A stretch of 64,000 nt of DNA from Flavobacteriales bacterium (GTDB lineage: Bacteria; Bacteroidota; Bacteroidia; CAIKAF01). Where the stretch lies: positions 375,511-439,510 of the forward strand of contig JANWKT010000007.1 in NCBI GenBank assembly GCA_025451235.1, in the 5' to 3' direction. Within the stretch, counting starts at the first letter, position 1. The number at the start of each line of letters is the position of its first letter. Under the pieces are notes generated by a model. The model saw nothing but the letters and a program-made list of their open reading frames with translations. It was not told the DNA's origin and searched no databases. The position numbers were made by a program, and so were the translations under genes. Below, piece after piece: positions 1 to 64,000 of the stretch.

Positions 1-159
1 AAATTGAACGAGCAAATAATCGAAAATTATGATAAAATTGTGGTCTCACGAAAACAGGAAAATTTCGGCAATATATTTCTTGTTTTTCTTCTTGGTGCCA
101 CTTCAGTCTTTGCTACCGTATTGTTCTTTTTCTCACTAAAGAAGCAAAAAAAACCGTAA
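1..159 (+). CDS. C-terminal end of a small membrane protein (partial)
   Basis: The frame is open from the first base and ends at TAA 157-159, giving 52 residues of a gene that begins left of the window. Residues about 24-44 form one hydrophobic stretch rich in Phe, Leu and Val. It is followed by SLKKQKKP, a typical positively charged cytoplasmic tail. The visible part is therefore a single C-terminal transmembrane anchor after a short polar segment. Function cannot be told from this fragment. The stop codon lies 5 bp before a strong inverted repeat (165-333) that separates it from the next gene in the same direction. Confidence 0.6.
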   Translation, partial: KLNEQIIENYDKIVVSRKQENFGNIFLVFLLGATSVFATVLFFFSLKKQKKP

Positions 160-164
160 ACAGT

Positions 165-333
165 GGCTAACTTACAACTTACAAAATTTTCTACATCCCC
201 CTAAATTCAACGTTTTTAGCCCTTAACCCGCTTGGGCTTACTAAAATAATTTAAGCCCTGCTAGTCTTTTTTTATATGGTTAAAGTTTTGTACTTTTAAT
301 ACCGCAACTTTGTAAGTTGTATATCCGTTAGCT
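165..333 (+). repeat. attC-like imperfect inverted repeat between two same-strand genes
   Basis: The left arm GGCTAAC (165-171) then TT then ACAACTTACAAA (174-185) pairs with the right arm TTTGTAAGTTGT (309-320) then ATATCC then GTTAGC (327-332). This gives 6 bp, an asymmetric 2x6 interior loop, then 12 perfect bp, enclosing 123 nt with its own smaller hairpin (GGGCTTA 234-240 with TAAGCCC 252-258). Arms ending in CTAAC/GTTAG with an asymmetric bulge, placed just after one stop codon and 8 bp before the next ATG, resemble integron attC sites (R''-L''...L'-R'). The length of about 169 bp is more than usual for attC, and no integrase is in view, so this is an interpretation only. Confidence 0.4.
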
Positions 334-340
334 ACAAGCA

Positions 341-1216
341 ATGAAAATTAAATCTCTCATATTTATTCTTGTTTTATTGACAAGTTGTCAATTCAATAAA
401 TCTGTTCACAAAGACCTTATTTCTGGTGCATATACCAAGGAAGATGGGCTTAGTTGCGAAACCATAAAGATCAAAGTGAATGGTACTGAGGATAACCGTA
501 GTTCGTATATCTACGGAGAAAAGGTTGAGTTTATTTTCAATAATATATCCGGATTTGAGAAAAAAGACGGAATGGTATATCCCGGGCTTTCAATATTGGT
601 TATGAAAAATGCAAATGATACCATGGAGTATTCTCCGGATCTTTTCAGCGATAGAGGAGGAACTGATATATCGCCGCTTCAATTGCGGGCAAGATTTGTT
701 TGTACATTTCCCTATGAAAATTCGGAAAAGTATAAAGTATATATCAAGATCTGGGATAAAAATGGAAAAGGTACATTTATCTATGAAATGCCGTTTAATG
801 TGGAAGAAAATAAATTGCTCCGAGTTAAATCTGAAGGCATCGAATATTCTGAAATTTATTTGTGGAACAAAAGTTCAGAATACATGGTAGCGGATAAGCA
901 TATAAACTTAAAAGATACCTTCCTATTAGTCCTAAAAGGTTTGAATGGGATAACTGAGGTGGAAGGACGATGTTATCCTGCTTTTTCAATAGATATTACA
1001 GAAAGCAAAGGCGAAAAAGCTCTTTCTAACCCTGATCTGTTTGAGGAATCTGAAGAAACTGGTTTGAGTGCCGGGGATTTTAAAAAAAATCCGCTGCGTA
1101 TTATCATCACATTTACTCCAGGAGAAATGTATAATCCATGCCGACTAAAGGCTTCATTAACGGATAGAAAATCAACCAAAAGAATTGATATAGAAGCCGA
1201 GTTGGAAATAGAGTAG
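341..1216 (+). CDS. lipoprotein with two tandem copies of one domain
   Basis: This is a 291-residue protein starting MKIKSLIFILVLLTSC, a signal peptide with lipobox LTSC and Cys16 as the lipidation site, so it should be anchored in the envelope. The body holds two related halves. Residues about 60-155 contain VYPGLSILV, SPDLF, GGTD and RFVCTF. Residues about 190-291 contain CYPAFSIDI, NPDLF, TGLS and RIIITF at matching spacing. Each half is rich in alternating hydrophobic residues, as expected for a beta-sandwich. No family was recognised. Start ATG 341 follows the attC-like repeat directly. It could be an adhesin or binding lipoprotein, but no function is claimed. Confidence 0.75.
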   Translation: MKIKSLIFILVLLTSCQFNKSVHKDLISGAYTKEDGLSCETIKIKVNGTEDNRSSYIYGEKVEFIFNNISGFEKKDGMVYPGLSILVMKNANDTMEYSPDLFSDRGGTDISPLQLRARFVCTFPYENSEKYKVYIKIWDKNGKGTFIYEMPFNVEENKLLRVKSEGIEYSEIYLWNKSSEYMVADKHINLKDTFLLVLKGLNGITEVEGRCYPAFSIDITESKGEKALSNPDLFEESEETGLSAGDFKKNPLRIIITFTPGEMYNPCRLKASLTDRKSTKRIDIEAELEIE

Positions 1217-1280
1217 CAAGCCAATAGATCAACTAACCGAAATTATGTTTGCCAGTAGCTAACTCCTTTTTGCAAATATG

Positions 1281-1312
1281 GCCAGCTAACTTCTTTAATT
1301 GAAGTTAGTGGC
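1281..1312. repeat. short hairpin with GCTAAC/GTTAG arms
   Basis: GCCAGCTAACTTC (1281-1293) and GAAGTTAGTGGC (1301-1312) pair around the 7-nt loop TTTAATT, with one extra G bulged out on the left arm. A second GCTAAC sits at 1258-1263, preceded by CAGTA, much like the CAGTG-GCTAAC at 161-171. It follows the lipoprotein gene by about 65 bp. It may be the right-hand counterpart of the structure at 165-333 or simply the terminator of the lipoprotein gene. There is no long U tract, so a terminator role is weak. Confidence 0.4.
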
Positions 1313-1337
1313 TATTAAACCGCTTAGCACAATTCCC

Positions 1338-1365
1338 TACGTATTTCTACGTACTCATTTACGTA
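1338..1365 (+). promoter_or_regulatory. triple TACGTA box (putative activator site)
   Basis: Three copies of the palindromic hexamer TACGTA start at 1338, 1348 and 1360. They lie 60, 50 and 38 bp upstream of the -7 element of the T9SS cargo gene. The 10 and 12 bp spacings put them roughly on one face of the helix. The same arrangement occurs at 2639-2666, and two boxes at similar distances occur at 58933-58947. NarL/LuxR-type regulators bind heptamers containing TAC, so such a regulator is a possible binder; this is inference. Confidence 0.5.
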
Positions 1366-1397
1366 AAATTCATTTAAGCGCAGTATTCTCCATCCTC

Positions 1398-1405
1398 TAC
1401 ATTTG
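1398..1405 (+). promoter_or_regulatory. -7 promoter element TACATTTG
   Basis: TACATTTG matches the Bacteroidota primary-sigma -7 consensus TAnnTTTG and lies 25 bp before the ATG at 1430. There is no clear TTG at -33, which fits a promoter that needs the upstream TACGTA boxes. Confidence 0.55.
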
Positions 1406-1429
1406 TTCCAACAAACTAAAGAATGAAAT

Positions 1430-2557
1430 ATGAAAAATTGTATTACTCTTTTTATCAGCGCTTATCTCCTCCTTTCATTGGCCAATGCTCAATGTATTTC
1501 CTCAGGTCCTACGGACGCTGCCCTGAGTTCCAATAATACGGATATAGGCACCGTGGCCTGGACCAATATGTCTGCTACACAAGTATCAGACGATAACAGG
1601 GCCTCTGTGAGTATATTGGTGGATACCAATACTACTATCACCTCTAATTATTTATATATACAAGGTTTTGGATTTAGTATTCCGGCTGGATCAACCATTT
1701 GTGGAATTGAGATCAATATTGAACTCAGACAAGTGGGTGCAGTATTCGGAAGCTCATCGGTAAGAGACAATTCGATCCTTTTGCTCGATAACAATGGTCT
1801 TATTGCAGGATCCAACCATGCATCCGGTACGGAATGGTCATCTTCGGATGAGAACAGGACCTATGGTAATAGTACCGATATGTGGGGTTTAACCTTAACT
1901 GAGGCTGATATCAATGATCCTGATTTTGGGGTGGCAATCTCCGTTAATCTGCAAGCATCTATTACTGCTATGGTATTGAGCGGTGAGATAGACCATGTTT
2001 CAATGGCTGTACATTATAGTTTGCCTCTGCCGGTAGAACTGTTAAGCTTCGAGGCGAATCATGTGGATCGTGAAGTTACTTTAACCTGGGCCACGGCCTC
2101 AGAAACCAACAATGCATTTTTTTCCATTGAGCGTTCAACAGATGCCGTTCATTGGGAAAGAGTGGGACAAGTGTCGGGTGCCGGTAACAGCAATGTTCAG
2201 CAGGATTATAGTTTTGTGGATCAACAGCCAAGCACAGGTATGATCTATTATCAATTAAAACAAACCGATACAGATGGTGCGGAAACATTAATGAAAACAA
2301 TTTCAACCCATGTTGATGCAGTTGCTGATATCATCGCATACTATGATCCTAGCTTTGAAGCAGTGGTGATCCATGGTATTCCTACTGGAGAAAAATTCAT
2401 GGTAGATATCTATGATATCTCAGGAAATAAAATAACAGGATTAGAGGGAGAAGCCTCAGAAAAAACGATGATCCCGGTTAAATCAGATTTGAAACAAATA
2501 TGTTTTGTATCGATTGAAACAGTTCATGGAAAAGTAGTTCATAAATTGTATTTCTAG
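1430..2557 (+). CDS. secreted T9SS cargo protein
   Basis: 375 residues. The N-terminus has a signal peptide ending LANAQ (about residue 20). Residues about 25-195 are a beta-rich domain of unknown type containing VAWTNM and a GSTICGIEINIELR stretch. From about residue 200 (LPVELLSFEA, then VTLTWATASETNN and YYQLKQTDTDG) follows the linker module found before many T9SS sorting domains. The last about 75 residues, with VDIYDISGNKITGL and a GKVVHKLYF end, resemble a type A sorting domain, though the usual YPNP start is missing. It should be exported through the outer membrane and released or attached to the surface. A shortened duplicate follows at 2730. Confidence 0.85.
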   Translation: MKNCITLFISAYLLLSLANAQCISSGPTDAALSSNNTDIGTVAWTNMSATQVSDDNRASVSILVDTNTTITSNYLYIQGFGFSIPAGSTICGIEINIELRQVGAVFGSSSVRDNSILLLDNNGLIAGSNHASGTEWSSSDENRTYGNSTDMWGLTLTEADINDPDFGVAISVNLQASITAMVLSGEIDHVSMAVHYSLPLPVELLSFEANHVDREVTLTWATASETNNAFFSIERSTDAVHWERVGQVSGAGNSNVQQDYSFVDQQPSTGMIYYQLKQTDTDGAETLMKTISTHVDAVADIIAYYDPSFEAVVIHGIPTGEKFMVDIYDISGNKITGLEGEASEKTMIPVKSDLKQICFVSIETVHGKVVHKLYF

Positions 2558-2576
2558 GAATGATGTTTGGTGTGCA

Positions 2577-2606
2577 AAGCTTCGCCCAATTTGGGCGAAG
2601 CTTTTT
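2577..2606 (+). terminator. Rho-independent terminator
   Basis: AAGCTTCGCCCA (2577-2588), loop ATT, TGGGCGAAGCTT (2592-2603) form a perfect 12-bp stem followed by a T run. It lies 20 bp after the stop of the T9SS cargo gene and ends that transcript. Confidence 0.9.
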
Positions 2607-2638
2607 CTATTCATATCCTATGCAACCAGGAAATCCCC

Positions 2639-2666
2639 TACGTATAACTACGTACCCGATTAAGTA
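2639..2666 (+). promoter_or_regulatory. second triple TACGTA box
   Basis: TACGTA at 2639 and 2649 and the variant TAAGTA at 2661 repeat the 10 and 12 bp spacing seen at 1338-1365. Distances to the -7 element at 2699 are again 60, 50 and 38 bp. The whole upstream block of about 110 bp was evidently duplicated with the gene, yet the boxes have stayed closer to each other than the DNA between them. Confidence 0.5.
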
Positions 2667-2698
2667 AAATCAATATAATTAAAGTAACCTCCATCCTA

Positions 2699-2706
2699 TA
2701 GTTTTG
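2699..2706 (+). promoter_or_regulatory. -7 promoter element TAGTTTTG
   Basis: TAGTTTTG matches TAnnTTTG and sits 24 bp before the ATG at 2730, the same geometry as the promoter at 1398. Confidence 0.55.
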
Positions 2707-2729
2707 CATCAACAATTAAAGAACGGAAT

Positions 2730-3128
2730 ATGAAAAATTTAACTGCATTATTTATCCTCTCTTACTTTTTCCTGCATGGTTTGGCATATAGCCAACATAC
2801 TAACTCCTATCCCATGGATGAAAGCCTGATCTCCAATACTGAAATCGATACGGTTGGCTGGAGCACTTTACCTGACGATGAAAGATTGGATGATTCGAAA
2901 ATGGAAATCTATTATGATCATGCTTTTGAATCGGTAGTGATCGATGGCATTCGTTCAGGTGATAAGCTGATCGCTGAGATCTATGATATTACCGGGAATA
3001 GAATAACCGGATTAACGGTGCAGGGTCCTGAAAAGATCATGATCCCCGTTACAGATATATTAAACCGGATCTGCTATGTGTCGATTGAAACGATCAAAGG
3101 AAAAGTAGTTCATAAATTGTATTATTAA
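2730..3128 (+). CDS. mini T9SS protein: signal peptide plus sorting domain only
   Basis: 132 residues. A signal peptide (MKNLTALFILSYFFLHGLAYSQ) is followed by about 30 residues, then directly by a C-terminal sorting domain with EIYDITGNRITGL and GKVVHKLYY. Both ends match the gene at 1430: DESLISNTEIDTVGW corresponds to DAALSSNNTDIGTVAW, and the last 70 residues align throughout. About 230 residues of the middle are absent, so it looks like an internally deleted duplicate kept in frame. It has its own promoter and TACGTA boxes. It could be a small cell-surface peptide or a decaying copy; the intact frame favours a functional product. Confidence 0.75.
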   Translation: MKNLTALFILSYFFLHGLAYSQHTNSYPMDESLISNTEIDTVGWSTLPDDERLDDSKMEIYYDHAFESVVIDGIRSGDKLIAEIYDITGNRITGLTVQGPEKIMIPVTDILNRICYVSIETIKGKVVHKLYY

Positions 3129-3183
3129 AAAAAAGTTTTGGGTTGGTTGGTTCTACGCCCCGATTTGTATCGGGAAGTGGATG

Positions 3184-3208
3184 AGAGGCGCTACGGCGCC
3201 TCTTTTTT
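3184..3208 (+). terminator. Rho-independent terminator
   Basis: AGAGGCGC (3184-3191), loop TACG, GCGCCTCT (3196-3203) then TTTTT. It is the transcript end of the mini T9SS gene, 55 bp after its stop. Confidence 0.85.
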
Positions 3209-3325
3209 GATCTCACAATCTCATCCTTATCAATTCGCCTGGCGGCTCATATCATTGGTTCCCGCAGACTTGATAGCTATCGGAGTCGCGGATTTTTTTT
3301 TGCTCGCATTCGCTGCCGCGAAGGC

Positions 3326-3359
3326 CTTACTTTTCTTTGCTTGCCCAAAGAAAAGTAAG
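3326..3359. repeat. hairpin repeat in long intergenic region
   Basis: CTTACTTTTCTTTG (3326-3339) and CAAAGAAAAGTAAG (3346-3359) form a perfect 14-bp stem around the 6-nt loop CTTGCC. It is part of 3209-4012, about 800 bp with no convincing gene; open frames in it read repeats. It resembles REP-type intergenic palindromes common in Bacteroidota. Confidence 0.7.
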
Positions 3360-3362
3360 CAA

Positions 3363-3382
3363 CCTGCCTGCCGGCAGGCAGG
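3363..3382. repeat. 20-bp palindrome, copy 1 of 2
   Basis: CCTGCCTGCCGGCAGGCAGG is a perfect palindrome. An identical copy lies at 38316-38335. Here it stands between the hairpin at 3326-3359 and sequence continuing AAGAAAGGGC, as if inserted into another repeat. When translated it yields peptides such as PACRQAG, which mark spurious frames. Confidence 0.85.
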
Positions 3383-3395
3383 AAGAAAGGGCAAA

Positions 3396-3481
3396 CCCGA
3401 AATGCTAACTTTGGGCTTTTGCTTTTCACCTTTGCCCAACGCCGCCTAAGCCGCAAAACCCAAAGTTCACACCATTTCGGG
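3396..3481. repeat. long imperfect inverted repeat
   Basis: CCCGAAATG (from 3396) with AACTTTGGG (to about 3415) pairs with CCCAAAGTT (from 3459) and CATTTCGGG (to 3481). Two blocks of about 9 bp are thus separated by short unpaired bases around a loop of about 43 nt. There is no coding signal. Confidence 0.6.
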
Positions 3482-3493
3482 AAGAAGCCTCCT

Positions 3494-3599
3494 GCAAGCC
3501 ACATTATCTGCAAGATAGTTAGTTGACTAAGTTACCTGCTTACTTGCAATTTCGTTGGTAATTCTTTTACCCACGAAAATACCAGATCATGTGGCTTGC
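3494..3599. repeat. inverted repeat enclosing further hairpins
   Basis: GCAAGCCACAT (3494-3504) pairs perfectly with ATGTGGCTTGC (3589-3599). Inside are TGCAAG/CTTGCA (3509 and 3543) and a hairpin TTTCGT.GGTAA/TTACC.ACGAAA (about 3550-3577). The result is a branched, cloverleaf-like fold of about 106 nt. Whether it is transcribed is unknown. Confidence 0.55.
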
Positions 3600-3617
3600 A
3601 CGTAGGGGGAAGGGCCT

Positions 3618-3773
3618 CATAAGACGTCCATAGTAAAACAAGGATAAATGAAGGGTAGTGAACCCATGTTTGAGGTCCAGCTGTCCAAATTTTTGCAAAA
3701 AATTTGGGTAACAGCGTAAACGAGTTTGGGTGAACGACCGGAATGTTCCGTAGTTTTACATGGATGTCTTATG
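3618..3773. repeat. 156-bp concentric palindrome (MITE-like or structured RNA)
   Basis: The outer arms 3618-3639 and 3753-3773 pair over about 20 bp. ACCCA (3662) pairs with TGGGT (3727). GCTGT (3680) pairs with ACAGC (3711). CCAAATTTTT (3685-3694) pairs with AAAAATTTGG (3698-3707) around a 3-nt loop. All four pairs share one centre near 3696, so this is a single nested hairpin, with a side hairpin CGGAA-TG-TTCCG at about 3739-3750. Termini pair best, as in a palindromic mobile element, but an RNA role is possible. No coding signal. Confidence 0.6.
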
Positions 3774-3791
3774 CAGCCTTGACTTTTTTGT

Positions 3792-3819
3792 CTACTTTTT
3801 GTGTCAAGACAAAAAGTAG
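3792..3819. repeat. hairpin repeat followed by a short direct repeat
   Basis: CTACTTTTTGT (3792-3802) and ACAAAAAGTAG (3809-3819) pair perfectly around GTCAAG. Downstream, TCTGCGGGA occurs at 3893 and again at 3936. These are the last repeats before the lipoprotein gene at 4013; nothing gene-like is seen in 3820-4000. Confidence 0.65.
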
Positions 3820-4012
3820 AACCCTCGCGGTAGCGAAACAAGAGTATAAGGAAAGCAGCCGTGTGGTTCTTATTCCGCGAAATTCTGCGAATTCTGCGGG
3901 ACCTAAACAGATGAGCCAGCGAAGCGTCAGGTGAATCTGCGGGAAACAAAATACACCTCCCCCGTATCTTTTTCCAAAACCCTGCATTATACCCCGTATA
4001 ATGCAGCTACAT

Positions 4013-4894
4013 ATGAAAAAAAACCTTCTCCTCCTCCTCTCCCTTACCGCCCTCCTCAGCCAAAGCTGTGGAAAACCCTCCAACACCCAAAAAGACCCTC
4101 TACCTTCTCCCGAAAAAAAAGACTCCACCCGGATCGAAGAAAAGGATAGCAATCAACACCTGGTACCCCACAACCTTTCCTGCGAATGCAGCCCGATTAA
4201 AGAAAGGAATGCCTATGATGTAGACGTTCGTTTTTCACAATGGGGCGAAGAACATGATTCTCTCAAGGAAAAAGCACTTTTTGATGCCTATTCTCATGAT
4301 ACTTCCTTTAGAAAAATAAAATGCATTGGGTTCAGTGGATATTCCACCATTCCCAAACGTTTCAGGATCTTTAAAAATGTGGAATATGTGGCCTTCACCG
4401 GGGTGGGTAACTGGACTAATAAAGATGTAAAGATCACAGGACTCGATATGTTCCCTCGATTAAAAGGGATCTTTTTTTGGGGAGGTGCCGTTGGCATCGA
4501 TACCACCGAGCAATGGTTGAAACAAATCGAATATGTGAGTTTAGGTAAATCCAGGGTATTTAATTTTCCCCCCTTCCATTTAATGCCCAATTTGAAAATT
4601 ATAGAAGCTTCCCATTCGGGGTTTGAACCTTTCCCCAAAAATATCAATTCTTTGCATTGCTTACAAAAGATCATGCTGGTGGAATATCATGGGGGTAAAG
4701 AAGGAGCGGTAGACCTGACCCAAATAGACTTGGACAATTTCCCTTGTTTACAAAAAGCATATTTTTCGGGAGGTACCAAGGGGATCCCGCAAGGGTTAGA
4801 TACAAACAGGACTTTTGAGTTGTATTTGCGGCCTTATGGATTGAGTAAGGAGGATAAGAAAATAGTGGAGGCTTATAAAAAAAGGAGGAGATGA
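4013..4894 (+). CDS. LRR-like lipoprotein
   Basis: 293 residues from the second in-frame ATG. That start gives a clean signal MKKNLLLLLSLTALLSQSC with lipobox SQSC; the ATG four codons earlier adds only MQLH. A Pro/Lys/Asp-rich linker (about 20-50) leads to a C-terminal region with loosely spaced leucine-rich units: LDMFPRLKGIFF, IEYVSLG, LMPNLKIIEAS, INSLHCLQKIML, LDNFPCLQKAYF. These read as irregular LRRs, suggesting protein-protein binding at the cell envelope. Function unknown. The gene sits alone between repeat-rich spacers, with A-rich codons at its start. Confidence 0.7.
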   Translation: MKKNLLLLLSLTALLSQSCGKPSNTQKDPLPSPEKKDSTRIEEKDSNQHLVPHNLSCECSPIKERNAYDVDVRFSQWGEEHDSLKEKALFDAYSHDTSFRKIKCIGFSGYSTIPKRFRIFKNVEYVAFTGVGNWTNKDVKITGLDMFPRLKGIFFWGGAVGIDTTEQWLKQIEYVSLGKSRVFNFPPFHLMPNLKIIEASHSGFEPFPKNINSLHCLQKIMLVEYHGGKEGAVDLTQIDLDNFPCLQKAYFSGGTKGIPQGLDTNRTFELYLRPYGLSKEDKKIVEAYKKRRR

Positions 4895-4908
4895 AAATTG
4901 CCCTTTGG

Positions 4909-4997
4909 TTCTCGATACGGGTTGTGTTCTCGTTGCCCTTCCAGTCTATATAGCCAAGGCAGAGCTACTTGAATTGACAACCCTACTCGAACCGACA
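4909..4997 (+). repeat. dispersed repeat copy A (inverted relative to copy B), nested
   Basis: Left arm TTCTCGATAC (4909-4918), stem GGGTTGT (4919-4925) with ACAACCC (4977-4983), right arm TACTCGAACCGACA (4984-4997). The 51-nt loop itself contains a degenerate pair of arms (TTCTCGTTG from about 4927 and CTACTTGAATTGACA at about 4965-4979), as if one element had inserted in the loop of another. It stands 3 bp from the stop codon of the GIY-YIG gene. Arms match copies B (5341) and C (41307) while the stem sequence differs. Confidence 0.7.
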
Positions 4998-5000
4998 AGG

Positions 5001-5312
5001 TCAATTTTTTTTATTTTTTCGTTTAGAAAAATCTTTTTTTGAAAGTAATGGTAATAGTTCCAACTCTCCCTTGATCAATGCCTCTTTTTTCTTTCGACTC
5101 CATTTTTTTAAACGTTTTTCAACCATGATGGCATCCATAGGTCCTTTTATTTTCTCCTGGTAAAGAAGTTTTACGGGAAGTCGTTTTGCTGTATAACAGT
5201 TAGGATCAATGGCATCTTCATGCTCTTTCAAACGTCGAGGAACATTGTTGGTAACACCCGTATAATAGGTATTATCAGCGCAAAGGAGCATATAAACAAA
5301 TAGGGACCTCAT
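5001..5312 (-). CDS. GIY-YIG family nuclease
   Basis: 103 residues from ATG 5312; a TTG at 5339 would add nine residues. The start VYMLLCADNTYYTGVTNN is the GIY-YIG core (first strand VYMLL, then YYTG in place of YIG). It is followed by RRLKEHE (the conserved Arg of the helix), YTAKRLPVKLLYQE and VEKRLKKWSRKKKEALI (catalytic Glu, then basic helix). The length fits the stand-alone UPF0213/YhbQ-like group, single-domain putative endonucleases. The gene occupies exactly the interval 4998-5340 between two inverted copies of a repeat, so it may travel with them or act on them; that link is inference. Confidence 0.85.
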   Translation of the reverse strand: MRSLFVYMLLCADNTYYTGVTNNVPRRLKEHEDAIDPNCYTAKRLPVKLLYQEKIKGPMDAIMVEKRLKKWSRKKKEALIKGELELLPLLSKKDFSKRKNKKN

Positions 5313-5340
5313 CCAATAAAAATAAGGATTTTTGAGCAAA

Positions 5341-5397
5341 TGTCAGTTCGAGTAGATTTTTATCCGACCGATAGGAGGATAAAAATCGTATCGAGAA
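5341..5397 (-). repeat. dispersed repeat copy B
   Basis: On the plus strand: TGTCAGTTCGAGTAG (5341-5355), stem ATTTTTATCC (5356-5365), 11-nt loop, GGATAAAAAT (5377-5386), then CGTATCGAGAA (5387-5397). Arms are the reverse complement of copy A; the perfect 10-bp stem is unrelated in sequence to A's. The next bases CTA (5398-5400) are the stop codon of the VWA gene. Confidence 0.75.
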
Positions 5398-6792
5398 CTA
5401 GATTTGCGAAACCAACACAAATTTTCCTTCTTTGATCATGTAGACCTGCTTGCCCACTTTGATCTCTTCCCCTTCATTCATCTTCATTAAGTTCATCAGA
5501 TCGTTTTCCATGGTGTGTACAGATCCTCCGCTTACACGGGCCAGGTCCATATACTGGGTGTTGATCCCATAATAATTTCCACAGATCACTACACGTACCG
5601 GTTTTTTTACATCGGCTATCATTGAATAATCACGCATGTTCGCCCAGTTATCCGCAATGAGAATAATTTCTTTACAATTCGGATTGGTTTTGATCCCATC
5701 CAATAAGGCTTCCACATCATTCTCCGGTGCATCTCCTCCTCCCCCATTTCTCATGGCTTTCATCATTACCTGGGTGATGCTATTCAGACTTGCATCTTCA
5801 GAATGATAGATCCCTCCGGTTTTACCGGTTTCTTTTGTTTTGTCTTTTTTGGTGTCACCATCATTAAAACATACCACATGCTTGATCCGTTTTAAATTGG
5901 TTTCTAATGCCAACCATTTTAAGATCTGTTGGGTATAGGTGCCCATACTTCCGGTAACATCGATCACCAACATGACCTCGTCCCATTTATTCCGGGTGAG
6001 AACAGAGTAAATAGTACTGTCTTGTCGCATGGTATAATTCTCCGTATAACTCCCTGAAGAGCCTTTGCCCTTCACCCTTGAATCGGTACTTTTATAATCC
6101 CCATTGATGAATACAGAATCTACTTCTCCTATTTGTACTACCCGTGGTTTGATCACCACCTCGGTTACCATTTCCCTGTTCCAGATCCCTTTCTTTTTAT
6201 AGGTGATCCCTTTTTCTCTTTTGGCTTTGGATACCGGTAAATAATACCGCTTTTTTCTTTCCTTATAAATGGTATCGTAAATGGGGATCTTTACATGGGT
6301 CACCATGTCTTCAATTTTATCGATCTCCGATTTTCTTTCGTAAACAGTGGGCATTTCCACCGCAGTGATCAGGAATCCATGAAAATAGGTTTTAGCGGTC
6401 TCTACATCTTTTGCTCCAGTTTGTGCTATTACTTTCCACTCAATAAAACTACTTTCGAAAATAGAAGGCATTAACTTTTTTAAACTTTCAAGCCGGTTTT
6501 TGTTGAGCTCCGGTTGATCGAAACTTTCATCGGTACGAAAAGTGGTATAGATCAACTCCACTTTGATCACCATACGGAGGGTTGGATCAAGGTCTTTGAA
6601 AAGCGCATAAGGATTTAATATGCTATCGCTGGCAAAGGGCATTTTAAGGATGACCTTATCCTTAAAATCCTGTGCTGGATATTTGGCTACATAGGTGGGT
6701 TTGCTGGTATAGATATAGTCGATACTCACATTTTGTGAGAAGACCAGGCCTGTGAGAAGGCAACAGAGGGTAGATATCATTACTTTCTTCAT
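5398..6792 (-). CDS. secreted von Willebrand factor A domain protein
   Basis: 464 residues with signal peptide MKKVMISTLCCLLTGLVFSQ. Residues about 20-265 are unrecognised. From about 270 there is a VWA fold: VMLVIDVTGSMGTY carries the MIDAS start (DxTxS in place of DxSxS), GGGGDAPENDVEALLDGI the second loop, and IILIADNWANMRD the third strand. It should bind a divalent cation and act in adhesion or scaffolding in the periplasm or at the surface. The stop codon touches repeat copy B, so the repeat may have reshaped the C-terminus, although the ending VLVSQI looks normal. It is transcribed away from the lipoprotein gene at 7114 across a 321-bp spacer. Confidence 0.75.
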   Translation of the reverse strand: MKKVMISTLCCLLTGLVFSQNVSIDYIYTSKPTYVAKYPAQDFKDKVILKMPFASDSILNPYALFKDLDPTLRMVIKVELIYTTFRTDESFDQPELNKNRLESLKKLMPSIFESSFIEWKVIAQTGAKDVETAKTYFHGFLITAVEMPTVYERKSEIDKIEDMVTHVKIPIYDTIYKERKKRYYLPVSKAKREKGITYKKKGIWNREMVTEVVIKPRVVQIGEVDSVFINGDYKSTDSRVKGKGSSGSYTENYTMRQDSTIYSVLTRNKWDEVMLVIDVTGSMGTYTQQILKWLALETNLKRIKHVVCFNDGDTKKDKTKETGKTGGIYHSEDASLNSITQVMMKAMRNGGGGDAPENDVEALLDGIKTNPNCKEIILIADNWANMRDYSMIADVKKPVRVVICGNYYGINTQYMDLARVSGGSVHTMENDLMNLMKMNEGEEIKVGKQVYMIKEGKFVLVSQI

Positions 6793-6974
6793 ATCAGTAA
6801 GTGTATTACTCTATAAAATGTAACCTTCTCCAAAAAGATACAGGAACTAACTGGTATTAAAACGGAGGCAGGTAAAGGAATATTGTAAGGCGGTTGGTTT
6901 TACCTATTTATAGGGAGGGTACCCCGTTTTTTACCCCTGACTGAAGCGGCAGCTGCCGAAACCTTGGTGGCATA

Positions 6975-7031
6975 GTATAGCTTGGTTTATAAAAGCGCCC
7001 GGCAGGAAGCTCTTTATAAACTTAGCTATAC
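6975..7031. repeat. hairpin in the divergent spacer 6793-7113
   Basis: GTATAGC..GGTTTATAAA (6975-6993) pairs with TTTATAAAC..AGCTATAC (7013-7031). The pairing continues less perfectly outwards (CCTTGGTGG near 6962 against CCAGGTGAGG near 7039), giving a palindrome of about 100 bp. A separate 12-bp palindrome CGGCAGCTGCCG lies at about 6947-6958. It sits between two divergent genes and so cannot be a terminator for either. Confidence 0.55.
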
Positions 7032-7113
7032 TTAGTTACCAGGTGAGGCACTATAGCGGAAGGCAGGATCAGGTTCTGAAAATAATTCCTATATTCGAAT
7101 CAAGAAAGCCTTG

Positions 7114-7626
7114 ATGAAAAGAGCCATTGCATGTATCCTTTTTCTGTTACTGATCTCCTGTAAACCTCCTTCGAAAGAATTTACTTACGAAAAAGAGGGT
7201 GTCTCGTTTAATTGCCCTGCCGGTTGGTATATAAGCGAGGAAGAACCCGTGGAAGAAGGAGGGTATTACCTGATCTGCGAAAAAAAAGGTTGGGACCAAA
7301 GCGGTATCATTACCATTTGCTGGTTTACCGATAGCATTGACCAACTTGCCTGGATCGAGGCTTATGAAGGTGAGATGAAAAAGAACATTGTTTTTAAAAA
7401 TATAGGCATCAATTTTACACAGCCCTATGAATCCAGTTACCGCGGTTCACCTACCCTGTGCGAAGATTATACCTGCAGTTTGTTGGGAGTGGAAATGGAA
7501 GGTGATATACATGTGTTTTACGGCTGTAATAAAACTTTTTTGGTCTCCTCCCAGCAAGCCATTGAAGATTCGCTGAAGAACAAAAATGGTTTTGAGACCA
7601 TTGAAAAAACTTTTGGCTGTAAATAG
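7114..7626 (+). CDS. lipoprotein of unknown function
   Basis: 170 residues from ATG 7114 (a TTG codon precedes it). The signal MKRAIACILFLLLISC has lipobox LISC. The mature part begins KPPSKEFTYEKEGVSFNCPAGWYI, a pattern common in small lipoproteins with a single alpha/beta domain resembling PsbP/YidX-like 'FCPEGW' proteins. The rest, with four more Cys residues, is not recognised. It is directly followed by the RDD membrane gene, with stop and ATG adjacent, so the two are co-transcribed and may work together in the envelope. Confidence 0.7.
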   Translation: MKRAIACILFLLLISCKPPSKEFTYEKEGVSFNCPAGWYISEEEPVEEGGYYLICEKKGWDQSGIITICWFTDSIDQLAWIEAYEGEMKKNIVFKNIGINFTQPYESSYRGSPTLCEDYTCSLLGVEMEGDIHVFYGCNKTFLVSSQQAIEDSLKNKNGFETIEKTFGCK

Positions 7627-8529
7627 ATGAAGATAAAAAGACATGATACTGTATTGATGGCCAGCATCCTGATTGCAGGAGCTGGATTACTCTCTTTTCT
7701 TTTGTACCCTATGAGGTTCTTTGGAAGAACGCCTTTCAATACCAGGCGATTGTCCTTCTGGCTTTCGTCGTTGGATTTTTCTTTTTTTAATTTTCATCGT
7801 CCCTTGTTGTACCATTATATAGAAGTATTTTTCTATATTTTATTGTTATTGGGAGCTGTTCTTTATATGCTCAACGCAAAAGAGATCAGGTTGATTAGGT
7901 TTATATTCTCCATTATATTCATCAACAATTTAATGGGGTTAATGGTAGGAGTTGGATCGAGAATATTGTGGATGCAAGGATCGCATTGGAGGATCAGGTA
8001 TGATTTGATTGAAATGGTGCCTGGCTTTGTAATCAATGGCGGGTTTATTTTTATTTCCTGGTATATACTCGACCTATTGAAAAAACAAAAGATCATTAGC
8101 ACCGAAACCATTGGAAGCGGAACCTCCGCGGTTATTTCACCGGAAGAATCTACCATAGGTGCCAGGTTGCTACATCATGGTTTGGATAATTTGATCTGTG
8201 TGCTGGCCCTTTCTAAAATATCGTTCCTATTGATAGAAAGGGTGAATTATATAAATAAATACATAGGACTATACCCCATTTTTGTGGTATTGGTTATTTT
8301 TATGCGCATCTTCTATTATTTACTCTTCGAACATTTATTCCATTCCACACCCGCCAAGTTTCTTACTGAATCGAGGGTTTGTAACGAGAAGGGAGGAGAA
8401 GCTTCGTTTCGGCAGATCTTTATCCGCACCTTGATCCGCTTTGTTCCCTTTGAACCCTGGTCATTTATATTCAGAGGTGACTGGCATGATAAGTGGAGCA
8501 AAACTTTTGTATACAAGGAAAAAGAATGA
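7627..8529 (+). CDS. RDD-family membrane protein
   Basis: 300 residues with two transmembrane halves. The N-terminal half (about 1-150) has four hydrophobic helices. The C-terminal half (about 160-300) has the RDD pattern: GARLLHHGLDNLICVLALS (conserved Arg and Asp in the first helix), a second helix near IFYYLLFEHLFHSTPAKFLT (the HxTPxK loop typical of RDD proteins) and FRQIFIRTLIRFVPFEPW. RDD proteins are membrane proteins, some linked to ion transport. It starts immediately after the lipoprotein stop. No substrate can be inferred. Confidence 0.75.
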   Translation: MKIKRHDTVLMASILIAGAGLLSFLLYPMRFFGRTPFNTRRLSFWLSSLDFSFFNFHRPLLYHYIEVFFYILLLLGAVLYMLNAKEIRLIRFIFSIIFINNLMGLMVGVGSRILWMQGSHWRIRYDLIEMVPGFVINGGFIFISWYILDLLKKQKIISTETIGSGTSAVISPEESTIGARLLHHGLDNLICVLALSKISFLLIERVNYINKYIGLYPIFVVLVIFMRIFYYLLFEHLFHSTPAKFLTESRVCNEKGGEASFRQIFIRTLIRFVPFEPWSFIFRGDWHDKWSKTFVYKEKE

Positions 8530-8556
8530 TGAGAGCAAATAATGCTCCCATCATTC
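8524..8556. terminator. bidirectional hairpin between convergent genes
   Basis: GAATGATGAGAGCA (8524-8537) pairs, with one mismatch, with TGCTCCCATCATTC (8543-8556). It overlaps the stop of the RDD gene and precedes the stop of the convergent protease gene. There is no long T run, so termination is likely but not certain. Confidence 0.55.
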
Positions 8557-8562
8557 AACCAA

Positions 8563-9747
8563 TTACCTGGTAATTAAATCAACATTTAATGCACTGAGTG
8601 CCATTCCAATCTCCTGCCCGACAGCAAATGACAATGCTCCAACCAGAGTACCATTTGCATGTTGCAGAGGCACAGAAACAATTTCGAGGAGCAAGCCTAA
8701 GGCTGCACGGTCTAACTTTTTCCTCATGGCATCGATCGTGGCTGCTCCATTTGGCTGAAGACTCAGAATCGCAAATGTTTGAGCAAGTAAATGACCATAG
8801 TTGGTAGGGTCACCTGGCCATCCGGCTACGATCAAAGCTCCGGAATCACCAGGAAATGCAAATGAAGGAAATGGATTCAAGGGATGAGGAACATTCGGAC
8901 TTGCATTCTGAACAAAAAACAATCCGCTGGTTGCAGGATAAGGAGGATTGCTGATCAAACCCAGAAATACATTGAGCATGGTTACATTGGTATAGTATAT
9001 ACTGCTTTGTGTAAGTCCTGTGAACATCCCTGATTTCTGTACATTCAATCCTACCACCGGTTTGATGGCGGGGTTGGGTATTCCTATAGAAATAATGGAT
9101 GCTGAGGCAGCTACGATCTCTGCAGTTCCGGCATCCACACCCGCCATCACGTTGGTACCTGCAACTGCCACCACCGCACCAATCCGGTCAGCAACATTGG
9201 TCCCGGTTTCAGGTTGAACTACATCATTACCAACGGCAGTAAAAACATGTCCGGCAGAAAGTAAAAAGCGGTTGGGACCGAGTTTCTCTTTTACCAACGC
9301 TCCTGCAGTCCCAGCGGCCACGGTGGTATCATTACCAGGTTGGCATATCCTGATGGAAGTTCCCATTTCAACGGGCCTACATGTCACCCGGTTCGGAGTG
9401 GGATCTCCTAAGGCAGCAGCCTGTTTTCGTCCCATGAGCTCAACCACATCTGTTCTCACTTTTTTACCTTTAACCATAATAAATTCAGGAAAAAGGTCTT
9501 TTTTGCTTAACTGTTTCTTTCCGGTTTTTTCTTTTACAAAAAACACTGCACAAATTTCATGTACATATACTCCGCGGATACTTTTGAAACCTACTCCGTA
9601 ACCTACCAGGTTTTTCTTTTTCAATAGATCAGGCTCCATTTCTTTTAATTGATCTGCAATGGCTTGTTCTTTCTTAACAAGTTCCATATAATGACTGAAA
9701 AAATCATTTTCGTCATGTTGTTTTTTTTGATGCTTACTTTTTTTCAT
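8563..9747 (-). CDS. trypsin-like serine protease, Nal1-like architecture
   Basis: 394 residues without a signal peptide; the first 10 residues are Lys-rich. Residues about 47-75 (LVGYGVGFKSIRGVYVHEICAVFFVKEK) match the small N-terminal module that precedes the protease domain in cytoplasmic trypsin-like peptidases of the Nal1 type. The catalytic triad is visible: His in LLSAGHVF, a probable Asp in GVDAGTAEI and Ser in FPGDSGALIV. It is likely an intracellular endopeptidase of unknown target. It is convergent with the RDD gene and separated from the next gene upstream by a 210-bp spacer. Confidence 0.75.
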   Translation of the reverse strand: MKKSKHQKKQHDENDFFSHYMELVKKEQAIADQLKEMEPDLLKKKNLVGYGVGFKSIRGVYVHEICAVFFVKEKTGKKQLSKKDLFPEFIMVKGKKVRTDVVELMGRKQAAALGDPTPNRVTCRPVEMGTSIRICQPGNDTTVAAGTAGALVKEKLGPNRFLLSAGHVFTAVGNDVVQPETGTNVADRIGAVVAVAGTNVMAGVDAGTAEIVAASASIISIGIPNPAIKPVVGLNVQKSGMFTGLTQSSIYYTNVTMLNVFLGLISNPPYPATSGLFFVQNASPNVPHPLNPFPSFAFPGDSGALIVAGWPGDPTNYGHLLAQTFAILSLQPNGAATIDAMRKKLDRAALGLLLEIVSVPLQHANGTLVGALSFAVGQEIGMALSALNVDLITR

Positions 9748-9957
9748 TTTCTTCGCTAATTAAGGATTTGTTTTTTTATTTTCGTGATCACAGTATTCGC
9801 TTACACTTTTCGATCGGTTTCAGTTCAGTTCTGTTTTTAAAAATGGAACAAAAAGATTGAGGGCTTACCAGAAAAGACAATAGGTACACGAATAAATTAT
9901 ATAAAAATTAAATGAGTTTACTTTTTATCATGTAGGTTTACTAAATCATTTTAACCA

Positions 9958-10611
9958 ATGGCACTTTCCATATCTCAAAAACTAAAGATCAAAGAAGGAA
10001 CCTGTATCTTTCTAATGAATGCTCCTAAAGGAATAGAAAAAGTCCTTTCTCCTTTACCCAAATGGGCATCATTTGTAGAACAATCAAAAAGCCATGATTT
10101 CATTATTCTCTTCGTGAAAAACAAAGAAGAAGTAGATCAACTTTTTTTAAAAGCTGTAAAACTACTGAAGCCTGATGCCCTTTTATGGATATGTTTTCCA
10201 AAAGGAACTTCCGGTATTCAAACAGATCTTACCCGTGACAAAGGGTGGGAGACATTGTATAAGGTGGATATGACCTGGTTATCGATGATCTCATTGAACG
10301 ATACCTGGAGTTCATTTTGCATGAAAAATACGCCTGCCAAAAAGGAAGCAAGTAAAGCCTCCAACGATTATCATAACAACGTGGCAGAATGGGTGGATGC
10401 TAAAAAGAAAACGGTAAAGATCCCCAAAGACCTGGAAGCGGCCATGGTAAAAGGAAAAGTGAGAAAATTCTTCGATGAGCAGAATTTCACCAACCGAAAA
10501 GAATATGTGATCTGGATCGTTTCGGCCAAACAGGAAAAGACCAGAAGTGAAAGGATCACCAAAGCCATCGAAAAAATGAAAAAAGGGTTGAAGAATCCAA
10601 CGATGAAGTAG
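9958..10611 (+). CDS. YdeI/OmpD-associated family protein
   Basis: 217 residues. The N-terminal half resembles DUF3052-like domains (IILFVKNKEEVDQLFLKAVKLLKPDALLWICFPKGTSG). The C-terminal half has the YdeI/Omdp pattern: VKIPKDLEAAMVKGKVRKFF, then NRKEYVIWIVSAKQEKTRSERITKAIEKMKKG. Members of this family are linked to bacteriocin or stress protection in enterobacteria, but the biochemical role is not settled. It is a single-gene unit. A weak inverted repeat CCGGTATT/AATACCGG at 10641 and 10685 follows it. Confidence 0.75.
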   Translation: MALSISQKLKIKEGTCIFLMNAPKGIEKVLSPLPKWASFVEQSKSHDFIILFVKNKEEVDQLFLKAVKLLKPDALLWICFPKGTSGIQTDLTRDKGWETLYKVDMTWLSMISLNDTWSSFCMKNTPAKKEASKASNDYHNNVAEWVDAKKKTVKIPKDLEAAMVKGKVRKFFDEQNFTNRKEYVIWIVSAKQEKTRSERITKAIEKMKKGLKNPTMK

Positions 10612-10756
10612 TAAATGGTGATTGGTATCCGGAAAACCTGCCGGTATTCTTTCTGAACTTTGAACTTTTTAACAAGTCCCCTGCAATACCGGTGAACCTT
10701 TCTCAGTTTGAAGTTAACTACGTAGTAGTTACACGAACTTAAAAAGCAGCAGTTAT

Positions 10757-11962
10757 ATGAAAAAGAATACCATCATTGGGGTTGTATTGCTCGTTATTAT
10801 GACCGGTACCCTCGTTATCCTGATCTCTTCCTCCAAATTACTTCTCCCCTCCAAATTCAAAGACCGTTACTCCACCCATAACAACGACCAGGAAGAACAG
10901 GTCCAGGAGAACATTTACGAAAACAACATTTCAAATGATGGAGAATACAGGGAACCTGAGAGGGCTCCATTGAAACCGCTTTACAATGATGATATCAACC
11001 TGATCCATTTCACTGCATCGGCACCGGCCACCTATAAGAATTTACAGGTTTGCCTGATCTACGGTCCCGCCCAACTCAACCATAAAAAATACGTTACCCT
11101 GGCCCAAGCACTCAAAAATAAAATGGTGAATCTGATCGAAACAGAGGATGTAAACGAGCTCCGCCTGGATAATAATTCAAACGAGTATATTTATATCAAT
11201 TCAGGCGATATTGTAAAAGGCGGTAAACAGGACAGGACCATCCAATATGATGTGGTGATCGCCCCCAAAGAAAAAGGGGTTGACCTAGCCAGTTTTTGTG
11301 TGGAATCAGGGAGATGGACACAGAGAGGAAATGAAACCGTTGTGGGCTTCACCTCCAGCGAAAATTCAGTATCGACCAAGGACCTTAAAAAAGCCATGAA
11401 ATATGACAAAGACCAGGGCAAGGTATGGGAAGAAGTGGCGGTTTACCAGGACCAGACAGAAATAAATATAAATGCCGAAAGACCGGCCAATGATAAGATC
11501 AGTGTAAAAAACTCAGTTTCGGAAAGTAGCCTTGAGCTTACCCTGGAGGATGAGGACATTAAAAAGATCCAGACTGAATACAGGAACAATATCCTGAAAC
11601 AATTAAAAAACCAATCGGATGTAGTGGGTTTTGCCTATTTCATCAATGGGAAATTATACAATATGGATGTATACAATAACCACAAACTATTTACCGATCT
11701 TTTCAATAAGCTCTTAGATGCAGCAATAGCGGAGGCCATTAGTTTATATGATTCCAAAAAGACGATCGGAAAAGCCAATCCCGATGAGATCGGAAAACTA
11801 TTGATCCCCAATGCCAAAGTATGTGTGGATGAAGAAGTGAACAAAAATACCCAGTTCAAAACCTCCACCCACAATGCAGCCAAGGTGCTGATTTTCACCA
11901 CCTTTGATAAAAAGGAGAAAAATTGGTTACATCGGAACTGGTTGGATGATTCGGAGCTTTAA
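10757..11962 (+). CDS. membrane-anchored ARPP-1 domain protein
   Basis: 401 residues. Residues 4-27 form one transmembrane helix (IIGVVLLVIMTGTLVILI), followed by an acidic linker. From about 75 the sequence follows the ARPP-1 pattern: NLQVCLIYGP, YVTLAQALKNKMVNLIE, YINSGDIVKGGKQDRTIQYDVVIAP and FCVESGRW, where GGKQ.R and CVE.GRW are the family hallmarks. ARPP-1 was named for its association with ADP-ribosylglycohydrolase and phosphatase genes; its activity is unknown. No such partners are adjacent here. TACGTA at 10719-10724 upstream may be chance. Confidence 0.75.
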   Translation: MKKNTIIGVVLLVIMTGTLVILISSSKLLLPSKFKDRYSTHNNDQEEQVQENIYENNISNDGEYREPERAPLKPLYNDDINLIHFTASAPATYKNLQVCLIYGPAQLNHKKYVTLAQALKNKMVNLIETEDVNELRLDNNSNEYIYINSGDIVKGGKQDRTIQYDVVIAPKEKGVDLASFCVESGRWTQRGNETVVGFTSSENSVSTKDLKKAMKYDKDQGKVWEEVAVYQDQTEININAERPANDKISVKNSVSESSLELTLEDEDIKKIQTEYRNNILKQLKNQSDVVGFAYFINGKLYNMDVYNNHKLFTDLFNKLLDAAIAEAISLYDSKKTIGKANPDEIGKLLIPNAKVCVDEEVNKNTQFKTSTHNAAKVLIFTTFDKKEKNWLHRNWLDDSEL

Positions 11963-11981
11963 TTAGTTATACCTATTGCTG

Positions 11982-12027
11982 AATGATGACCAGGTATGGA
12001 TGGATCTATACCTGGTCATCATTTTTT
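11982..12027 (+). terminator. Rho-independent terminator
   Basis: AATGATGACCAGGTAT (11982-11997), a 10-nt loop, ATACCTGGTCATCATT (12008-12023) then T residues. It is a perfect 16-bp stem ending the ARPP-1 gene. Confidence 0.9.
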
Positions 12028-12115
12028 TATGATCATTTTTAGGGGGCTTTTGTTGGTTATGGAAAAATATTATATTTAAGCACTATTAACCAATAAAAAT
12101 CAAAAGATCATATTT

Positions 12116-12982
12116 ATGAAAACATTTACTTATGATGGAGAGACCTATAATGTTCCTCCAACCTGGCAAAACGTCGACAATGCTGAAGACTGGTTTTATG
12201 AAATTGAAAAGGCTAAATGGGCCATGATCAACAATGCCCACAAATATCCCCCAATGAAGGATGAAGATGGTGATGAGATAGATCCTCAATTCGTTGTTTT
12301 AATGAACGAATATGGAATGGAAACTACTAGTCAATGGAGTCAATTTCATTTTGGCTATTCAAATGAACTATGGAATAAAGATGGGGAGGAAATGATGAGT
12401 TTTATGTGGAGAATGTCGGATATTGGAAGAAAGAAAATGATTGCTGAAACGGCAGTAACAGAATCAGCAGAAGGAGGAGTGCTTGCACCCATTGAAGGAA
12501 TTACGGTTCAACAATGGGCAAAGGCTCAGGCTAAAATGGCCTCCGGTGGAACTTTGCAGGATGCTTATGATATTTGTGGATGCGATGCCGCTAAATATGA
12601 TCGTGTAAGCGCTGAATGGTTGGCCCGTATGAGCAATGATACCGAATTTAAAATTATGCCTATTTATAGTGAGGCATTTAATACTTCAGCAACAGGCAAT
12701 ATGGGAAGTGGATCAGATACCAATGATACCACCATCTCTTTTGAAAAATTTGTTGAGTCCATGGCTGCTCAGGATGTATTGGGAAAACAAGGCCGTGATG
12801 CACAATCTGTATTGGCTGAGTTTGGAATGACCGTGGCAGATTATTCAAATATTAGTTCACATTGGTTCGGTAAAATGGCCGGTGACTATGAGCTGGGTCT
12901 TAAATTCGCTGCACTTTCTGAAGAATACACCAAAAAGTATGAATCTATGGTGGGTGATGCGCATGGTGATCTTGAATTCTAA
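12116..12982 (+). CDS. DUF6620-like protein with three related helical repeats
   Basis: 288 residues, cytoplasmic and acidic. Three copies of one helical unit can be aligned. About 58-108: LMNEYGMETTSQWSQFHFGY.NELW. About 125-185: PIEGITVQQWAKAQAKMASG, CGCDAAKYDRVSAEWLARMSNDTEF. About 210-280: LAEFGMTVADYSNISSHWFGKMAGDYEL. Each has a (Y/F/C)G(M/C) turn, an S.(E/H)W(L/F) helix and a following acidic (D/K)xxxF. The middle copy resembles DUF6620 as I remember it. First gene of a five-gene operon (next ATG 4 bp after the stop). No catalytic motif; a scaffold or binding role is plausible. Confidence 0.65.
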   Translation: MKTFTYDGETYNVPPTWQNVDNAEDWFYEIEKAKWAMINNAHKYPPMKDEDGDEIDPQFVVLMNEYGMETTSQWSQFHFGYSNELWNKDGEEMMSFMWRMSDIGRKKMIAETAVTESAEGGVLAPIEGITVQQWAKAQAKMASGGTLQDAYDICGCDAAKYDRVSAEWLARMSNDTEFKIMPIYSEAFNTSATGNMGSGSDTNDTTISFEKFVESMAAQDVLGKQGRDAQSVLAEFGMTVADYSNISSHWFGKMAGDYELGLKFAALSEEYTKKYESMVGDAHGDLEF

Positions 12983-12985
12983 AGC

Positions 12986-13495
12986 ATGAGTGAACCGATC
13001 AAAAAGTTTCAGGCCGAAGTGGATCAGGCCTTTGCTACTGCTATTAAATCTGCCAAGGGTGGTGATCCCACCTGGAATGCACTGTTAGCCACTTATTCAA
13101 TAATGCCTCTTACTGATCAGCAAAAAGAGGCATTATTGAATTCTGATATGAAAATTGCAGGAGGGGCTTTTCCCATCGAATTAAGATGGGTACTCCAGGC
13201 CATTGTAACCAAACATGCTTCGCTTGCTTCTGATAACCAGGATGTGCAGAACATCTTATTCGGATATAACCTGGATGCCGAAGTAATGAAATATTATGGG
13301 CGGATCAAACCATTTGGTGGCATGTCGGATATTTTTAAAAATGCAAAATTAACCACAAAAAACTATTCCGAAGGAATCGGTGGAGCCAGAAAGTCGGCGA
13401 TCCGATGCAAAAATTGCGGTGCTCCCCGGCTGGAAGAAATGCAATACGATAAATGTATGTTTTGTGGAAGTGAATTATTTGAAAACAACAATTAA
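12986..13495 (+). CDS. unknown protein with C-terminal zinc ribbon
   Basis: 169 residues. The N-terminal about 130 residues are helical and unrecognised (YSIMPLTDQQKEALLNSDMK, AGGAFPIELRWVLQAIV). The C-terminus has IRCKNCGAPRLEE followed by YDKCMFCGSELF, a CxxC...CxxC zinc ribbon. It is the second gene of the 12116-15363 operon, 3 bp after the previous stop and 5 bp before the next start. The ribbon suggests contact with protein or nucleic acid, or an intracellular structural role. No relative was recognised by name. Confidence 0.65.
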   Translation: MSEPIKKFQAEVDQAFATAIKSAKGGDPTWNALLATYSIMPLTDQQKEALLNSDMKIAGGAFPIELRWVLQAIVTKHASLASDNQDVQNILFGYNLDAEVMKYYGRIKPFGGMSDIFKNAKLTTKNYSEGIGGARKSAIRCKNCGAPRLEEMQYDKCMFCGSELFENNN

Positions 13496-13500
13496 ATACT

Positions 13501-14232
13501 ATGGACACAAACTCTCCCGAATACAAAGCCTTGATTGAAAGATGGGATGGATTCCTTGAAAAAATAAAATCGCGTTATACTGAAGTGATCGATTCCTCCA
13601 GAGAACCTTTAAAAGAGCTCATCAGCGGATTAGAATTTGATAGCATTGTTGTTCATAACGCCTTGCAGGGGATCAAAAGCCAAAGTGTTTTTCAACTGGA
13701 TAAAAAGATCGATGATACCTGGGAAAAAATGGAAGCTGAACTGGAAAAAATTGATATCAACTATGATCATGTACATCCTCACCGTGCCAAAGGAGAAAAG
13801 GTGTCACGGTGGATGTGGGATCAATTTGAAAGATTCAGCGTTTCCATTTTTGCAGATGCTGCCCGTCAGATTGAAAAAAACATCCGTGATGTGGTGGATG
13901 AAGATGTGATCCACAATTGTATTTCATGTGCTGGACAATTACCGGTTGAGGTATGGGCATTCCAATCAGTGAATGTAAAATGTCCGAACTGCGGTTCCGT
14001 GAATACCTATGAACCTGATGGTCGTGTAAGACAGTTGGAAGGTGTTTACAGCGCCTATGCAGATGAATTTACCGTGGAAGAAAGGCTCCTGAAAGAGGAA
14101 GATATTAAGCATGCCGCCAACTATTTCAAAAAATATTATGGATTTATCATCGAAAAACTTCCACAACGCAAGGAGTATTACGAACGGCTATTGAATGATA
14201 AGTTAAGCAATCCGCAATTTGTTGGTAAATGA
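13501..14232 (+). CDS. unknown protein with central zinc ribbon
   Basis: 243 residues. Residues 1-130 are mostly helical with charged heptads (IERWDGFLEKIKSRY, DTWEKMEAELEKIDINYDH). A zinc ribbon follows at about 140-165: HNCISCAGQLPVEVWAFQS then VKCPNCGSVNTY. A helical tail ends FVGK. Its stop overlaps the start of the next gene (ATGA at 14229-14232), so translation is likely coupled. With the preceding zinc-ribbon gene it probably forms a complex; this is inference from gene order only. Confidence 0.65.
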   Translation: MDTNSPEYKALIERWDGFLEKIKSRYTEVIDSSREPLKELISGLEFDSIVVHNALQGIKSQSVFQLDKKIDDTWEKMEAELEKIDINYDHVHPHRAKGEKVSRWMWDQFERFSVSIFADAARQIEKNIRDVVDEDVIHNCISCAGQLPVEVWAFQSVNVKCPNCGSVNTYEPDGRVRQLEGVYSAYADEFTVEERLLKEEDIKHAANYFKKYYGFIIEKLPQRKEYYERLLNDKLSNPQFVGK

Positions 14233-14825
14233 GTAAAGAATTAGCAAAAGAAAATTTCTGGAACTGGTTCAACTCAAACAAAAATGCATTAGAAGAATTT
14301 ATTCAAGATCCGGAAAGAGATTATACCATTTATCATCAATTGACCGATGAGCTTCAAAAATTCAGCGAACTTTTGTACCCTGAGATCACCATCAACGAAA
14401 AAGATCAATTCGTATTAATCATTACACCCAATGGAATTACGGATGGAATTGAGCCTACCAGAGAAATTGTGGCTGCTGCTCCTGCAGTCAACGGTTGGGA
14501 GATCATTCGATTTAGACAACCCCGGGACGAGGTTTCCCTGGAATTCGACGGAGTGTTTTACGAAAGTAGCGATATTGAGATCATTCCTGAATTAGATGAA
14601 GCACGGGATAAGGTGAACATTATTTTATTTATCCGTAATATGGATAAAGATCCCAAGAATTACCAGACCTTGGCTTTTTTATATATGGACCATATCCTGG
14701 GTGAATTTAATTCCATCACAAAGGTTGGGTATATTGATTTTAAGCATTTAGATCCTGATGAAAGTGTGGAGGGTTCCATCAACCTATTGGAGCTAAGAAA
14801 GCTCATTGAAGAGAACTTATATTAA
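14229..14825 (+). CDS. conserved cytoplasmic protein of unknown function
   Basis: 198 residues. Visible features are FWNWFNSNKNALEEF at the N-terminus, VLIITPNGITDGIEPTREIVAAAP, GWEIIRFRQPRD, and near the end FLYMDHILGEFNSITKVGYIDF. The FW.WF...AAP...GW...F.P arrangement is shared by small proteins sometimes found near toxin/immunity or effector genes, but I cannot name the family. It overlaps the previous gene by 4 bp and ends 1 bp before the GNAT gene. Confidence 0.65.
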   Translation: MSKELAKENFWNWFNSNKNALEEFIQDPERDYTIYHQLTDELQKFSELLYPEITINEKDQFVLIITPNGITDGIEPTREIVAAAPAVNGWEIIRFRQPRDEVSLEFDGVFYESSDIEIIPELDEARDKVNIILFIRNMDKDPKNYQTLAFLYMDHILGEFNSITKVGYIDFKHLDPDESVEGSINLLELRKLIEENLY

Positions 14826-14826
14826 T

Positions 14827-15363
14827 ATGTATTTGAATACCCATATCACCGAACGACTGCAAATAAGACCATTAACTGAAAAGGACACCGATGTATGGGA
14901 AAAATTTTTTCATTATCCTGAATGTATCCAATATCTCCCCTTACAAAAAGATAAAAATCCAAATGAAAAAGCGGCCTTCTGGATTGAGAAACAACTGATG
15001 CGGTATAAAGAAAATCGTTATGGACTCATGGCCCTCGTGCATCGTGAAACAAACGAATTGATCGGCCAATGTGGATTATTGACCCAGGAAGTAGACCATG
15101 AACCTGTTCTTGAAATAGGTTATCATTTATTCCCCCAACATTGGAAACAGGGCTATGCAACAGAGGCAGCAACTTTCTTTAAAAACCTGGGGTTTAAAAA
15201 TGCCTATGCCAACGAATTGGTGAGCATCATTGATGTCGGAAATCATGCTTCGGAAAAAGTAGCCACCCGGAATGGAATGAAGAAAATAAAAACCACGAAA
15301 TTCTGGGATTTGCAGGTGAATGTATTCTCCATTCAACTGCATGAATGGAAGAAGACCCAATAA
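14827..15363 (+). CDS. GNAT family N-acetyltransferase (RimJ/RimL-like)
   Basis: 178 residues from ATG 14827, one base after the previous stop. It begins ITERLQIRPLTEKDTDVW, the usual RimJ/RimL start. It continues LMALVHRETNELIGQCGLL and EIGYHLFPQHWKQGYATEAA, where the Q/R-x-x-G-x-A acetyl-CoA loop appears as KQGYATEA, then ATRNGMKKI near the end. It should transfer an acetyl group to an amine, possibly a protein N-terminus. It is last in the operon with the zinc-ribbon proteins, so a substrate in that group is conceivable. Confidence 0.8.
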   Translation: MYLNTHITERLQIRPLTEKDTDVWEKFFHYPECIQYLPLQKDKNPNEKAAFWIEKQLMRYKENRYGLMALVHRETNELIGQCGLLTQEVDHEPVLEIGYHLFPQHWKQGYATEAATFFKNLGFKNAYANELVSIIDVGNHASEKVATRNGMKKIKTTKFWDLQVNVFSIQLHEWKKTQ

Positions 15364-15366
15364 AAA

Positions 15367-17271
15367 TTATTCTCCGTACCAATGTGCACCTCCATCACCA
15401 TGGAAGTGGGTTTGATAAATTTTGTCTTCTCCGCTAACCATTTCAATCACATACATTCCAACGGGTAAAACAAGAGAGTTTACATCCAGCATATAATCCC
15501 TGGATTTAAGGGTATGCATAATCTGTCCGGTCATATTATATACATTCACTATAATTTCCTGACCAGGAATAAAGTCACAGGAAGAAACTTGAAATATTTC
15601 ACTGTTTCCATCATAATCCACTTGTTTCAAACGGTAGTAGTTGATGCCTTCCAATGGCTTCTCATCGATAAAAGTATATTTCAATGTATTGTTTGAGTTT
15701 CCATTTCCTACTTCCACTCCGATGTCTTCGAAGTTAGTTCCATCTGCGGATCGTTGGATCATGAAATAATTATTGTTGATCTCAGAGGAGGTGATCCATT
15801 CAACCGACATGCGGTTCCCTTTTTGTGTACACCAAAAACTTTCTAATTCTATCGGTAGCGGACCGCATCCAATAGTAGCTGATCCAAAAAAGTTAAGCGG
15901 AACCGTGGTAGTTAATCCGGAGTAATTAGAAAAACTTACAATATATTGCTGACCGGCTGTTACGGCTATCGGTTGTTCAAAATCTCCTGCATTTCCCCCC
16001 GGAGGTACTGGATTTGCCATTCCGGTAAATTGCTGGCATGAAGCGTTCCAGTTACATGCGATGGGTGGAAGCGTATTGGAGGCAATACCCGGACAAGTGG
16101 AAGCATTATAAGGTCCCCACATTACCCAGTCATAGCATCCCACCCCACCAGCAGCTCCGAAAGAAAACTCCAGGTTACCTGAAGTGAGAATATTGATCAA
16201 TACCCAGGTGGAATTGAGTTCACCAGATAAATGACAACCAGAATTACAACAGTTAGGATTGGTTCCCGGATTGCTCACGGAATAAGAGGTATATTCAGTT
16301 GTTCCTCCAGGTCCACTTGGTGTAATATTAAAAGAAGTATTACTGCATGCATTTACCGGATTTGGACAATCCCCATTCGTAACCGGTGCAAAAGGGTTGG
16401 TAACACAGATCCCAAAAGTACCATTGTTGTTATTTCCATTTTCCCATACCCTGATCCATAAAGTGGCCCCTGGTGTTAAACCCGTAAGGTTAAGTGCAGG
16501 CATATTTCCATTTACACTGCTGTTATCATCACATGCTACTAAAGTTAAAGCAGCACAGGTCCCTGAATAAACCGCCATGCCTCCATCCAGTATTACACCG
16601 GTTTGTGTATCAAAATTAAGTATACCTGATGCAGGCACTACAACCGTAAACCATACGTCACCTCCGGCATAGCCTGCACAAAATGGCAAGGGAACTCCGG
16701 GTGATGCTGTTGCATTCAGGTTAGTATAGTTGGCATAGCTGCATACACTGCTAACGACCAATGGTGTTGCACTACATGGGTTATCATTGGCTGGAGGTAC
16801 AGGAGCAGTAACACATAAAGAGGAAATCGACATGTTTTGTGTACCTATATTTCCAATCCTTATATAATAAAAAGTTCCGATGGTTAATCCAAAAACAGTT
16901 GTAGCTTCAGTTTGTGCAGAATTTGCAGTAGTATTTGTATTTGAGCATCCCAGTTGGGTCAAGGTTCCACATGGCCCTGAAAATATCTGCAGATATAGAT
17001 TTCTATTACCTGAATTTGCAGTGATAGTAGCCTGGGTAGCGGTTGCCTGAAACCTGTACCAACCTTCACTTTGGGCCGTTTGGCCTGATCCGCATATATT
17101 GGTATTCGTAACTCCCGGTTCCATGGTATTATCAGTTACGGTAACTGAGGAAACACAAGGGCCGTTCACAATAACGGTGGGTGCAGCGGCACAGGTGGCA
17201 CCAGGAACTTGAGCATGAATGAAGGGAGCAACTAATAGAAACGGAAGTGTGAGGAGTAAACTTCTTTTCAT
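15367..17271 (-). CDS. secreted T9SS cargo protein, paralog 1 of a tandem pair
   Basis: 634 residues; signal peptide ends APFIHAQ. Residues about 25-155 are a beta domain (EGWYRFQATATQATITANSG, a PPC-like pattern). About 165-290 is a second similar domain (GDVWFTVVVPASGILNFDTQ, then ATLWIRVWENGNN). About 300-475 is a Cys-rich domain (CNWNASCQQFTG, GPYNASTC). Then come the LPIELESFWC linker and a C-terminal sorting domain (VNVYNMTGQIMHTL, LPVGMYVIEM). It ends in an unusual THFHGDGGAHWYGE tail, also present in the neighbouring paralog. It faces the GNAT gene with 3 bp between stops. Confidence 0.85.
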   Translation of the reverse strand: MKRSLLLTLPFLLVAPFIHAQVPGATCAAAPTVIVNGPCVSSVTVTDNTMEPGVTNTNICGSGQTAQSEGWYRFQATATQATITANSGNRNLYLQIFSGPCGTLTQLGCSNTNTTANSAQTEATTVFGLTIGTFYYIRIGNIGTQNMSISSLCVTAPVPPANDNPCSATPLVVSSVCSYANYTNLNATASPGVPLPFCAGYAGGDVWFTVVVPASGILNFDTQTGVILDGGMAVYSGTCAALTLVACDDNSSVNGNMPALNLTGLTPGATLWIRVWENGNNNNGTFGICVTNPFAPVTNGDCPNPVNACSNTSFNITPSGPGGTTEYTSYSVSNPGTNPNCCNSGCHLSGELNSTWVLINILTSGNLEFSFGAAGGVGCYDWVMWGPYNASTCPGIASNTLPPIACNWNASCQQFTGMANPVPPGGNAGDFEQPIAVTAGQQYIVSFSNYSGLTTTVPLNFFGSATIGCGPLPIELESFWCTQKGNRMSVEWITSSEINNNYFMIQRSADGTNFEDIGVEVGNGNSNNTLKYTFIDEKPLEGINYYRLKQVDYDGNSEIFQVSSCDFIPGQEIIVNVYNMTGQIMHTLKSRDYMLDVNSLVLPVGMYVIEMVSGEDKIYQTHFHGDGGAHWYGE

Positions 17272-17314
17272 TATTTAGGGTATTAGTTAATCTATATATA
17301 ATGCAATATACAAA

Positions 17315-19135
17315 TTATTCTCCATACCAATGCGCTCCTCCATCTCCATGAAAATGAGTTTGATAGGTTTTCTCATTGCCATGAATGATCTCCAAAATAT
17401 ACATCCCAACCGGCAAGGTAAGTCCGTTGATATCCACCATATAATCTGCAGTGCGGATCGACTGTATGATCTGACCGGTCATATTATAAATATTTACTTC
17501 CGATTCCTGTCCGGGTGTAAAATCACATACCGAGGTTTGAAAGGTTTCGGTTTTACCATCAAAGTCTACCTGCTTCAGCCGATAATAATTAGGTCCTGGC
17601 AAAGGATGGTGATCGGTAAAATTATATTTCATGGCAGCATTTGAGTTTCCACTGCCGGGTTTTGTTCCTATATCTTCAAAATTTACTCCATCGGGTGATC
17701 GTTCGACCACAAAATAATTATTGTTGGTTTCAGAAGAAGTGATCCATTCCAACGACATTTTCGTTCCTTTTTGGCTACAGAAAAAGCTAAGAAGTTCAAT
17801 GGGAAGAGGTCCACAACCAATGGTAGCCGTTCCAAAAAAGTTGACCGGTATAGTGGCCGTTTGACTTGAATAGTTAGAGAAACAAAAGATATATTGCTGA
17901 CCCGCAATGACTGCGAAAGGTGCTTCAAAATTGTTGGCAATACCACCTGGAGGCAGTGGAGCGGCAATTCCTGTAAATCCATCACAGGTACCATTCCAGT
18001 TGCACCTGAGTGGGGTTAATGAATTGGAGGCAATATTGGTACAGGTAGATGCATTGTAAGGCCCCCACATCGACCAATCATAACAAACAAATCCACTTGC
18101 CGGACTTCCAAACGAACATTGAAAAGTTCCAGAGGTTTGTATGGTCACTCTTAACCAGGTGGAATGTACTTCCCCCGTAATGAGACAACCCTGGTTACAA
18201 CAGTTAGGATTAACCGATGGATTACTTACCGATCCCGTTCCAAATTCAACGATATTTCCAGGTCCACTGGGGCTAATGCTCAATGAAGTATTGCTGCAGA
18301 CATTGATGGCATTCGGACAATCACCTGGATTGGGTGGAGGGTTGGGATTCACCACACAAATTCCAAAACTTCCGTTGTTGTTATTTCCGTTTTCCCATAC
18401 CCTGATCCACAAGGTAGCTCCCGGAGTTAAACCGGTAAGATTCAATGCAGGCATGGCACCATTCGGACTGCTATTATCATCACAGGCCACCAAACTTAAA
18501 GAACCGCAGGTTCCTGAGTAAACAGCCATTCCTCCATCGAGCATGATGCCGGTTTGTGTATCAAAATTAAGCTGACCTGATGCAGGAACTGTAACCGTAA
18601 ACCAAACATCACCTCCGGCATAGCCTGCACACAATGGAAGGGGAACCCCAGCTGTGTTGGTTGCTGAAGCATTCGTATAAGTGGCATAAGAGCAGGTTAC
18701 CGTAACTGGAAGCGGTGTGGCAGTGCAAGGATTGTCGTTGGGCGGAACTCCACAACTCACCAGAATATTTCTGCTGGCTGCCTGGGTTCCGCAGGCTGGA
18801 TTGGTATGAATATAAATCCTGTATAAACCTGTTACCGCTGGAGTATAAGCAACAGAACCGGTTCCCGAAGCCACAGCCGCGGGAACATTTGTGGCCACCG
18901 TAAGGAAATCGGTCCCAATGGAGGAACTGAAAATATAGGGTGTACCAGCGGTAAGATTAACTGTTGAGTATTCACCGGCATACTGACCGGAGACCAGAAT
19001 ATTGGGGCTTCCATTGCAGACAGGTGTAGCACCTGATTGCCATAAAACACCAGTAAGGCATTGGCTGAATAGCCCCACAGGACCTATTCCCAATAAGATG
19101 ATAACAAAGTAGTGGACAAGTACTTGTTTTTTCAT
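17315..19135 (-). CDS. secreted T9SS cargo protein, paralog 2 of a tandem pair
   Basis: 606 residues with signal peptide ending GLFSQ. From about residue 135 to the end it is closely similar to the gene at 15367: PPNDNPCTATPL, GDVWFTVTVPASGQLNFDTQ, the Cys-rich domain, the LPIELLSFFC linker, the sorting domain and the same THFHGDGGAHWYGE tail. The first about 130 residues are different and end in a Cys pair (CGTQAASRNILVSCG). A tandem duplication followed by replacement or loss of the N-terminal domain explains this. The two genes are 43 bp apart and probably co-transcribed from upstream of 19135. Confidence 0.85.
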   Translation of the reverse strand: MKKQVLVHYFVIILLGIGPVGLFSQCLTGVLWQSGATPVCNGSPNILVSGQYAGEYSTVNLTAGTPYIFSSSIGTDFLTVATNVPAAVASGTGSVAYTPAVTGLYRIYIHTNPACGTQAASRNILVSCGVPPNDNPCTATPLPVTVTCSYATYTNASATNTAGVPLPLCAGYAGGDVWFTVTVPASGQLNFDTQTGIMLDGGMAVYSGTCGSLSLVACDDNSSPNGAMPALNLTGLTPGATLWIRVWENGNNNNGSFGICVVNPNPPPNPGDCPNAINVCSNTSLSISPSGPGNIVEFGTGSVSNPSVNPNCCNQGCLITGEVHSTWLRVTIQTSGTFQCSFGSPASGFVCYDWSMWGPYNASTCTNIASNSLTPLRCNWNGTCDGFTGIAAPLPPGGIANNFEAPFAVIAGQQYIFCFSNYSSQTATIPVNFFGTATIGCGPLPIELLSFFCSQKGTKMSLEWITSSETNNNYFVVERSPDGVNFEDIGTKPGSGNSNAAMKYNFTDHHPLPGPNYYRLKQVDFDGKTETFQTSVCDFTPGQESEVNIYNMTGQIIQSIRTADYMVDINGLTLPVGMYILEIIHGNEKTYQTHFHGDGGAHWYGE

Positions 19136-19173
19136 AGTAAGAACTTAGCATTAAACTTGGGGAAACAGTATAA

Positions 19174-19192
19174 AGTAGAATAACATTCTACT
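19174..19192. promoter_or_regulatory. palindromic site upstream of the T9SS tandem pair
   Basis: AGTAGAAT-AAC-ATTCTACT is a perfect 8-bp inverted repeat 39 bp upstream of the start at 19135. It lies just before a weak TATACTGTTT (-7-like) on the minus strand. It could be an operator for the cargo genes. Single occurrence, so low weight. Confidence 0.3.
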
Positions 19193-19339
19193 ATCCTAAA
19201 GATAATGTTATTTTAACCAAGGACAAGCCTATTTCGACGTGAATTTCTTACATAATTCACATTTTTGGATTCAATACTTGATCAATCAGCTAATTATGGC
19301 AAAAGATCCGGTTAATAAAAGAACGAATAGCCTGATCCT

Positions 19340-19507
19340 TTAACTCATTCCATGGTGGTCTTGCTGGTCATTCTCCATATGAAACTCGATAGTATTTGGC
19401 ATGTCCGACCTTTCTTTGTATACATTATGCCAGGCGATCATATAGGCCATTACCAATGCCCAGGCAAATTTGCGGCTCAATTTTCCTATAGATCTGAGAA
19501 ATTTCAC
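19340..19507 (-). CDS. possible 55-residue protein
   Basis: From GTG 19507 the frame reads VKFLRSIGKLSRKF, then AWALVMAYMIAWHNVYKERS, then DMPNTIEFHMENDQQDHHGMS and stop at 19340. The composition looks protein-like, with a short hydrophobic helix followed by a charged, His-rich tail, and TAAATTTG (a TAnnTTTG match) lies just upstream. There is no ATG in frame before the helix, and the frame closes upstream at 19568. The opposite strand is also open here. It may be a small membrane peptide or a gene remnant. The rest of 19193-19632 shows nothing else recognisable. Confidence 0.3.
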   Translation of the reverse strand: MKFLRSIGKLSRKFAWALVMAYMIAWHNVYKERSDMPNTIEFHMENDQQDHHGMS

Positions 19508-19632
19508 AAGATCAAATTTACAAAAAGAGAGCCAGAAAATAAAAACTGCCAGTATGACATGTATTGTCTACCTGTTCATAGTAAAACCGATGCAGGGGTG
19601 CCCTTTACCGAACAGCGTTCAGCTGGACGGGC

Positions 19633-19666
19633 ATAAAAAAACCTCTTTGAAAAGATCAAAGAGGTT
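19633..19666 (-). terminator. Rho-independent terminator of gltA
   Basis: On the minus strand AACCTCTTTGA, loop TCTT-like, TCAAAGAGGTT then T residues (plus-strand 19640-19666 with A run 19635-19640). It lies 27 bp after the gltA stop. Confidence 0.85.
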
Positions 19667-19692
19667 CCCAATATCTATATTGCGTTTTTTAA

Positions 19693-20979
19693 TTAGCGAT
19701 CAGCTATATTCACATAGTCCCTTGCTTTGGGTCCCACATAGATCTGTCTTGGACGACCAATAGGTTCTTTGTTCTGGCGCATTTCGTTCCATTGGGCGAT
19801 CCAGCCAGGAAGGCGGCCTACGGCAAACAATACGGTGAACATATCTTTGGGAATACCCATGGCCCTGTAAATAATGCCAGAGTAAAAATCCACATTCGGA
19901 TATAATTTTCTTTCGATGAAATATTCGTCATGCAAAGCTACCTCTTCTAGTTTTTTGGCAATTTCCAGCACCGGATCTTTGATGCCCAAACGATTCAATA
20001 CATCATCACAAGCTTTTTTAATGATCTTGGCACGTGGATCAAAATTTTTGTACACCCTATGTCCAAATCCCATTAAACGAAAACCGTCGTTTTTATCTTT
20101 TGCTTTCTCAACCCATTTATCAACTGAACCTCCGTCTTCTTTGATTTTATCAAGCATTTCAATGACCTCCTGATTCGCACCACCATGCAAAGGTCCCCAA
20201 AGGGCAGTTACACCGGCAGCAATAGAAGAATATAGATTGGCTTGGGATGATCCGGCCAAACGAACTGTAGAAGTCGAACAGTTTTGTTCATGATCGGCAT
20301 GCAGGATCAATAACTTGTCTAATGCATTTACGACAACAGGATCCATTTCATATTCTTCGGTTGGCATAGAGAACATCATGTTCAGAAAATTTTCTACATA
20401 GCCCAATTTATTCTTTGGGTAAATAACCGGATGCCCTATGGAATTTTTATAAGCCCAAGCAGCAATGGTAGGAAACTTAGCCAGTAATCGGGTCATGGTT
20501 AAATTGATCTTTACCTCTCCCCTATGCGGATTCAAGGACTCAGGATAAAAAGAAGATAAAGCACAGGTAACCGAGGACACCACTCCCATCGGATGGGCAA
20601 AAGTGGGGAATGCACTGTAAAACCTCCGCATATCCTCGTGTATCAGGGTATGTAGCTTGATATTTTCGGAAAAGCTCTCTAATTGCAATTTGGTGGGTAG
20701 ATCCCCATAAATGAGTAAATAAGCCACTTCCTGAAAATCAGACCTCTCGGCCAGTTGCTCAATCGGATAGCCGCGATACCTGAGTATCCCTTGTTCTCCA
20801 TCCAGGAAAGTAATACCGCTAACGGTGGCTCCGGTATTTTTATACCCCGAATCCAGGGTAATATAACCTGTTTCAGCCCGAAGGTCATTGATATCAATGG
20901 CTTTTTCCTGCTCTGTACCTTCAATTACAGGCAATTCATATGTCTTGCCCTGTAGCTCTAATTTAGCGATTTCTGACAT
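19693..20979 (-). CDS. gltA: citrate synthase
   Basis: 428 residues, the length of type II hexameric citrate synthases. It condenses oxaloacetate and acetyl-CoA to citrate in the TCA cycle, in the cytoplasm. Signature segments: LHADHEQNCSTSTVR (first active His region), GPLHGGANQEV (second active His), GFGHRVYKNFDPRA (substrate Arg) and VDFYSGIIY (catalytic Asp). The N-terminal beta domain (SEIAKLELQGKTYELPVIEG) is the usual one for this type. It is monocistronic, with its own terminator downstream and a tandem repeat in its leader region. Confidence 0.97.
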   Translation of the reverse strand: MSEIAKLELQGKTYELPVIEGTEQEKAIDINDLRAETGYITLDSGYKNTGATVSGITFLDGEQGILRYRGYPIEQLAERSDFQEVAYLLIYGDLPTKLQLESFSENIKLHTLIHEDMRRFYSAFPTFAHPMGVVSSVTCALSSFYPESLNPHRGEVKINLTMTRLLAKFPTIAAWAYKNSIGHPVIYPKNKLGYVENFLNMMFSMPTEEYEMDPVVVNALDKLLILHADHEQNCSTSTVRLAGSSQANLYSSIAAGVTALWGPLHGGANQEVIEMLDKIKEDGGSVDKWVEKAKDKNDGFRLMGFGHRVYKNFDPRAKIIKKACDDVLNRLGIKDPVLEIAKKLEEVALHDEYFIERKLYPNVDFYSGIIYRAMGIPKDMFTVLFAVGRLPGWIAQWNEMRQNKEPIGRPRQIYVGPKARDYVNIADR

Positions 20980-21032
20980 GTTCTTCTTTTTAATAGTAAG
21001 GGATAATCAAGGGTAATATACTCTGTTTTATA

Positions 21033-21114
21033 ATATGTTCGAGCCAGGCTCACAAATGGTTATTAATATATGTTCGAGCCAGGCTCACAAATGGTTATTA
21101 ATAATGTTCGAGCC
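21033..21114. repeat. tandem 35-bp repeats in the gltA upstream region
   Basis: The unit ATGTTCGAGCCAGGCTCACA (plus AATGGTTATTAAT) starts at 21035 and 21070, with a truncated third ATGTTCGAGCC at 21104; spacings are 35 and 34 bp. Each full unit contains the palindrome GAGCC-A-GGCTC. It lies 55-135 bp upstream of the gltA start codon, so it could hold binding sites or be slippage-prone DNA. Confidence 0.75.
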
Positions 21115-21210
21115 GAAAGTAAATAAAAAACTAATACAAATACATCCGTGTTTTATGAAATTTAAATAAAAAAAAGGTCGGTTTTAGTGGGTTTTAATTG
21201 AGATTATTAT

Positions 21211-21241
21211 TTGGGACTTGTAAAATAAAATAGTAGCTTTG
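21211..21241 (+). promoter_or_regulatory. rpsO promoter
   Basis: TTG at 21211-21213 and TAGCTTTG at 21234-21241 are separated by 20 bp, matching the Bacteroidota -33 TTG / -7 TAnnTTTG promoter. It ends 22 bp before the rpsO ATG. Confidence 0.7.
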
Positions 21242-21263
21242 CGGCTTGTAAAAAAGTAAAAAG

Positions 21264-21533
21264 ATGTATTTGAATACAGAAGCGAAGAAAGATATCTTCA
21301 AAAAGTACGGTAAATCTGAGAATGACTCAGGTACCGCCGAAGGCCAAGTGGCCTTGTTTACGGAAAGAATCAACCATTTGACCGAGCACCTTAAAAAGAA
21401 CCCAAAGGACTTTGGCACTGAGCGTTCACTGATCAGTTTAGTAGGTAAACGCAAAAAACTCCTCAAATACCTTGAAGCCAGTGATATCGAAAGATACAGG
21501 GCTATCATTAAAAAGCTGAAACTTAGAAAATAA
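21264..21533 (+). CDS. rpsO: 30S ribosomal protein S15
   Basis: 89 residues, the standard S15 length. It binds 16S rRNA (central domain) early in 30S assembly. The typical sequence is visible: TEGQVALFTERINHLTEHLK appears here as AEGQVALFTERINHLTEHLK, then RSLISLVGKRKKLLKYLEASD and YRAIIKKLKLRK. It lies directly upstream of pnp, the usual rpsO-pnp order, but has its own terminator. Confidence 0.97.
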   Translation: MYLNTEAKKDIFKKYGKSENDSGTAEGQVALFTERINHLTEHLKKNPKDFGTERSLISLVGKRKKLLKYLEASDIERYRAIIKKLKLRK

Positions 21534-21548
21534 TATTCGCGAAGCGAA

Positions 21549-21582
21549 AAAAGGCGTCCCTTTAACCTGGATGCCTTTTTTA
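21549..21582 (+). terminator. terminator after rpsO
   Basis: AAGGCGTCC (21551-21559) pairs with GGATGCCTT (21569-21577), including one G-T pair, followed by TTTTT. It separates rpsO from pnp at least partly. Confidence 0.75.
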
Positions 21583-21617
21583 GTTTTTAGCTTCATTTCA
21601 TTTAATTCAAAATATTC

Positions 21618-23774
21618 ATGTATAATTTAATTTCAAAAACATTCGATATTGGGGATGGTCGTACCATCACAATCGAAACAGGAAAACTGGCCAAACAAGC
21701 GGACGGGTCGGTGGTTGTAAAATTTGGTAATACCATGTTGTTGGCAACTGTTTGTGCAAAAAAAGAAGCAGGAGAAAATGTGGACTTTATGCCACTTACT
21801 GTTGACTACCAGGAAAAATATGCTGCTGCCGGAAGGTTTCCAGGCGGATTCTTAAGAAGGGAGGCCAGACCTTCTGACTATGAAGTGTTGATCTCAAGAT
21901 TGATTGACCGGGCCTTACGCCCTTTGTTCCCAGATGATTATCATGCCGATACCCAAGTATTGGTAACCCTCATGTCGTTGGACGAAGAGATGCTACCTGA
22001 TTGTTTGGCTGCCTTGGCTGCTTCTGCGGCCATTGCTGTTTCTGATGTTCCCTTTAACGGACCTATTTCGGAAGTACGTGTAGCCAGGGTAAACGGTAAA
22101 CTAACCGTAAATCCTACAAAAACACAGATATCCCAGTCTGACATCGACATCATTGTAGCAGGGAATATGAAGGATGTGAATATGGTAGAAGGCGAGATGA
22201 AAGAGGTATCTGAAGCAGACATGTTAGAGGCCATTAAGTTTGCACATGAACATATCAAGATCCAGGTAAAAGCTCAGCAAGAACTGGCAGCCGAAGTGGG
22301 CAAGGCTAAAAAAGAATATAGCCACGAAACCAATGATGAAGATCTGAAAAAAGCCATCTTCGCTGCATGCTATGATAAATGTTATGCTATCTCAGGCGAA
22401 GGAAATGCCAATAAAAAAATAAGAAGCGAAAAATTCAAAGCTGTGATCGAAGAGTATATAGCTACGATGCCAGTGGAAGAATATGAAGCCAAAGAATTCC
22501 TTGTTTGGAAATATTACCATGACGTGGAAAAGAAAGCCATGCGTGATTGTGTATTGAATACACGTAAACGTTTGGATGGTCGTGCCCTGGACGAGATCCG
22601 TCCGATCTGGTCTGAAGTGGATTATTTACCATCTACCCATGGTTCGGCCATATTTACCAGAGGCGAAACCCAGTCTTTGACCACGGTAACCTTAGGTACC
22701 AAACTCGATGAGCAGATTATTGATGGAGCTGTTATTGAAGGAACCAGCCGTTTCCTGTTGCATTATAACTTCCCTCCTTTCTCAACAGGTGAGGTAAAAT
22801 TTATGAGAGGAACAGGTCGCAGAGAGGTAGGACATGGAAACCTGGCCTTAAGAGCACTTAAAGTAGTAGTACCTTCAGATTTCCCATATGCGATCCGCAT
22901 TGTATCAGATGTATTGGAATCCAATGGTTCCTCTTCTATGGCTACGGTTTGTGCAGGCTCGTTGGCGTTGCATGATGCCGGTGTTGCTATCAAAGAGCAT
23001 GTAAGCGGTATTGCCATGGGTTTGATCACCGATGGTGAAAAATATGCTGTACTGAGCGATATATTAGGTGATGAAGATCACCTGGGAGATATGGACTTTA
23101 AAGTATGCGGTACTTCCAAAGGGATCACTGCCTGCCAAATGGACATCAAAGTGGACGGTCTTTCTTATGAGATCCTGCAACAAGCCTTGGATCAGGCGAA
23201 GGCGGGTCGTGCTCATATTTTAGGTAAGTTGAATGAGACCATCGCTAAACCAAGAGAAGATTACAAACCATTTGTACCAAGAATTGTAACCCTGGAGATC
23301 TCTACCGAATTTATCGGAGCTGTGATTGGCCCAGGCGGAAAACATATCCAGGAACTTCAGAAAGAAACCGGTACAACGATCAGTATTGAAGAAAGAGATA
23401 ACAAAGGGATCGTTGAAATTGCTGGTGCCAATAAAGAAGGAGTTGAAATCGCTGTTGCCCGTATAAAAGGCATCACTGCTTCTCCTGAAATTGGAAGCAC
23501 TTACCATGGTACCGTTAAAAAACTCATGGCATTTGGAGCCTTTGTTGAATTCCTTCCTAAAAAAGAAGGATTGCTACATATCTCTGAATATGATTGGAAA
23601 AAAACAGATGATATTGCCAATGTTTTAAAGGAAGGCGACAGGCTGGATGTTAAATTATTGGAAATAGACCCTAAAACCGGAAAATTCCGGCTGAGCAGAA
23701 AAGCCTTGTTGCCTAAACCGGAAGGAATGGGTGATAAAAAACCGGCTACAAACACTGCCCCTGCTGCAGAATAA
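21618..23774 (+). CDS. pnp: polyribonucleotide nucleotidyltransferase (PNPase)
   Basis: 718 residues. It degrades RNA 3' to 5' by phosphorolysis and can add tails; trimeric, cytoplasmic. Domains in order: first RNase PH domain (about 1-140, with [21 protein letters not shown]), helical linker (about 145-310), second catalytic RNase PH domain (about 315-545, [25 protein letters not shown] with the metal-binding Asp residues), KH domain (about 555-610, [15 protein letters not shown]) and S1 domain (about 620-690, [19 protein letters not shown]). The Pro/Ala-rich end is normal. Confidence 0.97.
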
Positions 23775-23802
23775 CCAGTTTGTTAATAATAATTTTAGAA
23801 TT

Positions 23803-23830
23803 AAAAAAGGTTGCCCAGGCAACCTTTTTT
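23803..23830 (+). terminator. terminator after pnp
   Basis: AAAAAAGGTTGCC (23803-23815) and GGCAACCTTTTTT (23818-23830) form a 13-bp stem with a T run, 28 bp after the pnp stop. Confidence 0.9.
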
Positions 23831-23874
23831 GGTTTCACACCGTATATGTTTTAGTTAACAAAGCCATCCCAGGT

Positions 23875-24738
23875 ATGAGACAATTAAAGATAGCCAAACA
23901 GGTAACAAATAGAGATACAGCATCCCTTGATAAATATTTGACAGAGATCGGCAAAGTAGAACTGATTAACGCAGAACAAGAAGTTGAGCTTGCGAAAAAA
24001 ATAAAAGAAGGCAGCCAGGCTGCTATGGAAAAATTGGTAAAAGCCAATTTACGATTCGTAGTTTCAGTTGCCAAACAATACCAGAATCAGGGTCTTACTT
24101 TACCAGATTTAATCAACGAGGGGAATTTAGGATTGATAAAAGCTGCCCAGCGTTTCGATGAAACCCGTGGGTTTAAATTCATTTCCTATGCTGTATGGTG
24201 GATCCGTCAAAGTATATTACAAGCGTTGGCCGAACAGGCCCGTATTGTTCGTTTGCCTTTGAATAAAATAGGTTCCATCAACAAGATCAATAAAGCATTC
24301 AGTGATCTGGAACAAAAATACGAACGTGAACCATCGCCGGAAGAAATTGCATTGGCTTTGGAGATCACGGAAAATGAAGTAAAAGAAAGCATGCAGAATT
24401 CCGGTCGGCATGTTTCCATGGACGCTCCTTTACAAGAAGGCGAAGATGGAGATATGTATGATGTGGTAAAAAGCGGCGAAAGTCCAAGTCCTGATAATCA
24501 ACTACTGGTTGAATCTTTGCGTAAAGAGATCGAAAGATCCTTGAGCACATTAACCCCTCGTGAGGCGGATGTGATCCGTTTGTTCTTCGGATTGGCCGGT
24601 GAAACGGCTATGACCCTGGAAGAGATCGGTGAAAGATTTGATCTTACCCGTGAACGTGTTCGCCAGATCAAAGAAAAAGCGATCCGTAGATTGAAACACG
24701 GTACACGCAATCGATTGTTAAAATCGTATTTAGGTTAG
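23875..24738 (+). CDS. rpoD: RNA polymerase primary sigma factor
   Basis: 287 residues from ATG 23875, which gives [14 protein letters not shown], the usual start of the short Bacteroidota primary sigma; an earlier start would run through the pnp terminator. Region 1.1 is absent. Region 1.2 covers about 12-45, and region 2 about 55-125 ([37 protein letters not shown]). Region 3 spans about 130-200. Region 4 carries the DNA-binding helix-turn-helix ([20 protein letters not shown]). It directs transcription from TAnnTTTG promoters like those in this window. Confidence 0.95.
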
Positions 24739-24758
24739 TCTAACTCAAATTAAAATAG

Positions 24759-24788
24759 AAAAGGTCTACGAAAGTGGACCTTTTTTTT
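24759..24788 (+). terminator. terminator after rpoD
   Basis: AAAGGTC (24760-24766) pairs with GGACCTTT (24777-24784), followed by more T residues to 24788. It is the end of the rpoD transcript. Confidence 0.85.
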
Positions 24789-24806
24789 GTAGTATCGATC
24801 ATTTTA

Positions 24807-24925
24807 TCATCTCTCCACCAACCTGTACCCATTCCCATGCAAACTGGCGATCTCAATAGAATCATCTTCTTGTAAGTATTTCCGTAGCTTTACAATAAAT
24901 ACATCCATGCTGCGGCACAGGTCTT
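24807..24925 (-). pseudogene. C-terminal remnant of an OmpR-family response regulator
   Basis: Reading leftwards, the frame gives KKDLCRSMDVFIVKLRKYLQ, then EDDSIEIASLHGNGYRLVER and stop (TGA at 24809-24807). RSMDVFI..LRKYL..D.SIEI...HG.GYRL is the recognition helix and C-terminal hairpin of an OmpR/PhoB winged helix. About 40 residues remain; the receiver domain and the rest of the wing domain are gone. The frame continues into unrelated sequence at the start of the next gene, on the other strand. It is a gene fragment, not a functional regulator. Confidence 0.7.
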
Positions 24926-24956
24926 TTTTTATATATTTATGGATCAATTCAAGTGT

Positions 24957-26024
24957 ATGAAGATCCTTAGTTTAATGATCGGCTTGTTTTTTACCGTGGC
25001 TGTTCAAGCTCAAACGCGTTATGTTTTATTGGAAGAATTTACCGGTGCCCACTGTGGACAATGCCCCATGGGTAGTTATTTTGCTGATTCCATGTCAACC
25101 CAGTACCCAAACCTGATCGTGGTTGCCCTGCATGCTTATTCCTCTCCGGATTCAATGTTTTTTCCAACGATTGATACACCCTATACCACCTATGCAGGAG
25201 GCGCTCCATTGGCAGCGATCGATCGAATCAATCCTGGAGGTATATCTACCAATGTTGGGCAATACCAAACTAACTGGGCATCAAATATACAAGCCAGGTT
25301 AGCGGTTACACCCTCCCTGGATATTAGCGTGCTTCCAACATGGAATAGTGGTACCAGAAATATTTCCGCCCAAATATCAGTGGATATTATATCGAATATG
25401 CCAGCAGGTGATTATAGGATCGGGCTATACGTAGCTGAAGACTCAGTAATAGGAACGGGTAGCGGTTATGACCAGGTTAGTTTTTATGATGCACTGCCCG
25501 GAAATCCATTTTATGGAATGGGAAATCCTATTGTGAATTATGTGCATCGTCATGTGGTGAGGGCCTTGCTACCAAACGCATGGGGGCAAGCTGGAGTTAT
25601 CTCCTCTACCCCTACCACCGGAATGAATTTTGTGCATACCATCCATTATACCTTACCACCCACGGTTGATGAAAATAAAGTGAAACTCATTGCATTCGCC
25701 TATCGGTTTTCTTCCAATCATGAGACCGATGAGGTATTGAATGCGACTGAAGAAGACTTGGTAGGAGGAATAGCAGGAATGGGGGAAAATGAGGAGACGA
25801 TATTCCGTTTATATCCTAATCCTGCGGATGATATCATATTTATGGGTCTGGACAACCATGTATCAATCATTCAAATCACGCTTACAGATATTTCTGGAAG
25901 GATCGTGAAGACCATCGATGGCAACATGAGTTCTATTGCCATTGAAGACCTTTCGGCAGGTGTTTATCAAGTAAAAATAATAGCTACACAAGGCTATTAT
26001 ACTCAAAAGCTGGTGGTTTGGTGA
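24957..26024 (+). CDS. Omp28-related T9SS-exported protein with a CxxC motif
   Basis: 355 residues from ATG 24957, which starts the signal peptide MKILSLMIGLFFTVAVQAQ. The mature N-terminus TRYVLLEEFTGAHCGQCPMG has a thioredoxin-like CGQC and matches the start of Omp28-related outer-membrane proteins. A beta-rich middle (about 110-270) follows. The C-terminus has RLYPNPADD and ISGRIVKTIDG, then LSAGVYQVKI, a standard type A T9SS sorting domain. It is likely surface-exposed, perhaps with a redox or carrier role. It is transcribed alone; the FMN enzyme gene follows 57 bp later. Confidence 0.85.
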   Translation: MKILSLMIGLFFTVAVQAQTRYVLLEEFTGAHCGQCPMGSYFADSMSTQYPNLIVVALHAYSSPDSMFFPTIDTPYTTYAGGAPLAAIDRINPGGISTNVGQYQTNWASNIQARLAVTPSLDISVLPTWNSGTRNISAQISVDIISNMPAGDYRIGLYVAEDSVIGTGSGYDQVSFYDALPGNPFYGMGNPIVNYVHRHVVRALLPNAWGQAGVISSTPTTGMNFVHTIHYTLPPTVDENKVKLIAFAYRFSSNHETDEVLNATEEDLVGGIAGMGENEETIFRLYPNPADDIIFMGLDNHVSIIQITLTDISGRIVKTIDGNMSSIAIEDLSAGVYQVKIIATQGYYTQKLVVW

Positions 26025-26081
26025 TCGGTTTTCATCTTTTATAAATAGTTATTACCTTTAAACCAATCCAAACTATACACC

Positions 26082-27662
26082 ATGGTTTACCTTATTATTT
26101 TCGGGTCCATTTTATTGATCTTATTATTGATCACCCTCAAAGACCTTACCCAGAAAAAACAAACCCTCAAACGTAATTTCCCTTTATTGGGAAGAGGAAG
26201 ATATATAGCCGAGAAATTCGGTCCACCGATCCGTCAGTATTTTATTTCCAACAACAGGGAAGAACTTCCTTTTAACCGGGGCCAGCGTTCTTGGATCTAT
26301 GCATCCTCGAAAGGAGAGAATAACTACCAGGGATTTGGAACAGATAAGGACCTTTTTGCACCCAACCATGTTTTCATTAATCCGAAAATGTTTCCTTTTA
26401 AGGTAGATCCGGCACATATCAATCACCAGAAAAACGATCATTATTTTATGCCTTGCGCCAAAGTAATGGGAATAGCACATAAAAGAAAAAAACCTTTCCG
26501 GCCTTATTCCCTCATCAATATATCTGCGATGAGTTACGGCTCTTTATCTAAGCAAGCACAGGAATCTTTGAACCTGGGTGCTTCTATGGTAGGAGCTTAT
26601 CACAATACTGGGGAGGGTGGATTATCACCCTATCACCAGAAAGGTGCAGATGTGATCTTCCATTTTGGAACGGGATATTTTGGCTGCGGAAAAACCGGAG
26701 AAGATGGACAACGTTATTTTGATTATGATGTGTTTAAAGAACTGGTAATGGATAAATACGATAAGGTAAGGGCCATTGAAGTGAAACTATCACAAGGAGC
26801 AAAACCTGGCAAGGGAGGAGTACTTCCCGCTAAGAAAAATTCACCGGAAATTGCAGCCATCCGTGGTGTAAAGCCCTATACAGATGTCCTCTCACCCACC
26901 TATCATACTGCGTTCAGCAATGTGAGGCAAATGGTTGATTTTATTGAAGAATTAGCCAGCAAAACAGGATTACCGGTGGGTATTAAATCAGCTGTAGGTG
27001 ATCTTGAACAATGGTACGAATTGGCCGATATCATGAAAAAAGAAAACCGGGGTCCTGATTTTATTACCATCGATGGTGGTGAAGGTGGAACAGGTGCTGC
27101 CCCACCCTCCTTTGCTGATCACGTTGCCCTCCCCTGGGTATTTGGGTTTTCGGAAGTCTACCAGGTTTTCCAGAAAGCAGGCATTACTAAGGACATTGTA
27201 TTTATAGGATCGGGTAAATTAGGCTTCCCCAGTGAAGTCATGAAAGCATTGGCCATGGGTGCTGATGTAGTGAATGTAGCCCGTGAGGCCATGATCTCTA
27301 TTGGGTGTATACAGGCTCAGGAATGTCATACGGATAAATGTCCAACCGGAATTGCTACCCAGAACAAATGGTTGAGCAGTGGAATTGACCCTACGTTGAA
27401 ATCTGTACGGTTTGCGAAGTATATCAATACTCTTCGTAAGGAAACATTGGAGATGACCCATGCCTGTGGCTATGAACATCCCTGTGAGATGAAAATGAAA
27501 GATATAGATATGAGCTGCGGTGACAACAACAGAACGGTGACCATGGTGGAAGCATTCAACTACGAAAAAGATGTAGTTGCTTTCAGCAGTATGCAAGATC
27601 TCTATAATTGTGAGTATCTTGGTGGGCTTGGTAAAGAACAAAATAAGTTAAACAAGCATTGA
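26082..27662 (+). CDS. FMN-binding glutamate synthase family protein
   Basis: 526 residues. Residues 1-20 form one transmembrane helix. The rest matches the FMN/(3Fe-4S) domain of the glutamate synthase large subunit as a stand-alone enzyme: INISAMSYGSLSKQAQESLN, NTGEGGLSPYH, VKLSQGAKPGKGG, FITIDGGEGGTGAAP (flavin loop), IGSGKLGFPSEVMKALAMGAD, and the cluster cysteines in GCIQAQECHTDKCPTGIATQ. There is no glutaminase domain, so it does not make glutamate from glutamine by itself. The substrate of these stand-alone proteins is not established. Confidence 0.88.
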   Translation: MVYLIIFGSILLILLLITLKDLTQKKQTLKRNFPLLGRGRYIAEKFGPPIRQYFISNNREELPFNRGQRSWIYASSKGENNYQGFGTDKDLFAPNHVFINPKMFPFKVDPAHINHQKNDHYFMPCAKVMGIAHKRKKPFRPYSLINISAMSYGSLSKQAQESLNLGASMVGAYHNTGEGGLSPYHQKGADVIFHFGTGYFGCGKTGEDGQRYFDYDVFKELVMDKYDKVRAIEVKLSQGAKPGKGGVLPAKKNSPEIAAIRGVKPYTDVLSPTYHTAFSNVRQMVDFIEELASKTGLPVGIKSAVGDLEQWYELADIMKKENRGPDFITIDGGEGGTGAAPPSFADHVALPWVFGFSEVYQVFQKAGITKDIVFIGSGKLGFPSEVMKALAMGADVVNVAREAMISIGCIQAQECHTDKCPTGIATQNKWLSSGIDPTLKSVRFAKYINTLRKETLEMTHACGYEHPCEMKMKDIDMSCGDNNRTVTMVEAFNYEKDVVAFSSMQDLYNCEYLGGLGKEQNKLNKH

Positions 27663-27743
27663 TGCAATTACTTATTACTAAATTTAGCCACTGGTTTTAT
27701 AGGAACAACACCTAAACAATATTTATAATACAATCATAGATAC

Positions 27744-28334
27744 ATGAAAAAGTTCTTCGATCATGACTTATATATCATCAATCAAAAGGTGAATTTTTTA
27801 AAGATTGCGAATAAATACGAAGTATTTGATGACAATGGCCAGCAAATAGGAGCCATTCAACAAAGGCTTTCAGGTGGTGCTGCCTTTCTCAGATTGATCA
27901 TTAATCGGGCCATGCTCCCATTTAAATTAGAGATCTTAGATTTGAATGAGCAAGTACAAGCTACCATATCAAGAGGGTTTACCTTTTTTATGTCGAAGAT
28001 CATAGTAACTCTTCCTGACGGATCTCCTCCGTTTTATATCAAGCAAAGATTTAAATTCCTAAGCGCAGGTTTTACTATTTTGGATAGCAGCCAGCAAAAG
28101 ATCGGTGAGATTAGCGGTGATTGGAAGGCCTGGAATTTTACAATTACAGATATGAGTGGATCAGAAATAGGTCGGGTAAACAAACAATGGGCCGGTGCAC
28201 TGAAGGAATTGTTCACTACGGCAGATAAATATATGGTAACCTTAGACAGGTCGGACATGGAATACCATAAAAAAGTAGCCATTGTATCAGCTGCTATTAC
28301 CATCGACATGGTTTTGAAAGAAAGGAAAAATTAA
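27744..28334 (+). CDS. LURP-one-related / tubby-like protein
   Basis: 196 residues with no signal peptide. The sequence alternates short beta strands ending in a turn: YEVFDDNGQQIGAIQQ, LEILDLNEQVQATISR, FTILDSSQQKIGEISG, FTITDMSGSEIGRVNK. This four-fold D..G..IG pattern is that of LURP-one-related and scramblase-like beta barrels. A hydrophobic helix at the end (VAIVSAAITIDMVL) completes the fold. A role in membrane lipid or ligand binding is possible but unproven. The next gene begins 2 bp after its stop. Confidence 0.7.
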   Translation: MKKFFDHDLYIINQKVNFLKIANKYEVFDDNGQQIGAIQQRLSGGAAFLRLIINRAMLPFKLEILDLNEQVQATISRGFTFFMSKIIVTLPDGSPPFYIKQRFKFLSAGFTILDSSQQKIGEISGDWKAWNFTITDMSGSEIGRVNKQWAGALKELFTTADKYMVTLDRSDMEYHKKVAIVSAAITIDMVLKERKN

Positions 28335-28336
28335 CG

Positions 28337-29203
28337 GTGGCAAAACACGATAGTTCAACAGAAAATATTACTGGATTCTCCATTCTCATTCCCACCTGGA
28401 ACAATCTTTCCTATTTGCAATTATGCCTGGAAAGCATCAACGATCATTCTACCATGAATCATCAGGTGATTGTGATCATTAACGAAGGGTTGGATGGGAC
28501 GAAGGAATGGATACAAGCCAAAAAAAATATACAGTCCATCTATTTTAAAGAAAATATTGGCATTTGCCATGCGCTTAACTCAGCGGCCAAACTGGCCAAT
28601 ACCAATTATATCCTCTATATGAACGATGATATGTATGTGTTGCCGGGCTGGGACCAGGCATTAAAAGAAGAGATCGAACAAATTGGGCATACCAAGTTTT
28701 TTCTATCCTCTACCATGATTGAGCCTAGTCCAACAGATAACAATTGTGTGATTGTTAAGGATTACGGTAACAGTGTAGAAAATTTCAGGAAAGAGGCTTT
28801 GTTAAACGAATATACAACGCTTGAAAAAAAAGATTGGAATGGAGCTACCTGGCCCCCGAATGTGATGCATAAAAATGTATGGAACATGGTGGGTGGTATG
28901 AGCCAGGAGTTTTCTCCCGGTATGTACTCCGATCCTGATCTATCCATGAAGTTATGGCAAAAAGGGATCAGATATTTTAAAGGTACAGGCAAGAGCAAGG
29001 TATATCATTTCGGAACGAAAAGTACCGGCCGTATCCAACAAAACGATGGTAAAAAAATATTCCTGAAGAAATGGGGGATCACACCAGGTGATTTTTCCAA
29101 ATATTATTTAAAAAGAGGTGAGCCGTTTGAAGGACCCTTGCCTGAAGTAAGGCTAAATGGAATTGTGAAGCTCAGGAACAAATTCAAAAGAATTTTTAGA
29201 TAG
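28337..29203 (+). CDS. family 2 glycosyltransferase
   Basis: 288 residues starting at GTG 28337, 2 bp after the previous stop. A GT-A fold is visible: FSILIPTWNNLSYLQLCLES at the N-terminus, HQVIVIINEGLDGT, NIGICHALNSAAKLA, and YILYMNDDMYVLPGW with the metal-binding DD. Then NMVGGMSQEFSPGMYSDPDLSMK contains the acceptor-site Asp region. It should add a sugar from a nucleotide sugar to a glycan or lipid in the cytoplasm. The acceptor is unknown. It may be co-transcribed with the LURP-one-like gene. Confidence 0.85.
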   Translation: MAKHDSSTENITGFSILIPTWNNLSYLQLCLESINDHSTMNHQVIVIINEGLDGTKEWIQAKKNIQSIYFKENIGICHALNSAAKLANTNYILYMNDDMYVLPGWDQALKEEIEQIGHTKFFLSSTMIEPSPTDNNCVIVKDYGNSVENFRKEALLNEYTTLEKKDWNGATWPPNVMHKNVWNMVGGMSQEFSPGMYSDPDLSMKLWQKGIRYFKGTGKSKVYHFGTKSTGRIQQNDGKKIFLKKWGITPGDFSKYYLKRGEPFEGPLPEVRLNGIVKLRNKFKRIFR

Positions 29204-29231
29204 TATCACAGAAATAAGTGGGAGATGCGGC

Positions 29232-29708
29232 CTACTTAAAATATTTCAGATTCTCGTATACCTTGCCATGCATAGCACAGAATTGCTGAAATGACATGGC
29301 ATCCAGCGCATCCGTTTTTATCAGCCCAAAACTTAGCACGTACTTAGCAACCGTTCGAATGCTCGACAGTCCATTGGCTGGAATATCACAAAAATCGCCG
29401 GAAGTGGAGGATACCCGAAAGAAATAAGTATAACTGGTTCCACTTTTGGAATGATAACCCCCATTTTGAGTATCGGAAGATTCGGACCTCCATCCATCCT
29501 GTATTTTGAAAGGCACAAAAGCCAAAAGAGGATTGCCCTGGGTATTGATCACCACATATTCGCAAGTAGAACTATAACCTGTCGCAACTACGTTGAATAC
29601 ATGTTGTTTTTTAACGTAGACCTCACTTCCGAGGACCGTTACCCTCACTTGTGAAAACATATAAGTGCTAAAGGAAAACAGAAGCAAAAATAGGATATGC
29701 TTTTTCAT
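29232..29708 (-). CDS. small secreted protein of unknown function
   Basis: 158 residues with signal peptide MKKHILFLLLFSFSTYMFSQ. The mature part has few features: VRVTVLGSEVYVKKQH, two Cys in STCEYVV and GDFCDIPA and one in FQQFCAMH, and an aromatic end (YENLKYFK). No lipobox, transmembrane helix or T9SS domain. It lies 9 bp downstream of the UspA gene on the same strand and may share its transcript. It converges with the glycosyltransferase gene. Confidence 0.65.
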   Translation of the reverse strand: MKKHILFLLLFSFSTYMFSQVRVTVLGSEVYVKKQHVFNVVATGYSSTCEYVVINTQGNPLLAFVPFKIQDGWRSESSDTQNGGYHSKSGTSYTYFFRVSSTSGDFCDIPANGLSSIRTVAKYVLSFGLIKTDALDAMSFQQFCAMHGKVYENLKYFK

Positions 29709-29717
29709 AAGTAGTTT

Positions 29718-30590
29718 TTAATTGATCCCGCTAATGCTCACATTGGCATTCTGCACAGGGTTCACACACATCACTGCAATTTGCGCATCGTTGTTTATGA
29801 TGTCTACCTCATGATTACCAAAGAAGAAATCTCCAATCGTGTCGGTATCATGTTGTGAGGTGATCACGATCAGGTCGGCATCCACTTCAGCTGAATGTTT
29901 AATGATCTGGCGGGCAAAATTACCTTTGGTAGGATCTTCCTTATGATGGGTAAAGGTTATTTTCTCAGCCTTCAGTAAATTAGAGGCAAAAGTTACATTG
30001 TTATGGATCAAATTGGTTAAATGCGGATCTTTTTCCAATGATTCGAAAACAATTACTTCCGAATTAAAATTCTTCGCCATCTGAATGGCATGGGCAATTT
30101 TGTTTTTTCCAAATTTTGAATGATCAATGGGAAGCATGATCTTTTTATATCCATGATAATCCGCTTTTTTCTTTTGAACCACCACTACCGGAACAGGACA
30201 AGACAAGATCACTTTGAGTGAATTAGCACCTACAATATGTTGCATACCACGTACTCCGTGGGTTCCAAATACTACTAATCCGGCTTCTGTTTCTTTTACA
30301 TATTCACCAATGGTGGAAAATATACTTCCTTCTTCCGCATGGTAGCTGGTAATTATATTGGTGGCTTTATAATTATTTTCCGACCATTCTTTTAGTTTTT
30401 GATATACAGCCTCCTCTCCTTCGTGGTTTTTTTTGAGCTTCGATTTGGTATCACTGTTGATGATATGTAAAAGTCTTACTTCATCATGGCTCTGTTCAGC
30501 AATTTTACAGGCATGGCTCAGTGCCACTTCGGCTTCAGGAGTAAAATCACAAAGTGAAATGATCAGGTCCTTTTTTTCTTTATTTATCAT
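29718..30590 (-). CDS. universal stress protein (two UspA domains)
   Basis: 290 residues made of two UspA folds. Domain 1 spans about 1-145: DLIISLCDFTPEAEVALSHA, then VVFGTHGVRGMQHIVGANS, close to the ATP-binding G-2x-G-9x-G pattern. Domain 2 spans about 150-290: KIMLPIDHSKFGKNKIAHA, then DLIVITSQHDTDTIGDFFFG, which lacks the ATP loop. Tandem UspA proteins act in stress survival in the cytoplasm. The HD-domain gene lies 16 bp upstream on the same strand, so the two form an operon. Confidence 0.88.
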   Translation of the reverse strand: MINKEKKDLIISLCDFTPEAEVALSHACKIAEQSHDEVRLLHIINSDTKSKLKKNHEGEEAVYQKLKEWSENNYKATNIITSYHAEEGSIFSTIGEYVKETEAGLVVFGTHGVRGMQHIVGANSLKVILSCPVPVVVVQKKKADYHGYKKIMLPIDHSKFGKNKIAHAIQMAKNFNSEVIVFESLEKDPHLTNLIHNNVTFASNLLKAEKITFTHHKEDPTKGNFARQIIKHSAEVDADLIVITSQHDTDTIGDFFFGNHEVDIINNDAQIAVMCVNPVQNANVSISGIN

Positions 30591-30606
30591 AACTCTGGTT
30601 GATTAA

Positions 30607-31206
30607 TTATGGTTTATTGATATCATACCCTTGTACAATATCAGAAATTAATTTGAGATTTTGCTGTTTTTTTTCCTCTCTAAACTTTTTAGCATAGTCG
30701 GTAAAATATTGGTGAGCCACCAAAAACTTCATCTGAAGCCGGTTCCAGCCTTCTTCGTCTTTTACCACCCCATAGTGCATGAATTCCTTGAATAAAAGAT
30801 TACCAATCGGAAAAAAATCATCTGTGCCTAAATAATCCAGGTCGGCATCGCAAATAATTTCCTCCAGTTTATTAAAGGCAATTTGAGGTATTTTGGTTCG
30901 CATGATCATACCACAAACCTGGTCGATCTGGTCTGGGGTAAAATCATAAGTGGGTAAGATCCTATGGGCAATCATGCAAGCCCTTTCTTCGTGTTCACTA
31001 TACGTTTCCAAAAAACCATAATCGTGGAACAGAACTGCTGTCATCAACAAAGTATGGTCGTCACCGGTAATTTTTTCGTGTTCTGCAATTTTTAAGGCAG
31101 CATTATATACATACAAAGTATGATGCGCTCCATGATAATAAAGTGTAGAGGCTAGGTGTTTTTCCAGTTGTTCAAAAACATAGGTTTTTAACAAATCAAA
31201 CTGCAT
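30607..31206 (-). CDS. HD-domain phosphohydrolase
   Basis: 199 residues. The HD metal site is clear: YHGAHHTLYVYNAA (first His), MTAVLFHDYGFLETY (the HD pair) and EEIICDADLDYLG (downstream Asp). Enzymes of this type hydrolyse nucleotides, cyclic dinucleotides or related phosphate esters. The substrate cannot be inferred. It is upstream of and close to the UspA gene, so a link to stress signalling is plausible. Confidence 0.82.
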   Translation of the reverse strand: MQFDLLKTYVFEQLEKHLASTLYYHGAHHTLYVYNAALKIAEHEKITGDDHTLLMTAVLFHDYGFLETYSEHEERACMIAHRILPTYDFTPDQIDQVCGMIMRTKIPQIAFNKLEEIICDADLDYLGTDDFFPIGNLLFKEFMHYGVVKDEEGWNRLQMKFLVAHQYFTDYAKKFREEKKQQNLKLISDIVQGYDINKP

Positions 31207-31262
31207 CTGGCAAAGGAAGCAATAATTTGAAATTTAGACAAATCTTGGGGATATGTTTTTAT

Positions 31263-31370
31263 AGGGCGCCCGGGCGCTACTCCCGATAACTGTCAGTACC
31301 GGGTTCGGTTTGCTCCCTTGCCCCGCTTGCCCGCGGGTCACCAAGCCTTCCACAACACTGGCGCAAAAAA
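31263..31370. other. GC-rich island in an intergenic spacer
   Basis: Spacer 31207-31457 has a GC-rich block beginning GGGCGCCCGGGCGC and including CCCGATAACTGTCAGTACCGGG and CCCGCGGG, unlike its AT-rich flanks. It holds several short palindromes but no gene. It looks like intergenic repeat material. Confidence 0.4.
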
Positions 31371-31406
31371 CTCCAAAATACGGCTAGTAACAAATAACCA
31401 ACAACC

Positions 31407-31434
31407 AATTTTTTTGGGTTTACCCAAAAAAATT
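31407..31434. terminator. perfect hairpin, bidirectional terminator-like
   Basis: AATTTTTTTGGGT (31407-31419) and ACCCAAAAAAATT (31422-31434) form a perfect 13-bp stem with a 2-nt loop and T runs on both strands. It lies just upstream of the glycosyltransferase at 31458, where it would act as an attenuator or insulator rather than as an ordinary gene end. Confidence 0.5.
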
Positions 31435-31457
31435 CATTAGCATTGACATACTTTACC

Positions 31458-32585
31458 ATGAGCCTTCAGAAACTTCATATTGTCTCCTTTGATATTCCTT
31501 ATCCGGCCGACTATGGAGGTGTAATAGATGTATTTTATAAAATAAAGGCCCTGCATCAGCAAGGAGTAAAAATTCATTTACATTGTTTTGAGTACCATCG
31601 GCCACCAGCCCCCGAACTTGAAACCTATTGCGAAAAAGTGCATTATTATCCACGGAAAATATCAAGCAGGTTATTGTTCCACAAATTGCCCTATATAGTC
31701 ATCTCCCGTCAGTCGGAGGAACTGGTACTCCAATTACAAAAAAATACCTGGCCTGTTTTAATTGAGGGATTGCATGGTACCTGGTTACTCAATGACCGTT
31801 ACTGGCCCAATCGCAAGATCATTGTGCGTACCCATAATATTGAGCATGAGTATTACCAGCAACTGGCCAAGGCCGAAAAGAACCTATTCAAGAAATATTA
31901 TTTCCTCAATGAAAGCACCAAGTTGGAAGCTTATGAACCTATTCTGGCAAATGGCTCAGGTATTGCGGCCATTACAGAAAAGGAAAGGGAATATTTCAAT
32001 AAATTTCATCATTCGGTAAAAACCATTCCCGGATTTCATGGTCAACAGCAGGTAAATGCCAAAGCGGGTAATGGAAGCTATGTATTGTACCATGGCAATC
32101 TCTCCATCGCCGAAAACAACAAAGCCGCGTTATTCCTGGTTGAATTATTGGGAGATAAAGGAGTGCAGCTGGTAATTGCAGGAGGGTCGCCCCGCAAAGA
32201 ACTCAAAGAGGCATGCCGCCATTTCTCTAACATAACCATGGTGGCCAACCCCACCGAGGCCGAAATGATGAAGCTCATCATCAATGCCCATATCCATTTA
32301 TTGATCACCCATCAGAATTCGGGTCTCAAGCTAAAACTCCTGTATGCCTTGTTCAATGGCAGGCATTGTATGGTAAACAGGGCCATGGTAGAAGGAACCG
32401 GGTTAGAAGATATGGTGGAGATCGTTGAAACTGACGATCGATCGGCCTTGCTGGAAAAAGTAAAGGAGAAAATGGGGGTTGAATTCACCACTTCCGAAAT
32501 ACAGGAAAGGGAGATCATGTTAGCTCCTTTCTTCGATCAAGTATCCGTACAAAAACTTATGAAAATGCTGTTTGAGACTCCGTAA
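31458..32585 (+). CDS. GT4-like glycosyltransferase
   Basis: 375 residues from ATG 31458 (a TTG five codons earlier is less likely). GT-B features: LHIVSFDIPYPADYGGVIDV at the start, IVRTHNIEHEYY in the first domain, YVLYHGNLSIAENNKAALFL at the domain junction, and VQLVIAGGSPRKEL in the second. The usual E-x7-E donor motif is weak (GLKLKLLYALFNGRHCMVN). It is likely a sugar transferase of cell-surface glycan synthesis. Its 3' end overlaps the convergent ftsE gene by 29 bp. Confidence 0.8.
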   Translation: MSLQKLHIVSFDIPYPADYGGVIDVFYKIKALHQQGVKIHLHCFEYHRPPAPELETYCEKVHYYPRKISSRLLFHKLPYIVISRQSEELVLQLQKNTWPVLIEGLHGTWLLNDRYWPNRKIIVRTHNIEHEYYQQLAKAEKNLFKKYYFLNESTKLEAYEPILANGSGIAAITEKEREYFNKFHHSVKTIPGFHGQQQVNAKAGNGSYVLYHGNLSIAENNKAALFLVELLGDKGVQLVIAGGSPRKELKEACRHFSNITMVANPTEAEMMKLIINAHIHLLITHQNSGLKLKLLYALFNGRHCMVNRAMVEGTGLEDMVEIVETDDRSALLEKVKEKMGVEFTTSEIQEREIMLAPFFDQVSVQKLMKMLFETP

Positions 32586-33240
32586 TCGTACTCTTTTCGC
32601 ATTTTAATATCCTTCCAGGGAATTCATCCACAATCATCTTATCATGAGTAGATATCAAAACAGATGTTCCTTTTTTACTGATCTGTACCAGCAATCGAAT
32701 GATTTCGGCTGAAGTCTCAGGGTCGAGGTTAGCTGTAGGCTCATCAGCAATAATAAGCTGGGGTTGATTCAACAAGGCCCTTGCAATCACTACTCTTTGC
32801 TGCTCTCCTCCGGATAATTCGTGTGGAAATTTAAATCCTTTGGTACGCAGGTCAACCATGGTAAGCACTTCATCGATCCTTTGTTCCATTTCGTACTGGT
32901 TGGTCCATCCGGTGGCTTTTAACACAAAAAGGAGGTTATCTGTAACACTGCGATCGGTAAGCAGCTGAAAATCCTGGAAAATAATACCCAACTTTCTTCT
33001 TAAATATGGAATATCCTTTTGAGCTAATTTGCCTAACGAATATCCGCAAACCCGCATTTCACCTTCCGGTAAAGGCAGTTCAGCATATAAGGTCTTCAGT
33101 AAACTCGATTTTCCACTTCCGGTCTTTCCCACCAAATAAGCAAATTCCCCGGCCGCTATCTCAAAATTTACATTGCTCAGCACCAGCACTTTGCCCTGCA
33201 TTATCACTCCATTCTTGATAGAAATTACTGCTGAATCCAA
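32557..33240 (-). CDS. ftsE: FtsE-type ABC transporter ATP-binding protein
   Basis: 227 residues. Walker A GKTGSGKSSLLKTL, Q loop IIFQDFQLLTD, signature LSGGEQQRVVIARAL, Walker B LIIADEPTANLDPET and switch His in LISTHDKM are all intact. The short length and the FQDFQLL segment fit FtsE, which with FtsX couples ATP hydrolysis to peptidoglycan hydrolases during division. ftsX is not adjacent, which is common in Bacteroidota. LolD-type transporters are the main alternative. Confidence 0.82.
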   Translation of the reverse strand: MDSAVISIKNGVIMQGKVLVLSNVNFEIAAGEFAYLVGKTGSGKSSLLKTLYAELPLPEGEMRVCGYSLGKLAQKDIPYLRRKLGIIFQDFQLLTDRSVTDNLLFVLKATGWTNQYEMEQRIDEVLTMVDLRTKGFKFPHELSGGEQQRVVIARALLNQPQLIIADEPTANLDPETSAEIIRLLVQISKKGTSVLISTHDKMIVDEFPGRILKCEKSTITESQTAFS

Positions 33241-33409
33241 TTTCTGTTATTTTTTTCAAAAGTTGGCATTTTAAGGTTGTTTAATACCTCTTTGCTGTAA
33301 TAATTATTAAACCCATACCGTTAATAAGTTATTAGCCACTTCACCTCAACAACTATGCTTCCACTTTACCTTTGAAAATTAATATATTCTACTCGTGCAT
33401 TTACAAAGG

Positions 33410-36400
33410 ATGAGGTTATTGTGTTTTTTTTTACTGGTTGGTCTTGGGTCGGTCCATGCACTATCAGCACAAAAATCCGAATATTTTCAGGATAGCGAAC
33501 GTATCCTGAAAGATGGGATCGATCTTTATCAGAAACAAAAATACGTAACTGCCCAAACACATTTTCAGGATTATCTCCATGCGGTGAACTATGCGGGTAA
33601 AGCTTCAGCAACCAGATACTCCATTGCAGAAGCCAATTTTTATTATGCAGCTTGTGCCGTTGAATTGTTCCAGGACGATGCCCAGGATCTCATGCAAAAA
33701 TTCATTGTTAATTACCCTGAGAGTCCGAAAATAGCTTTGGCCCGTTTCCATCTAGGTAAAATCTTCTTCCGCAAAAAGGATTATGAAAATGCCATTCTTC
33801 AATTAGGCGTTACAGATATTTACCAGCTCACCAAGGACCAATATGTTGAATATTGCTTCAAACTGGGCTATAGCTATTATATGATCAAGAATTACGACAA
33901 TGCTTTGATGCATTTAGGTAAAATAAAGGATGAGAAAAACATATATCAGGTACCGGCCATTTATTATTATGCACATATATGCTATTTACAGCAAAAATAT
34001 GAAGTAGCACTCCAGCACTTCCTGCTCATCAAAGATGAAAAGAAATTTTCGCAGATCGTTCCCTTCTATATTGCTCAGATCTATTTTGTCCAGAAAAAAT
34101 ACCAGGAAACCATTGACTATGCTTCACCTATTGCCGATACTTTAAAAGGACCCAATACTGGTCTGGTGAGAAGATTATTGGCTGAATCCTATTTTGAACT
34201 GAAAGATTATCCCAAAAGTGTGGAGTATTACAACAAGGTATTGGATGCCGGCAGCAATTTGGATCGCATTGGTCATTATAAATTCGGCTTAGCCAGTTAT
34301 TTTACCAAAGATTATGTAACGGCGGGGGAACATTTGAAGAATGCCACCAGTGAGGTTGATTCCATGTCGCAATCCGCCTATTATTACCTGGCTGATTGTT
34401 TGATCAAAACGAACAATAAAAGAAGTGCCTTAGACGCCTTGCATTTTGCCCATACTTACGATTTTGATCATCCCATGGCCAAAGAAGCCTTGATGAATTT
34501 TGCTCGGCTGGCCTATGAATTGGGATATGATCCTTATAACGAAGCCATCGATGCATTAAATAATTTCATCAACAAATATCCCACTGACTCAAAACTGGAT
34601 GAAGCGTACGAGTTATTGGCTAATATTTATCTCAGTACAAAGAATTATAAAGATGCTTTAAAGTCCATTGCCAGCGTAAAAGTAAAGAGCACCAACCTTA
34701 AAATGGCGGAGCAAAGAATTTACTTATACAGGGGAATGGAATTATTTAATTTAAAAGATTATACGGGTGCCATAGATCATTTTAAAATAGCAATCGAGAA
34801 AAATCTGGATGGTGAAGTAGCTGCTACGGCAAAATTCTGGATGGGAGATGCCTACTACCAGCAAAAGAATTATTCAAAAGCCGGTTCTGTTTTTTCCGAT
34901 TTCCTGGGAACTCCCGGAGCCAAGAACCTGAAGGAATACAATGATGGATATTATAATCTGGGTTATACCTTCTTTAAACAAAAGGAATATAATAAAGCAT
35001 TGATCGAGTTCCAGAATTTTACTTCCAGGGCCATGTATTCCGATCGAAAGATCAATGATGCCTATATCAGGATAGCCGACTGTTATTTCATGGCGAAAAA
35101 TTATAAAAAAGCCATTGAGAGTTATGAGAAGGCCATTAGCAATAACAGCAATGTAAATGATTATGCTTTGTTACAAAAAGCACTGATTCTAGGATTAGAC
35201 AACCGTTATTCTGAAAAAGCCATTGCGCTAGAGCGGATTCTTAATGAATATTCTACATCCACCTATATGGAAAGTGCCTGGTACGAGCTAGGCACCACTT
35301 ATTTAAGACTGGGTCGACTAAATGAAGCCAACACTACCTTCGAAAAACTGGTGAATCAAAAACCCAATAGCCCCTACAGGGTAAAATCATGTTTACAGAT
35401 CGCTTTGATCTATTATAATGCCAATAATTATAGGGATGCGATGGGATGGTTTAAAAAGATCGTAGCCGAATATCCCAACACCCCTTATATGCACGAAGCG
35501 GTTGGGTATATTAAGAAAATATATATTGAAGAAGGTGACAATGATGGATGGTTGGCCTATGCTAGCAGCCTCAATATCCAGATCAACCAAAGTGAAGCAG
35601 ATTCAAGTGCATATGCAGCCACAGAAGTAGCACTTAAAAGCAATGATTGTACAAGGATCATTGATGCCATGACCAAATACCTGCAAAAATTCCCCAATGG
35701 AATCTTCAGCCTGGATGCACATCATTTTAGGTCCAATTGTTATTTGGCACAAAAGGAATATGATAAAGCGGCCATTGACCTGGAAGCTGTGTTGGCTTCC
35801 GGAACAAGTGATTATTCACAGGATGCACTAACCACACTCGTAGAAATTTACGAGTTCAACAAAGATGATTATAACCTGGAACGCATATATGCTTTGCAGG
35901 AACAAAGTGGGCCTACCCCATCTCAGTTGAAAAAAGCCAGGTTAGGTCTGATGCGCATCAAACTTGGACTCAGAAAATATAGTGAGGCTTTGAACTATGC
36001 TCAACTCATTAAATCAGGAGGAGGACTGGATCCTGGCCAGGAACAACAAGTGAACTATACGCTCGGTAAATGTTATTTCGAATTAGGGGATTATGAAAGT
36101 GCCATCACCCCTTTCAAATATTTTTCTACCAAAACATCTTCTGAATATTATCCGGAATCTATGTATTCTATTGCTTATATTCAATATAACAAGGGTCAAA
36201 ACAAAGAAGCCGAAAAGACCCTGAACAAAGCCGTAAAATACATGGGAGGTCAAAAAGACTGGTTGGCCAGGAGCTTTATCTTATTGAGTGATGTATATGT
36301 AGCAATGGGCGACTTGGTTCAGGCAAAATCGTTATTGCAAACGGTCATTGATAAAGCTGAATCGCAAGAGCTCAAAGACATTGCCCAGCAAAAACTGGAT

Positions 36401-36514
36401 GCCATTATGGAAATGGAAAGGAATAACAATAGATCCAACTATAACAACAATATAGAAATGGATATGAATAATAATTCGAACCAGCCGAAAAACGAAAACA
36501 ATATTCAGAATTAA
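33410..36514 (+). CDS. large exported TPR protein
   Basis: 1034 residues from ATG 33410, which begins a clear signal peptide (MRLLCFFLLVGLGSVHALSA). The whole mature protein is TPR-like, with more than 20 helical repeats of the type YxxAIxxFxxxxxxxP, for example YNKALIEFQNFTS, YKKAIESYEKAIS and YESAITPFKYFST. The last 40 residues are Asn-rich and disordered. It should lie in the periplasm or at the outer membrane as a protein-binding scaffold. The next gene, an outer-membrane barrel, begins at the base after its stop, so the two products probably form one unit. Confidence 0.85.
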   Translation: MRLLCFFLLVGLGSVHALSAQKSEYFQDSERILKDGIDLYQKQKYVTAQTHFQDYLHAVNYAGKASATRYSIAEANFYYAACAVELFQDDAQDLMQKFIVNYPESPKIALARFHLGKIFFRKKDYENAILQLGVTDIYQLTKDQYVEYCFKLGYSYYMIKNYDNALMHLGKIKDEKNIYQVPAIYYYAHICYLQQKYEVALQHFLLIKDEKKFSQIVPFYIAQIYFVQKKYQETIDYASPIADTLKGPNTGLVRRLLAESYFELKDYPKSVEYYNKVLDAGSNLDRIGHYKFGLASYFTKDYVTAGEHLKNATSEVDSMSQSAYYYLADCLIKTNNKRSALDALHFAHTYDFDHPMAKEALMNFARLAYELGYDPYNEAIDALNNFINKYPTDSKLDEAYELLANIYLSTKNYKDALKSIASVKVKSTNLKMAEQRIYLYRGMELFNLKDYTGAIDHFKIAIEKNLDGEVAATAKFWMGDAYYQQKNYSKAGSVFSDFLGTPGAKNLKEYNDGYYNLGYTFFKQKEYNKALIEFQNFTSRAMYSDRKINDAYIRIADCYFMAKNYKKAIESYEKAISNNSNVNDYALLQKALILGLDNRYSEKAIALERILNEYSTSTYMESAWYELGTTYLRLGRLNEANTTFEKLVNQKPNSPYRVKSCLQIALIYYNANNYRDAMGWFKKIVAEYPNTPYMHEAVGYIKKIYIEEGDNDGWLAYASSLNIQINQSEADSSAYAATEVALKSNDCTRIIDAMTKYLQKFPNGIFSLDAHHFRSNCYLAQKEYDKAAIDLEAVLASGTSDYSQDALTTLVEIYEFNKDDYNLERIYALQEQSGPTPSQLKKARLGLMRIKLGLRKYSEALNYAQLIKSGGGLDPGQEQQVNYTLGKCYFELGDYESAITPFKYFSTKTSSEYYPESMYSIAYIQYNKGQNKEAEKTLNKAVKYMGGQKDWLARSFILLSDVYVAMGDLVQAKSLLQTVIDKAESQELKDIAQQKLDAIMEMERNNNRSNYNNNIEMDMNNNSNQPKNENNIQN

Positions 36515-38182
36515 ATGAGAGCATCCATTACATATATATTTGCCGGATCCCTCATGTTGCTGGGAACTAACCTATGGTCACAGAACAATATTGAGATCTA
36601 TACCGGTTATGAGCCCAGGATCCAGGATTCTGATAAAATGAATGATATCCCTGTGATCAATGATACCTTGAAAAATACAGGTGTATTTACCTATCAGATC
36701 AATTCGAAAGAAGTAAAAGCAGATTATAAGCCGGATACCATTGCTGCCGTAAAAATGAAATCTGAACCCTTGCCTAAATTGCATAGATTTTATTTAAAAG
36801 CTGGTTTTGGTAATTACCTTACTCCTTACGTGGATGTATCTATCAATTCATTGAGACATAAAACAGATGCTTATTCGTTCAGGTATAAACATCTTTCCTC
36901 CCAGGGAACCATTTCTGGAGTAGGTGATCCATGGATGAGCAACAATGAAGCATTTGCTGACTATAAGCATTTATTCAAAACCCATACGATCAACCTGGCT
37001 GGTGAATACCATCGAAATGTGGTACATTATTATGGATTTGATCCAACCATCGATTCATTGATCACCGAAAGAGATAGCACTAAACAAACCTATAATGATT
37101 TTAACCTGGATGTGAGATTATTTTCACGCTATCGCACAGATTCAATTAAATGGAATCACAATGCCAACATAGGGTTCTATCATATATTCGATAGATATGG
37201 CTCCTTTGAAACTAAATTCTCTGTGTATGGCGGGATCAATAAGATGACTGACTTTTTTGCCCGAGAATTTATGGGAGTGAATTTGGAATACACCTATTTA
37301 AATACCCATAATGATTCATTGGGGAGTTTTCCATCCCATTTTGTTCATCTAAATCCATACCTCCGAATTTCAGGTGAGAACTGGGGTGTGCTGGCCGGAG
37401 CTAAATTTTCGCTGGCAGTAGATTCAGTACCCAGGTTCAGGGCATTTCCTGATATTAAATTCCACTGGAATATATTCCGCCACTATGTTACTTTATATGC
37501 TGAGGCGAATGGAGAATACCGTAGAAATTCCTTTTACCAGATGAGCAAGGAAAATCCGTTCATCATGCCGGTAACTGAAATGAGAAATACCTGCGAATTT
37601 ATCAAGGTAAAGGCTGGGTTAAAAGGTCAGTTCTTCGACAATATGTCGTACAATGCCGGTGTATCTTTCAGCTATTACGGTGACCTTCATTTTTACGTGA
37701 ACGACACCACCAATTATTTTAAACGAGGCTTCAACGTTATTTACGATAATGCCCAATACTTAAATGTATATGGTGAGTTGGCCTATATCCTGGGTGAAAA
37801 ATTAACGGTAACTGCCAAAGGAAATTTCCATTACTATAAACCGGATAATCTTACCACCGTTTATCACCGTCCATCCTGGGATGCATCCGTGGGAGCCAGG
37901 TATAACCTAAGGGATAAACTCATTTTTACTGCTGATCTTTATTTTAGAGGGGGGCAATTCGCCAGGGATTTTGTAACGGATACCGTTACTTTTATTAAAT
38001 CCCCTGTTACAGTGGAACTAAATCCACAGATCGACTTAAACTTGGGAGCAGAATACAGGATCACCAAAATGATCTCGGTATGGGTAAACTTTAACAATAT
38101 GGCTGCCTGGAGATATAACCGCTGGTATAATTATCCTACACAGCAATTCAATGTGCTGGGTGGATTTACTTTAGGCATATAG
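36515..38182 (+). CDS. outer-membrane beta-barrel protein
   Basis: 555 residues with signal peptide ending LWSQ. Residues about 20-95 are a linker (IEIYTGYEPRIQDSDKMNDI). From about 95 on there is regular alternation of amphipathic strands with aromatic girdle residues (HRFYLKAGFGNYLTPYVDVS, SVWVNFNNMAAWRYNRWYNY, ending FNVLGGFTLGI). It matches TonB-receptor-like barrels without a plug domain. Directly adjacent to the TPR gene; the pair recalls exporter pairs in which a periplasmic TPR protein docks on a barrel. The cargo is unknown. Confidence 0.82.
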   Translation: MRASITYIFAGSLMLLGTNLWSQNNIEIYTGYEPRIQDSDKMNDIPVINDTLKNTGVFTYQINSKEVKADYKPDTIAAVKMKSEPLPKLHRFYLKAGFGNYLTPYVDVSINSLRHKTDAYSFRYKHLSSQGTISGVGDPWMSNNEAFADYKHLFKTHTINLAGEYHRNVVHYYGFDPTIDSLITERDSTKQTYNDFNLDVRLFSRYRTDSIKWNHNANIGFYHIFDRYGSFETKFSVYGGINKMTDFFAREFMGVNLEYTYLNTHNDSLGSFPSHFVHLNPYLRISGENWGVLAGAKFSLAVDSVPRFRAFPDIKFHWNIFRHYVTLYAEANGEYRRNSFYQMSKENPFIMPVTEMRNTCEFIKVKAGLKGQFFDNMSYNAGVSFSYYGDLHFYVNDTTNYFKRGFNVIYDNAQYLNVYGELAYILGEKLTVTAKGNFHYYKPDNLTTVYHRPSWDASVGARYNLRDKLIFTADLYFRGGQFARDFVTDTVTFIKSPVTVELNPQIDLNLGAEYRITKMISVWVNFNNMAAWRYNRWYNYPTQQFNVLGGFTLGI

Positions 38183-38255
38183 TATATAATCACAGTTTTT
38201 AATACATTCATCTTCTCATTATCTTTGAACTTTCACCGAAGTACGAATAAAACTA

Positions 38256-38312
38256 TACGAACCTACGAACTACGAATCACCTCTGATGTGGTTTGTAGTT
38301 CGTAGGTTCGTA
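38256..38312. repeat. long intergenic hairpin
   Basis: TACGAACCTACGAACTAC (38256-38273) pairs with GTAGTTCGTAGGTTCGTA (38295-38312), and less perfectly further in, for a stem of about 25 bp. Outer bases AGTACGAA (38240) and TTCGTACT (38338) also pair. The right outer arm is displaced by the 20-bp palindrome at 38316-38335. It lies between the barrel gene and the HsdR-N gene, spacer 38183-38385. Confidence 0.75.
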
Positions 38313-38315
38313 AAA

Positions 38316-38335
38316 CCTGCCTGCCGGCAGGCAGG
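38316..38335. repeat. 20-bp palindrome, copy 2 of 2
   Basis: CCTGCCTGCCGGCAGGCAGG, identical to 3363-3382. It interrupts the right arm of the hairpin at 38240-38345, so it was probably inserted after that hairpin formed. Confidence 0.85.
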
Positions 38336-38385
38336 AGTTCGTACTACGATGAAAAAATATTTATAAATAAACATTAAAGCGTTAT

Positions 38386-38847
38386 ATGATCCATATATAT
38401 CCCGAACTGAATTTCCCTTCCTTTGAACATAAGATCAAAGAAGAAAACAACCAGGAATATATCTGGGAACCGATCAGGAAATCATGGATCCTTTTAACTT
38501 CTGAGGAATGGGTACGCCAGAACCTGATCCGCTATTTCGCGGATGTATTAGCCTATCCGGCCGGATTAATGCAAGCTGAATGTCAGATCATGGTAGGAAA
38601 AGTAAAAAAAAGGTTCGACCTGGTGGTGATGAATAGGTCCCTTCAACCCTGGTTGATCTGCGAATGTAAGGCCCCTCCTATTGCTATCACCGCATCCGTA
38701 TTCGAACAAGCAGCCCAGTACAATTCCAAGCTAAAATGCCCTTACCTGGCGGTTACAAATGGACTGCAACATTATTGTTTTGAGGTCAATTTTACAGAAG
38801 GAAGTACCCAACCCTTAAAGGATTTTCCTATCTTTCCCACTTCATGA
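38386..38847 (+). CDS. lone HsdR N-terminal (PD-(D/E)xK) domain protein
   Basis: 153 residues. The sequence EEWVRQNLIRYFADVLAYP, RFDLVVMNRSLQPWLICECKAP (Asp, then Glu-x-Lys) and AAQYNSKLKCPYLAVTNGLQ is the nuclease fold of type I restriction R subunits (HSDR_N). There is no helicase, HsdM or HsdS nearby, so this is a stand-alone domain that occurs widely in Bacteroidota with unknown role. It overlaps the next glycosyltransferase gene by 4 bp (ATGA at 38844-38847), so the two are translationally coupled. Confidence 0.82.
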   Translation: MIHIYPELNFPSFEHKIKEENNQEYIWEPIRKSWILLTSEEWVRQNLIRYFADVLAYPAGLMQAECQIMVGKVKKRFDLVVMNRSLQPWLICECKAPPIAITASVFEQAAQYNSKLKCPYLAVTNGLQHYCFEVNFTEGSTQPLKDFPIFPTS

Positions 38848-39881
38848 AAGTATTATTGATACATCCCCGGCTGGCCCGAATGGGTGGATTGGAATCACGC
38901 CTTCTCAATTATACGGATTATTTTCTCGAAAAAGGATGGGAAGTACATATTGCCTGCCGAAGAGCGGAAAAAGAAGTAGTAAAGCCGGGAGTGGTGGTAC
39001 ATACGTTTCAGCCATTGTTGTTCACCCGTCATAACAAAAATTACCTTTTCAATAAGAAACTGGAAAAATGGAAAAAACCGGTTTTTGATTTTGAGTTGTC
39101 GCTGGGCCGGACCACCATTCAAAAAAACATATTGGCTCCCGCCACACATCAAGGTTTTATCAGGGGATTAGAAAAAAAAATATTGACAAAAGCTGATAAG
39201 CTTTATATAGAAATGGACCAAAGAGGATATGATGCTTCAACTCATATATTCGCTGCCTCTGAAAAAGTAAAAAAAGAGATCCTCGATTTTTATAAGGTCC
39301 CTGCTGAAAAAATAACTGTACTATATCCTCCTTTCAATCCCGAAGCTCATCAGCAATATTCTCAGGAAGAGATCCATGCTATTCGTAAATCCTATCAGTT
39401 AGATCCTAAAAAGGTCTATCACCTTTTTATTTCTACTTCACATGAACTGAAGGGGCTGGATCTTTTGTTAACTGTATTCAATCGATTAAAGGACACCCAA
39501 CATCATCTTCTCATCGTTGGTAAATCTCATAGCTCACAGCTTCCCAATGTATCTTCATTGGGTTATTTCAATGATATCAGCAAGGCATATGCCTTGGGAG
39601 ATTATCTTCTACACCCAACCCAATATGATTCCTTTGCGCAAGTAGTTACAGAGGCCCTCCATCACCAGGTGCCCGTAGTGGTTTCTCCCAATACCGGGGC
39701 AAAAGAGATACTCCAACCTCAACTAGGCATTATAGCTCCTGATCGGGTACCCGAAACCTGGGTAAATATCATCCTATCCCTCAAGAAAGAATCCTTTAAC
39801 ATCCCCACCGATCTCATTAAAAATATCGGGCTTGACCTGGACACCCATATGCAGAAGATGCTTGCTGTAAATGGGTTGTAG
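38844..39881 (+). CDS. GT4 family glycosyltransferase
   Basis: 345 residues. GT-B fold with MKVLLIHPRLARMGGLESRLL at the start, HIFAASEKVKKEILDFYKVP and KITVLYPPFN in the hinge, then FISTSHELKGLDLLLTVFNRL. The donor-binding end has HPTQYDSFAQVVTEALHHQVPVV with the E-x7-E-like arrangement. It probably elongates a surface glycan or LPS. Start overlaps the HsdR-N gene; a methyltransferase follows 45 bp later. Confidence 0.88.
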   Translation: MKVLLIHPRLARMGGLESRLLNYTDYFLEKGWEVHIACRRAEKEVVKPGVVVHTFQPLLFTRHNKNYLFNKKLEKWKKPVFDFELSLGRTTIQKNILAPATHQGFIRGLEKKILTKADKLYIEMDQRGYDASTHIFAASEKVKKEILDFYKVPAEKITVLYPPFNPEAHQQYSQEEIHAIRKSYQLDPKKVYHLFISTSHELKGLDLLLTVFNRLKDTQHHLLIVGKSHSSQLPNVSSLGYFNDISKAYALGDYLLHPTQYDSFAQVVTEALHHQVPVVVSPNTGAKEILQPQLGIIAPDRVPETWVNIILSLKKESFNIPTDLIKNIGLDLDTHMQKMLAVNGL

Positions 39882-39926
39882 CCACATAACCATAATAATC
39901 CTATATTTGCAAACTCAAATGCATAT

Positions 39927-40649
39927 ATGCAGGGGAAATTAAAATTTATACGCCGTACAAAATTTTTGTTTTACAGGCTGGCCCTGCATAAAATATTTTC
40001 TCCCTTTAATAAGTTCTATCTCAACCTGGCTTACTTAAGTGAGTTGTCGAAATTCATCCATTCCCAAAAAAATATTCCTTACAACGATTTTTATAGTAAA
40101 AAATGGGATTATACTAAGCGATATTTATTATACGAAAAATTATTTGAGCATGAAAAACTGGATACACCCGTTAACTATCTTGAATTTGGTGTAGCCCGTG
40201 GTTTATCTTTTAAATGGTGGATCGACAAAAATACGAACCCTGATTCCCGTTTTTATGGGTTCGATACGTTTACAGGGTTACCAGAAGATTGGGGACCCTA
40301 TAAAGCCGGTGACATGAGCACAGAAGATTCGGTTCCACAGATCGATGATGCCCGTGGAAAATTTATCAAAGGATTGTTCCAGGATACCTTGCCAGATTTT
40401 ATAAAAACCTTGGATAATGAGAAGAGGAAGATCATCCACCTGGATGCAGACCTGTTTACTTCCACCATGTATGTACTGGGTATGTTTGCCCCTTATTTAA
40501 AACCAGGAGATTTATTGATCTTTGATGAATTTGCAGTCCCTAAACATGAGTTCCTGGCATTTAAAAATTTCGTGGAAGCCTACCGGGTAGACTACGAGAT
40601 CATTGTTGCCTACAATAATTTCTTTTTTGTAGCGGTAAAATTGAAATAG
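39927..40649 (+). CDS. TylF-type methyltransferase
   Basis: 240 residues. After a basic N-terminus, the SAM site reads YLEFGVARGLSFKWWI (motif I), FYGFDTFTGLPEDWG and KIIHLDADLFTSTMYVL. This is the TylF/NovP-type O-methyltransferase pattern, with metal-binding Asp residues in the HLDADL segment. In glycan clusters such enzymes methylate sugars. It lies with a glycosyltransferase, so methylation of a surface sugar is the most likely job. Confidence 0.82.
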   Translation: MQGKLKFIRRTKFLFYRLALHKIFSPFNKFYLNLAYLSELSKFIHSQKNIPYNDFYSKKWDYTKRYLLYEKLFEHEKLDTPVNYLEFGVARGLSFKWWIDKNTNPDSRFYGFDTFTGLPEDWGPYKAGDMSTEDSVPQIDDARGKFIKGLFQDTLPDFIKTLDNEKRKIIHLDADLFTSTMYVLGMFAPYLKPGDLLIFDEFAVPKHEFLAFKNFVEAYRVDYEIIVAYNNFFFVAVKLK

Positions 40650-40677
40650 AAAATACTCGATTAAGTTTTTAAGAGAA

Positions 40678-41205
40678 TTAATTTAATGGGTATCCATATT
40701 TTTTAGCCCAAGCATTTATATTATCCTGGATATAGTTTCTAATATTTTGTAAGGCTTTATCATTCCTGATTATTGTATCATGATACCTTGCTTTCCATTG
40801 AAAGTCAATATTATGCTGATTAGCATAACGCTTCAATGTGGATTTAAATCCCCTTATAACGGCTCCTAAATTCTGAGATTGAGCTCCAAATTCATTGGGA
40901 TGCCATTCAGGAATTTCCTCTTTATTAAAACAGAGGATACCATGTATATGGTTGGGCATTATTTGGTATGCATCCAGCCCAACAAATGGATAATGCTTAG
41001 GTATTTGATTCCAATATTCATCAGCAATATGTCCAATTTGGGTTAGCTGTATAGACGGACAATTGTCCGTCTGTACTACCTCTCCGAAGTAGTTTTTAAG
41101 TTTATTTGTTTCGATCGTAACAAAATAATTTCCATTTGATCCATAGTCGTATGTTGTCAATCTTGCTGATGCCTTTCGGTATTTGTTGAGATATTTAGTT
41201 TGCAT
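40678..41205 (-). CDS. REP-associated tyrosine transposase (RAYT, Y1 family)
   Basis: 175 residues. GNYFVTIETNK at the start, the HxH metal motif in QIMPNHIHGIL, VIRGFKSTLKRYANQHN with the catalytic Tyr region, and WKARYHDTIIRNDKALQNI then YIQDNINAWAKK at the end, all typical of TnpA-REP proteins. These single-strand transposases move or copy short palindromes. The gene appears intact. A palindromic repeat of the family around the GIY-YIG gene lies 102 bp upstream (41307-41341). Confidence 0.9.
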   Translation of the reverse strand: MQTKYLNKYRKASARLTTYDYGSNGNYFVTIETNKLKNYFGEVVQTDNCPSIQLTQIGHIADEYWNQIPKHYPFVGLDAYQIMPNHIHGILCFNKEEIPEWHPNEFGAQSQNLGAVIRGFKSTLKRYANQHNIDFQWKARYHDTIIRNDKALQNIRNYIQDNINAWAKKYGYPLN

Positions 41206-41306
41206 CTGCTTGTTTTATTGTCAAATTAGTTTTTGATAAGATAATTATTTTTTCAAAAAAAATGAAAACAGATATGCGCCAGGGCGGGCATCCTTTTTTG
41301 CCTTTA

Positions 41307-41341
41307 TCAGTTCGAGTAGCGGCCATAGCCGCGTATCGAGA
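41307..41341 (-). repeat. dispersed repeat copy C, near the RAYT gene
   Basis: TCAGTTCGAGTAG (41307-41319), short stem CGGC-CATA-GCCG (41320-41331), CGTATCGAGA (41332-41341). Arms match copies A and B; the core differs again and is again self-complementary. Confidence 0.75.
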
Positions 41342-41350
41342 TCAAAAAGC

Positions 41351-41392
41351 AAAAAAAGCACCCTGGTCCCGGTTAAACCGGGACCAGGGTGC
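41351..41392 (-). terminator. terminator of the giant T9SS gene
   Basis: GCACCCTGGTCCCGGT (41358-41373), loop TAA, ACCGGGACCAGGGTGC (41377-41392): perfect 16-bp stem. On the minus strand it is followed by a T7 run. It lies 20 bp past the stop of the giant gene. Confidence 0.92.
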
Positions 41393-41412
41393 TCCATTTC
41401 AACCTGAAAAAA

Positions 41413-44400
41413 TTATTTCTTCACTACACGGGCATGATAAGTATGTCCATTCAAATCCATTCGAACAATATACATTCCACTGGCTATTGTACTCAGATCG
41501 GCAATCATGGTCTGACCTGTAACTACCGACATACTTTTTACCAAAACCGCTTTACCATTCATATCAAGAACAGAAATATATGCATCTCCATCTTCGGGTA
41601 TATAAGCATATAACCAACCATTGGTAGGATTGGGTGAAATTTGCATCGTACTCAAATCATTTTCATCGATACCTACATTGATCAATAATACAAAGGTCAC
41701 CGTATCAGGTCCACAATCGTTGGTAGCAATTAAAGTAACCGTATAGCTTCCATTGGCTGCATAAGTATGCGATGGGTTTTGTGAGGTAGAGGTTTGTGAA
41801 TCTCCGAAGTTCCATAACCAGGTGGTAGGAGAACCCGTAGAGTTATCCGTAAACTGCCAGGTAGTTCCGCTGATTAAACTTGGAGTAAAGGCTGCCCCTG
41901 CTCCAGGATTAGAACCGATCACAATGGTATCTGTTGCACCACATCCTGTGAAATCTTGCATATACAACCAATAAGTTCCGGGAGTACTTACATTCAATGT
42001 GGAGGTAACTGCACCTGTACTCCAGGTATAACTTGGGGCCAGGAGGGTATCAGGGGGATCTAAAACGATTACATCTCCAGGACATAAAGCAGTATCCGGT
42101 CCCAAAGATGGATTCGGATACGGGTTGATATTTACATTCACCGTATCTGCATCCGAACATCCTGCATTGCTGTTGACCACCCAGAAAGTTCCAGGAGAAT
42201 AATACGGAACTGCGATGGTAGGTGTGGTTGCTCCGGTTGACCAGGAATAAGAGGTTGTATTCGGATCTGTTGCATCCAATGTATTTGCGTTGGTACAACC
42301 AGTGAGATCAGGACCAAGATCAGCGATCGGAGGTGCTATCACATCTACGCTAACCGGGATCCTTGCTGATGGGCAAGCTTCTTTTCTATAATAAATGGTT
42401 CCATTCCAAACTCTACCTGCATTCACTCCACCAAATGGGTTACATAATCCTGCACCGGTCTGTATGCTAATATCCGTATTGGAATAACTATTGGTTCCGT
42501 TTGTATAATCAATATTGGTAGTTCCCAAGGTTACGTATATACCATACAATTGTCCTCCTGGAATGGTAAGTGGATCTGTGATCACCAGGGTGGGCTGGCC
42601 TGCACCGGCACCAGTAACCAAAACCGTGTCCCAGGGTACCCAGGCACCGGGAGTAGTTTCATTACCTAAATAAGTTCCCACTCTATAATAAAGTGTAACC
42701 GTTTCCGGAACTGTTGCTCCTATATACAGGTCGAGGCTATCAATAATAATACTGCCCGACAAAGCGGTAACATCAAACATATTTCCCATACAACCATTTC
42801 CGGCTGCAAAAGTGGTACTTATCTGAGAAACATTCATGGTCAGTCCTTCCACATATACAATGGTATCATTCAGCAAAGGTCCGATTGCCAACGTATCACC
42901 ATATCCCAGCAACGCTCCTGCTATCGGATCATCAAACCACCGATGCGTAAATGCATCTGGAACAACAGATGGATATCCAATGGAGTTGGTGCAAATCGTA
43001 TCATTTACTCCAACAGGTAAACTCGCTACGTTTGAAAAGTTGAGAGTTCCGGTAATCGTATCATTATCTGGCCTGGTATCTCCGGGATAAGAAGAAAACA
43101 CGGTATAAGAAACCATTCCACCAGGATAGGAACTGAATGGACCTATGACAATGGTATCAGATTCACCAAAGTTAAGGGTGTCGGTACTTGAACCAGCGCC
43201 GCTATAAGTAAATCCTCCCGTGATCTGTAATGTTAAATTCACATTATATACCGGCAAGATCCCATTGTTGGTATATACCACATATGCATATTCGTTACTA
43301 TCGGGACATAGACCTGAGGCAGGAGCATACATCACCACCACTTCTACATCAATTGAGTCCGCGTTGTATTCATCCGCACCAATATCATAGTTGAGTGAAG
43401 GAGCCATTGGTCGGGCATCCCCATCAATATCTGTTGTAATTCCAGGAAAGTTAGTTCCTCCATCATATAACTGCACCCCACCAGATATGTGAAGATCGTT
43501 AGTCGTGCTTACATAGTTCGGATCACCATCAATGGAGTTCACATTAAATCCACCTCCACCGACATAGGTTGCAGGTGTATATGCACCACCAACATATATG
43601 AAGTTTGACGAACCCGGAGCATAATAATTATTATGATCCATGGTATTGATATAGCCTACATTGGTAACATAAGCAGCATAACCAGAGGTTGATCCAATAA
43701 TAGAAAAAGAATTATTCACCACATTATTTCCGCTTCCTGAAAGAAGATAGAATGCTCTGCTGGTAGCACCGAGATCCATAGAAACCGAGTTGTTATAAAT
43801 ATCAATATTTCTTGCATTGGTGGTGATGTACATACCATAATTGGTGGTCCCCCTAAATCCGCCACCAATCATATTATTGAATATTTCGGCCCTGACAGTT
43901 CCGGTTCCTCCCTGGTAATTTCCATAGATGGAATAAAATCCGTAGGTGCCGCTTTGCTGGATAATATTCTCATTGAACTTAAAGCGATCTGTATATCCAA
44001 AATAAGCTCCGTAAGCGGCAGTTGTTCCCGTAACTCTCATCAGGATGGTATTTCCAGTCGCCACTACAGTATCTTGCTGGTATACATATAAACCATAATA
44101 ATAAGGATTAACCACGGTATTGTTCACGATACTATTTCCTATATCAAAAGAAGTTGTCGATAATCCACGGGCTGTAATTCCATAATATCCACCTTTTACA
44201 TAGTTGTTAAAGATCATATTATAATCACCATGGTTTCCATTCGTCGCAACCGTCGCCCCGCTAATGGTTATTCCTGCAAAATTAGAACTGGTGGTATTGG
44301 TATCTACCTGAACAAAACAATTGGAAACCCGGTTATAATTAGCATCATTGGTGAGTTTTACTCCATAGCCATAGGTTGCACCTGTATTAATAATGGTCAT

Positions 44401-47400
44401 GCTATCCAGTGTAATATAGCTGCTACCATCTAACTGAAATACGTAACGGTCGTTCGTGGTGGTTGCTCCAAATGTAACCGTTTCCATCGTGGTGCCTCCG
44501 GTAAATTTTACTGTATTCAAAGCAGAAGCATTGGGTATAGCAGGTATACTCACTTGTTCGTTAAATGGTCCGGCTCCTGCAGCTAATCGGATGGTTACCG
44601 GTGCACTAACACCACCACATACCAAAGCATCGACGGCATCGTTGATCGTGTTGAAATCGGGAGTCATACCTCCTACCACATATTCTCCGGCCATCGCAAC
44701 ACAGAGTGTAACTAAAATCGTATCGGGGGCCGGCTGAGGATCTGTCATCCCATTGGGTAAGGTGGTCCATATTTTGAAAGTATAACTGTTACCAGCCACA
44801 AAATTGTTGGTTCCTATAGTGAAGGGAGCTGAAGTATTGTTGTAGGCTAAACTTCCCGCCCAATTATAAGGAGCTTGCGGAGCTCCGTTGATTTGCCAGT
44901 TGATAGTAGCTGAGGTAAGTGTGTTTAATCCTGTATTCAGAATGGTGATATCAATATTTTGCAATCCTGCACTGATGGGTGCTGTTGGTGAGACAATCGC
45001 TACTGGTTGAACATTGTCCAAGAATGCTGAAAATTCATCGGCACCGATATCATACCCAAGACTTGGTGCAAGTGGTCTGGCATCACCGTCAATGTCAACC
45101 GACACTCCTGCATTCACTCCTGCATCATACAATGCTCCACTTTGAGTAATATGTAGATCGGTTAGATCATTGGTAAAGCCTGGAAAAGCATTCAATGAAT
45201 TAGCATTGAACCCACCTCCTCCAACAAAGGTTGCAGGAGTATAAGCTGCACCTATATAAATAAAGTTGGCCGATCCTGGGGCATAATAATCATTATAATT
45301 CATGGTGGTTATATAACTTGCCGCCGTAATATAAGCTGCATAACCGGTGGTTGAATTAGTAATAGAAAAAACATTGTTTCGAATATCATTTCCAGTTCCG
45401 CTGGTAAGCATGTATAAACATCTTCCATTCCCGGAAGTAATTGAAACGGAATTGTGAAAAATGTCAATATTCCTGTTACTATTCGTGGCATAAATACCAT
45501 AAGCGGTAGCGGCTAAATTATCTCCGCCAACCATATTATTATGCAACTGTGCTCTTGAAGTGGGTGCTCCTCCCTGGTTATTTCCAAAGGTTAGGTAAAT
45601 TCCATAGGTTCCGAATTCCTTCACATTATTTTCATTGATGGTGAATCGATCATTATAACCTGTATAAATTCCATAACCGGCTGTAGTGGCCGTTGGTCTT
45701 AGATCTATTGTATTACTGGAAATAACCGGCAGGTTTTGTTGATAGGAATAGATCCCATAATAATATATATTCCTTAAATCGTTGTTGATGATGGAATTTT
45801 GTTGTGCAAACACAGTCGTACTGGTTCCTCTCATCGTAATACCGTAGTAACCTCCGCTGGTAGAATTATTTATGATCAGGTTATAATTTCCAAAATCACC
45901 ATTGGTAGCTACCGTAGCCCCAGAAATGGTAATAGGAGAAAAATTAGAAGCAGTACTGGTACTGTCAACCGCTACCTTACAATTGGAAACAATATTGTTA
46001 TCCGCTACATTGGTAAGATGAACACCATACCCGTAAGTAGCTCCTGTGTTAATAATGGTAAGACTGTCCAAGATAATATAATCGCTACCATCGAGTTGAA
46101 TTACATGGCGGTCATTGGTGGTAGTTGCACCAAAGGTGATGGTCTCCATAGAAGTTCCTCCGGTAAACTTAATGGTATTAATGGCGGATGCTCCAGCAAT
46201 GGGAGGAATACTTACTTGCTCATTATAGGGTCCACTGCCTGCTGCCAAACGGATGGTTACCGGACCACTTACGCCTGCGCATTGCAAGGCAGCTACCGCC
46301 TGATTAACGGTGGTAAAATCGGGTGTCATTCCACCTACCATATATGTACCCGACATGGCGGTACATACCGTTGTCCAGATCGTATCCGAACTTGTTTCAG
46401 GATCAGTCATACCATTTGGCAAGGTGGTCCAAATCTTCACGGTATAACTTGTGGCCGGTACAAAATTAAAAGTTCCAATAGTAAAGGCCGCTGATACATT
46501 GTTATAGGCCAGGCTTCCCACCCAATTGAAAGGGGTTTGGGGAACACCATTTACCTGCCAGTTTAAAGTGGCACTGGTAAGCGTATTTAAACCGGTATTC
46601 AGGATGGTTACATCCACATTTTGTAATCCGGCTGAAAATGGTTGAGTTGGCGCAACCATCGCCACCGGCTGGACGTTATCATTGTACACGGCAAATTCGT
46701 CTGCACCCATATCGTACCCAAGGCTAGGAGCCATAGGTCTTACATCTCCATCTATATCTATGATCACGCCTACATTCGACCCGGCATCCAACAAAGCACC
46801 GCTTTGGGTGATATGAAGGTCTGTTTGGGCATTGGTAAACCCAGGTATTTGATTGATGGAATTTAAATTGAATCCACCTCCTCCAACAAAGGTAGCAGGC
46901 GTATAAGCTGCACCGATATAAACAAAATTCGATGATCCAGGGGCATAATAATCGTTATAGTTCATGGCATTTACATATCCTACTCCAGTTACATAGGCTG
47001 CATAACCCGTAGTTGAATTGGTGATCGAAAAAACATTGTTTCGGATATCATTTCCGGTTCCACTGGTGAGCATATACAAACATCTTCCATTACCCGAGGT
47101 AAGGGAAACAGTGTTGTGAAAAATATCAATATCTCTATTACTGTTGGTGGCATAAATACCATAGGGTGTGGCGGCCAAATTCATCCCACCGATCATATTG
47201 TTATGCATTTGTGCCCTTGAGGTAGGTGCTCCTCCCTGATTATTTCCAAAGGTCAAGTAAATTCCATAGGTCCCGAACTCCTGAACATTATTTTCATTGA
47301 TAATGAATCTATCGTTGTAGCCGGTATAAATTCCATAACCGGTTGTGGAGGCCGTGGGTCTCAGATCAATCGTATTTTGAGAGATCACGGGCAAATTTTG

Positions 47401-48126
47401 TTGATAGGAATAGATTCCATAAAAATAAATATTCCTTATATCATTATTGATGATCGAGTTTTGCTGAGAAAAAATAGTGGTACTCGTACCTCTCATCGTA
47501 ATTCCGTAATAACCACCGCTGGTAGTATTATTTGAAATGATATTGTAATTTCCAAAATCGCCATTGGTTGTCACCGTAGCTCCTGAAATCGTAATAGCCG
47601 AAAAATTTGCGCTTGTACTGGTGCTATCTACAGCAACATTACAATTGGAAACTATATTACTATCCGAAAGATTGGTGAGATGAACACCGTATCCATATGT
47701 AACTCCGGTATTCACCAGGGTCAATGAGTCCAGGATAATATGTCGGGCTCCGCTTAATTTGATCACTTGTCTATCAGCAGTAGTGGTTGCACCAAAGTTG
47801 ATCTGTTCCATGCTCGTACCTCCGGTAATGCGAATGGTATTAACGGCCGATGCACCTGTAATGGCGGGAATAGTGATCTGCTCGGTATAGGGACCGGTAC
47901 CGGCCGCAATTCTGATGGTAACAGGACCGGAAACTGCCGGCCCGTTTACAGGTCCACCATCAGGCCGGAACCCGGTTGTCATATCAGACACTGCGGATGT
48001 TAGCGAAAGATAATTGTTTGCCGAAGCAACACCTGATTGATTAACGGTATAGGTACCGTTCAGCTGAGAATACACGGCTGAACTTAATACCATAAAATAA
48101 ATAAATGGGAGTAAATATCTACTCAT
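41413..48126 (-). CDS. giant T9SS-exported protein with three beta-helix modules
   Basis: 2237 residues from ATG 48126 (signal peptide MSRYLLPFIYFMVLSSAVYS). Three tandem modules of about 560 residues begin near residues 22, 583 and 1143. Each holds a right-handed beta-helix rich in NN turns (YGIYTGYNDR, TSGTGNDIRNNVFSITN), a conserved DIDG-RP-APSL-YD-GADE end, and, after modules 1 and 2, an Ig-like linker (NTGLNTLTSATxNWQ). Further beta domains follow, then a PKD domain (about 2075-2145, WLWNFGDSQTSTSQNPSHTY) and a type A sorting domain (ISPNPTNGWLYAY, VRVVKK-like end). Probably a surface adhesin or polysaccharide-binding protein. Confidence 0.9.
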   Translation of the reverse strand: MSRYLLPFIYFMVLSSAVYSQLNGTYTVNQSGVASANNYLSLTSAVSDMTTGFRPDGGPVNGPAVSGPVTIRIAAGTGPYTEQITIPAITGASAVNTIRITGGTSMEQINFGATTTADRQVIKLSGARHIILDSLTLVNTGVTYGYGVHLTNLSDSNIVSNCNVAVDSTSTSANFSAITISGATVTTNGDFGNYNIISNNTTSGGYYGITMRGTSTTIFSQQNSIINNDIRNIYFYGIYSYQQNLPVISQNTIDLRPTASTTGYGIYTGYNDRFIINENNVQEFGTYGIYLTFGNNQGGAPTSRAQMHNNMIGGMNLAATPYGIYATNSNRDIDIFHNTVSLTSGNGRCLYMLTSGTGNDIRNNVFSITNSTTGYAAYVTGVGYVNAMNYNDYYAPGSSNFVYIGAAYTPATFVGGGGFNLNSINQIPGFTNAQTDLHITQSGALLDAGSNVGVIIDIDGDVRPMAPSLGYDMGADEFAVYNDNVQPVAMVAPTQPFSAGLQNVDVTILNTGLNTLTSATLNWQVNGVPQTPFNWVGSLAYNNVSAAFTIGTFNFVPATSYTVKIWTTLPNGMTDPETSSDTIWTTVCTAMSGTYMVGGMTPDFTTVNQAVAALQCAGVSGPVTIRLAAGSGPYNEQVSIPPIAGASAINTIKFTGGTSMETITFGATTTNDRHVIQLDGSDYIILDSLTIINTGATYGYGVHLTNVADNNIVSNCKVAVDSTSTASNFSPITISGATVATNGDFGNYNLIINNSTSGGYYGITMRGTSTTVFAQQNSIINNDLRNIYYYGIYSYQQNLPVISSNTIDLRPTATTAGYGIYTGYNDRFTINENNVKEFGTYGIYLTFGNNQGGAPTSRAQLHNNMVGGDNLAATAYGIYATNSNRNIDIFHNSVSITSGNGRCLYMLTSGTGNDIRNNVFSITNSTTGYAAYITAASYITTMNYNDYYAPGSANFIYIGAAYTPATFVGGGGFNANSLNAFPGFTNDLTDLHITQSGALYDAGVNAGVSVDIDGDARPLAPSLGYDIGADEFSAFLDNVQPVAIVSPTAPISAGLQNIDITILNTGLNTLTSATINWQINGAPQAPYNWAGSLAYNNTSAPFTIGTNNFVAGNSYTFKIWTTLPNGMTDPQPAPDTILVTLCVAMAGEYVVGGMTPDFNTINDAVDALVCGGVSAPVTIRLAAGAGPFNEQVSIPAIPNASALNTVKFTGGTTMETVTFGATTTNDRYVFQLDGSSYITLDSMTIINTGATYGYGVKLTNDANYNRVSNCFVQVDTNTTSSNFAGITISGATVATNGNHGDYNMIFNNYVKGGYYGITARGLSTTSFDIGNSIVNNTVVNPYYYGLYVYQQDTVVATGNTILMRVTGTTAAYGAYFGYTDRFKFNENIIQQSGTYGFYSIYGNYQGGTGTVRAEIFNNMIGGGFRGTTNYGMYITTNARNIDIYNNSVSMDLGATSRAFYLLSGSGNNVVNNSFSIIGSTSGYAAYVTNVGYINTMDHNNYYAPGSSNFIYVGGAYTPATYVGGGGFNVNSIDGDPNYVSTTNDLHISGGVQLYDGGTNFPGITTDIDGDARPMAPSLNYDIGADEYNADSIDVEVVVMYAPASGLCPDSNEYAYVVYTNNGILPVYNVNLTLQITGGFTYSGAGSSTDTLNFGESDTIVIGPFSSYPGGMVSYTVFSSYPGDTRPDNDTITGTLNFSNVASLPVGVNDTICTNSIGYPSVVPDAFTHRWFDDPIAGALLGYGDTLAIGPLLNDTIVYVEGLTMNVSQISTTFAAGNGCMGNMFDVTALSGSIIIDSLDLYIGATVPETVTLYYRVGTYLGNETTPGAWVPWDTVLVTGAGAGQPTLVITDPLTIPGGQLYGIYVTLGTTNIDYTNGTNSYSNTDISIQTGAGLCNPFGGVNAGRVWNGTIYYRKEACPSARIPVSVDVIAPPIADLGPDLTGCTNANTLDATDPNTTSYSWSTGATTPTIAVPYYSPGTFWVVNSNAGCSDADTVNVNINPYPNPSLGPDTALCPGDVIVLDPPDTLLAPSYTWSTGAVTSTLNVSTPGTYWLYMQDFTGCGATDTIVIGSNPGAGAAFTPSLISGTTWQFTDNSTGSPTTWLWNFGDSQTSTSQNPSHTYAANGSYTVTLIATNDCGPDTVTFVLLINVGIDENDLSTMQISPNPTNGWLYAYIPEDGDAYISVLDMNGKAVLVKSMSVVTGQTMIADLSTIASGMYIVRMDLNGHTYHARVVKK

Positions 48127-48283
48127 AACAGTAATTATTAAATGATTCAACAAAATAAGGTATAGACAGGATAGTGAAATTGGCTTCCTTTAGCAAGTTA
48201 TCAAAAAAATATTAAACCTCAGCAAAGATTGACATAAAAAAAGGGATCGTCAAAAAGATGTAGGATGAGGGGAGATAGGTGGC

Positions 48284-49183
48284 TTACTTGGTAAGATCCT
48301 TGCTATACTTATCCAGCAATTCTTTCTCCCTCTTAGACAGGCTTTTGATCCCTTTGGTGCTGATCTTCTCGAGTAGCTCGTCAAGGGTTGCTTCTTTTTC
48401 TTTTTTAAGGGTATTGTATTCATCGTCTGAGAGGGATCTTCCATATACCACTTTCATTCTTGGCTTTTTGCCCAGGCTTCGCTCAATTTTATATACCAGG
48501 TTCACAAAGCTCGTGGCCATATCTTTGTTCCTTTTGAAAAGGAAACCATACAATAAGCCGAAACCAACTGTGCCTGTATAAGCTACCAAAGATGGCCATG
48601 CAAATGCCTGGCTGGTTGAAGAGGTGGCCGCTAAAAGCCCCAATAAAATAAAGATCAGTCCAAGATATTTTAAAGGAACATTTTGTATGAACAACGTGTT
48701 CAGTCGTAAGTCAGGATGTACCATCATCACCGCAGCTAACAATGCCATGGGAGGTGCCACTGCACCCACGATCACCATTCCATTGGGTGGATCAAAACCA
48801 TATACGATCAACGAGGCGGAAAAGGCCAGAAGAGCTCCGGTAATTCCACTGTATAAAAACACGGGCCATAACCGGTGCATGCCCACAAAATCAGCAAACA
48901 TTTTTCCGAAGAAAAATAAGGTAATGAGGTTGAACAGGCCAGGGAAAAATTTAATATTTACAAAAAGGTGGGTAATGAGGGTCCAAGGCCGTCTGATCAG
49001 CACTGCTCCATCCATGGGCATCACCAAAAAACCAAGTGCATTGAGTTTACCTTGCTGGTTAGCCGCAATGGTACTTACAATGAGGGTCGCCACTAAAAAA
49101 CCAACACTCACGATGATCAATTGGATCAATGAGTAATTGAGAACCGGAGAATATCCTTGTTGTATCTTAAAGGGTGGTTTCAT
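48284..49183 (-). CDS. rhomboid-family membrane protein lacking the catalytic serine
   Basis: 299 residues from ATG 49183, which overlaps the stop of the upstream rhomboid gene as ATGA. An alternative ATG 49198 would add MDEKE. The six-helix rhomboid core is visible (PWTLITHLFVN, FFFGKMFADFVG), but the GxSGA active-site segment reads VGAVAPPMALL, and the partner His is not found. It is thus a pseudo-protease. The C-terminal about 70 residues (SDDEYNTLKKEKEATLDELL...LSKREKELLDKYS) are a soluble charged tail usual in this Bacteroidota subgroup. It likely works with the active rhomboid encoded just before it. Confidence 0.82.
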   Translation of the reverse strand: MKPPFKIQQGYSPVLNYSLIQLIIVSVGFLVATLIVSTIAANQQGKLNALGFLVMPMDGAVLIRRPWTLITHLFVNIKFFPGLFNLITLFFFGKMFADFVGMHRLWPVFLYSGITGALLAFSASLIVYGFDPPNGMVIVGAVAPPMALLAAVMMVHPDLRLNTLFIQNVPLKYLGLIFILLGLLAATSSTSQAFAWPSLVAYTGTVGFGLLYGFLFKRNKDMATSFVNLVYKIERSLGKKPRMKVVYGRSLSDDEYNTLKKEKEATLDELLEKISTKGIKSLSKREKELLDKYSKDLTK

Positions 49184-49824
49184 TTCTTTTTCATCCATCT
49201 TCGCAAGTTCCCACCAAAACAAATGATCAATCCGGTAATGGCCCCTCCTATGTGACCGAAGTGGGCAACGTGGGAATTTCCACTGTTGGTAAAGCCTGCG
49301 AACAAGTCAATGGCTATTAACAAAGTTACAAAATATTTTGCTTTGATCGGTATTACGAAATAAACATTAACGATATTATTGGGATATAAATAACCAAAGG
49401 CCACCAACAATCCATAAATAGCTCCGGATGCTCCTAAAGCAGCACTCAGCTCCCGGTCGGCATTCATTTCCAAAGGCAGGTACATCACCAGAACGTGAAG
49501 AACCGCTGAACCCAAACCGCATGCCAGGTAATAGTTTAAAAATCGTTTCCATCCCCAAACCCTTTCTATGGCGGTACCAAACATCCAAAGACCAAACATA
49601 TTAAACAGGATATGGAAAAAACCGCCATGCAAAAACATATGGGTCACAAACTGCGTGAACACAAAATGTTTGGTACCTGGAAAATGAAGTGCCCCGTAGG
49701 TATAAATGGTATCTCCTAAATTAGGGATCAGATACATCAAAGCAAAAACCACCACATTAATGATGAGAAGGTTTTTAACCATTGGAGTAATGTTCCCAAA
49801 ACCGGAGGGTCTGTAATAGCTCAT
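49180..49824 (-). CDS. rhomboid intramembrane serine protease
   Basis: 214 residues with six transmembrane helices. Catalytic Ser in LGASGAIYGLL and His in HVAHFGHIGGAITG are intact, as is the HMFLHGGFFHILFNMFGLWM segment of loop 1/helix 2. It cleaves transmembrane substrates within the inner membrane. It lies 5 bp after mutL and overlaps the next gene by 4 bp, so the three genes form one operon. Confidence 0.93.
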   Translation of the reverse strand: MSYYRPSGFGNITPMVKNLLIINVVVFALMYLIPNLGDTIYTYGALHFPGTKHFVFTQFVTHMFLHGGFFHILFNMFGLWMFGTAIERVWGWKRFLNYYLACGLGSAVLHVLVMYLPLEMNADRELSAALGASGAIYGLLVAFGYLYPNNIVNVYFVIPIKAKYFVTLLIAIDLFAGFTNSGNSHVAHFGHIGGAITGLIICFGGNLRRWMKKK

Positions 49825-49829
49825 GTTCT

Positions 49830-51659
49830 TTATTTAAATTTTAAAAATAGTTCGTCTAATTCATCCGGAGATTTACTAAAAATGATCGGTTTGCCATTGA
49901 TCCCCATCCAGGGCATTTGAGTGGCCAGCAAATCTCTTAATAATTGCAAGATCTCAGGTTTATTCAATATCATCCCGCTTTTGATCGACATTTTGGAGGC
50001 GAGTGATCTTGCTACCAATTCCCTCCTGTCTTCAGCGGTTAATTTACCGGCATTTTTATATTGTTCCAGCAAAGTTTCCAGCATATTTTTAGTATCCATC
50101 CCTGTGGCATCCGCTGGCACTCCGCGGATGATCATAGCCTGCGTTCCAATAGGTTCCATATCGAATCCGGAAGAGATCAGGTCGGGTAAGATCTCATTTA
50201 CCGCAGCCATATCAGCTCCATTTAATTCCCATGTTTCAGGGAACATGATCATTTGGGAATGTCCCTGGTTGGCTTGTGATAAAAACTTTTCATACAATAC
50301 CCTTTCATGTGCCCGATGCTGATCAATGATCCATAACGAATTTCCTGAGCCTGTTACAATGTAGCGGTTAAAAAGTTGAAACACTTTCGACTCCAGGTCT
50401 AACAACAATTCTTCCGTTTCATTTTTTTTCTGGCCATCGATCACCTCTCCGGTTTGAAGATCTACCCATTGATTGGCCAGCAAATCTTTCATGGGTTCTT
50501 TTTTAGCGACCTCATAAAAGCTTTCCCATTCTTTTTTCACCGGGTTCTCTTTCTTGAATGGATTATAATCTGCATTTACTTTAATGGTTGGCTGTACCAC
50601 TTGTGAAATATTCTTTTTGATCGGGATCTGGAAAGCCGTTTCTGCATCAAAATCCAAGGTAGGTGTAATATTATATTTACCTAACGCCTGCCTAACCGAT
50701 GATCTGATCACTGCATAGATCATTCTTTCATCTTCAAACTTTACTTCGGTTTTGGTAGGATGTATATTCACATCGATCTTTGCAGGATCAATTTCCAGAA
50801 AAAGAAAATAACCCGGATGTGTGTCTTTTTCGATCAAGTCTTCAAAGGCATTGCTCACCGCATGATGAAAATAAGGACTCTTGATAAATCTTCCATTCAC
50901 AAAAAAGAATTGCTCACCCCTGGTTTTTTTAGCCGAATCGGGCTTGCAGATAAATCCATCTATTTTTACAAAATCAGTCGCTTCTTCTACAGGCACCAAC
51001 CGGGAATTAAAATGGGCCCCCATGAGATGGGCGATCCTTTGGCGCAAGATGGTAGATTCCAATTGAAAAACCTGGGTCTCATCATTGTATAAATAAAAGC
51101 TGATATCCGGATGTGCCAGTGCTACCCGTTGAAATTCATCAATGATATGTCTGAATTCCACCTGGTCCGACTTTAGAAATTTGCGTCGTGCAGGTACATT
51201 GTAAAAAAGATTCTTGATTGTAAAGATGGTACCAACCGGGCATGAACAAGGTTCATGGCTCACTACTTTGGATGCATCAATTTCAATCTGGGTGCCCGTA
51301 GCATCCTCTGCTCTCCTGGTTTTTACCGATACCTTGGCTACCGCTGCTATGGAGGCCAATGCCTCTCCTCTGAATCCTTTGGTAGTAATATGGAAAAGAT
51401 CATCGGAAGTTCTGAGTTTACTTGTAGCATGACGTTCGAAAGCAAGCCTGGCATCGGTTTCACTCATGCCGGTCCCATTATCAACTACCTGGATAAAATT
51501 CTTCCCTCCTTCTTTAATGATCAACTTGATCTCTGTGGCTTTTGCATCAATGGCATTTTCAAGCAACTCCTTTACAGCACTGGCCGGACGCTGGATCACC
51601 TCCCCTGCTGCAATCTGGTTAGCTAAAGCATCTGGCAATATTTGAATGATATCCGGCAT
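49830..51659 (-). CDS. mutL: DNA mismatch repair protein MutL
   Basis: 609 residues. The GHKL ATPase has AGEVIQRPASAVKELLENAIDA, VDNGTGM and TKGFRGEALASIAAVA; transducer and linker follow. The C-terminal domain has the endonuclease-type metal site IIDQHRAHERVLYEKF, close to the DQHAx2Ex4E motif of nicking MutL proteins. It links MutS recognition to strand removal. mutL followed by two rhomboid genes is an order I have seen in Bacteroidota. The gene diverges from the GH3 fusion gene across a 295-bp spacer with no other feature. Confidence 0.96.
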   Translation of the reverse strand: MPDIIQILPDALANQIAAGEVIQRPASAVKELLENAIDAKATEIKLIIKEGGKNFIQVVDNGTGMSETDARLAFERHATSKLRTSDDLFHITTKGFRGEALASIAAVAKVSVKTRRAEDATGTQIEIDASKVVSHEPCSCPVGTIFTIKNLFYNVPARRKFLKSDQVEFRHIIDEFQRVALAHPDISFYLYNDETQVFQLESTILRQRIAHLMGAHFNSRLVPVEEATDFVKIDGFICKPDSAKKTRGEQFFFVNGRFIKSPYFHHAVSNAFEDLIEKDTHPGYFLFLEIDPAKIDVNIHPTKTEVKFEDERMIYAVIRSSVRQALGKYNITPTLDFDAETAFQIPIKKNISQVVQPTIKVNADYNPFKKENPVKKEWESFYEVAKKEPMKDLLANQWVDLQTGEVIDGQKKNETEELLLDLESKVFQLFNRYIVTGSGNSLWIIDQHRAHERVLYEKFLSQANQGHSQMIMFPETWELNGADMAAVNEILPDLISSGFDMEPIGTQAMIIRGVPADATGMDTKNMLETLLEQYKNAGKLTAEDRRELVARSLASKMSIKSGMILNKPEILQLLRDLLATQMPWMGINGKPIIFSKSPDELDELFLKFK

Positions 51660-51954
51660 TGGTCCATTAAAAAGCCCACAAAACTACAATTATTAAACGG
51701 TGGATAAAAAAATAATCAAGCTTTGTACAACCATCCCTCCTTGCGTGCAACCACCTAAAAAGCCCATTATTACTGGGTTTTAGAACTTCTGTCCATTTTT
51801 TCTAACAATTTTAAACAATATTCATCCATTATTTGGCATATTTATCGTTAATTCATTATGAACCATTATCAACATCCACCTATTGAAAGAAAAGCCCAAG
51901 CATACAGATAAGGAGGAAAATGAGACAGTACTTTTATCCGGGAAGAAAAGACGT

Positions 51955-54936
51955 ATGAAGAAATTAAGTATCTATCTTGTTTTATTTTTATTGGTAAGTG
52001 GACTCTTTGGTGCTGGGATGGTGTGGAACCATCAACTTAAGCCGGTAGGGAGCATTCAGATGGATACCGATACCTTACCCCCGTTCTGCAATAATTCCAA
52101 AGCTGATCAATGGGTGGATTCCGTTTTTAAAACGCTGAGCCCCGATGAAAGAACCGGTCAGCTCTTCATGGTCGCTGCCTATTCCAAAACTACTGCCCCC
52201 AATTCCGAAATTGTTTCCCTCATCAATAACCAAAAGATTGGTGGGTTGATATTTATGCAGGGTGGCCCTGGCCGTCAAGCCATTCTGAACAACCATTACC
52301 AATCACTTTCCAAGGTCCCCCTCATGATTGGGATCGATGGAGAATGGGGATTGGCCATGCGGCTCGATAGCACCATGAAATATCCCTGGCAAATGACCCT
52401 TGGAGCCATCAGGGATAACAAGCTTATATACGATATGGGTAAAGAGATCGGGCTTGAATGTAAAAGAGTGGGCATCCATGTAAATTTTGCTCCTGTAGTA
52501 GACATCAATAACAATATCAAAAATCCGGTGATTGGGGCCCGTTCCTTTGGTGATAACAAGGTGAATGTAGCCAACAAAGGAATTGCTTATAGCCTGGGTA
52601 TGCAGGATGCCGGTGTGCTGGCAAATGCCAAACATTTTCCTGGACACGGTGATACAGATAAAGATTCACATAAATCATTGCCTAGCATTATGCATGATAA
52701 AGCAAGGCTTGATTCAATAGAATTATATCCTTTCAAAAAATTAATTGCAGCAGGTGTTGGAAGCATGATGGTGGCCCATTTATATATTCCCGCTTACGAT
52801 GCTACGCCAAATGTAGCCACTACCTTATCCCCTGCCGTAGTAACGGATCTATTACAAAAAGAATTAGGATTCAAAGGATTGATATTTACCGATGCATTGG
52901 GGATGAAAGGTGTGGCCAGTTATTACGAACCCGGCATGGTCGATCTGAAGGCATTGAAAGCAGGAAATGATGTATTGTTATTTTCGGGTGATGTACCTGA
53001 AGCGATCAAACAGATCAATGCCGCTATCCAAAGACAAGAGATCACACGTGAAATGGTGGATGAAAAATGCAAAAAGATCTTACGTGCAAAATATTGGATG
53101 GGATTGCACCAGAAAAAAATGGTATCCCTTAAGAACCTCGATGCTGATCTGCATACCATTCAGGCCGATCTGGTCAATCGCAAACTGGTCGAGAGTTCCC
53201 TTACCCTGCTCAACAATATGGATAGCTTGCTGCCATTAAAAAGGTTAGATACATTAAAGATCGCCACTTTATCCATTGGCGAAGAGGCGAAAAATATGTT
53301 CCAGAAAAGGGTGGATTCTTATACAACTGCCGATCATTTTAATATTGTGGAAGACCTTGATCAGGTATTGATCGATCAACTCATCCTAAAATTAAAACCT
53401 TATAACTGTATTCTCATTTCCATCCATAAATCGAATGGGTCCCCTTGGAAAAATTATACCATTACCCCACAAGCAAAAAATATCATCTCTCAGTTAACTG
53501 AAACCAAAAAAGTGGTGGTATCTGTTTTTACGAATCCATATTCACTCATTGATTTTAAAGAAGGGTTTAAATGCCAGGGATTGATCATGAGTTACCAGAA
53601 TTCAGACCTGGCCATGGATTATACTGCCCAACTTATATTCGGTGGTATTGGGGCAAAAGGAATGTTACCGGTAAGTTTACATTTTAATTATCCTTATGGT
53701 TATGGATTGTTTACCGAGAAAACCAGGCTTAAATATGCTCCTGCCGAAGAAGTAGGTGTGAATTCAAAACAATTTTATAAGATCGATGACATTGTAAAAA
53801 AGGCCATTGAGGATACAGTATTCCCAGGATGTCAGATCCTTTGTGCCAGGAAAGGAGTGGTTTTTTTCAATAAAGGATATGGGCATTATACCTACAACAG
53901 AAAAAAAATGGTAGATGAAAATTCCATTTTTGATGTAGCATCCATTACCAAAACCAGCACCTCATTGCCATGCATTATGCAATTGTATGATGAAGGAAAG
54001 ATCGACCTCTACAAATCCCTGGGGGAATATTTGCCTGAATTAAATACCTCCGATAAAGGCAGTATTAAGATTATCGATCAGCTTACACACCAGGCAGGAT
54101 TAAAGCCATGGATCCCATTTTATACCGCTACTTTAAATGCCGATTTTAGTTTCAAAAAAGAATATTACGATACAGCTTATAGCGAAAAGTATCCCTTAAA
54201 GGTGGCAGAAAATCTATACGCCATGAAAGGAATGCAGGACTATATGTTCCAACAAAACCTGATAACGCCGTTGAATTCAACCCGGCGATATAAATACAGT
54301 GACCTGGGTTTTTATTTCTGGATGAAGATCATTGAAAAATTTTATGGGAAGCCGATCGACCAGGTGGTGGAAGAAAATTTTTTCAGCAAGTTAGGCAGTA
54401 CAACCACCATGTTCAATCCTTTAACACAGTTCCCCAAAGAAAGGATCATTCCTACTGAAGATGATACTTTATTCCGCAAGCAAATGATCCAGGGTTATGT
54501 TCATGACCAGGGAGCAGCCATGTGTGGTGGAGTTGCGGGGCATGCAGGTTTGTTCAGTACTGCCAACGACCTGGCTAAAATGTACCAGATGTATTTGAAC
54601 AATGGAACTTATGGAGGCGAAAGGTATTTTAAGGAATCAACAGTAAAGGAATTTACCCGTTGTCAGTTTTGTGCCAATGGTAACCGCAGGGGAATAGGTT
54701 GGGACAAACCAGACCCGAATGGAGACGGAGGTACCGCATGTGATTGTGTATCTTATGCAAGTTTTGGTCATGCGGGCTTCACAGGATGCCTGGTATGGGT
54801 CGATCCTCAAAACGAAATGGTCTATATATTCTTTTCGAACCGCATTCATCCGAGTGCCGAAAATAAAAAGCTGGTGAACGAAGGCCAGCGTGCCTTGGTG
54901 CAACAAGTATTTTACGAAGCCATCATGGTCAATTAA
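51955..54936 (+). CDS. GH3 beta-N-acetylglucosaminidase fused to a beta-lactamase-like serine hydrolase
   Basis: 993 residues from ATG 51955 (MKKLSIYLVLFLLVSGLFGA, a membrane anchor or signal); a TTG 24 codons earlier is less likely. The N-terminal GH3 (NagZ-like) domain has GIDGEWGLAMRL, NAKHFPGHGDTDKDSHKSLP and the nucleophile Asp in FTDALGMKG. A middle domain spans about 375-600. The C-terminal domain (about 610-993) has SITK (SxxK), YSDLG in the YxN position and HAGLFSTANDLA, as in AmpC/esterase families. Such fusions are common in Bacteroidota and act on peptidoglycan in the periplasm. Confidence 0.9.
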   Translation: MKKLSIYLVLFLLVSGLFGAGMVWNHQLKPVGSIQMDTDTLPPFCNNSKADQWVDSVFKTLSPDERTGQLFMVAAYSKTTAPNSEIVSLINNQKIGGLIFMQGGPGRQAILNNHYQSLSKVPLMIGIDGEWGLAMRLDSTMKYPWQMTLGAIRDNKLIYDMGKEIGLECKRVGIHVNFAPVVDINNNIKNPVIGARSFGDNKVNVANKGIAYSLGMQDAGVLANAKHFPGHGDTDKDSHKSLPSIMHDKARLDSIELYPFKKLIAAGVGSMMVAHLYIPAYDATPNVATTLSPAVVTDLLQKELGFKGLIFTDALGMKGVASYYEPGMVDLKALKAGNDVLLFSGDVPEAIKQINAAIQRQEITREMVDEKCKKILRAKYWMGLHQKKMVSLKNLDADLHTIQADLVNRKLVESSLTLLNNMDSLLPLKRLDTLKIATLSIGEEAKNMFQKRVDSYTTADHFNIVEDLDQVLIDQLILKLKPYNCILISIHKSNGSPWKNYTITPQAKNIISQLTETKKVVVSVFTNPYSLIDFKEGFKCQGLIMSYQNSDLAMDYTAQLIFGGIGAKGMLPVSLHFNYPYGYGLFTEKTRLKYAPAEEVGVNSKQFYKIDDIVKKAIEDTVFPGCQILCARKGVVFFNKGYGHYTYNRKKMVDENSIFDVASITKTSTSLPCIMQLYDEGKIDLYKSLGEYLPELNTSDKGSIKIIDQLTHQAGLKPWIPFYTATLNADFSFKKEYYDTAYSEKYPLKVAENLYAMKGMQDYMFQQNLITPLNSTRRYKYSDLGFYFWMKIIEKFYGKPIDQVVEENFFSKLGSTTTMFNPLTQFPKERIIPTEDDTLFRKQMIQGYVHDQGAAMCGGVAGHAGLFSTANDLAKMYQMYLNNGTYGGERYFKESTVKEFTRCQFCANGNRRGIGWDKPDPNGDGGTACDCVSYASFGHAGFTGCLVWVDPQNEMVYIFFSNRIHPSAENKKLVNEGQRALVQQVFYEAIMVN

Positions 54937-55008
54937 GTTCGAGGAAGTTCAATCCTTGAAATATGGGAGTAAATTCGTAATTTTAGTCGCATTTAAAAAA
55001 TTGTTGTA

Positions 55009-55569
55009 ATGGGTTTTGAATCAATAGAGACAAATAGACTCATCCTTCAAGTCCTATCTCCGGATGATATGAGGGATATTTTTGAGAGCTATTCAAAACC
55101 CGAAATAAAAAGCATATTGGGCCACCGCTCTGAAGAAGATTATCAAAAAGAAGAAAAAAAACAAAAAAATGGATACTCCAGTTATAATAGGAGTTTTAAA
55201 TTATTTCTAATGAGGGATAAGGCATCTAACTCTATTATTGGAAGGTGTGGCATTCACAATTGGAATATGGAGCACCGACGGGCAGAAATAGGGTATGTAA
55301 TGGAACATGAGAATTATAAAAGAAAAGGATTGATGACAGAGGCCCTTGATATAATCATAGACTATGGATTCAATAAAATGAATTTGCATAGAATGGAGGC
55401 ATTGGTGGGTACTGGAAATGTTCCTTCCCTTCGGTTGATGGAAAAATATAACTTTGTAAAAGAAGGGTTGTTGAGACAGCATTATTATATCGCTGGCAAA
55501 TATGAGGACTCGATCATGTTTTCGAAACTTAACCACGAGTATATGAACGATCAGAACAAACAAAAATGA
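55009..55569 (+). CDS. GNAT family N-acetyltransferase
   Basis: 186 residues. Start SIETNRLILQVLSPDDMRDIF, then IIGRCGIHNWNMEHRRAEIGYV, the acetyl-CoA loop in NYKRKGLMTEALDIII, and GTGNVPSLRLMEKYNFVKEGLLR at the end: the RimJ/RimL type. It acetylates an amine, perhaps a protein N-terminus. Its stop overlaps the start of the following lysine-rich gene (ATGA). Confidence 0.88.
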   Translation: MGFESIETNRLILQVLSPDDMRDIFESYSKPEIKSILGHRSEEDYQKEEKKQKNGYSSYNRSFKLFLMRDKASNSIIGRCGIHNWNMEHRRAEIGYVMEHENYKRKGLMTEALDIIIDYGFNKMNLHRMEALVGTGNVPSLRLMEKYNFVKEGLLRQHYYIAGKYEDSIMFSKLNHEYMNDQNKQK

Positions 55570-55841
55570 AAATAGTGCCCCTCCATAGCATATTCAAAAA
55601 AATATCATCTGGTAATCAGCCAAGGGGCTTCCTATTGGTATTTGCATTGATGGCGGGGTTGGTTTTGGGTCATTCACAAGCGACCCTAAAAAAGGGGGGG
55701 ATCTATAAGCCCCCAAAAGGAAAAGTTGCCCAGCATCATAATAAGATGAAGAAGAAAAAAGAAGGACATATAAAAACCTGGAATCAATATACCAAAACGA
55801 AGAACAAGGCTTTTTTATCCAAGAAGAAAAAAAAGAAGTGA
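55566..55841 (+). CDS. lysine-rich small protein with one hydrophobic segment
   Basis: 91 residues. Residues about 21-38 (GFLLVFALMAGLVLGHSQA) are a membrane helix or signal. The rest is very basic: KPPKGKVAQHHNKMKKKKEG, then KNKAFLSKKKKKK at the end. Coupled to the GNAT gene by a 4-bp overlap. Such basic tails bind nucleic acid or anionic lipids; function unknown. Coding is supported by the overlap and a clean hydrophobic segment, although A-rich runs inflate the Lys count. Confidence 0.6.
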   Translation: MKIVPLHSIFKKISSGNQPRGFLLVFALMAGLVLGHSQATLKKGGIYKPPKGKVAQHHNKMKKKKEGHIKTWNQYTKTKNKAFLSKKKKKK

Positions 55842-55913
55842 TAAAAATCCACCATTTCAGCTATTCCAAAAAAGTAATTTTCATAATTTAGTATCCATAT
55901 CCATTTACCCGAA

Positions 55914-56735
55914 ATGAAATCAATCCGGTCCATCTTAGCTTTTCTGCTTCTTTTTTCTTCCTCGCTTCATGTTATTTATAGCCAGAAAGATTCGGTTTTT
56001 GCGTTGGGTGAAATTAAAGAAATCCATTCCTCTATTCTTTCCGAAAAAAGGATCTTGAACATATACTTACCCGAAGGGTATAATAAAAACGATACAGTAA
56101 AATATCCAGTCATCTATTTATTGGATGGATCAGCCGATGAAGACTTTATCCATATAGCAGGCATCGTTCAATTCGCTAACTTTCCGTGGGTAAATATTTT
56201 ACCAAAAACCATTGTGGTGGGAATCGCCAATGTAGATAGAAGAAGAGATTTCACTTACCCTACCACCATCGAAGCAGATAAGAAGGACTATCCAACAACA
56301 GGCAAATCAGCCGATTTTATTTGTTTTATCGAAAAAGAGCTGCAACATTTCATCGAGAAGAATTACCATGTAAATAAAAATAAAACTATTATTGGGCAAT
56401 CATTGGGAGGTTTATTGGCCACAGAAATATTGCTGAAGTATCCACATTTGTTTAACCAGTATATTATTGTGAGTCCAAGTTTATGGTGGGACAACGGATC
56501 CCTGTTAAAAGCCAATCCCAACTTTTCCGGATCAGGAGATATCTCTGTATATATAGCCGTTGGTAAAGAAGGGAAGATCATGGAAGGAGGGGTAAAGAAA
56601 CTGGTTTCCATTCTCAAGCAAAAGAGAAAAACCGGATTAACAGTAAAATTTGAATACCTGGCAAACAAAGACCATGCGACCATTCTTCACCAGGCGGTGT
56701 ATAATGCTTTCGAACAGATGAATAAGAAAAGGTAA
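55914..56735 (+). CDS. secreted alpha/beta-hydrolase esterase
   Basis: 273 residues with signal peptide ending VIYSQ. Esterase-D/Fes-like fold: RILNIYLPEGYNKND, YPVIYLLDGSADEDF, the nucleophile elbow IIGQSLGGLLATEIL with Ser in GQSLG, YIIVSPSLWWDNG, and the terminal His in NKDHATILHQAV. It likely hydrolyses an ester (siderophore, acyl or feruloyl type) in the periplasm or outside. The substrate is unknown. Confidence 0.88.
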   Translation: MKSIRSILAFLLLFSSSLHVIYSQKDSVFALGEIKEIHSSILSEKRILNIYLPEGYNKNDTVKYPVIYLLDGSADEDFIHIAGIVQFANFPWVNILPKTIVVGIANVDRRRDFTYPTTIEADKKDYPTTGKSADFICFIEKELQHFIEKNYHVNKNKTIIGQSLGGLLATEILLKYPHLFNQYIIVSPSLWWDNGSLLKANPNFSGSGDISVYIAVGKEGKIMEGGVKKLVSILKQKRKTGLTVKFEYLANKDHATILHQAVYNAFEQMNKKR

Positions 56736-56805
56736 ATATGTATATTTAAACCTGCTAAACCATCCATTAAACCCAATAGCCATAACTCTACGGAAGCCCC
56801 ACCAT

Positions 56806-57780
56806 ATTCCATCCTTAAGCTTACTGAGAGGTATAGCGGCCTTATCTGTTTGTTGTTTTCATGTTCTCTATGGAGATTTTATGAATGAGTACCCCATCAT
56901 TAAAACCATGGCAGGTAAAGGACATTTAGGACTCGATCTTTTTTTTGTGATCTCTGGCTTTGTAATACCCTATGCTTTATGGCAAAACAATTATTCATGG
57001 AGACAATTTCCCCAGTTTTTACTCAAAAGAAGTATTCGGATTGAAATTCCTTACATTGCTAGTTTCTCTATTTATTTATTGTTCACCTACTTTGAGTGCA
57101 AAGCACAAGGAATCCATTTCACGGTTAATTATGTCCAGTACTTTCTGCACTTTCTTTATCTCCAGGAATATTTAGGCTATATCCCCTATTCATCTGTATA
57201 TTGGACCCTGGCCATTGAATTTCAATTCTATATACTGGTGGGTTGTTTGTTCCCGTTGATCATTCATAAGAATCGGGTCATACAAATAGGATTATTGGTC
57301 CTATTCGGCATACTTTCATATTTTCTTATCCTGCATTATAACTGGTTCATTTTTCAATACGGGTTTTTATTTTTAGCCGGTATCATTGTTTTTTTATACC
57401 ATATAAAAAATATTTCGGCTAAAGTTTTTATACCCTTGTTGGCTCTTCTGCTCATCTTGGTGTATATTAAAAATGGATTAGATGTTTCTATCGTTGTTGC
57501 CTTCGCTGCATGCACCATTCTATTTCTGAAAAAGGAATGGAAGTTGACCTGGTTTTTAGGAAATACTTCATTTTCACTTTATCTCACCCATATTACCGCT
57601 GCCGGAACTTTTATTATATATGCCAAGTCCATTATTCCCAACGAGATCCTGTTAAGGTTTGCCTCCATTGGATTTGCTCTTATATATGCCACCTTGTTTT
57701 ATTATCTCATCGAAAGACCGGCCTTTAAATTGTCAAAAAAAATCCGGTACTATAGAAAGCCTCAAACCGCTGATCGTTAA
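56806..57780 (+). CDS. acyltransferase 3 family membrane protein with no conventional start codon
   Basis: From ATG 56881 the protein is MNEYPIIKTMAGKGHLGLDL FFVISGF..., which lacks the first helix of the family. The frame stays open upstream and encodes it: IPSLSLLRGIAALSVCCFHV at 56806-56865, including the usual LRGIAAL and the catalytic His. No ATG, GTG or TTG precedes this in frame; ATT 56806 or CTG 56824 would have to serve, or the start has been lost. The rest is intact (WTLAIEFQFYILVG, FLGNTSFSLYLTH, LIERPAFKLSKK), about 10 helices. It O-acylates sugars of surface glycans. Confidence 0.75.
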   Translation: MPSLSLLRGIAALSVCCFHVLYGDFMNEYPIIKTMAGKGHLGLDLFFVISGFVIPYALWQNNYSWRQFPQFLLKRSIRIEIPYIASFSIYLLFTYFECKAQGIHFTVNYVQYFLHFLYLQEYLGYIPYSSVYWTLAIEFQFYILVGCLFPLIIHKNRVIQIGLLVLFGILSYFLILHYNWFIFQYGFLFLAGIIVFLYHIKNISAKVFIPLLALLLILVYIKNGLDVSIVVAFAACTILFLKKEWKLTWFLGNTSFSLYLTHITAAGTFIIYAKSIIPNEILLRFASIGFALIYATLFYYLIERPAFKLSKKIRYYRKPQTADR

Positions 57781-57790
57781 AAAACTATTG

Positions 57791-58492
57791 TTAGTTATTG
57801 ATAACCAATTTTCTTCCAAACGAGCTTCCTCTTTCTTTTACAATATGCATTCCATTCTCAAAAGAAGAAAGATCGATCCTTTGCGGGTCATTTACTAAAA
57901 CAGACCTCAACAATTGTCCGCTTAATGAATAAATATCTATCCACCTTTCATTCATGCCAGTTTCAAATTGGATATAGATAAAATCATTCGCAGGATTTGG
58001 ATAGATATGGAAGGTTTGCTCTGTTTCATTTTCCAACCCTGCTATTCCGGTTGGATTTAAATTGATCTTAACTGTATCTGTAAATACACATGAATCTGTT
58101 GACAACGGCAGAAAGTTGGACACGTATAGTAGGAAGTCCATGGTATAATTAACCGGGATAGGTTGAGTAACATAATAGTAAAACTCTACTTCCGCTGTAT
58201 CATTATGGTTCCAAGCAGAAGCAAAAACAGTCCAATCATCACTTCCTGCAGCTACAGTCATACCCGTAGGATATACAGTTAGCGGAACAAGCTTAGCCAA
58301 TGGGTACGCAAAATTGGTGCCCGATAAATTGGTAATATCAATATTGATGGCCGAGTCGGCAGTAAAAGTGGACGTTTTAAATGTAATGCCGGCTTCATTG
58401 TAAGACAACGGCATGGATTCGCAAGTTACAAACTGGGCATAACCGAATTTGCAGCCAAGAAGGATCAACGATACAAGCAGGAATTTTTTCAT
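57791..58492 (-). CDS. secreted T9SS cargo protein
   Basis: 233 residues with signal peptide MKKFLLVSLILLGCKFGYAQ. A single beta-sandwich-like domain spans about 20-145 (FVTCESMPLSYNEAGITF, AEVEFYYYVTQPIP). The C-terminal sorting domain has FHIYPNPANDFIYIQF, then DIYSLSGQLLRSVLVND and LSSFENGMHIV, ending RKLVINN. The product should be exported via T9SS. Its stop is 10 bp from that of the convergent acyltransferase gene. Confidence 0.85.
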   Translation of the reverse strand: MKKFLLVSLILLGCKFGYAQFVTCESMPLSYNEAGITFKTSTFTADSAINIDITNLSGTNFAYPLAKLVPLTVYPTGMTVAAGSDDWTVFASAWNHNDTAEVEFYYYVTQPIPVNYTMDFLLYVSNFLPLSTDSCVFTDTVKINLNPTGIAGLENETEQTFHIYPNPANDFIYIQFETGMNERWIDIYSLSGQLLRSVLVNDPQRIDLSSFENGMHIVKERGSSFGRKLVINN

Positions 58493-58671
58493 AATACTTT
58501 GTTTTTATAATGGTATAACAAAGCTATGATCCCTTCTCTATTTCCGCAACTTTATAGCTTGAAGAAAGAAGGAGAATTCTTCCCAAACATTGTACAATTA
58601 CCGATCAATGATACAATTTTGCCCAACACATGTAAAAACAAGCCCTAAGAGCATCAAGATAAATACGATCA

Positions 58672-58854
58672 TTAAATGTTGGGGATATTATTAAAAATAT
58701 AGGGTTCAATAGTAAACGTTTTTGTTTGCGAAACCTTTACCTCCCATGCCTTTCCGGCATCGTGTTTCTGATGGTTCATTTTTTTTGCCTGATCAGTAAG
58801 AAAGGGCGAAGGATAAATGAGTGTCGAAAACAAAGCAATAAATAATAATTTCAT
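58672..58854 (-). CDS. small secreted protein
   Basis: 60 residues: MKLLFIALFSTLIYPSPFLT is a probable signal, followed by DQAKKMNHQKHDAGKAWEVK and a short tail ending IFNNIPNI. No family recognised. Support comes from a good promoter (TAGATTTG at 58880-58887) and two TACGTA-type boxes at the same distances as upstream of the genes at 1430 and 2730. The region 58493-58671 downstream holds nothing recognisable. Confidence 0.5.
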   Translation of the reverse strand: MKLLFIALFSTLIYPSPFLTDQAKKMNHQKHDAGKAWEVKVSQTKTFTIEPYIFNNIPNI

Positions 58855-58879
58855 GATATTTTGTTTAATTATTCTGGTG

Positions 58880-58887
58880 CAAATCTA
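58880..58887 (-). promoter_or_regulatory. -7 promoter element TAGATTTG
   Basis: On the minus strand TAGATTTG matches TAnnTTTG, 26 bp before the ATG at 58854. Confidence 0.5.
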
Positions 58888-58932
58888 ACCCCAATATATC
58901 CCACCCTTTGGGGCGAGAATTACACCATTTCC

Positions 58933-58947
58933 TACGTATTTTACGCA
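58933..58947 (-). promoter_or_regulatory. TACGTA-type boxes upstream of the small secreted gene
   Basis: TACGTA (58933-58938) and TGCGTA (minus strand of 58942-58947) start 51 and 60 bp upstream of the -7 element at 58880-58887. The other two loci have boxes at 50 and 60 bp. The flank CCTACGTAT is also shared with them. The third box at 38 bp is not recognisable here. Confidence 0.4.
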
Positions 58948-59060
58948 CTTCCCCGAATTTGCAAATAGTATTTTGACCCTCTGGGATAGGTTAGCTTCCC
59001 ACTCATACATATTTAAAATTGAGAACATTCCACTATATTTATACCACCAATTTGAAACGT

Positions 59061-59495
59061 ATGAATGACCAGCAATATAAAAGCATCATGATCCTGGCAA
59101 TTGGAATGGTGATGGGAGTAAGTATATTCTCTGTTGTATTTGTTTATCTGCAATTCGAATCCGGGGTCCCATTTAATACCAATTATTCGGATCCGGTTAT
59201 CTTAGGTTGCTGTGGTGCTGGAATTGCCATGTTACCTATGGGCTTGTTCCTGTACCGAAGCTTGGTATCAAAGGCACGCGAAAAAGAGCATCCTGAGGAA
59301 AAAATAATTTCCATCCGTTCTGCTATCATTATCCGTTCTGCCGTTTGGGAAGTAGGTGCTATCCTTAACCTGGTGGCCTTTTATTTAACCCATAGCATCG
59401 TTCCACTGGTAATAGTGGGATGCACTATACTTCTGTTTCTCCTATTTTTCCCAACGAGGAGCAGGGTCCTTCATGATCTTGAAATGGATCGATAA
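59061..59495 (+). CDS. four-helix membrane protein of unknown function
   Basis: 144 residues from ATG 59061 (a TTG at 59019 would add 14 residues of no clear value). Hydrophobic helices are IMILAIGMVMGVSIFSVVFV, VILGCCGAGIAMLPMGLFLY, AIIIRSAVWEVGAILNLVAF and IVPLVIVGCTILLFLLFF. The short loops and RxxxRxxxxEV segment between helices 2 and 3 are reminiscent of small Bacteroidota membrane proteins, but no name fits. It is convergent with purL, 15 bp apart. Confidence 0.7.
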   Translation: MNDQQYKSIMILAIGMVMGVSIFSVVFVYLQFESGVPFNTNYSDPVILGCCGAGIAMLPMGLFLYRSLVSKAREKEHPEEKIISIRSAIIIRSAVWEVGAILNLVAFYLTHSIVPLVIVGCTILLFLLFFPTRSRVLHDLEMDR

Positions 59496-59510
59496 GTCTC
59501 AGATGTTGGT

Positions 59511-61739
59511 TTAGTTGAGTTTTTCTTCGATCGAGTTGAGGTATTTCTTTTCGAAATCTCCTATATGTCCCCAATTGTCTTTATCTACTTTTACTTCTCC
59601 ATTGGTAACTATACCCAATGATTCCGCAAAGAGTGTATGTTTTTTTACCACTTCCGTAAAAGATTTTATCTGGTCAGGAGAAACGCTTACGACCACCCTT
59701 CCCTGAGCTTCACCAAAAAGAAAAGCATCTTTACGTCCATCCATGGTTTGATTGATCTCAAATCCTTTTTGACGAACAAACCCAGATTCTAATAAATTAC
59801 AGATCAATCCGCCGTCAGATACATCATGTGCCGATTGGATCACTTTGCTTCTGATCAGATCTTTTACCAACTGATGTAATTGGTATTCCTCCTCCAGGTT
59901 AAAGTTGGGGGCCGGGGTGTTTTTTACCTGGCAGTATGAATATAAATATTCAGAACTATTGATACAGTCCACAAAAACATTCCCCAATATATAGATATGG
60001 TCTCCTGCCTGCTTAAACCCAATTCCGGTTTGATGTTTTTTATCCTCCACAATCCCCAACATACCAATGGTTGGAGTTGGAAATACTGGCACCACTTTAT
60101 CACCCACTTTGCATTGGTTATAAAAACTCACGTTACCACCGGTTACCGGAGTGGAGAATTTGAGGCATGCTGCACTCATTCCTTTAATGGCTCCAACAAA
60201 CTGCCAATAAGCTTCAGGATTGTACGGGTTCCCGAAATTCAGGCAATTGGTGATCGCTGAGGGAACACCCCCGCTGCAAACAATATTCCTTGCGGCTTCA
60301 CTCACGGCAATCATGGTTCCGATCTCGGGATCTGCCTGCACATATCTTGAATTACAATCGACCGTAACGGCCAATGCTTTGTTGCTGTCTTTTAGGTTGA
60401 CGATGGCTGCATCACTGGGTTCATTGGTGCTCATATTCACAGTGCCTACCATACTATCGTATTGATTATATATCCAACGCTTAGAAGCGATGTTGGGATG
60501 TGAAATGAGAAAACGGGCTACTTCTTTATAATCTTTGGGTTGCGGGATACTGTTAGCATCAAACTTTTTAGCTTCTGCATAATAGGCGGGTTCTTTATAC
60601 TCCCGGTCGTATTGGGGTGCTCCACCTCCCAATACCAGGTGATCGGCATAAAGATCTGCCACCATTTCCCCCTCGAAATAAAATTCCAGTTTTTCACCGG
60701 CAGTTACTTCTCCTATATTAGCACATGGGAGGTCCCATTTATCAAATATTTTTTCGATGATAGATTCCTGGCCTTTGATCACCACTACCAGCATTCTTTC
60801 CTGGGATTCGGACAATAACAATTCATAAGGTTGCATTCCAGCCTGACGGGTAGGTACCTTATCCAGATAGATCTTCATACCATGCTGGCCTTTGGCACTC
60901 ATTTCAGCAGTACTGCATATAATTCCTGCAGCACCCATATCCTGCATACCTACTACGGCACCGGAGGCAATTACTTCAAGGGATGCCTCTAACAACAGCT
61001 TTTCCTGGAAAGGATCACCTACCTGCACGGCAGGAAGATCCTTGGCTGAATCTTCGGTAAGGTCACCGCTGGCAAAAGCCGCTCCACCGATTCCGTCTTT
61101 GCCGGTTGCGGATCCTACTATATATATAGGATTCCCCACCCCATATGAAGTAGCACTGATGGTTTTACCTTCTTTTACAATACCTACACTCATGGCATTC
61201 ACCAGTGGATTCTGCTCGAAGGCATCATCAAAGAAAACCTCTCCTCCTACCGTTGGGATCCCGAAGGAATTGCCATAGTTACCGATCCCTTTTACCACAC
61301 CCCGCATGATCCATTTGGTGCGATCGGAATCAATATTCCCAAATCTTAAAGAATTTAATTGAGCAATTGGCCTGGCGCCCATGGTAAAAATATCACGGTT
61401 AATACCTCCTACCCCTGTAGCAGCACCTTGATAAGGTTCGATAGCCGAAGGGTGGTTATGGGATTCTATTTTAAAAGCGCAAGCCAATCCTTCCCCAATG
61501 GCCACTAAACCAGCATTTTCTTCTCCAGCTTTGGCCAGCATATGAGGTCCTTCCTTAGGTAAGGTCTTTAACCATTTAATAGAGTTCTTATAAGAGCAAT
61601 GTTCACTCCACATTCCACTATAGGCACATAGTTCTGTAAAGTTGGGTGCCCGGCCTAGTTTTTCTTTGATCTTTTCAAATTCTTCAGGTAAGATCCCCAG
61701 CTTTTTCGCGGTATCTACGGTGGTTAACGACTCAGACAT
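59511..61739 (-). CDS. purL: phosphoribosylformylglycinamidine synthase subunit PurL (small type)
   Basis: 742 residues, the length of the small PurL that needs separate PurQ and PurS; the long fused form is about 1200-1300. It converts FGAR to FGAM with ATP in purine synthesis. Signatures: [55 protein letters not shown] and [16 protein letters not shown]. PurQ/PurS are not in the window. The -7 element lies only 17 bp before the ATG, so the 5' leader is very short. Confidence 0.96.
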
Positions 61740-61755
61740 GGTAATGAATTTGCCG

Positions 61756-61763
61756 CAAAATTA
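61756..61763 (-). promoter_or_regulatory. purL -7 element TAATTTTG
   Basis: On the minus strand TTAATTTTGCGGCAAATT contains TAATTTTG (61763-61756). The same 18 bases stand before ndk. With the ATG at 61739 the transcript leader would be about 10 nt. Confidence 0.55.
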
Positions 61764-61926
61764 ATATATAAAACAGGAATGGATATGGATACGCCTGATG
61801 GATATCAACAGAATATAAACTTGAGTAAACTAGGTGTTCAATATCACTTACTCAACAAACAGCATCACCGGCTAAAATAAAGTTTTTTTTAATCGATTTA
61901 GTAACCTGAAGTCCTTATCAACACTG

Positions 61927-61934
61927 TACTTTTG
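61927..61934 (+). promoter_or_regulatory. -7 element TACTTTTG
   Basis: TACTTTTG matches TAnnTTTG, 31 bp upstream of the lipoprotein start at 61966. The rest of spacer 61740-61965 has nothing else recognisable. Confidence 0.55.
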
Positions 61935-61965
61935 CTTTCATAAACCACAGAGGATCGTACCTAAT

Positions 61966-62253
61966 ATGAGACTACAGAGAGGAGTAATTATACTCAGCAT
62001 AGCCGGATTAGCACTGCTTTATTCATGCGGCGGCTCGGCAGCTGCTAACAAAATGGCGGATGAAATGTGCATCGCCATGGAAAAGTACAAAGAGGACGAT
62101 CCTATGTCCATGCTGGATGCTGCCAGCGATATGATGAACATCAGCAAAAAAACCGAAGAATATGGAAAAGTAACAGAAGCCCAGCTGAAAAGAGCGATGA
62201 TGAAGAAATGTCCGGACGGCTGGAAAAAATTCGAATCACTTCAAGGGAAGTAA
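61966..62253 (+). CDS. small lipoprotein
   Basis: 95 residues: MRLQRGVIILSIAGLALLYSC with lipobox LYSC, then a Gly/Ala spacer and an amphipathic helical body (MADEMCIAMEKYKEDDPMSM, then KVTEAQLKRAMMKKCPDGWK). Two Cys in the mature part may form a disulfide. Unknown function; envelope-anchored. Good promoter and terminator make it a single-gene unit. Confidence 0.75.
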   Translation: MRLQRGVIILSIAGLALLYSCGGSAAANKMADEMCIAMEKYKEDDPMSMLDAASDMMNISKKTEEYGKVTEAQLKRAMMKKCPDGWKKFESLQGK

Positions 62254-62286
62254 TCACTGCCCCTAATTATATTAGACCTGAAAAAG

Positions 62287-62317
62287 AAAAAAAGCTACAT
62301 GAATATGTAGCTTTTTT
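62287..62317. terminator. bidirectional terminator
   Basis: AAAAAAAGCTACAT (62287-62300), loop GAAT, ATGTAGCTTTTTTT (62305-62318): a 14-bp stem with T runs on both strands, between the lipoprotein gene and convergent ndk. Confidence 0.9.
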
Positions 62318-62339
62318 TAATTTCATTCACGGGTAAGCC

Positions 62340-62762
62340 TTATTCACATATTTCTCTCTTAGCAAAATAGAAAGACCCTTCTATACCTGCATTTATATCA
62401 CTGTCGGAACCATGAACGGCATTGGCAGCGATCGACTTAGCGTATATTTTACGGATCGTTCCTTCCTCAGCCTTGGTAGGATCGGTAGCTCCAATGGTTT
62501 TACGAAATTCTTCCACTGCATTTTCTTTCTCAAGAATGGCCGCCACAATGGGCCCTGAAGACATATAATTCACCAATTCCACATAAAAAGGACGCTCCTT
62601 ATGGATCTCATAGAATTTTCCGGCATCTTCCTTTGTGAGCCTTGTATATTTTAAAGCAACAATTTTAAAACCGGCTTTAATAATATGGTCTATAATTGCA
62701 CCCATATATCCGTTTTCGATTGCATCGGGTTTTATCATTGTAAAAGTTCTGTTACCTGCCAT
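62340..62762 (-). CDS. ndk: nucleoside diphosphate kinase
   Basis: 140 residues, standard Ndk size. It moves the gamma phosphate between nucleoside triphosphates and diphosphates. Visible: [19 protein letters not shown] at the start, [18 protein letters not shown], and the catalytic His in [17 protein letters not shown]. It is divergent from nrnA across an 88-bp spacer. Confidence 0.97.
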
Positions 62763-62802
62763 GTTTTCTGAATGTTTTAAATATTTATGCTGAAATTTGC
62801 CG

Positions 62803-62810
62803 CAAAATTA
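62803..62810 (-). promoter_or_regulatory. ndk -7 element TAATTTTG
   Basis: Minus-strand TAATTTTG within the same 18-base string TTAATTTTGCGGCAAATT seen before purL, 41 bp upstream of the ndk ATG. Confidence 0.5.
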
Positions 62811-62850
62811 ACAACTTTACAGAATAATCGACTGCAGGTCAAATCTATTT

Positions 62851-63894
62851 ATGCCGGATTTAAAAACATTAACTATTCAGGAACTCAGCCAGGCCATTGA
62901 AAAAAGCCGGAAAATAGTGATCATTCCACATAAGAACCCTGACGGCGATGCCATCGGCTCTTCCCTTGGTCTTTGCCATTATTTACATGATAAGCAGAAG
63001 GATTGCCATGTAGTGGTCAATGATTCTGCCCCCTATTTTATTGATTTTCTGCCTAAATTCGATCAGATCAAAGTGTTCGAGTCAGATCAATCCACCTGTA
63101 TTGACCTGGTTAAAAATGCCGACCTCATTATTTGTACCGATTATAGCCAGTTACACCGTTGTGGTGATCTTCAACCTTATGTAGAGGCATCTCCGGCACC
63201 TAAGGCAGTGATTGATCATCATCCAGGTCCTGATCCTAACTTTGATTTTTATTTTCATACCATAGCTGCCAGCAGCACCAGCGAATTGGTCTATCTATAT
63301 ATTCATGATGCTGACCCAGGTTATTTATTTAACAAGGATATAGCTTCTTGTTTATATACTGGATTATTGACCGATACCGGTTCTTTCAGGCATGCACTCA
63401 GGTCCGAAACATTCATGGTAGCTGCAGAATTATTGAAAACAGGTATCTCCTATGAGTTCCTGGTTTCTAAAATTTTCGACTCCAACACTCCCCAAAGGCT
63501 GAAGTTGGTTGGCTATGCCTTGAATGAAAAATTAATGATCCTGAATGATTATCGCACTGCCTATATATCCATCTCCTTTGAGGAATCAGAAAAACTAGGA
63601 TTAAAAAAGGGGGATACTGAAGGATTGGTGAACTATTGCTTAAGCATTAACGATATAGTGATGGGAGTTTTCTTTCATGAAAGGGAAAAAGGAAAAACCA
63701 AGATTTCATTGCGAAGCAAGGGTAACTTTGCGGTTAACAGTATTTCACAGCAATATTTTGGGGGCGGGGGGCATAAAAATGCTGCAGGAGGTGAGTTTAC
63801 AGGCTCCGCACAGGAAACCATCAATAAATTCCTGGAAATCTTACCACAATATAAAGATCAACTATCCAGTTTAGAAATAGGACAAAGAGATTAA
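62851..63894 (+). CDS. nrnA: DHH/DHHA1 phosphoesterase, NrnA-like
   Basis: 347 residues. The DHH domain has VIIPHKNPDGDAIGSSLGLC, LIICTDYSQLHRCG and AVIDHHPGPD (metal ligands). The DHHA1 end has YFGGGGHKNAAGGEF. Relatives degrade very short RNAs to mononucleotides and dephosphorylate pAp. It is followed after one base by the start of a lipoprotein gene; ndk-nrnA-gldI order is known in Bacteroidota. Confidence 0.92.
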   Translation: MPDLKTLTIQELSQAIEKSRKIVIIPHKNPDGDAIGSSLGLCHYLHDKQKDCHVVVNDSAPYFIDFLPKFDQIKVFESDQSTCIDLVKNADLIICTDYSQLHRCGDLQPYVEASPAPKAVIDHHPGPDPNFDFYFHTIAASSTSELVYLYIHDADPGYLFNKDIASCLYTGLLTDTGSFRHALRSETFMVAAELLKTGISYEFLVSKIFDSNTPQRLKLVGYALNEKLMILNDYRTAYISISFEESEKLGLKKGDTEGLVNYCLSINDIVMGVFFHEREKGKTKISLRSKGNFAVNSISQQYFGGGGHKNAAGGEFTGSAQETINKFLEILPQYKDQLSSLEIGQRD

Positions 63895-63895
63895 T

Positions 63896-64000
63896 ATGAA
63901 ATTGAGAACAATTATTTGTATCCTTTTTTCTCTTCTTGCATTATCCTCCTGTGGACCAAAAAAGAAAAAAACACAGCCGGTGGTGATCAATTATAATGAA
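63896..64000 (+). CDS. N-terminus of a lipoprotein (partial; possibly GldI/FKBP-type isomerase)
   Basis: ATG 63896 is 1 bp after the nrnA stop. The visible 35 residues are MKLRTIICILFSLLALSSCG followed by PKKKKTQPVVINYNE, with lipobox LSSC. The gene runs off the window. In several Bacteroidota the gene at this place next to nrnA encodes GldI, a lipoprotein peptidyl-prolyl isomerase of the gliding/T9SS system. The visible part does not include the catalytic domain, so this is a guess from position. Confidence 0.7.
   Translation, partial: MKLRTIICILFSLLALSSCGPKKKKTQPVVINYNE

Follow-up and report, generated by a model that had tools for sequence, protein, structure and literature searches.

Small single-domain GIY-YIG proteins of the UPF0213/COG2827 kind are usually annotated as plain predicted endonucleases; to our knowledge they are common and have no accepted role. 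Similarly, we know of no driver for some common REP-like palindromes. The nearest precedent for the hairpin-associated genes described here is the REP/REPIN system with its enzyme TnpA-REP (RAYT), a Y1 HUH transposase. Both comprise short, dispersed, imperfect palindromes that often occur with a small dedicated nuclease gene. However, the REP/RAYT enzyme is an HUH nuclease, whereas the enzyme here is a GIY-YIG nuclease, and the GTAG tag found 5' of the REP hairpin is not conserved here. Unlike in REP/RAYT, the conserved part is a GAG/CGA motif inside the stem, and the Y1 genes of the genomes studied lack the hairpins. In the REPs of E. coli, a mismatch is conserved inside the stem (PMC8266576). 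GTAG- and CGTC-tagged palindromes have been catalogued as REP-like elements, sorted by end tag, from many phyla including Bacteroidetes, and no mention of a GIY-YIG gene was found in that catalogue (PMC3733652).

The nearest precedent for a second, tRNA-associated set of genes comes from fungal mitochondria, in which mobile ORFs (mORFs) consist of a duplicated gene end beside a LAGLIDADG or GIY-YIG gene (PMC3630166). As in the tRNA set, a free-standing endonuclease ORF, of the GIY-YIG type in one case, supplies a copy of the end of its target gene; that gene stays intact, and its original end is left over. The tRNA set differs in being bacterial, in having a unit of about 360 bp and a tRNA gene as target, and in carrying a variable palindrome at the broken junction. 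In the open-access literature, a scope that excludes most subscription journals and bioRxiv preprints, we found no earlier account that connects bacterial GIY-YIG genes with REP-like hairpins or with tRNA duplications, and priority is thus not certain.

A hairpin-bounded nuclease gene

The DNA analyzed here, referred to as the window, is a stretch of 64,000 nucleotides from a Flavobacteriales bacterium. It contains the following features.

4908..5398, minus strand: the whole inferred mobile unit, a GIY-YIG gene between inverted hairpin repeats, delimited from the sequence and by analogy with the ends of loci L206 and L207
4908..4997, minus strand: repeat copy A, outer copy, from GTTCTCGATACG (4908-4919) to CTACTCGAACCGACA (4983-4997), core GGGTTGT/ACAACCC
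4926..4979, minus strand: inner, more diverged copy in the loop of A, recognized from an arm with two mismatches at 4965-4976 and by direct reading
5001..5312, minus strand: GIY-YIG single-domain endonuclease, 103 aa from the ATG at 5312, Pfam PF01541 (E 7e-14)
5341..5398, plus strand: repeat copy B, from TGTCAGTTCGAGTAG (5341-5355) to CGTATCGAGAAC (5387-5398), core ATTTTTATCC ... GGATAAAAAT
41306..41341, plus strand: repeat copy C, solitary, from ATCAGTTCGAGTAG (41306-41319) to CGTATCGAGA (41332-41341), core CGGC/GCCG

The open frame of the nuclease spans 5001-5339 on the minus strand, with a TTG start at 5339 and 112 codons, and the ATG at 5312 is the likely start codon of the 103-aa protein. 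By sequence, the protein belongs to the same family as the UPF0213/COG2827 proteins, and its solved relatives in the PDB are the UPF0213 proteins 1ywl and 1zg2. In the alignment it retains every column that is invariant in the family (Tyr, Tyr-x-Gly, Arg, His, and Glu), and its catalytic domain is intact, as in free-standing GIY-YIG homing or mobile ORFs. The gene falls within one nuclease clade of 47, no member of which has a tRNA beside it. Elsewhere in the same genome (contig C25, L003:1431-1846), a GIY-YIG gene from another branch of the hairpin clade lies between 32-bp direct repeats AGTGCTTCGCACCTCCGGCTCCCAGCTGGAGC, a repeat type that differs from that of the window.

Copies A, B, and C share the arms TGTCAGTTCGAGTAG / CGTATCGAGAAC, which enclose self-complementary cores. 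A first-pass annotation of the sequence had described A and B as inverted copies bounding the nuclease gene, with cores that differ at each locus and still pair with themselves and with A apparently nested; the arm coordinates, the reading of the three cores, and the position of the inner copy (4926-4979) within the loop of the outer one bear this out. The arms that it quoted are present, except that the right arm of A is actually CTACTCGAACCGACA, with one mismatch to the quoted arm, and that C lacks the final GAAC. The DNA folding z-scores against shuffles are -4.7 for B and -4.2 for C, and a weak -1.9 for A. The unit is about 490 bp long. Like classical IS elements and MITEs, it has terminal inverted repeats, formed by its outermost 12 bp (GTTCTCGATACG / CGTATCGAGAAC), but no target-site duplication was found outside 4908/5398. 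The last base of B also belongs to the stop codon of the neighboring minus-strand gene (5398-6792). In its own genome the repeat is low-copy, being represented by A, B, C, and one more copy on another contig. Given the older-looking copy inside the loop of A, new arms may have been placed around old hairpins.

Hairpins and the nuclease clade across genomes

We searched 295 genomes of the class with the pattern CAGTTCGAGT-(0-60)-TATCGAGA and found the window-type repeat in 35 of them, at up to 47 copies each, while the reversed-pattern control yielded 0. Class-wide, the repeat is thus a many-copy dispersed imperfect palindrome, as are REPs. In 45 distinct cores, the mean stem was 6.1 bp compared with 2.2 bp in shuffled cores (Fisher P 1e-40, related copies not being independent). 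P values here and below are indicative only, as related copies and sequences are not independent, although the contrasts are large. Among 212 distinct copies, both the cores and the outer stems show Watson-Crick covariation: the paired core positions use all four Watson-Crick types, with pairing in 52-79% of the copies, above every shuffle, and the outer arms covary as AGTTC/GAACT, ACTTC/GAAGT, and ACATC/GATGT. The stem lengths and the covariation bear out the earlier suggestion that structure is kept while the core letters change, and together with the reversed-pattern control they rule out chance palindromes.

The window-type repeat is one form of a broader family of hairpins, written X-GAG-(core)-CGA-X', whose stems covary. 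Around related GIY-YIG genes, it takes the form X-GAG-(short loop)-CGA-X', as in CCCTGAGCTTGTCGAAGGG and CAGTTCGAGCTTGTCGAGAACTG. One sample held 25 different 5-bp stems, and a pyrimidine preceded GAG in 92 of 92 cases. Selection by GAGC[CT]TGTCGA only, blind to the stem, gave 91 distinct flanks. Counted outward from GAG, the third stem position was paired in 96% of them (shuffle maximum 43%, four pair types) and the fourth in 87% (shuffle maximum 49%, three pair types). Tandem sheared G-A pairs usually occur where a pyrimidine-GA-purine faces GA, and the GAG/CGA internal motif possibly forms such pairs; in window-type arms, the folding program favors TCGA:TCGA pairing plus a bulge over G-A pairs. 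Before the core, the window copies read GAGTAG. Class-wide the tag varies: the base after GAGT is mostly A or G (GAGTA, GAGTG) and in some cases T (GAGTT). A GTAG-like tag is absent from the short-loop hairpins. Nested hairpins were seen in the G254 copies, at L268 and L291, and in window copy A, and here the window-type core can itself be X-GAG-NNN-CGA-X'; these look as if arms had been added around older units.

To relate the hairpins to the nuclease, 80 loci in named genomes were chosen by protein similarity alone, through a profile scan of genome contigs that used a closer alignment, a broad 20-row alignment being too diverse. The loci are mostly from Bacteroidota and also from Nitrospinota, Spirochaetales, Ignavibacteria, Delongbacteria, Eremiobacterota, and a gammaproteobacterial MAG. 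A GAG/CGA hairpin lies within 400 bp of the gene in 64 of the 80 loci and on both sides in 40. Hairpin density is 1.36 per kb near the genes and 0.047 beyond 900 bp, a difference of about 29-fold, whereas five control trinucleotide pairs together gave 0.044 near and 0.022 far. Likewise, hairpins accompany 18 of the 20 class members that were selected with a protein profile, some of which had been included in earlier samples. The window's nuclease clade is present in 22 of 35 repeat-positive genomes versus 26 of 260 repeat-negative ones (Fisher P 1.3e-11). Within repeat-positive genomes, the window-type repeat lies beside 12 of 21 clade genes and beside none of 32 other small GIY-YIG genes (P 1e-6). 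Overall, this nuclease clade is found in company with this class of hairpin, which keeps its pairing and the GAG/CGA motif while most of its other letters vary. The first-pass annotation had suggested checking whether GIY-YIG genes are enriched next to the repeats, and genes of the window's clade are strongly linked to the hairpins, both across genomes and within repeat-positive ones. Looked at across genomes, the repeats are neither devoid of structural conservation nor detached from GIY-YIG genes, a combination that would have refuted the first-pass annotation.

The association has exceptions. Thirteen of the 35 genomes with the window-type repeat have no strong clade member. Genomes G054 and G032 contain 230 and 144 short-loop GAG/CGA hairpins, respectively, and neither has a gene of the window's nuclease clade; a search of both for a free GIY-YIG gene or a clear Y1 transposase found none. 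In all these genomes one has to suppose that the driver was lost, that its relatives have diverged, or that something else drives the hairpins. Because these two genomes are hairpin-rich without the gene, the number of short-loop hairpins does not correlate cleanly with GIY-YIG genes across 60 genomes. In G032, the hairpins often form inverted pairs about 46 bp apart. Such genomes favor the main rival reading, in which REP-like repeats are spread by something else and the GIY-YIG gene is a homing parasite that uses them, as it does tRNA genes, as safe structured targets. However, another driver was not found: none of the 26 REP-type (Y1) transposase loci from the genome set has the hairpins, which rules out the repeats as REPs of the host's Y1 transposases, and hairpin-rich G054 has 0 Y1 matches. 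Moreover, hairpin subtype follows nuclease clade, and the presence of the repeat follows that of the nuclease. We regard the parasite reading as rather unlikely.

Hairpin-bounded units occur at unrelated sites of one genome. In G140, the genes at L206 and L207 are 89% identical and lie on different contigs, and the alignment of the two loci begins where the upstream hairpin starts and stops where the downstream hairpin ends, with unrelated sequence outside. As the match runs from hairpin to hairpin and not beyond, the unit moves, in agreement with the earlier proposal of a folded mobile unit with the gene inside. Gene copies flanked by window-type repeats, direct or inverted, are also present in G094, G176, G254, and G287, and several other units have direct repeats in place of terminal inverted repeats. 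Neither DNA nor protein searches revealed a clean empty/occupied pair at the window locus or at two others, where the neighbors were not syntenic in relatives. Hairpins that fold well and sit at gene ends could in principle act at the RNA level, as terminators, stability elements, or autoregulators of the gene's own transcript, instead of as mobile ends. We consider this highly improbable, since copies also occur in either orientation and well away from GIY-YIG genes, the unit boundaries of L206/L207 coincide with the hairpins, and an Rfam scan of 10 loci returned tRNAs only, with no known family at the hairpins.

A sister set in tRNA genes

The pattern is wider than the window, comprising both the GAG/CGA hairpin family and a sister set that targets tRNA genes. 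In a search of 60 relatives, a tRNA gene or a piece of one lies within 400 bp of 43 of 103 small GIY-YIG genes, and the two are nearly always on the same strand. Typically, a complete tRNA with its terminator comes first, then the GIY-YIG gene, and last a broken duplicate of the tRNA, as at L005 (Asp), L008 (Met), L093 (Asn), and L083 (His); the order is sometimes reversed, as at L070 and L085. Two of these tRNA-type loci, L005 and L008 (C25:151786 and C7:93688), are in the window's own genome. The break often falls in or beside a tRNA loop, and a significant palindrome is present at the break in 17 of 31 detectable broken tRNA copies; the remaining 14 yielded no significant palindrome, some having been missed by gap detection. 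The break palindromes vary by locus (TCCCGCACGTGCGGGA, CTGTCTGGCGACAGCCAGACAG, and CCCCGATAGCTATCGGGG) and have the same variable but self-complementary signature as the window repeats. A palindrome around CTGCCGGCAGGCAG occurs in the window at 3364-3381 and 38317-38334, with 0 expected by chance, and the tRNA-type loci L037 and L044 have a longer form of it as their junction plug.

In these loci, the tRNA is rebuilt and units grow in tandem. The target is restored by the carried duplicate in the tRNA set, while the window's hairpin set shows flanking hairpins only. L086 and L099 show a tRNA-type unit that has been copied, the two matching from the tRNA 3' end to the palindrome. L082 contains four tandem units at 404 bp and L197 eight at about 364 bp; in both arrays (L197:980-3755 of G176 C34 and L082:950-2509 of G013 C12), tRNA 3' pieces lie between the GIY-YIG genes. 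In five tRNA-type loci with a full tRNA, Rfam found the tRNA intact and contiguous, with no intron. A group I intron carrying a GIY-YIG ORF is ruled out, as Rfam finds only tRNAs in the 10 scanned loci and nothing interrupts the tRNA. Isotype and nuclease tree agree, with 21 changes compared with a shuffled mean of 36.5 and a shuffled minimum of 32.

The tRNA set bears on two of the competing readings. It shows the enzyme family settling in structured targets that it does not disperse, which is a point in favor of the homing parasite. Its tandem arrays fit unequal exchange, and repeat-flanked units in general could be moved or amplified by recombination, so that the nuclease might merely hitchhike between hairpins that recombine by host homologous recombination; it could then be a UPF0213-type repair enzyme that has been domesticated. 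Such passive carriage seems improbable to us, as it leaves unexplained why hairpins surround these genes in several phyla and are scarce in the wider flanks and why separate nuclease clades fit the tRNA isotype.

Proposed mechanism and significance

Taken together, these data indicate that the window unit is probably a miniature selfish homing or transposition unit: its nuclease would act at hairpins, and solitary hairpins would be non-autonomous derivatives of the unit. In this model, the nuclease would recognize the folded hairpin, as a cruciform or a single strand, with its conserved GAG/CGA internal motif and would cut in or beside the hairpin, near its loop. Repair from or into another hairpin site would then copy the unit, resulting in homing or transposition-like spread, and solitary hairpins such as C would be non-autonomous or relic copies. 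The carried piece would restore the target on one side, and the palindrome would mark the other. The self-complementary core may serve as a variable plug that makes the occupied site unlike the empty target and yet still foldable. The tRNA set could be the same machine with another hairpin target: the nuclease would cut the loop of a tRNA gene, the carried half would rebuild an intact tRNA, and a broken copy would be left, often plugged by a new palindrome.

More tentatively, and with less than even confidence, we suggest that these elements form a new mobile-element class, present in several phyla, in which the nuclease reads the fold of the DNA and not its sequence. One branch would disperse GAG/CGA hairpins as a non-HUH counterpart of REPIN/RAYT, its sister branch would enter the hairpin loops of tRNA genes and rebuild the tRNA, and both would leave a varying palindromic plug.

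The findings join small GIY-YIG proteins that lacked an accepted role with REP-like palindromes that lacked a known driver, and they supply many genomes with an enzyme and a substrate that can be tested together. In bacteria, the tRNA branch would be the equivalent of the fungal mitochondrial mobile ORFs and is possibly among the smallest protein-coding elements that target tRNA genes. If true, a fold-reading, sequence-blind nuclease would also be a useful tool. Overall, our analysis suggests that very small elements able to copy themselves form a class that has received little notice.
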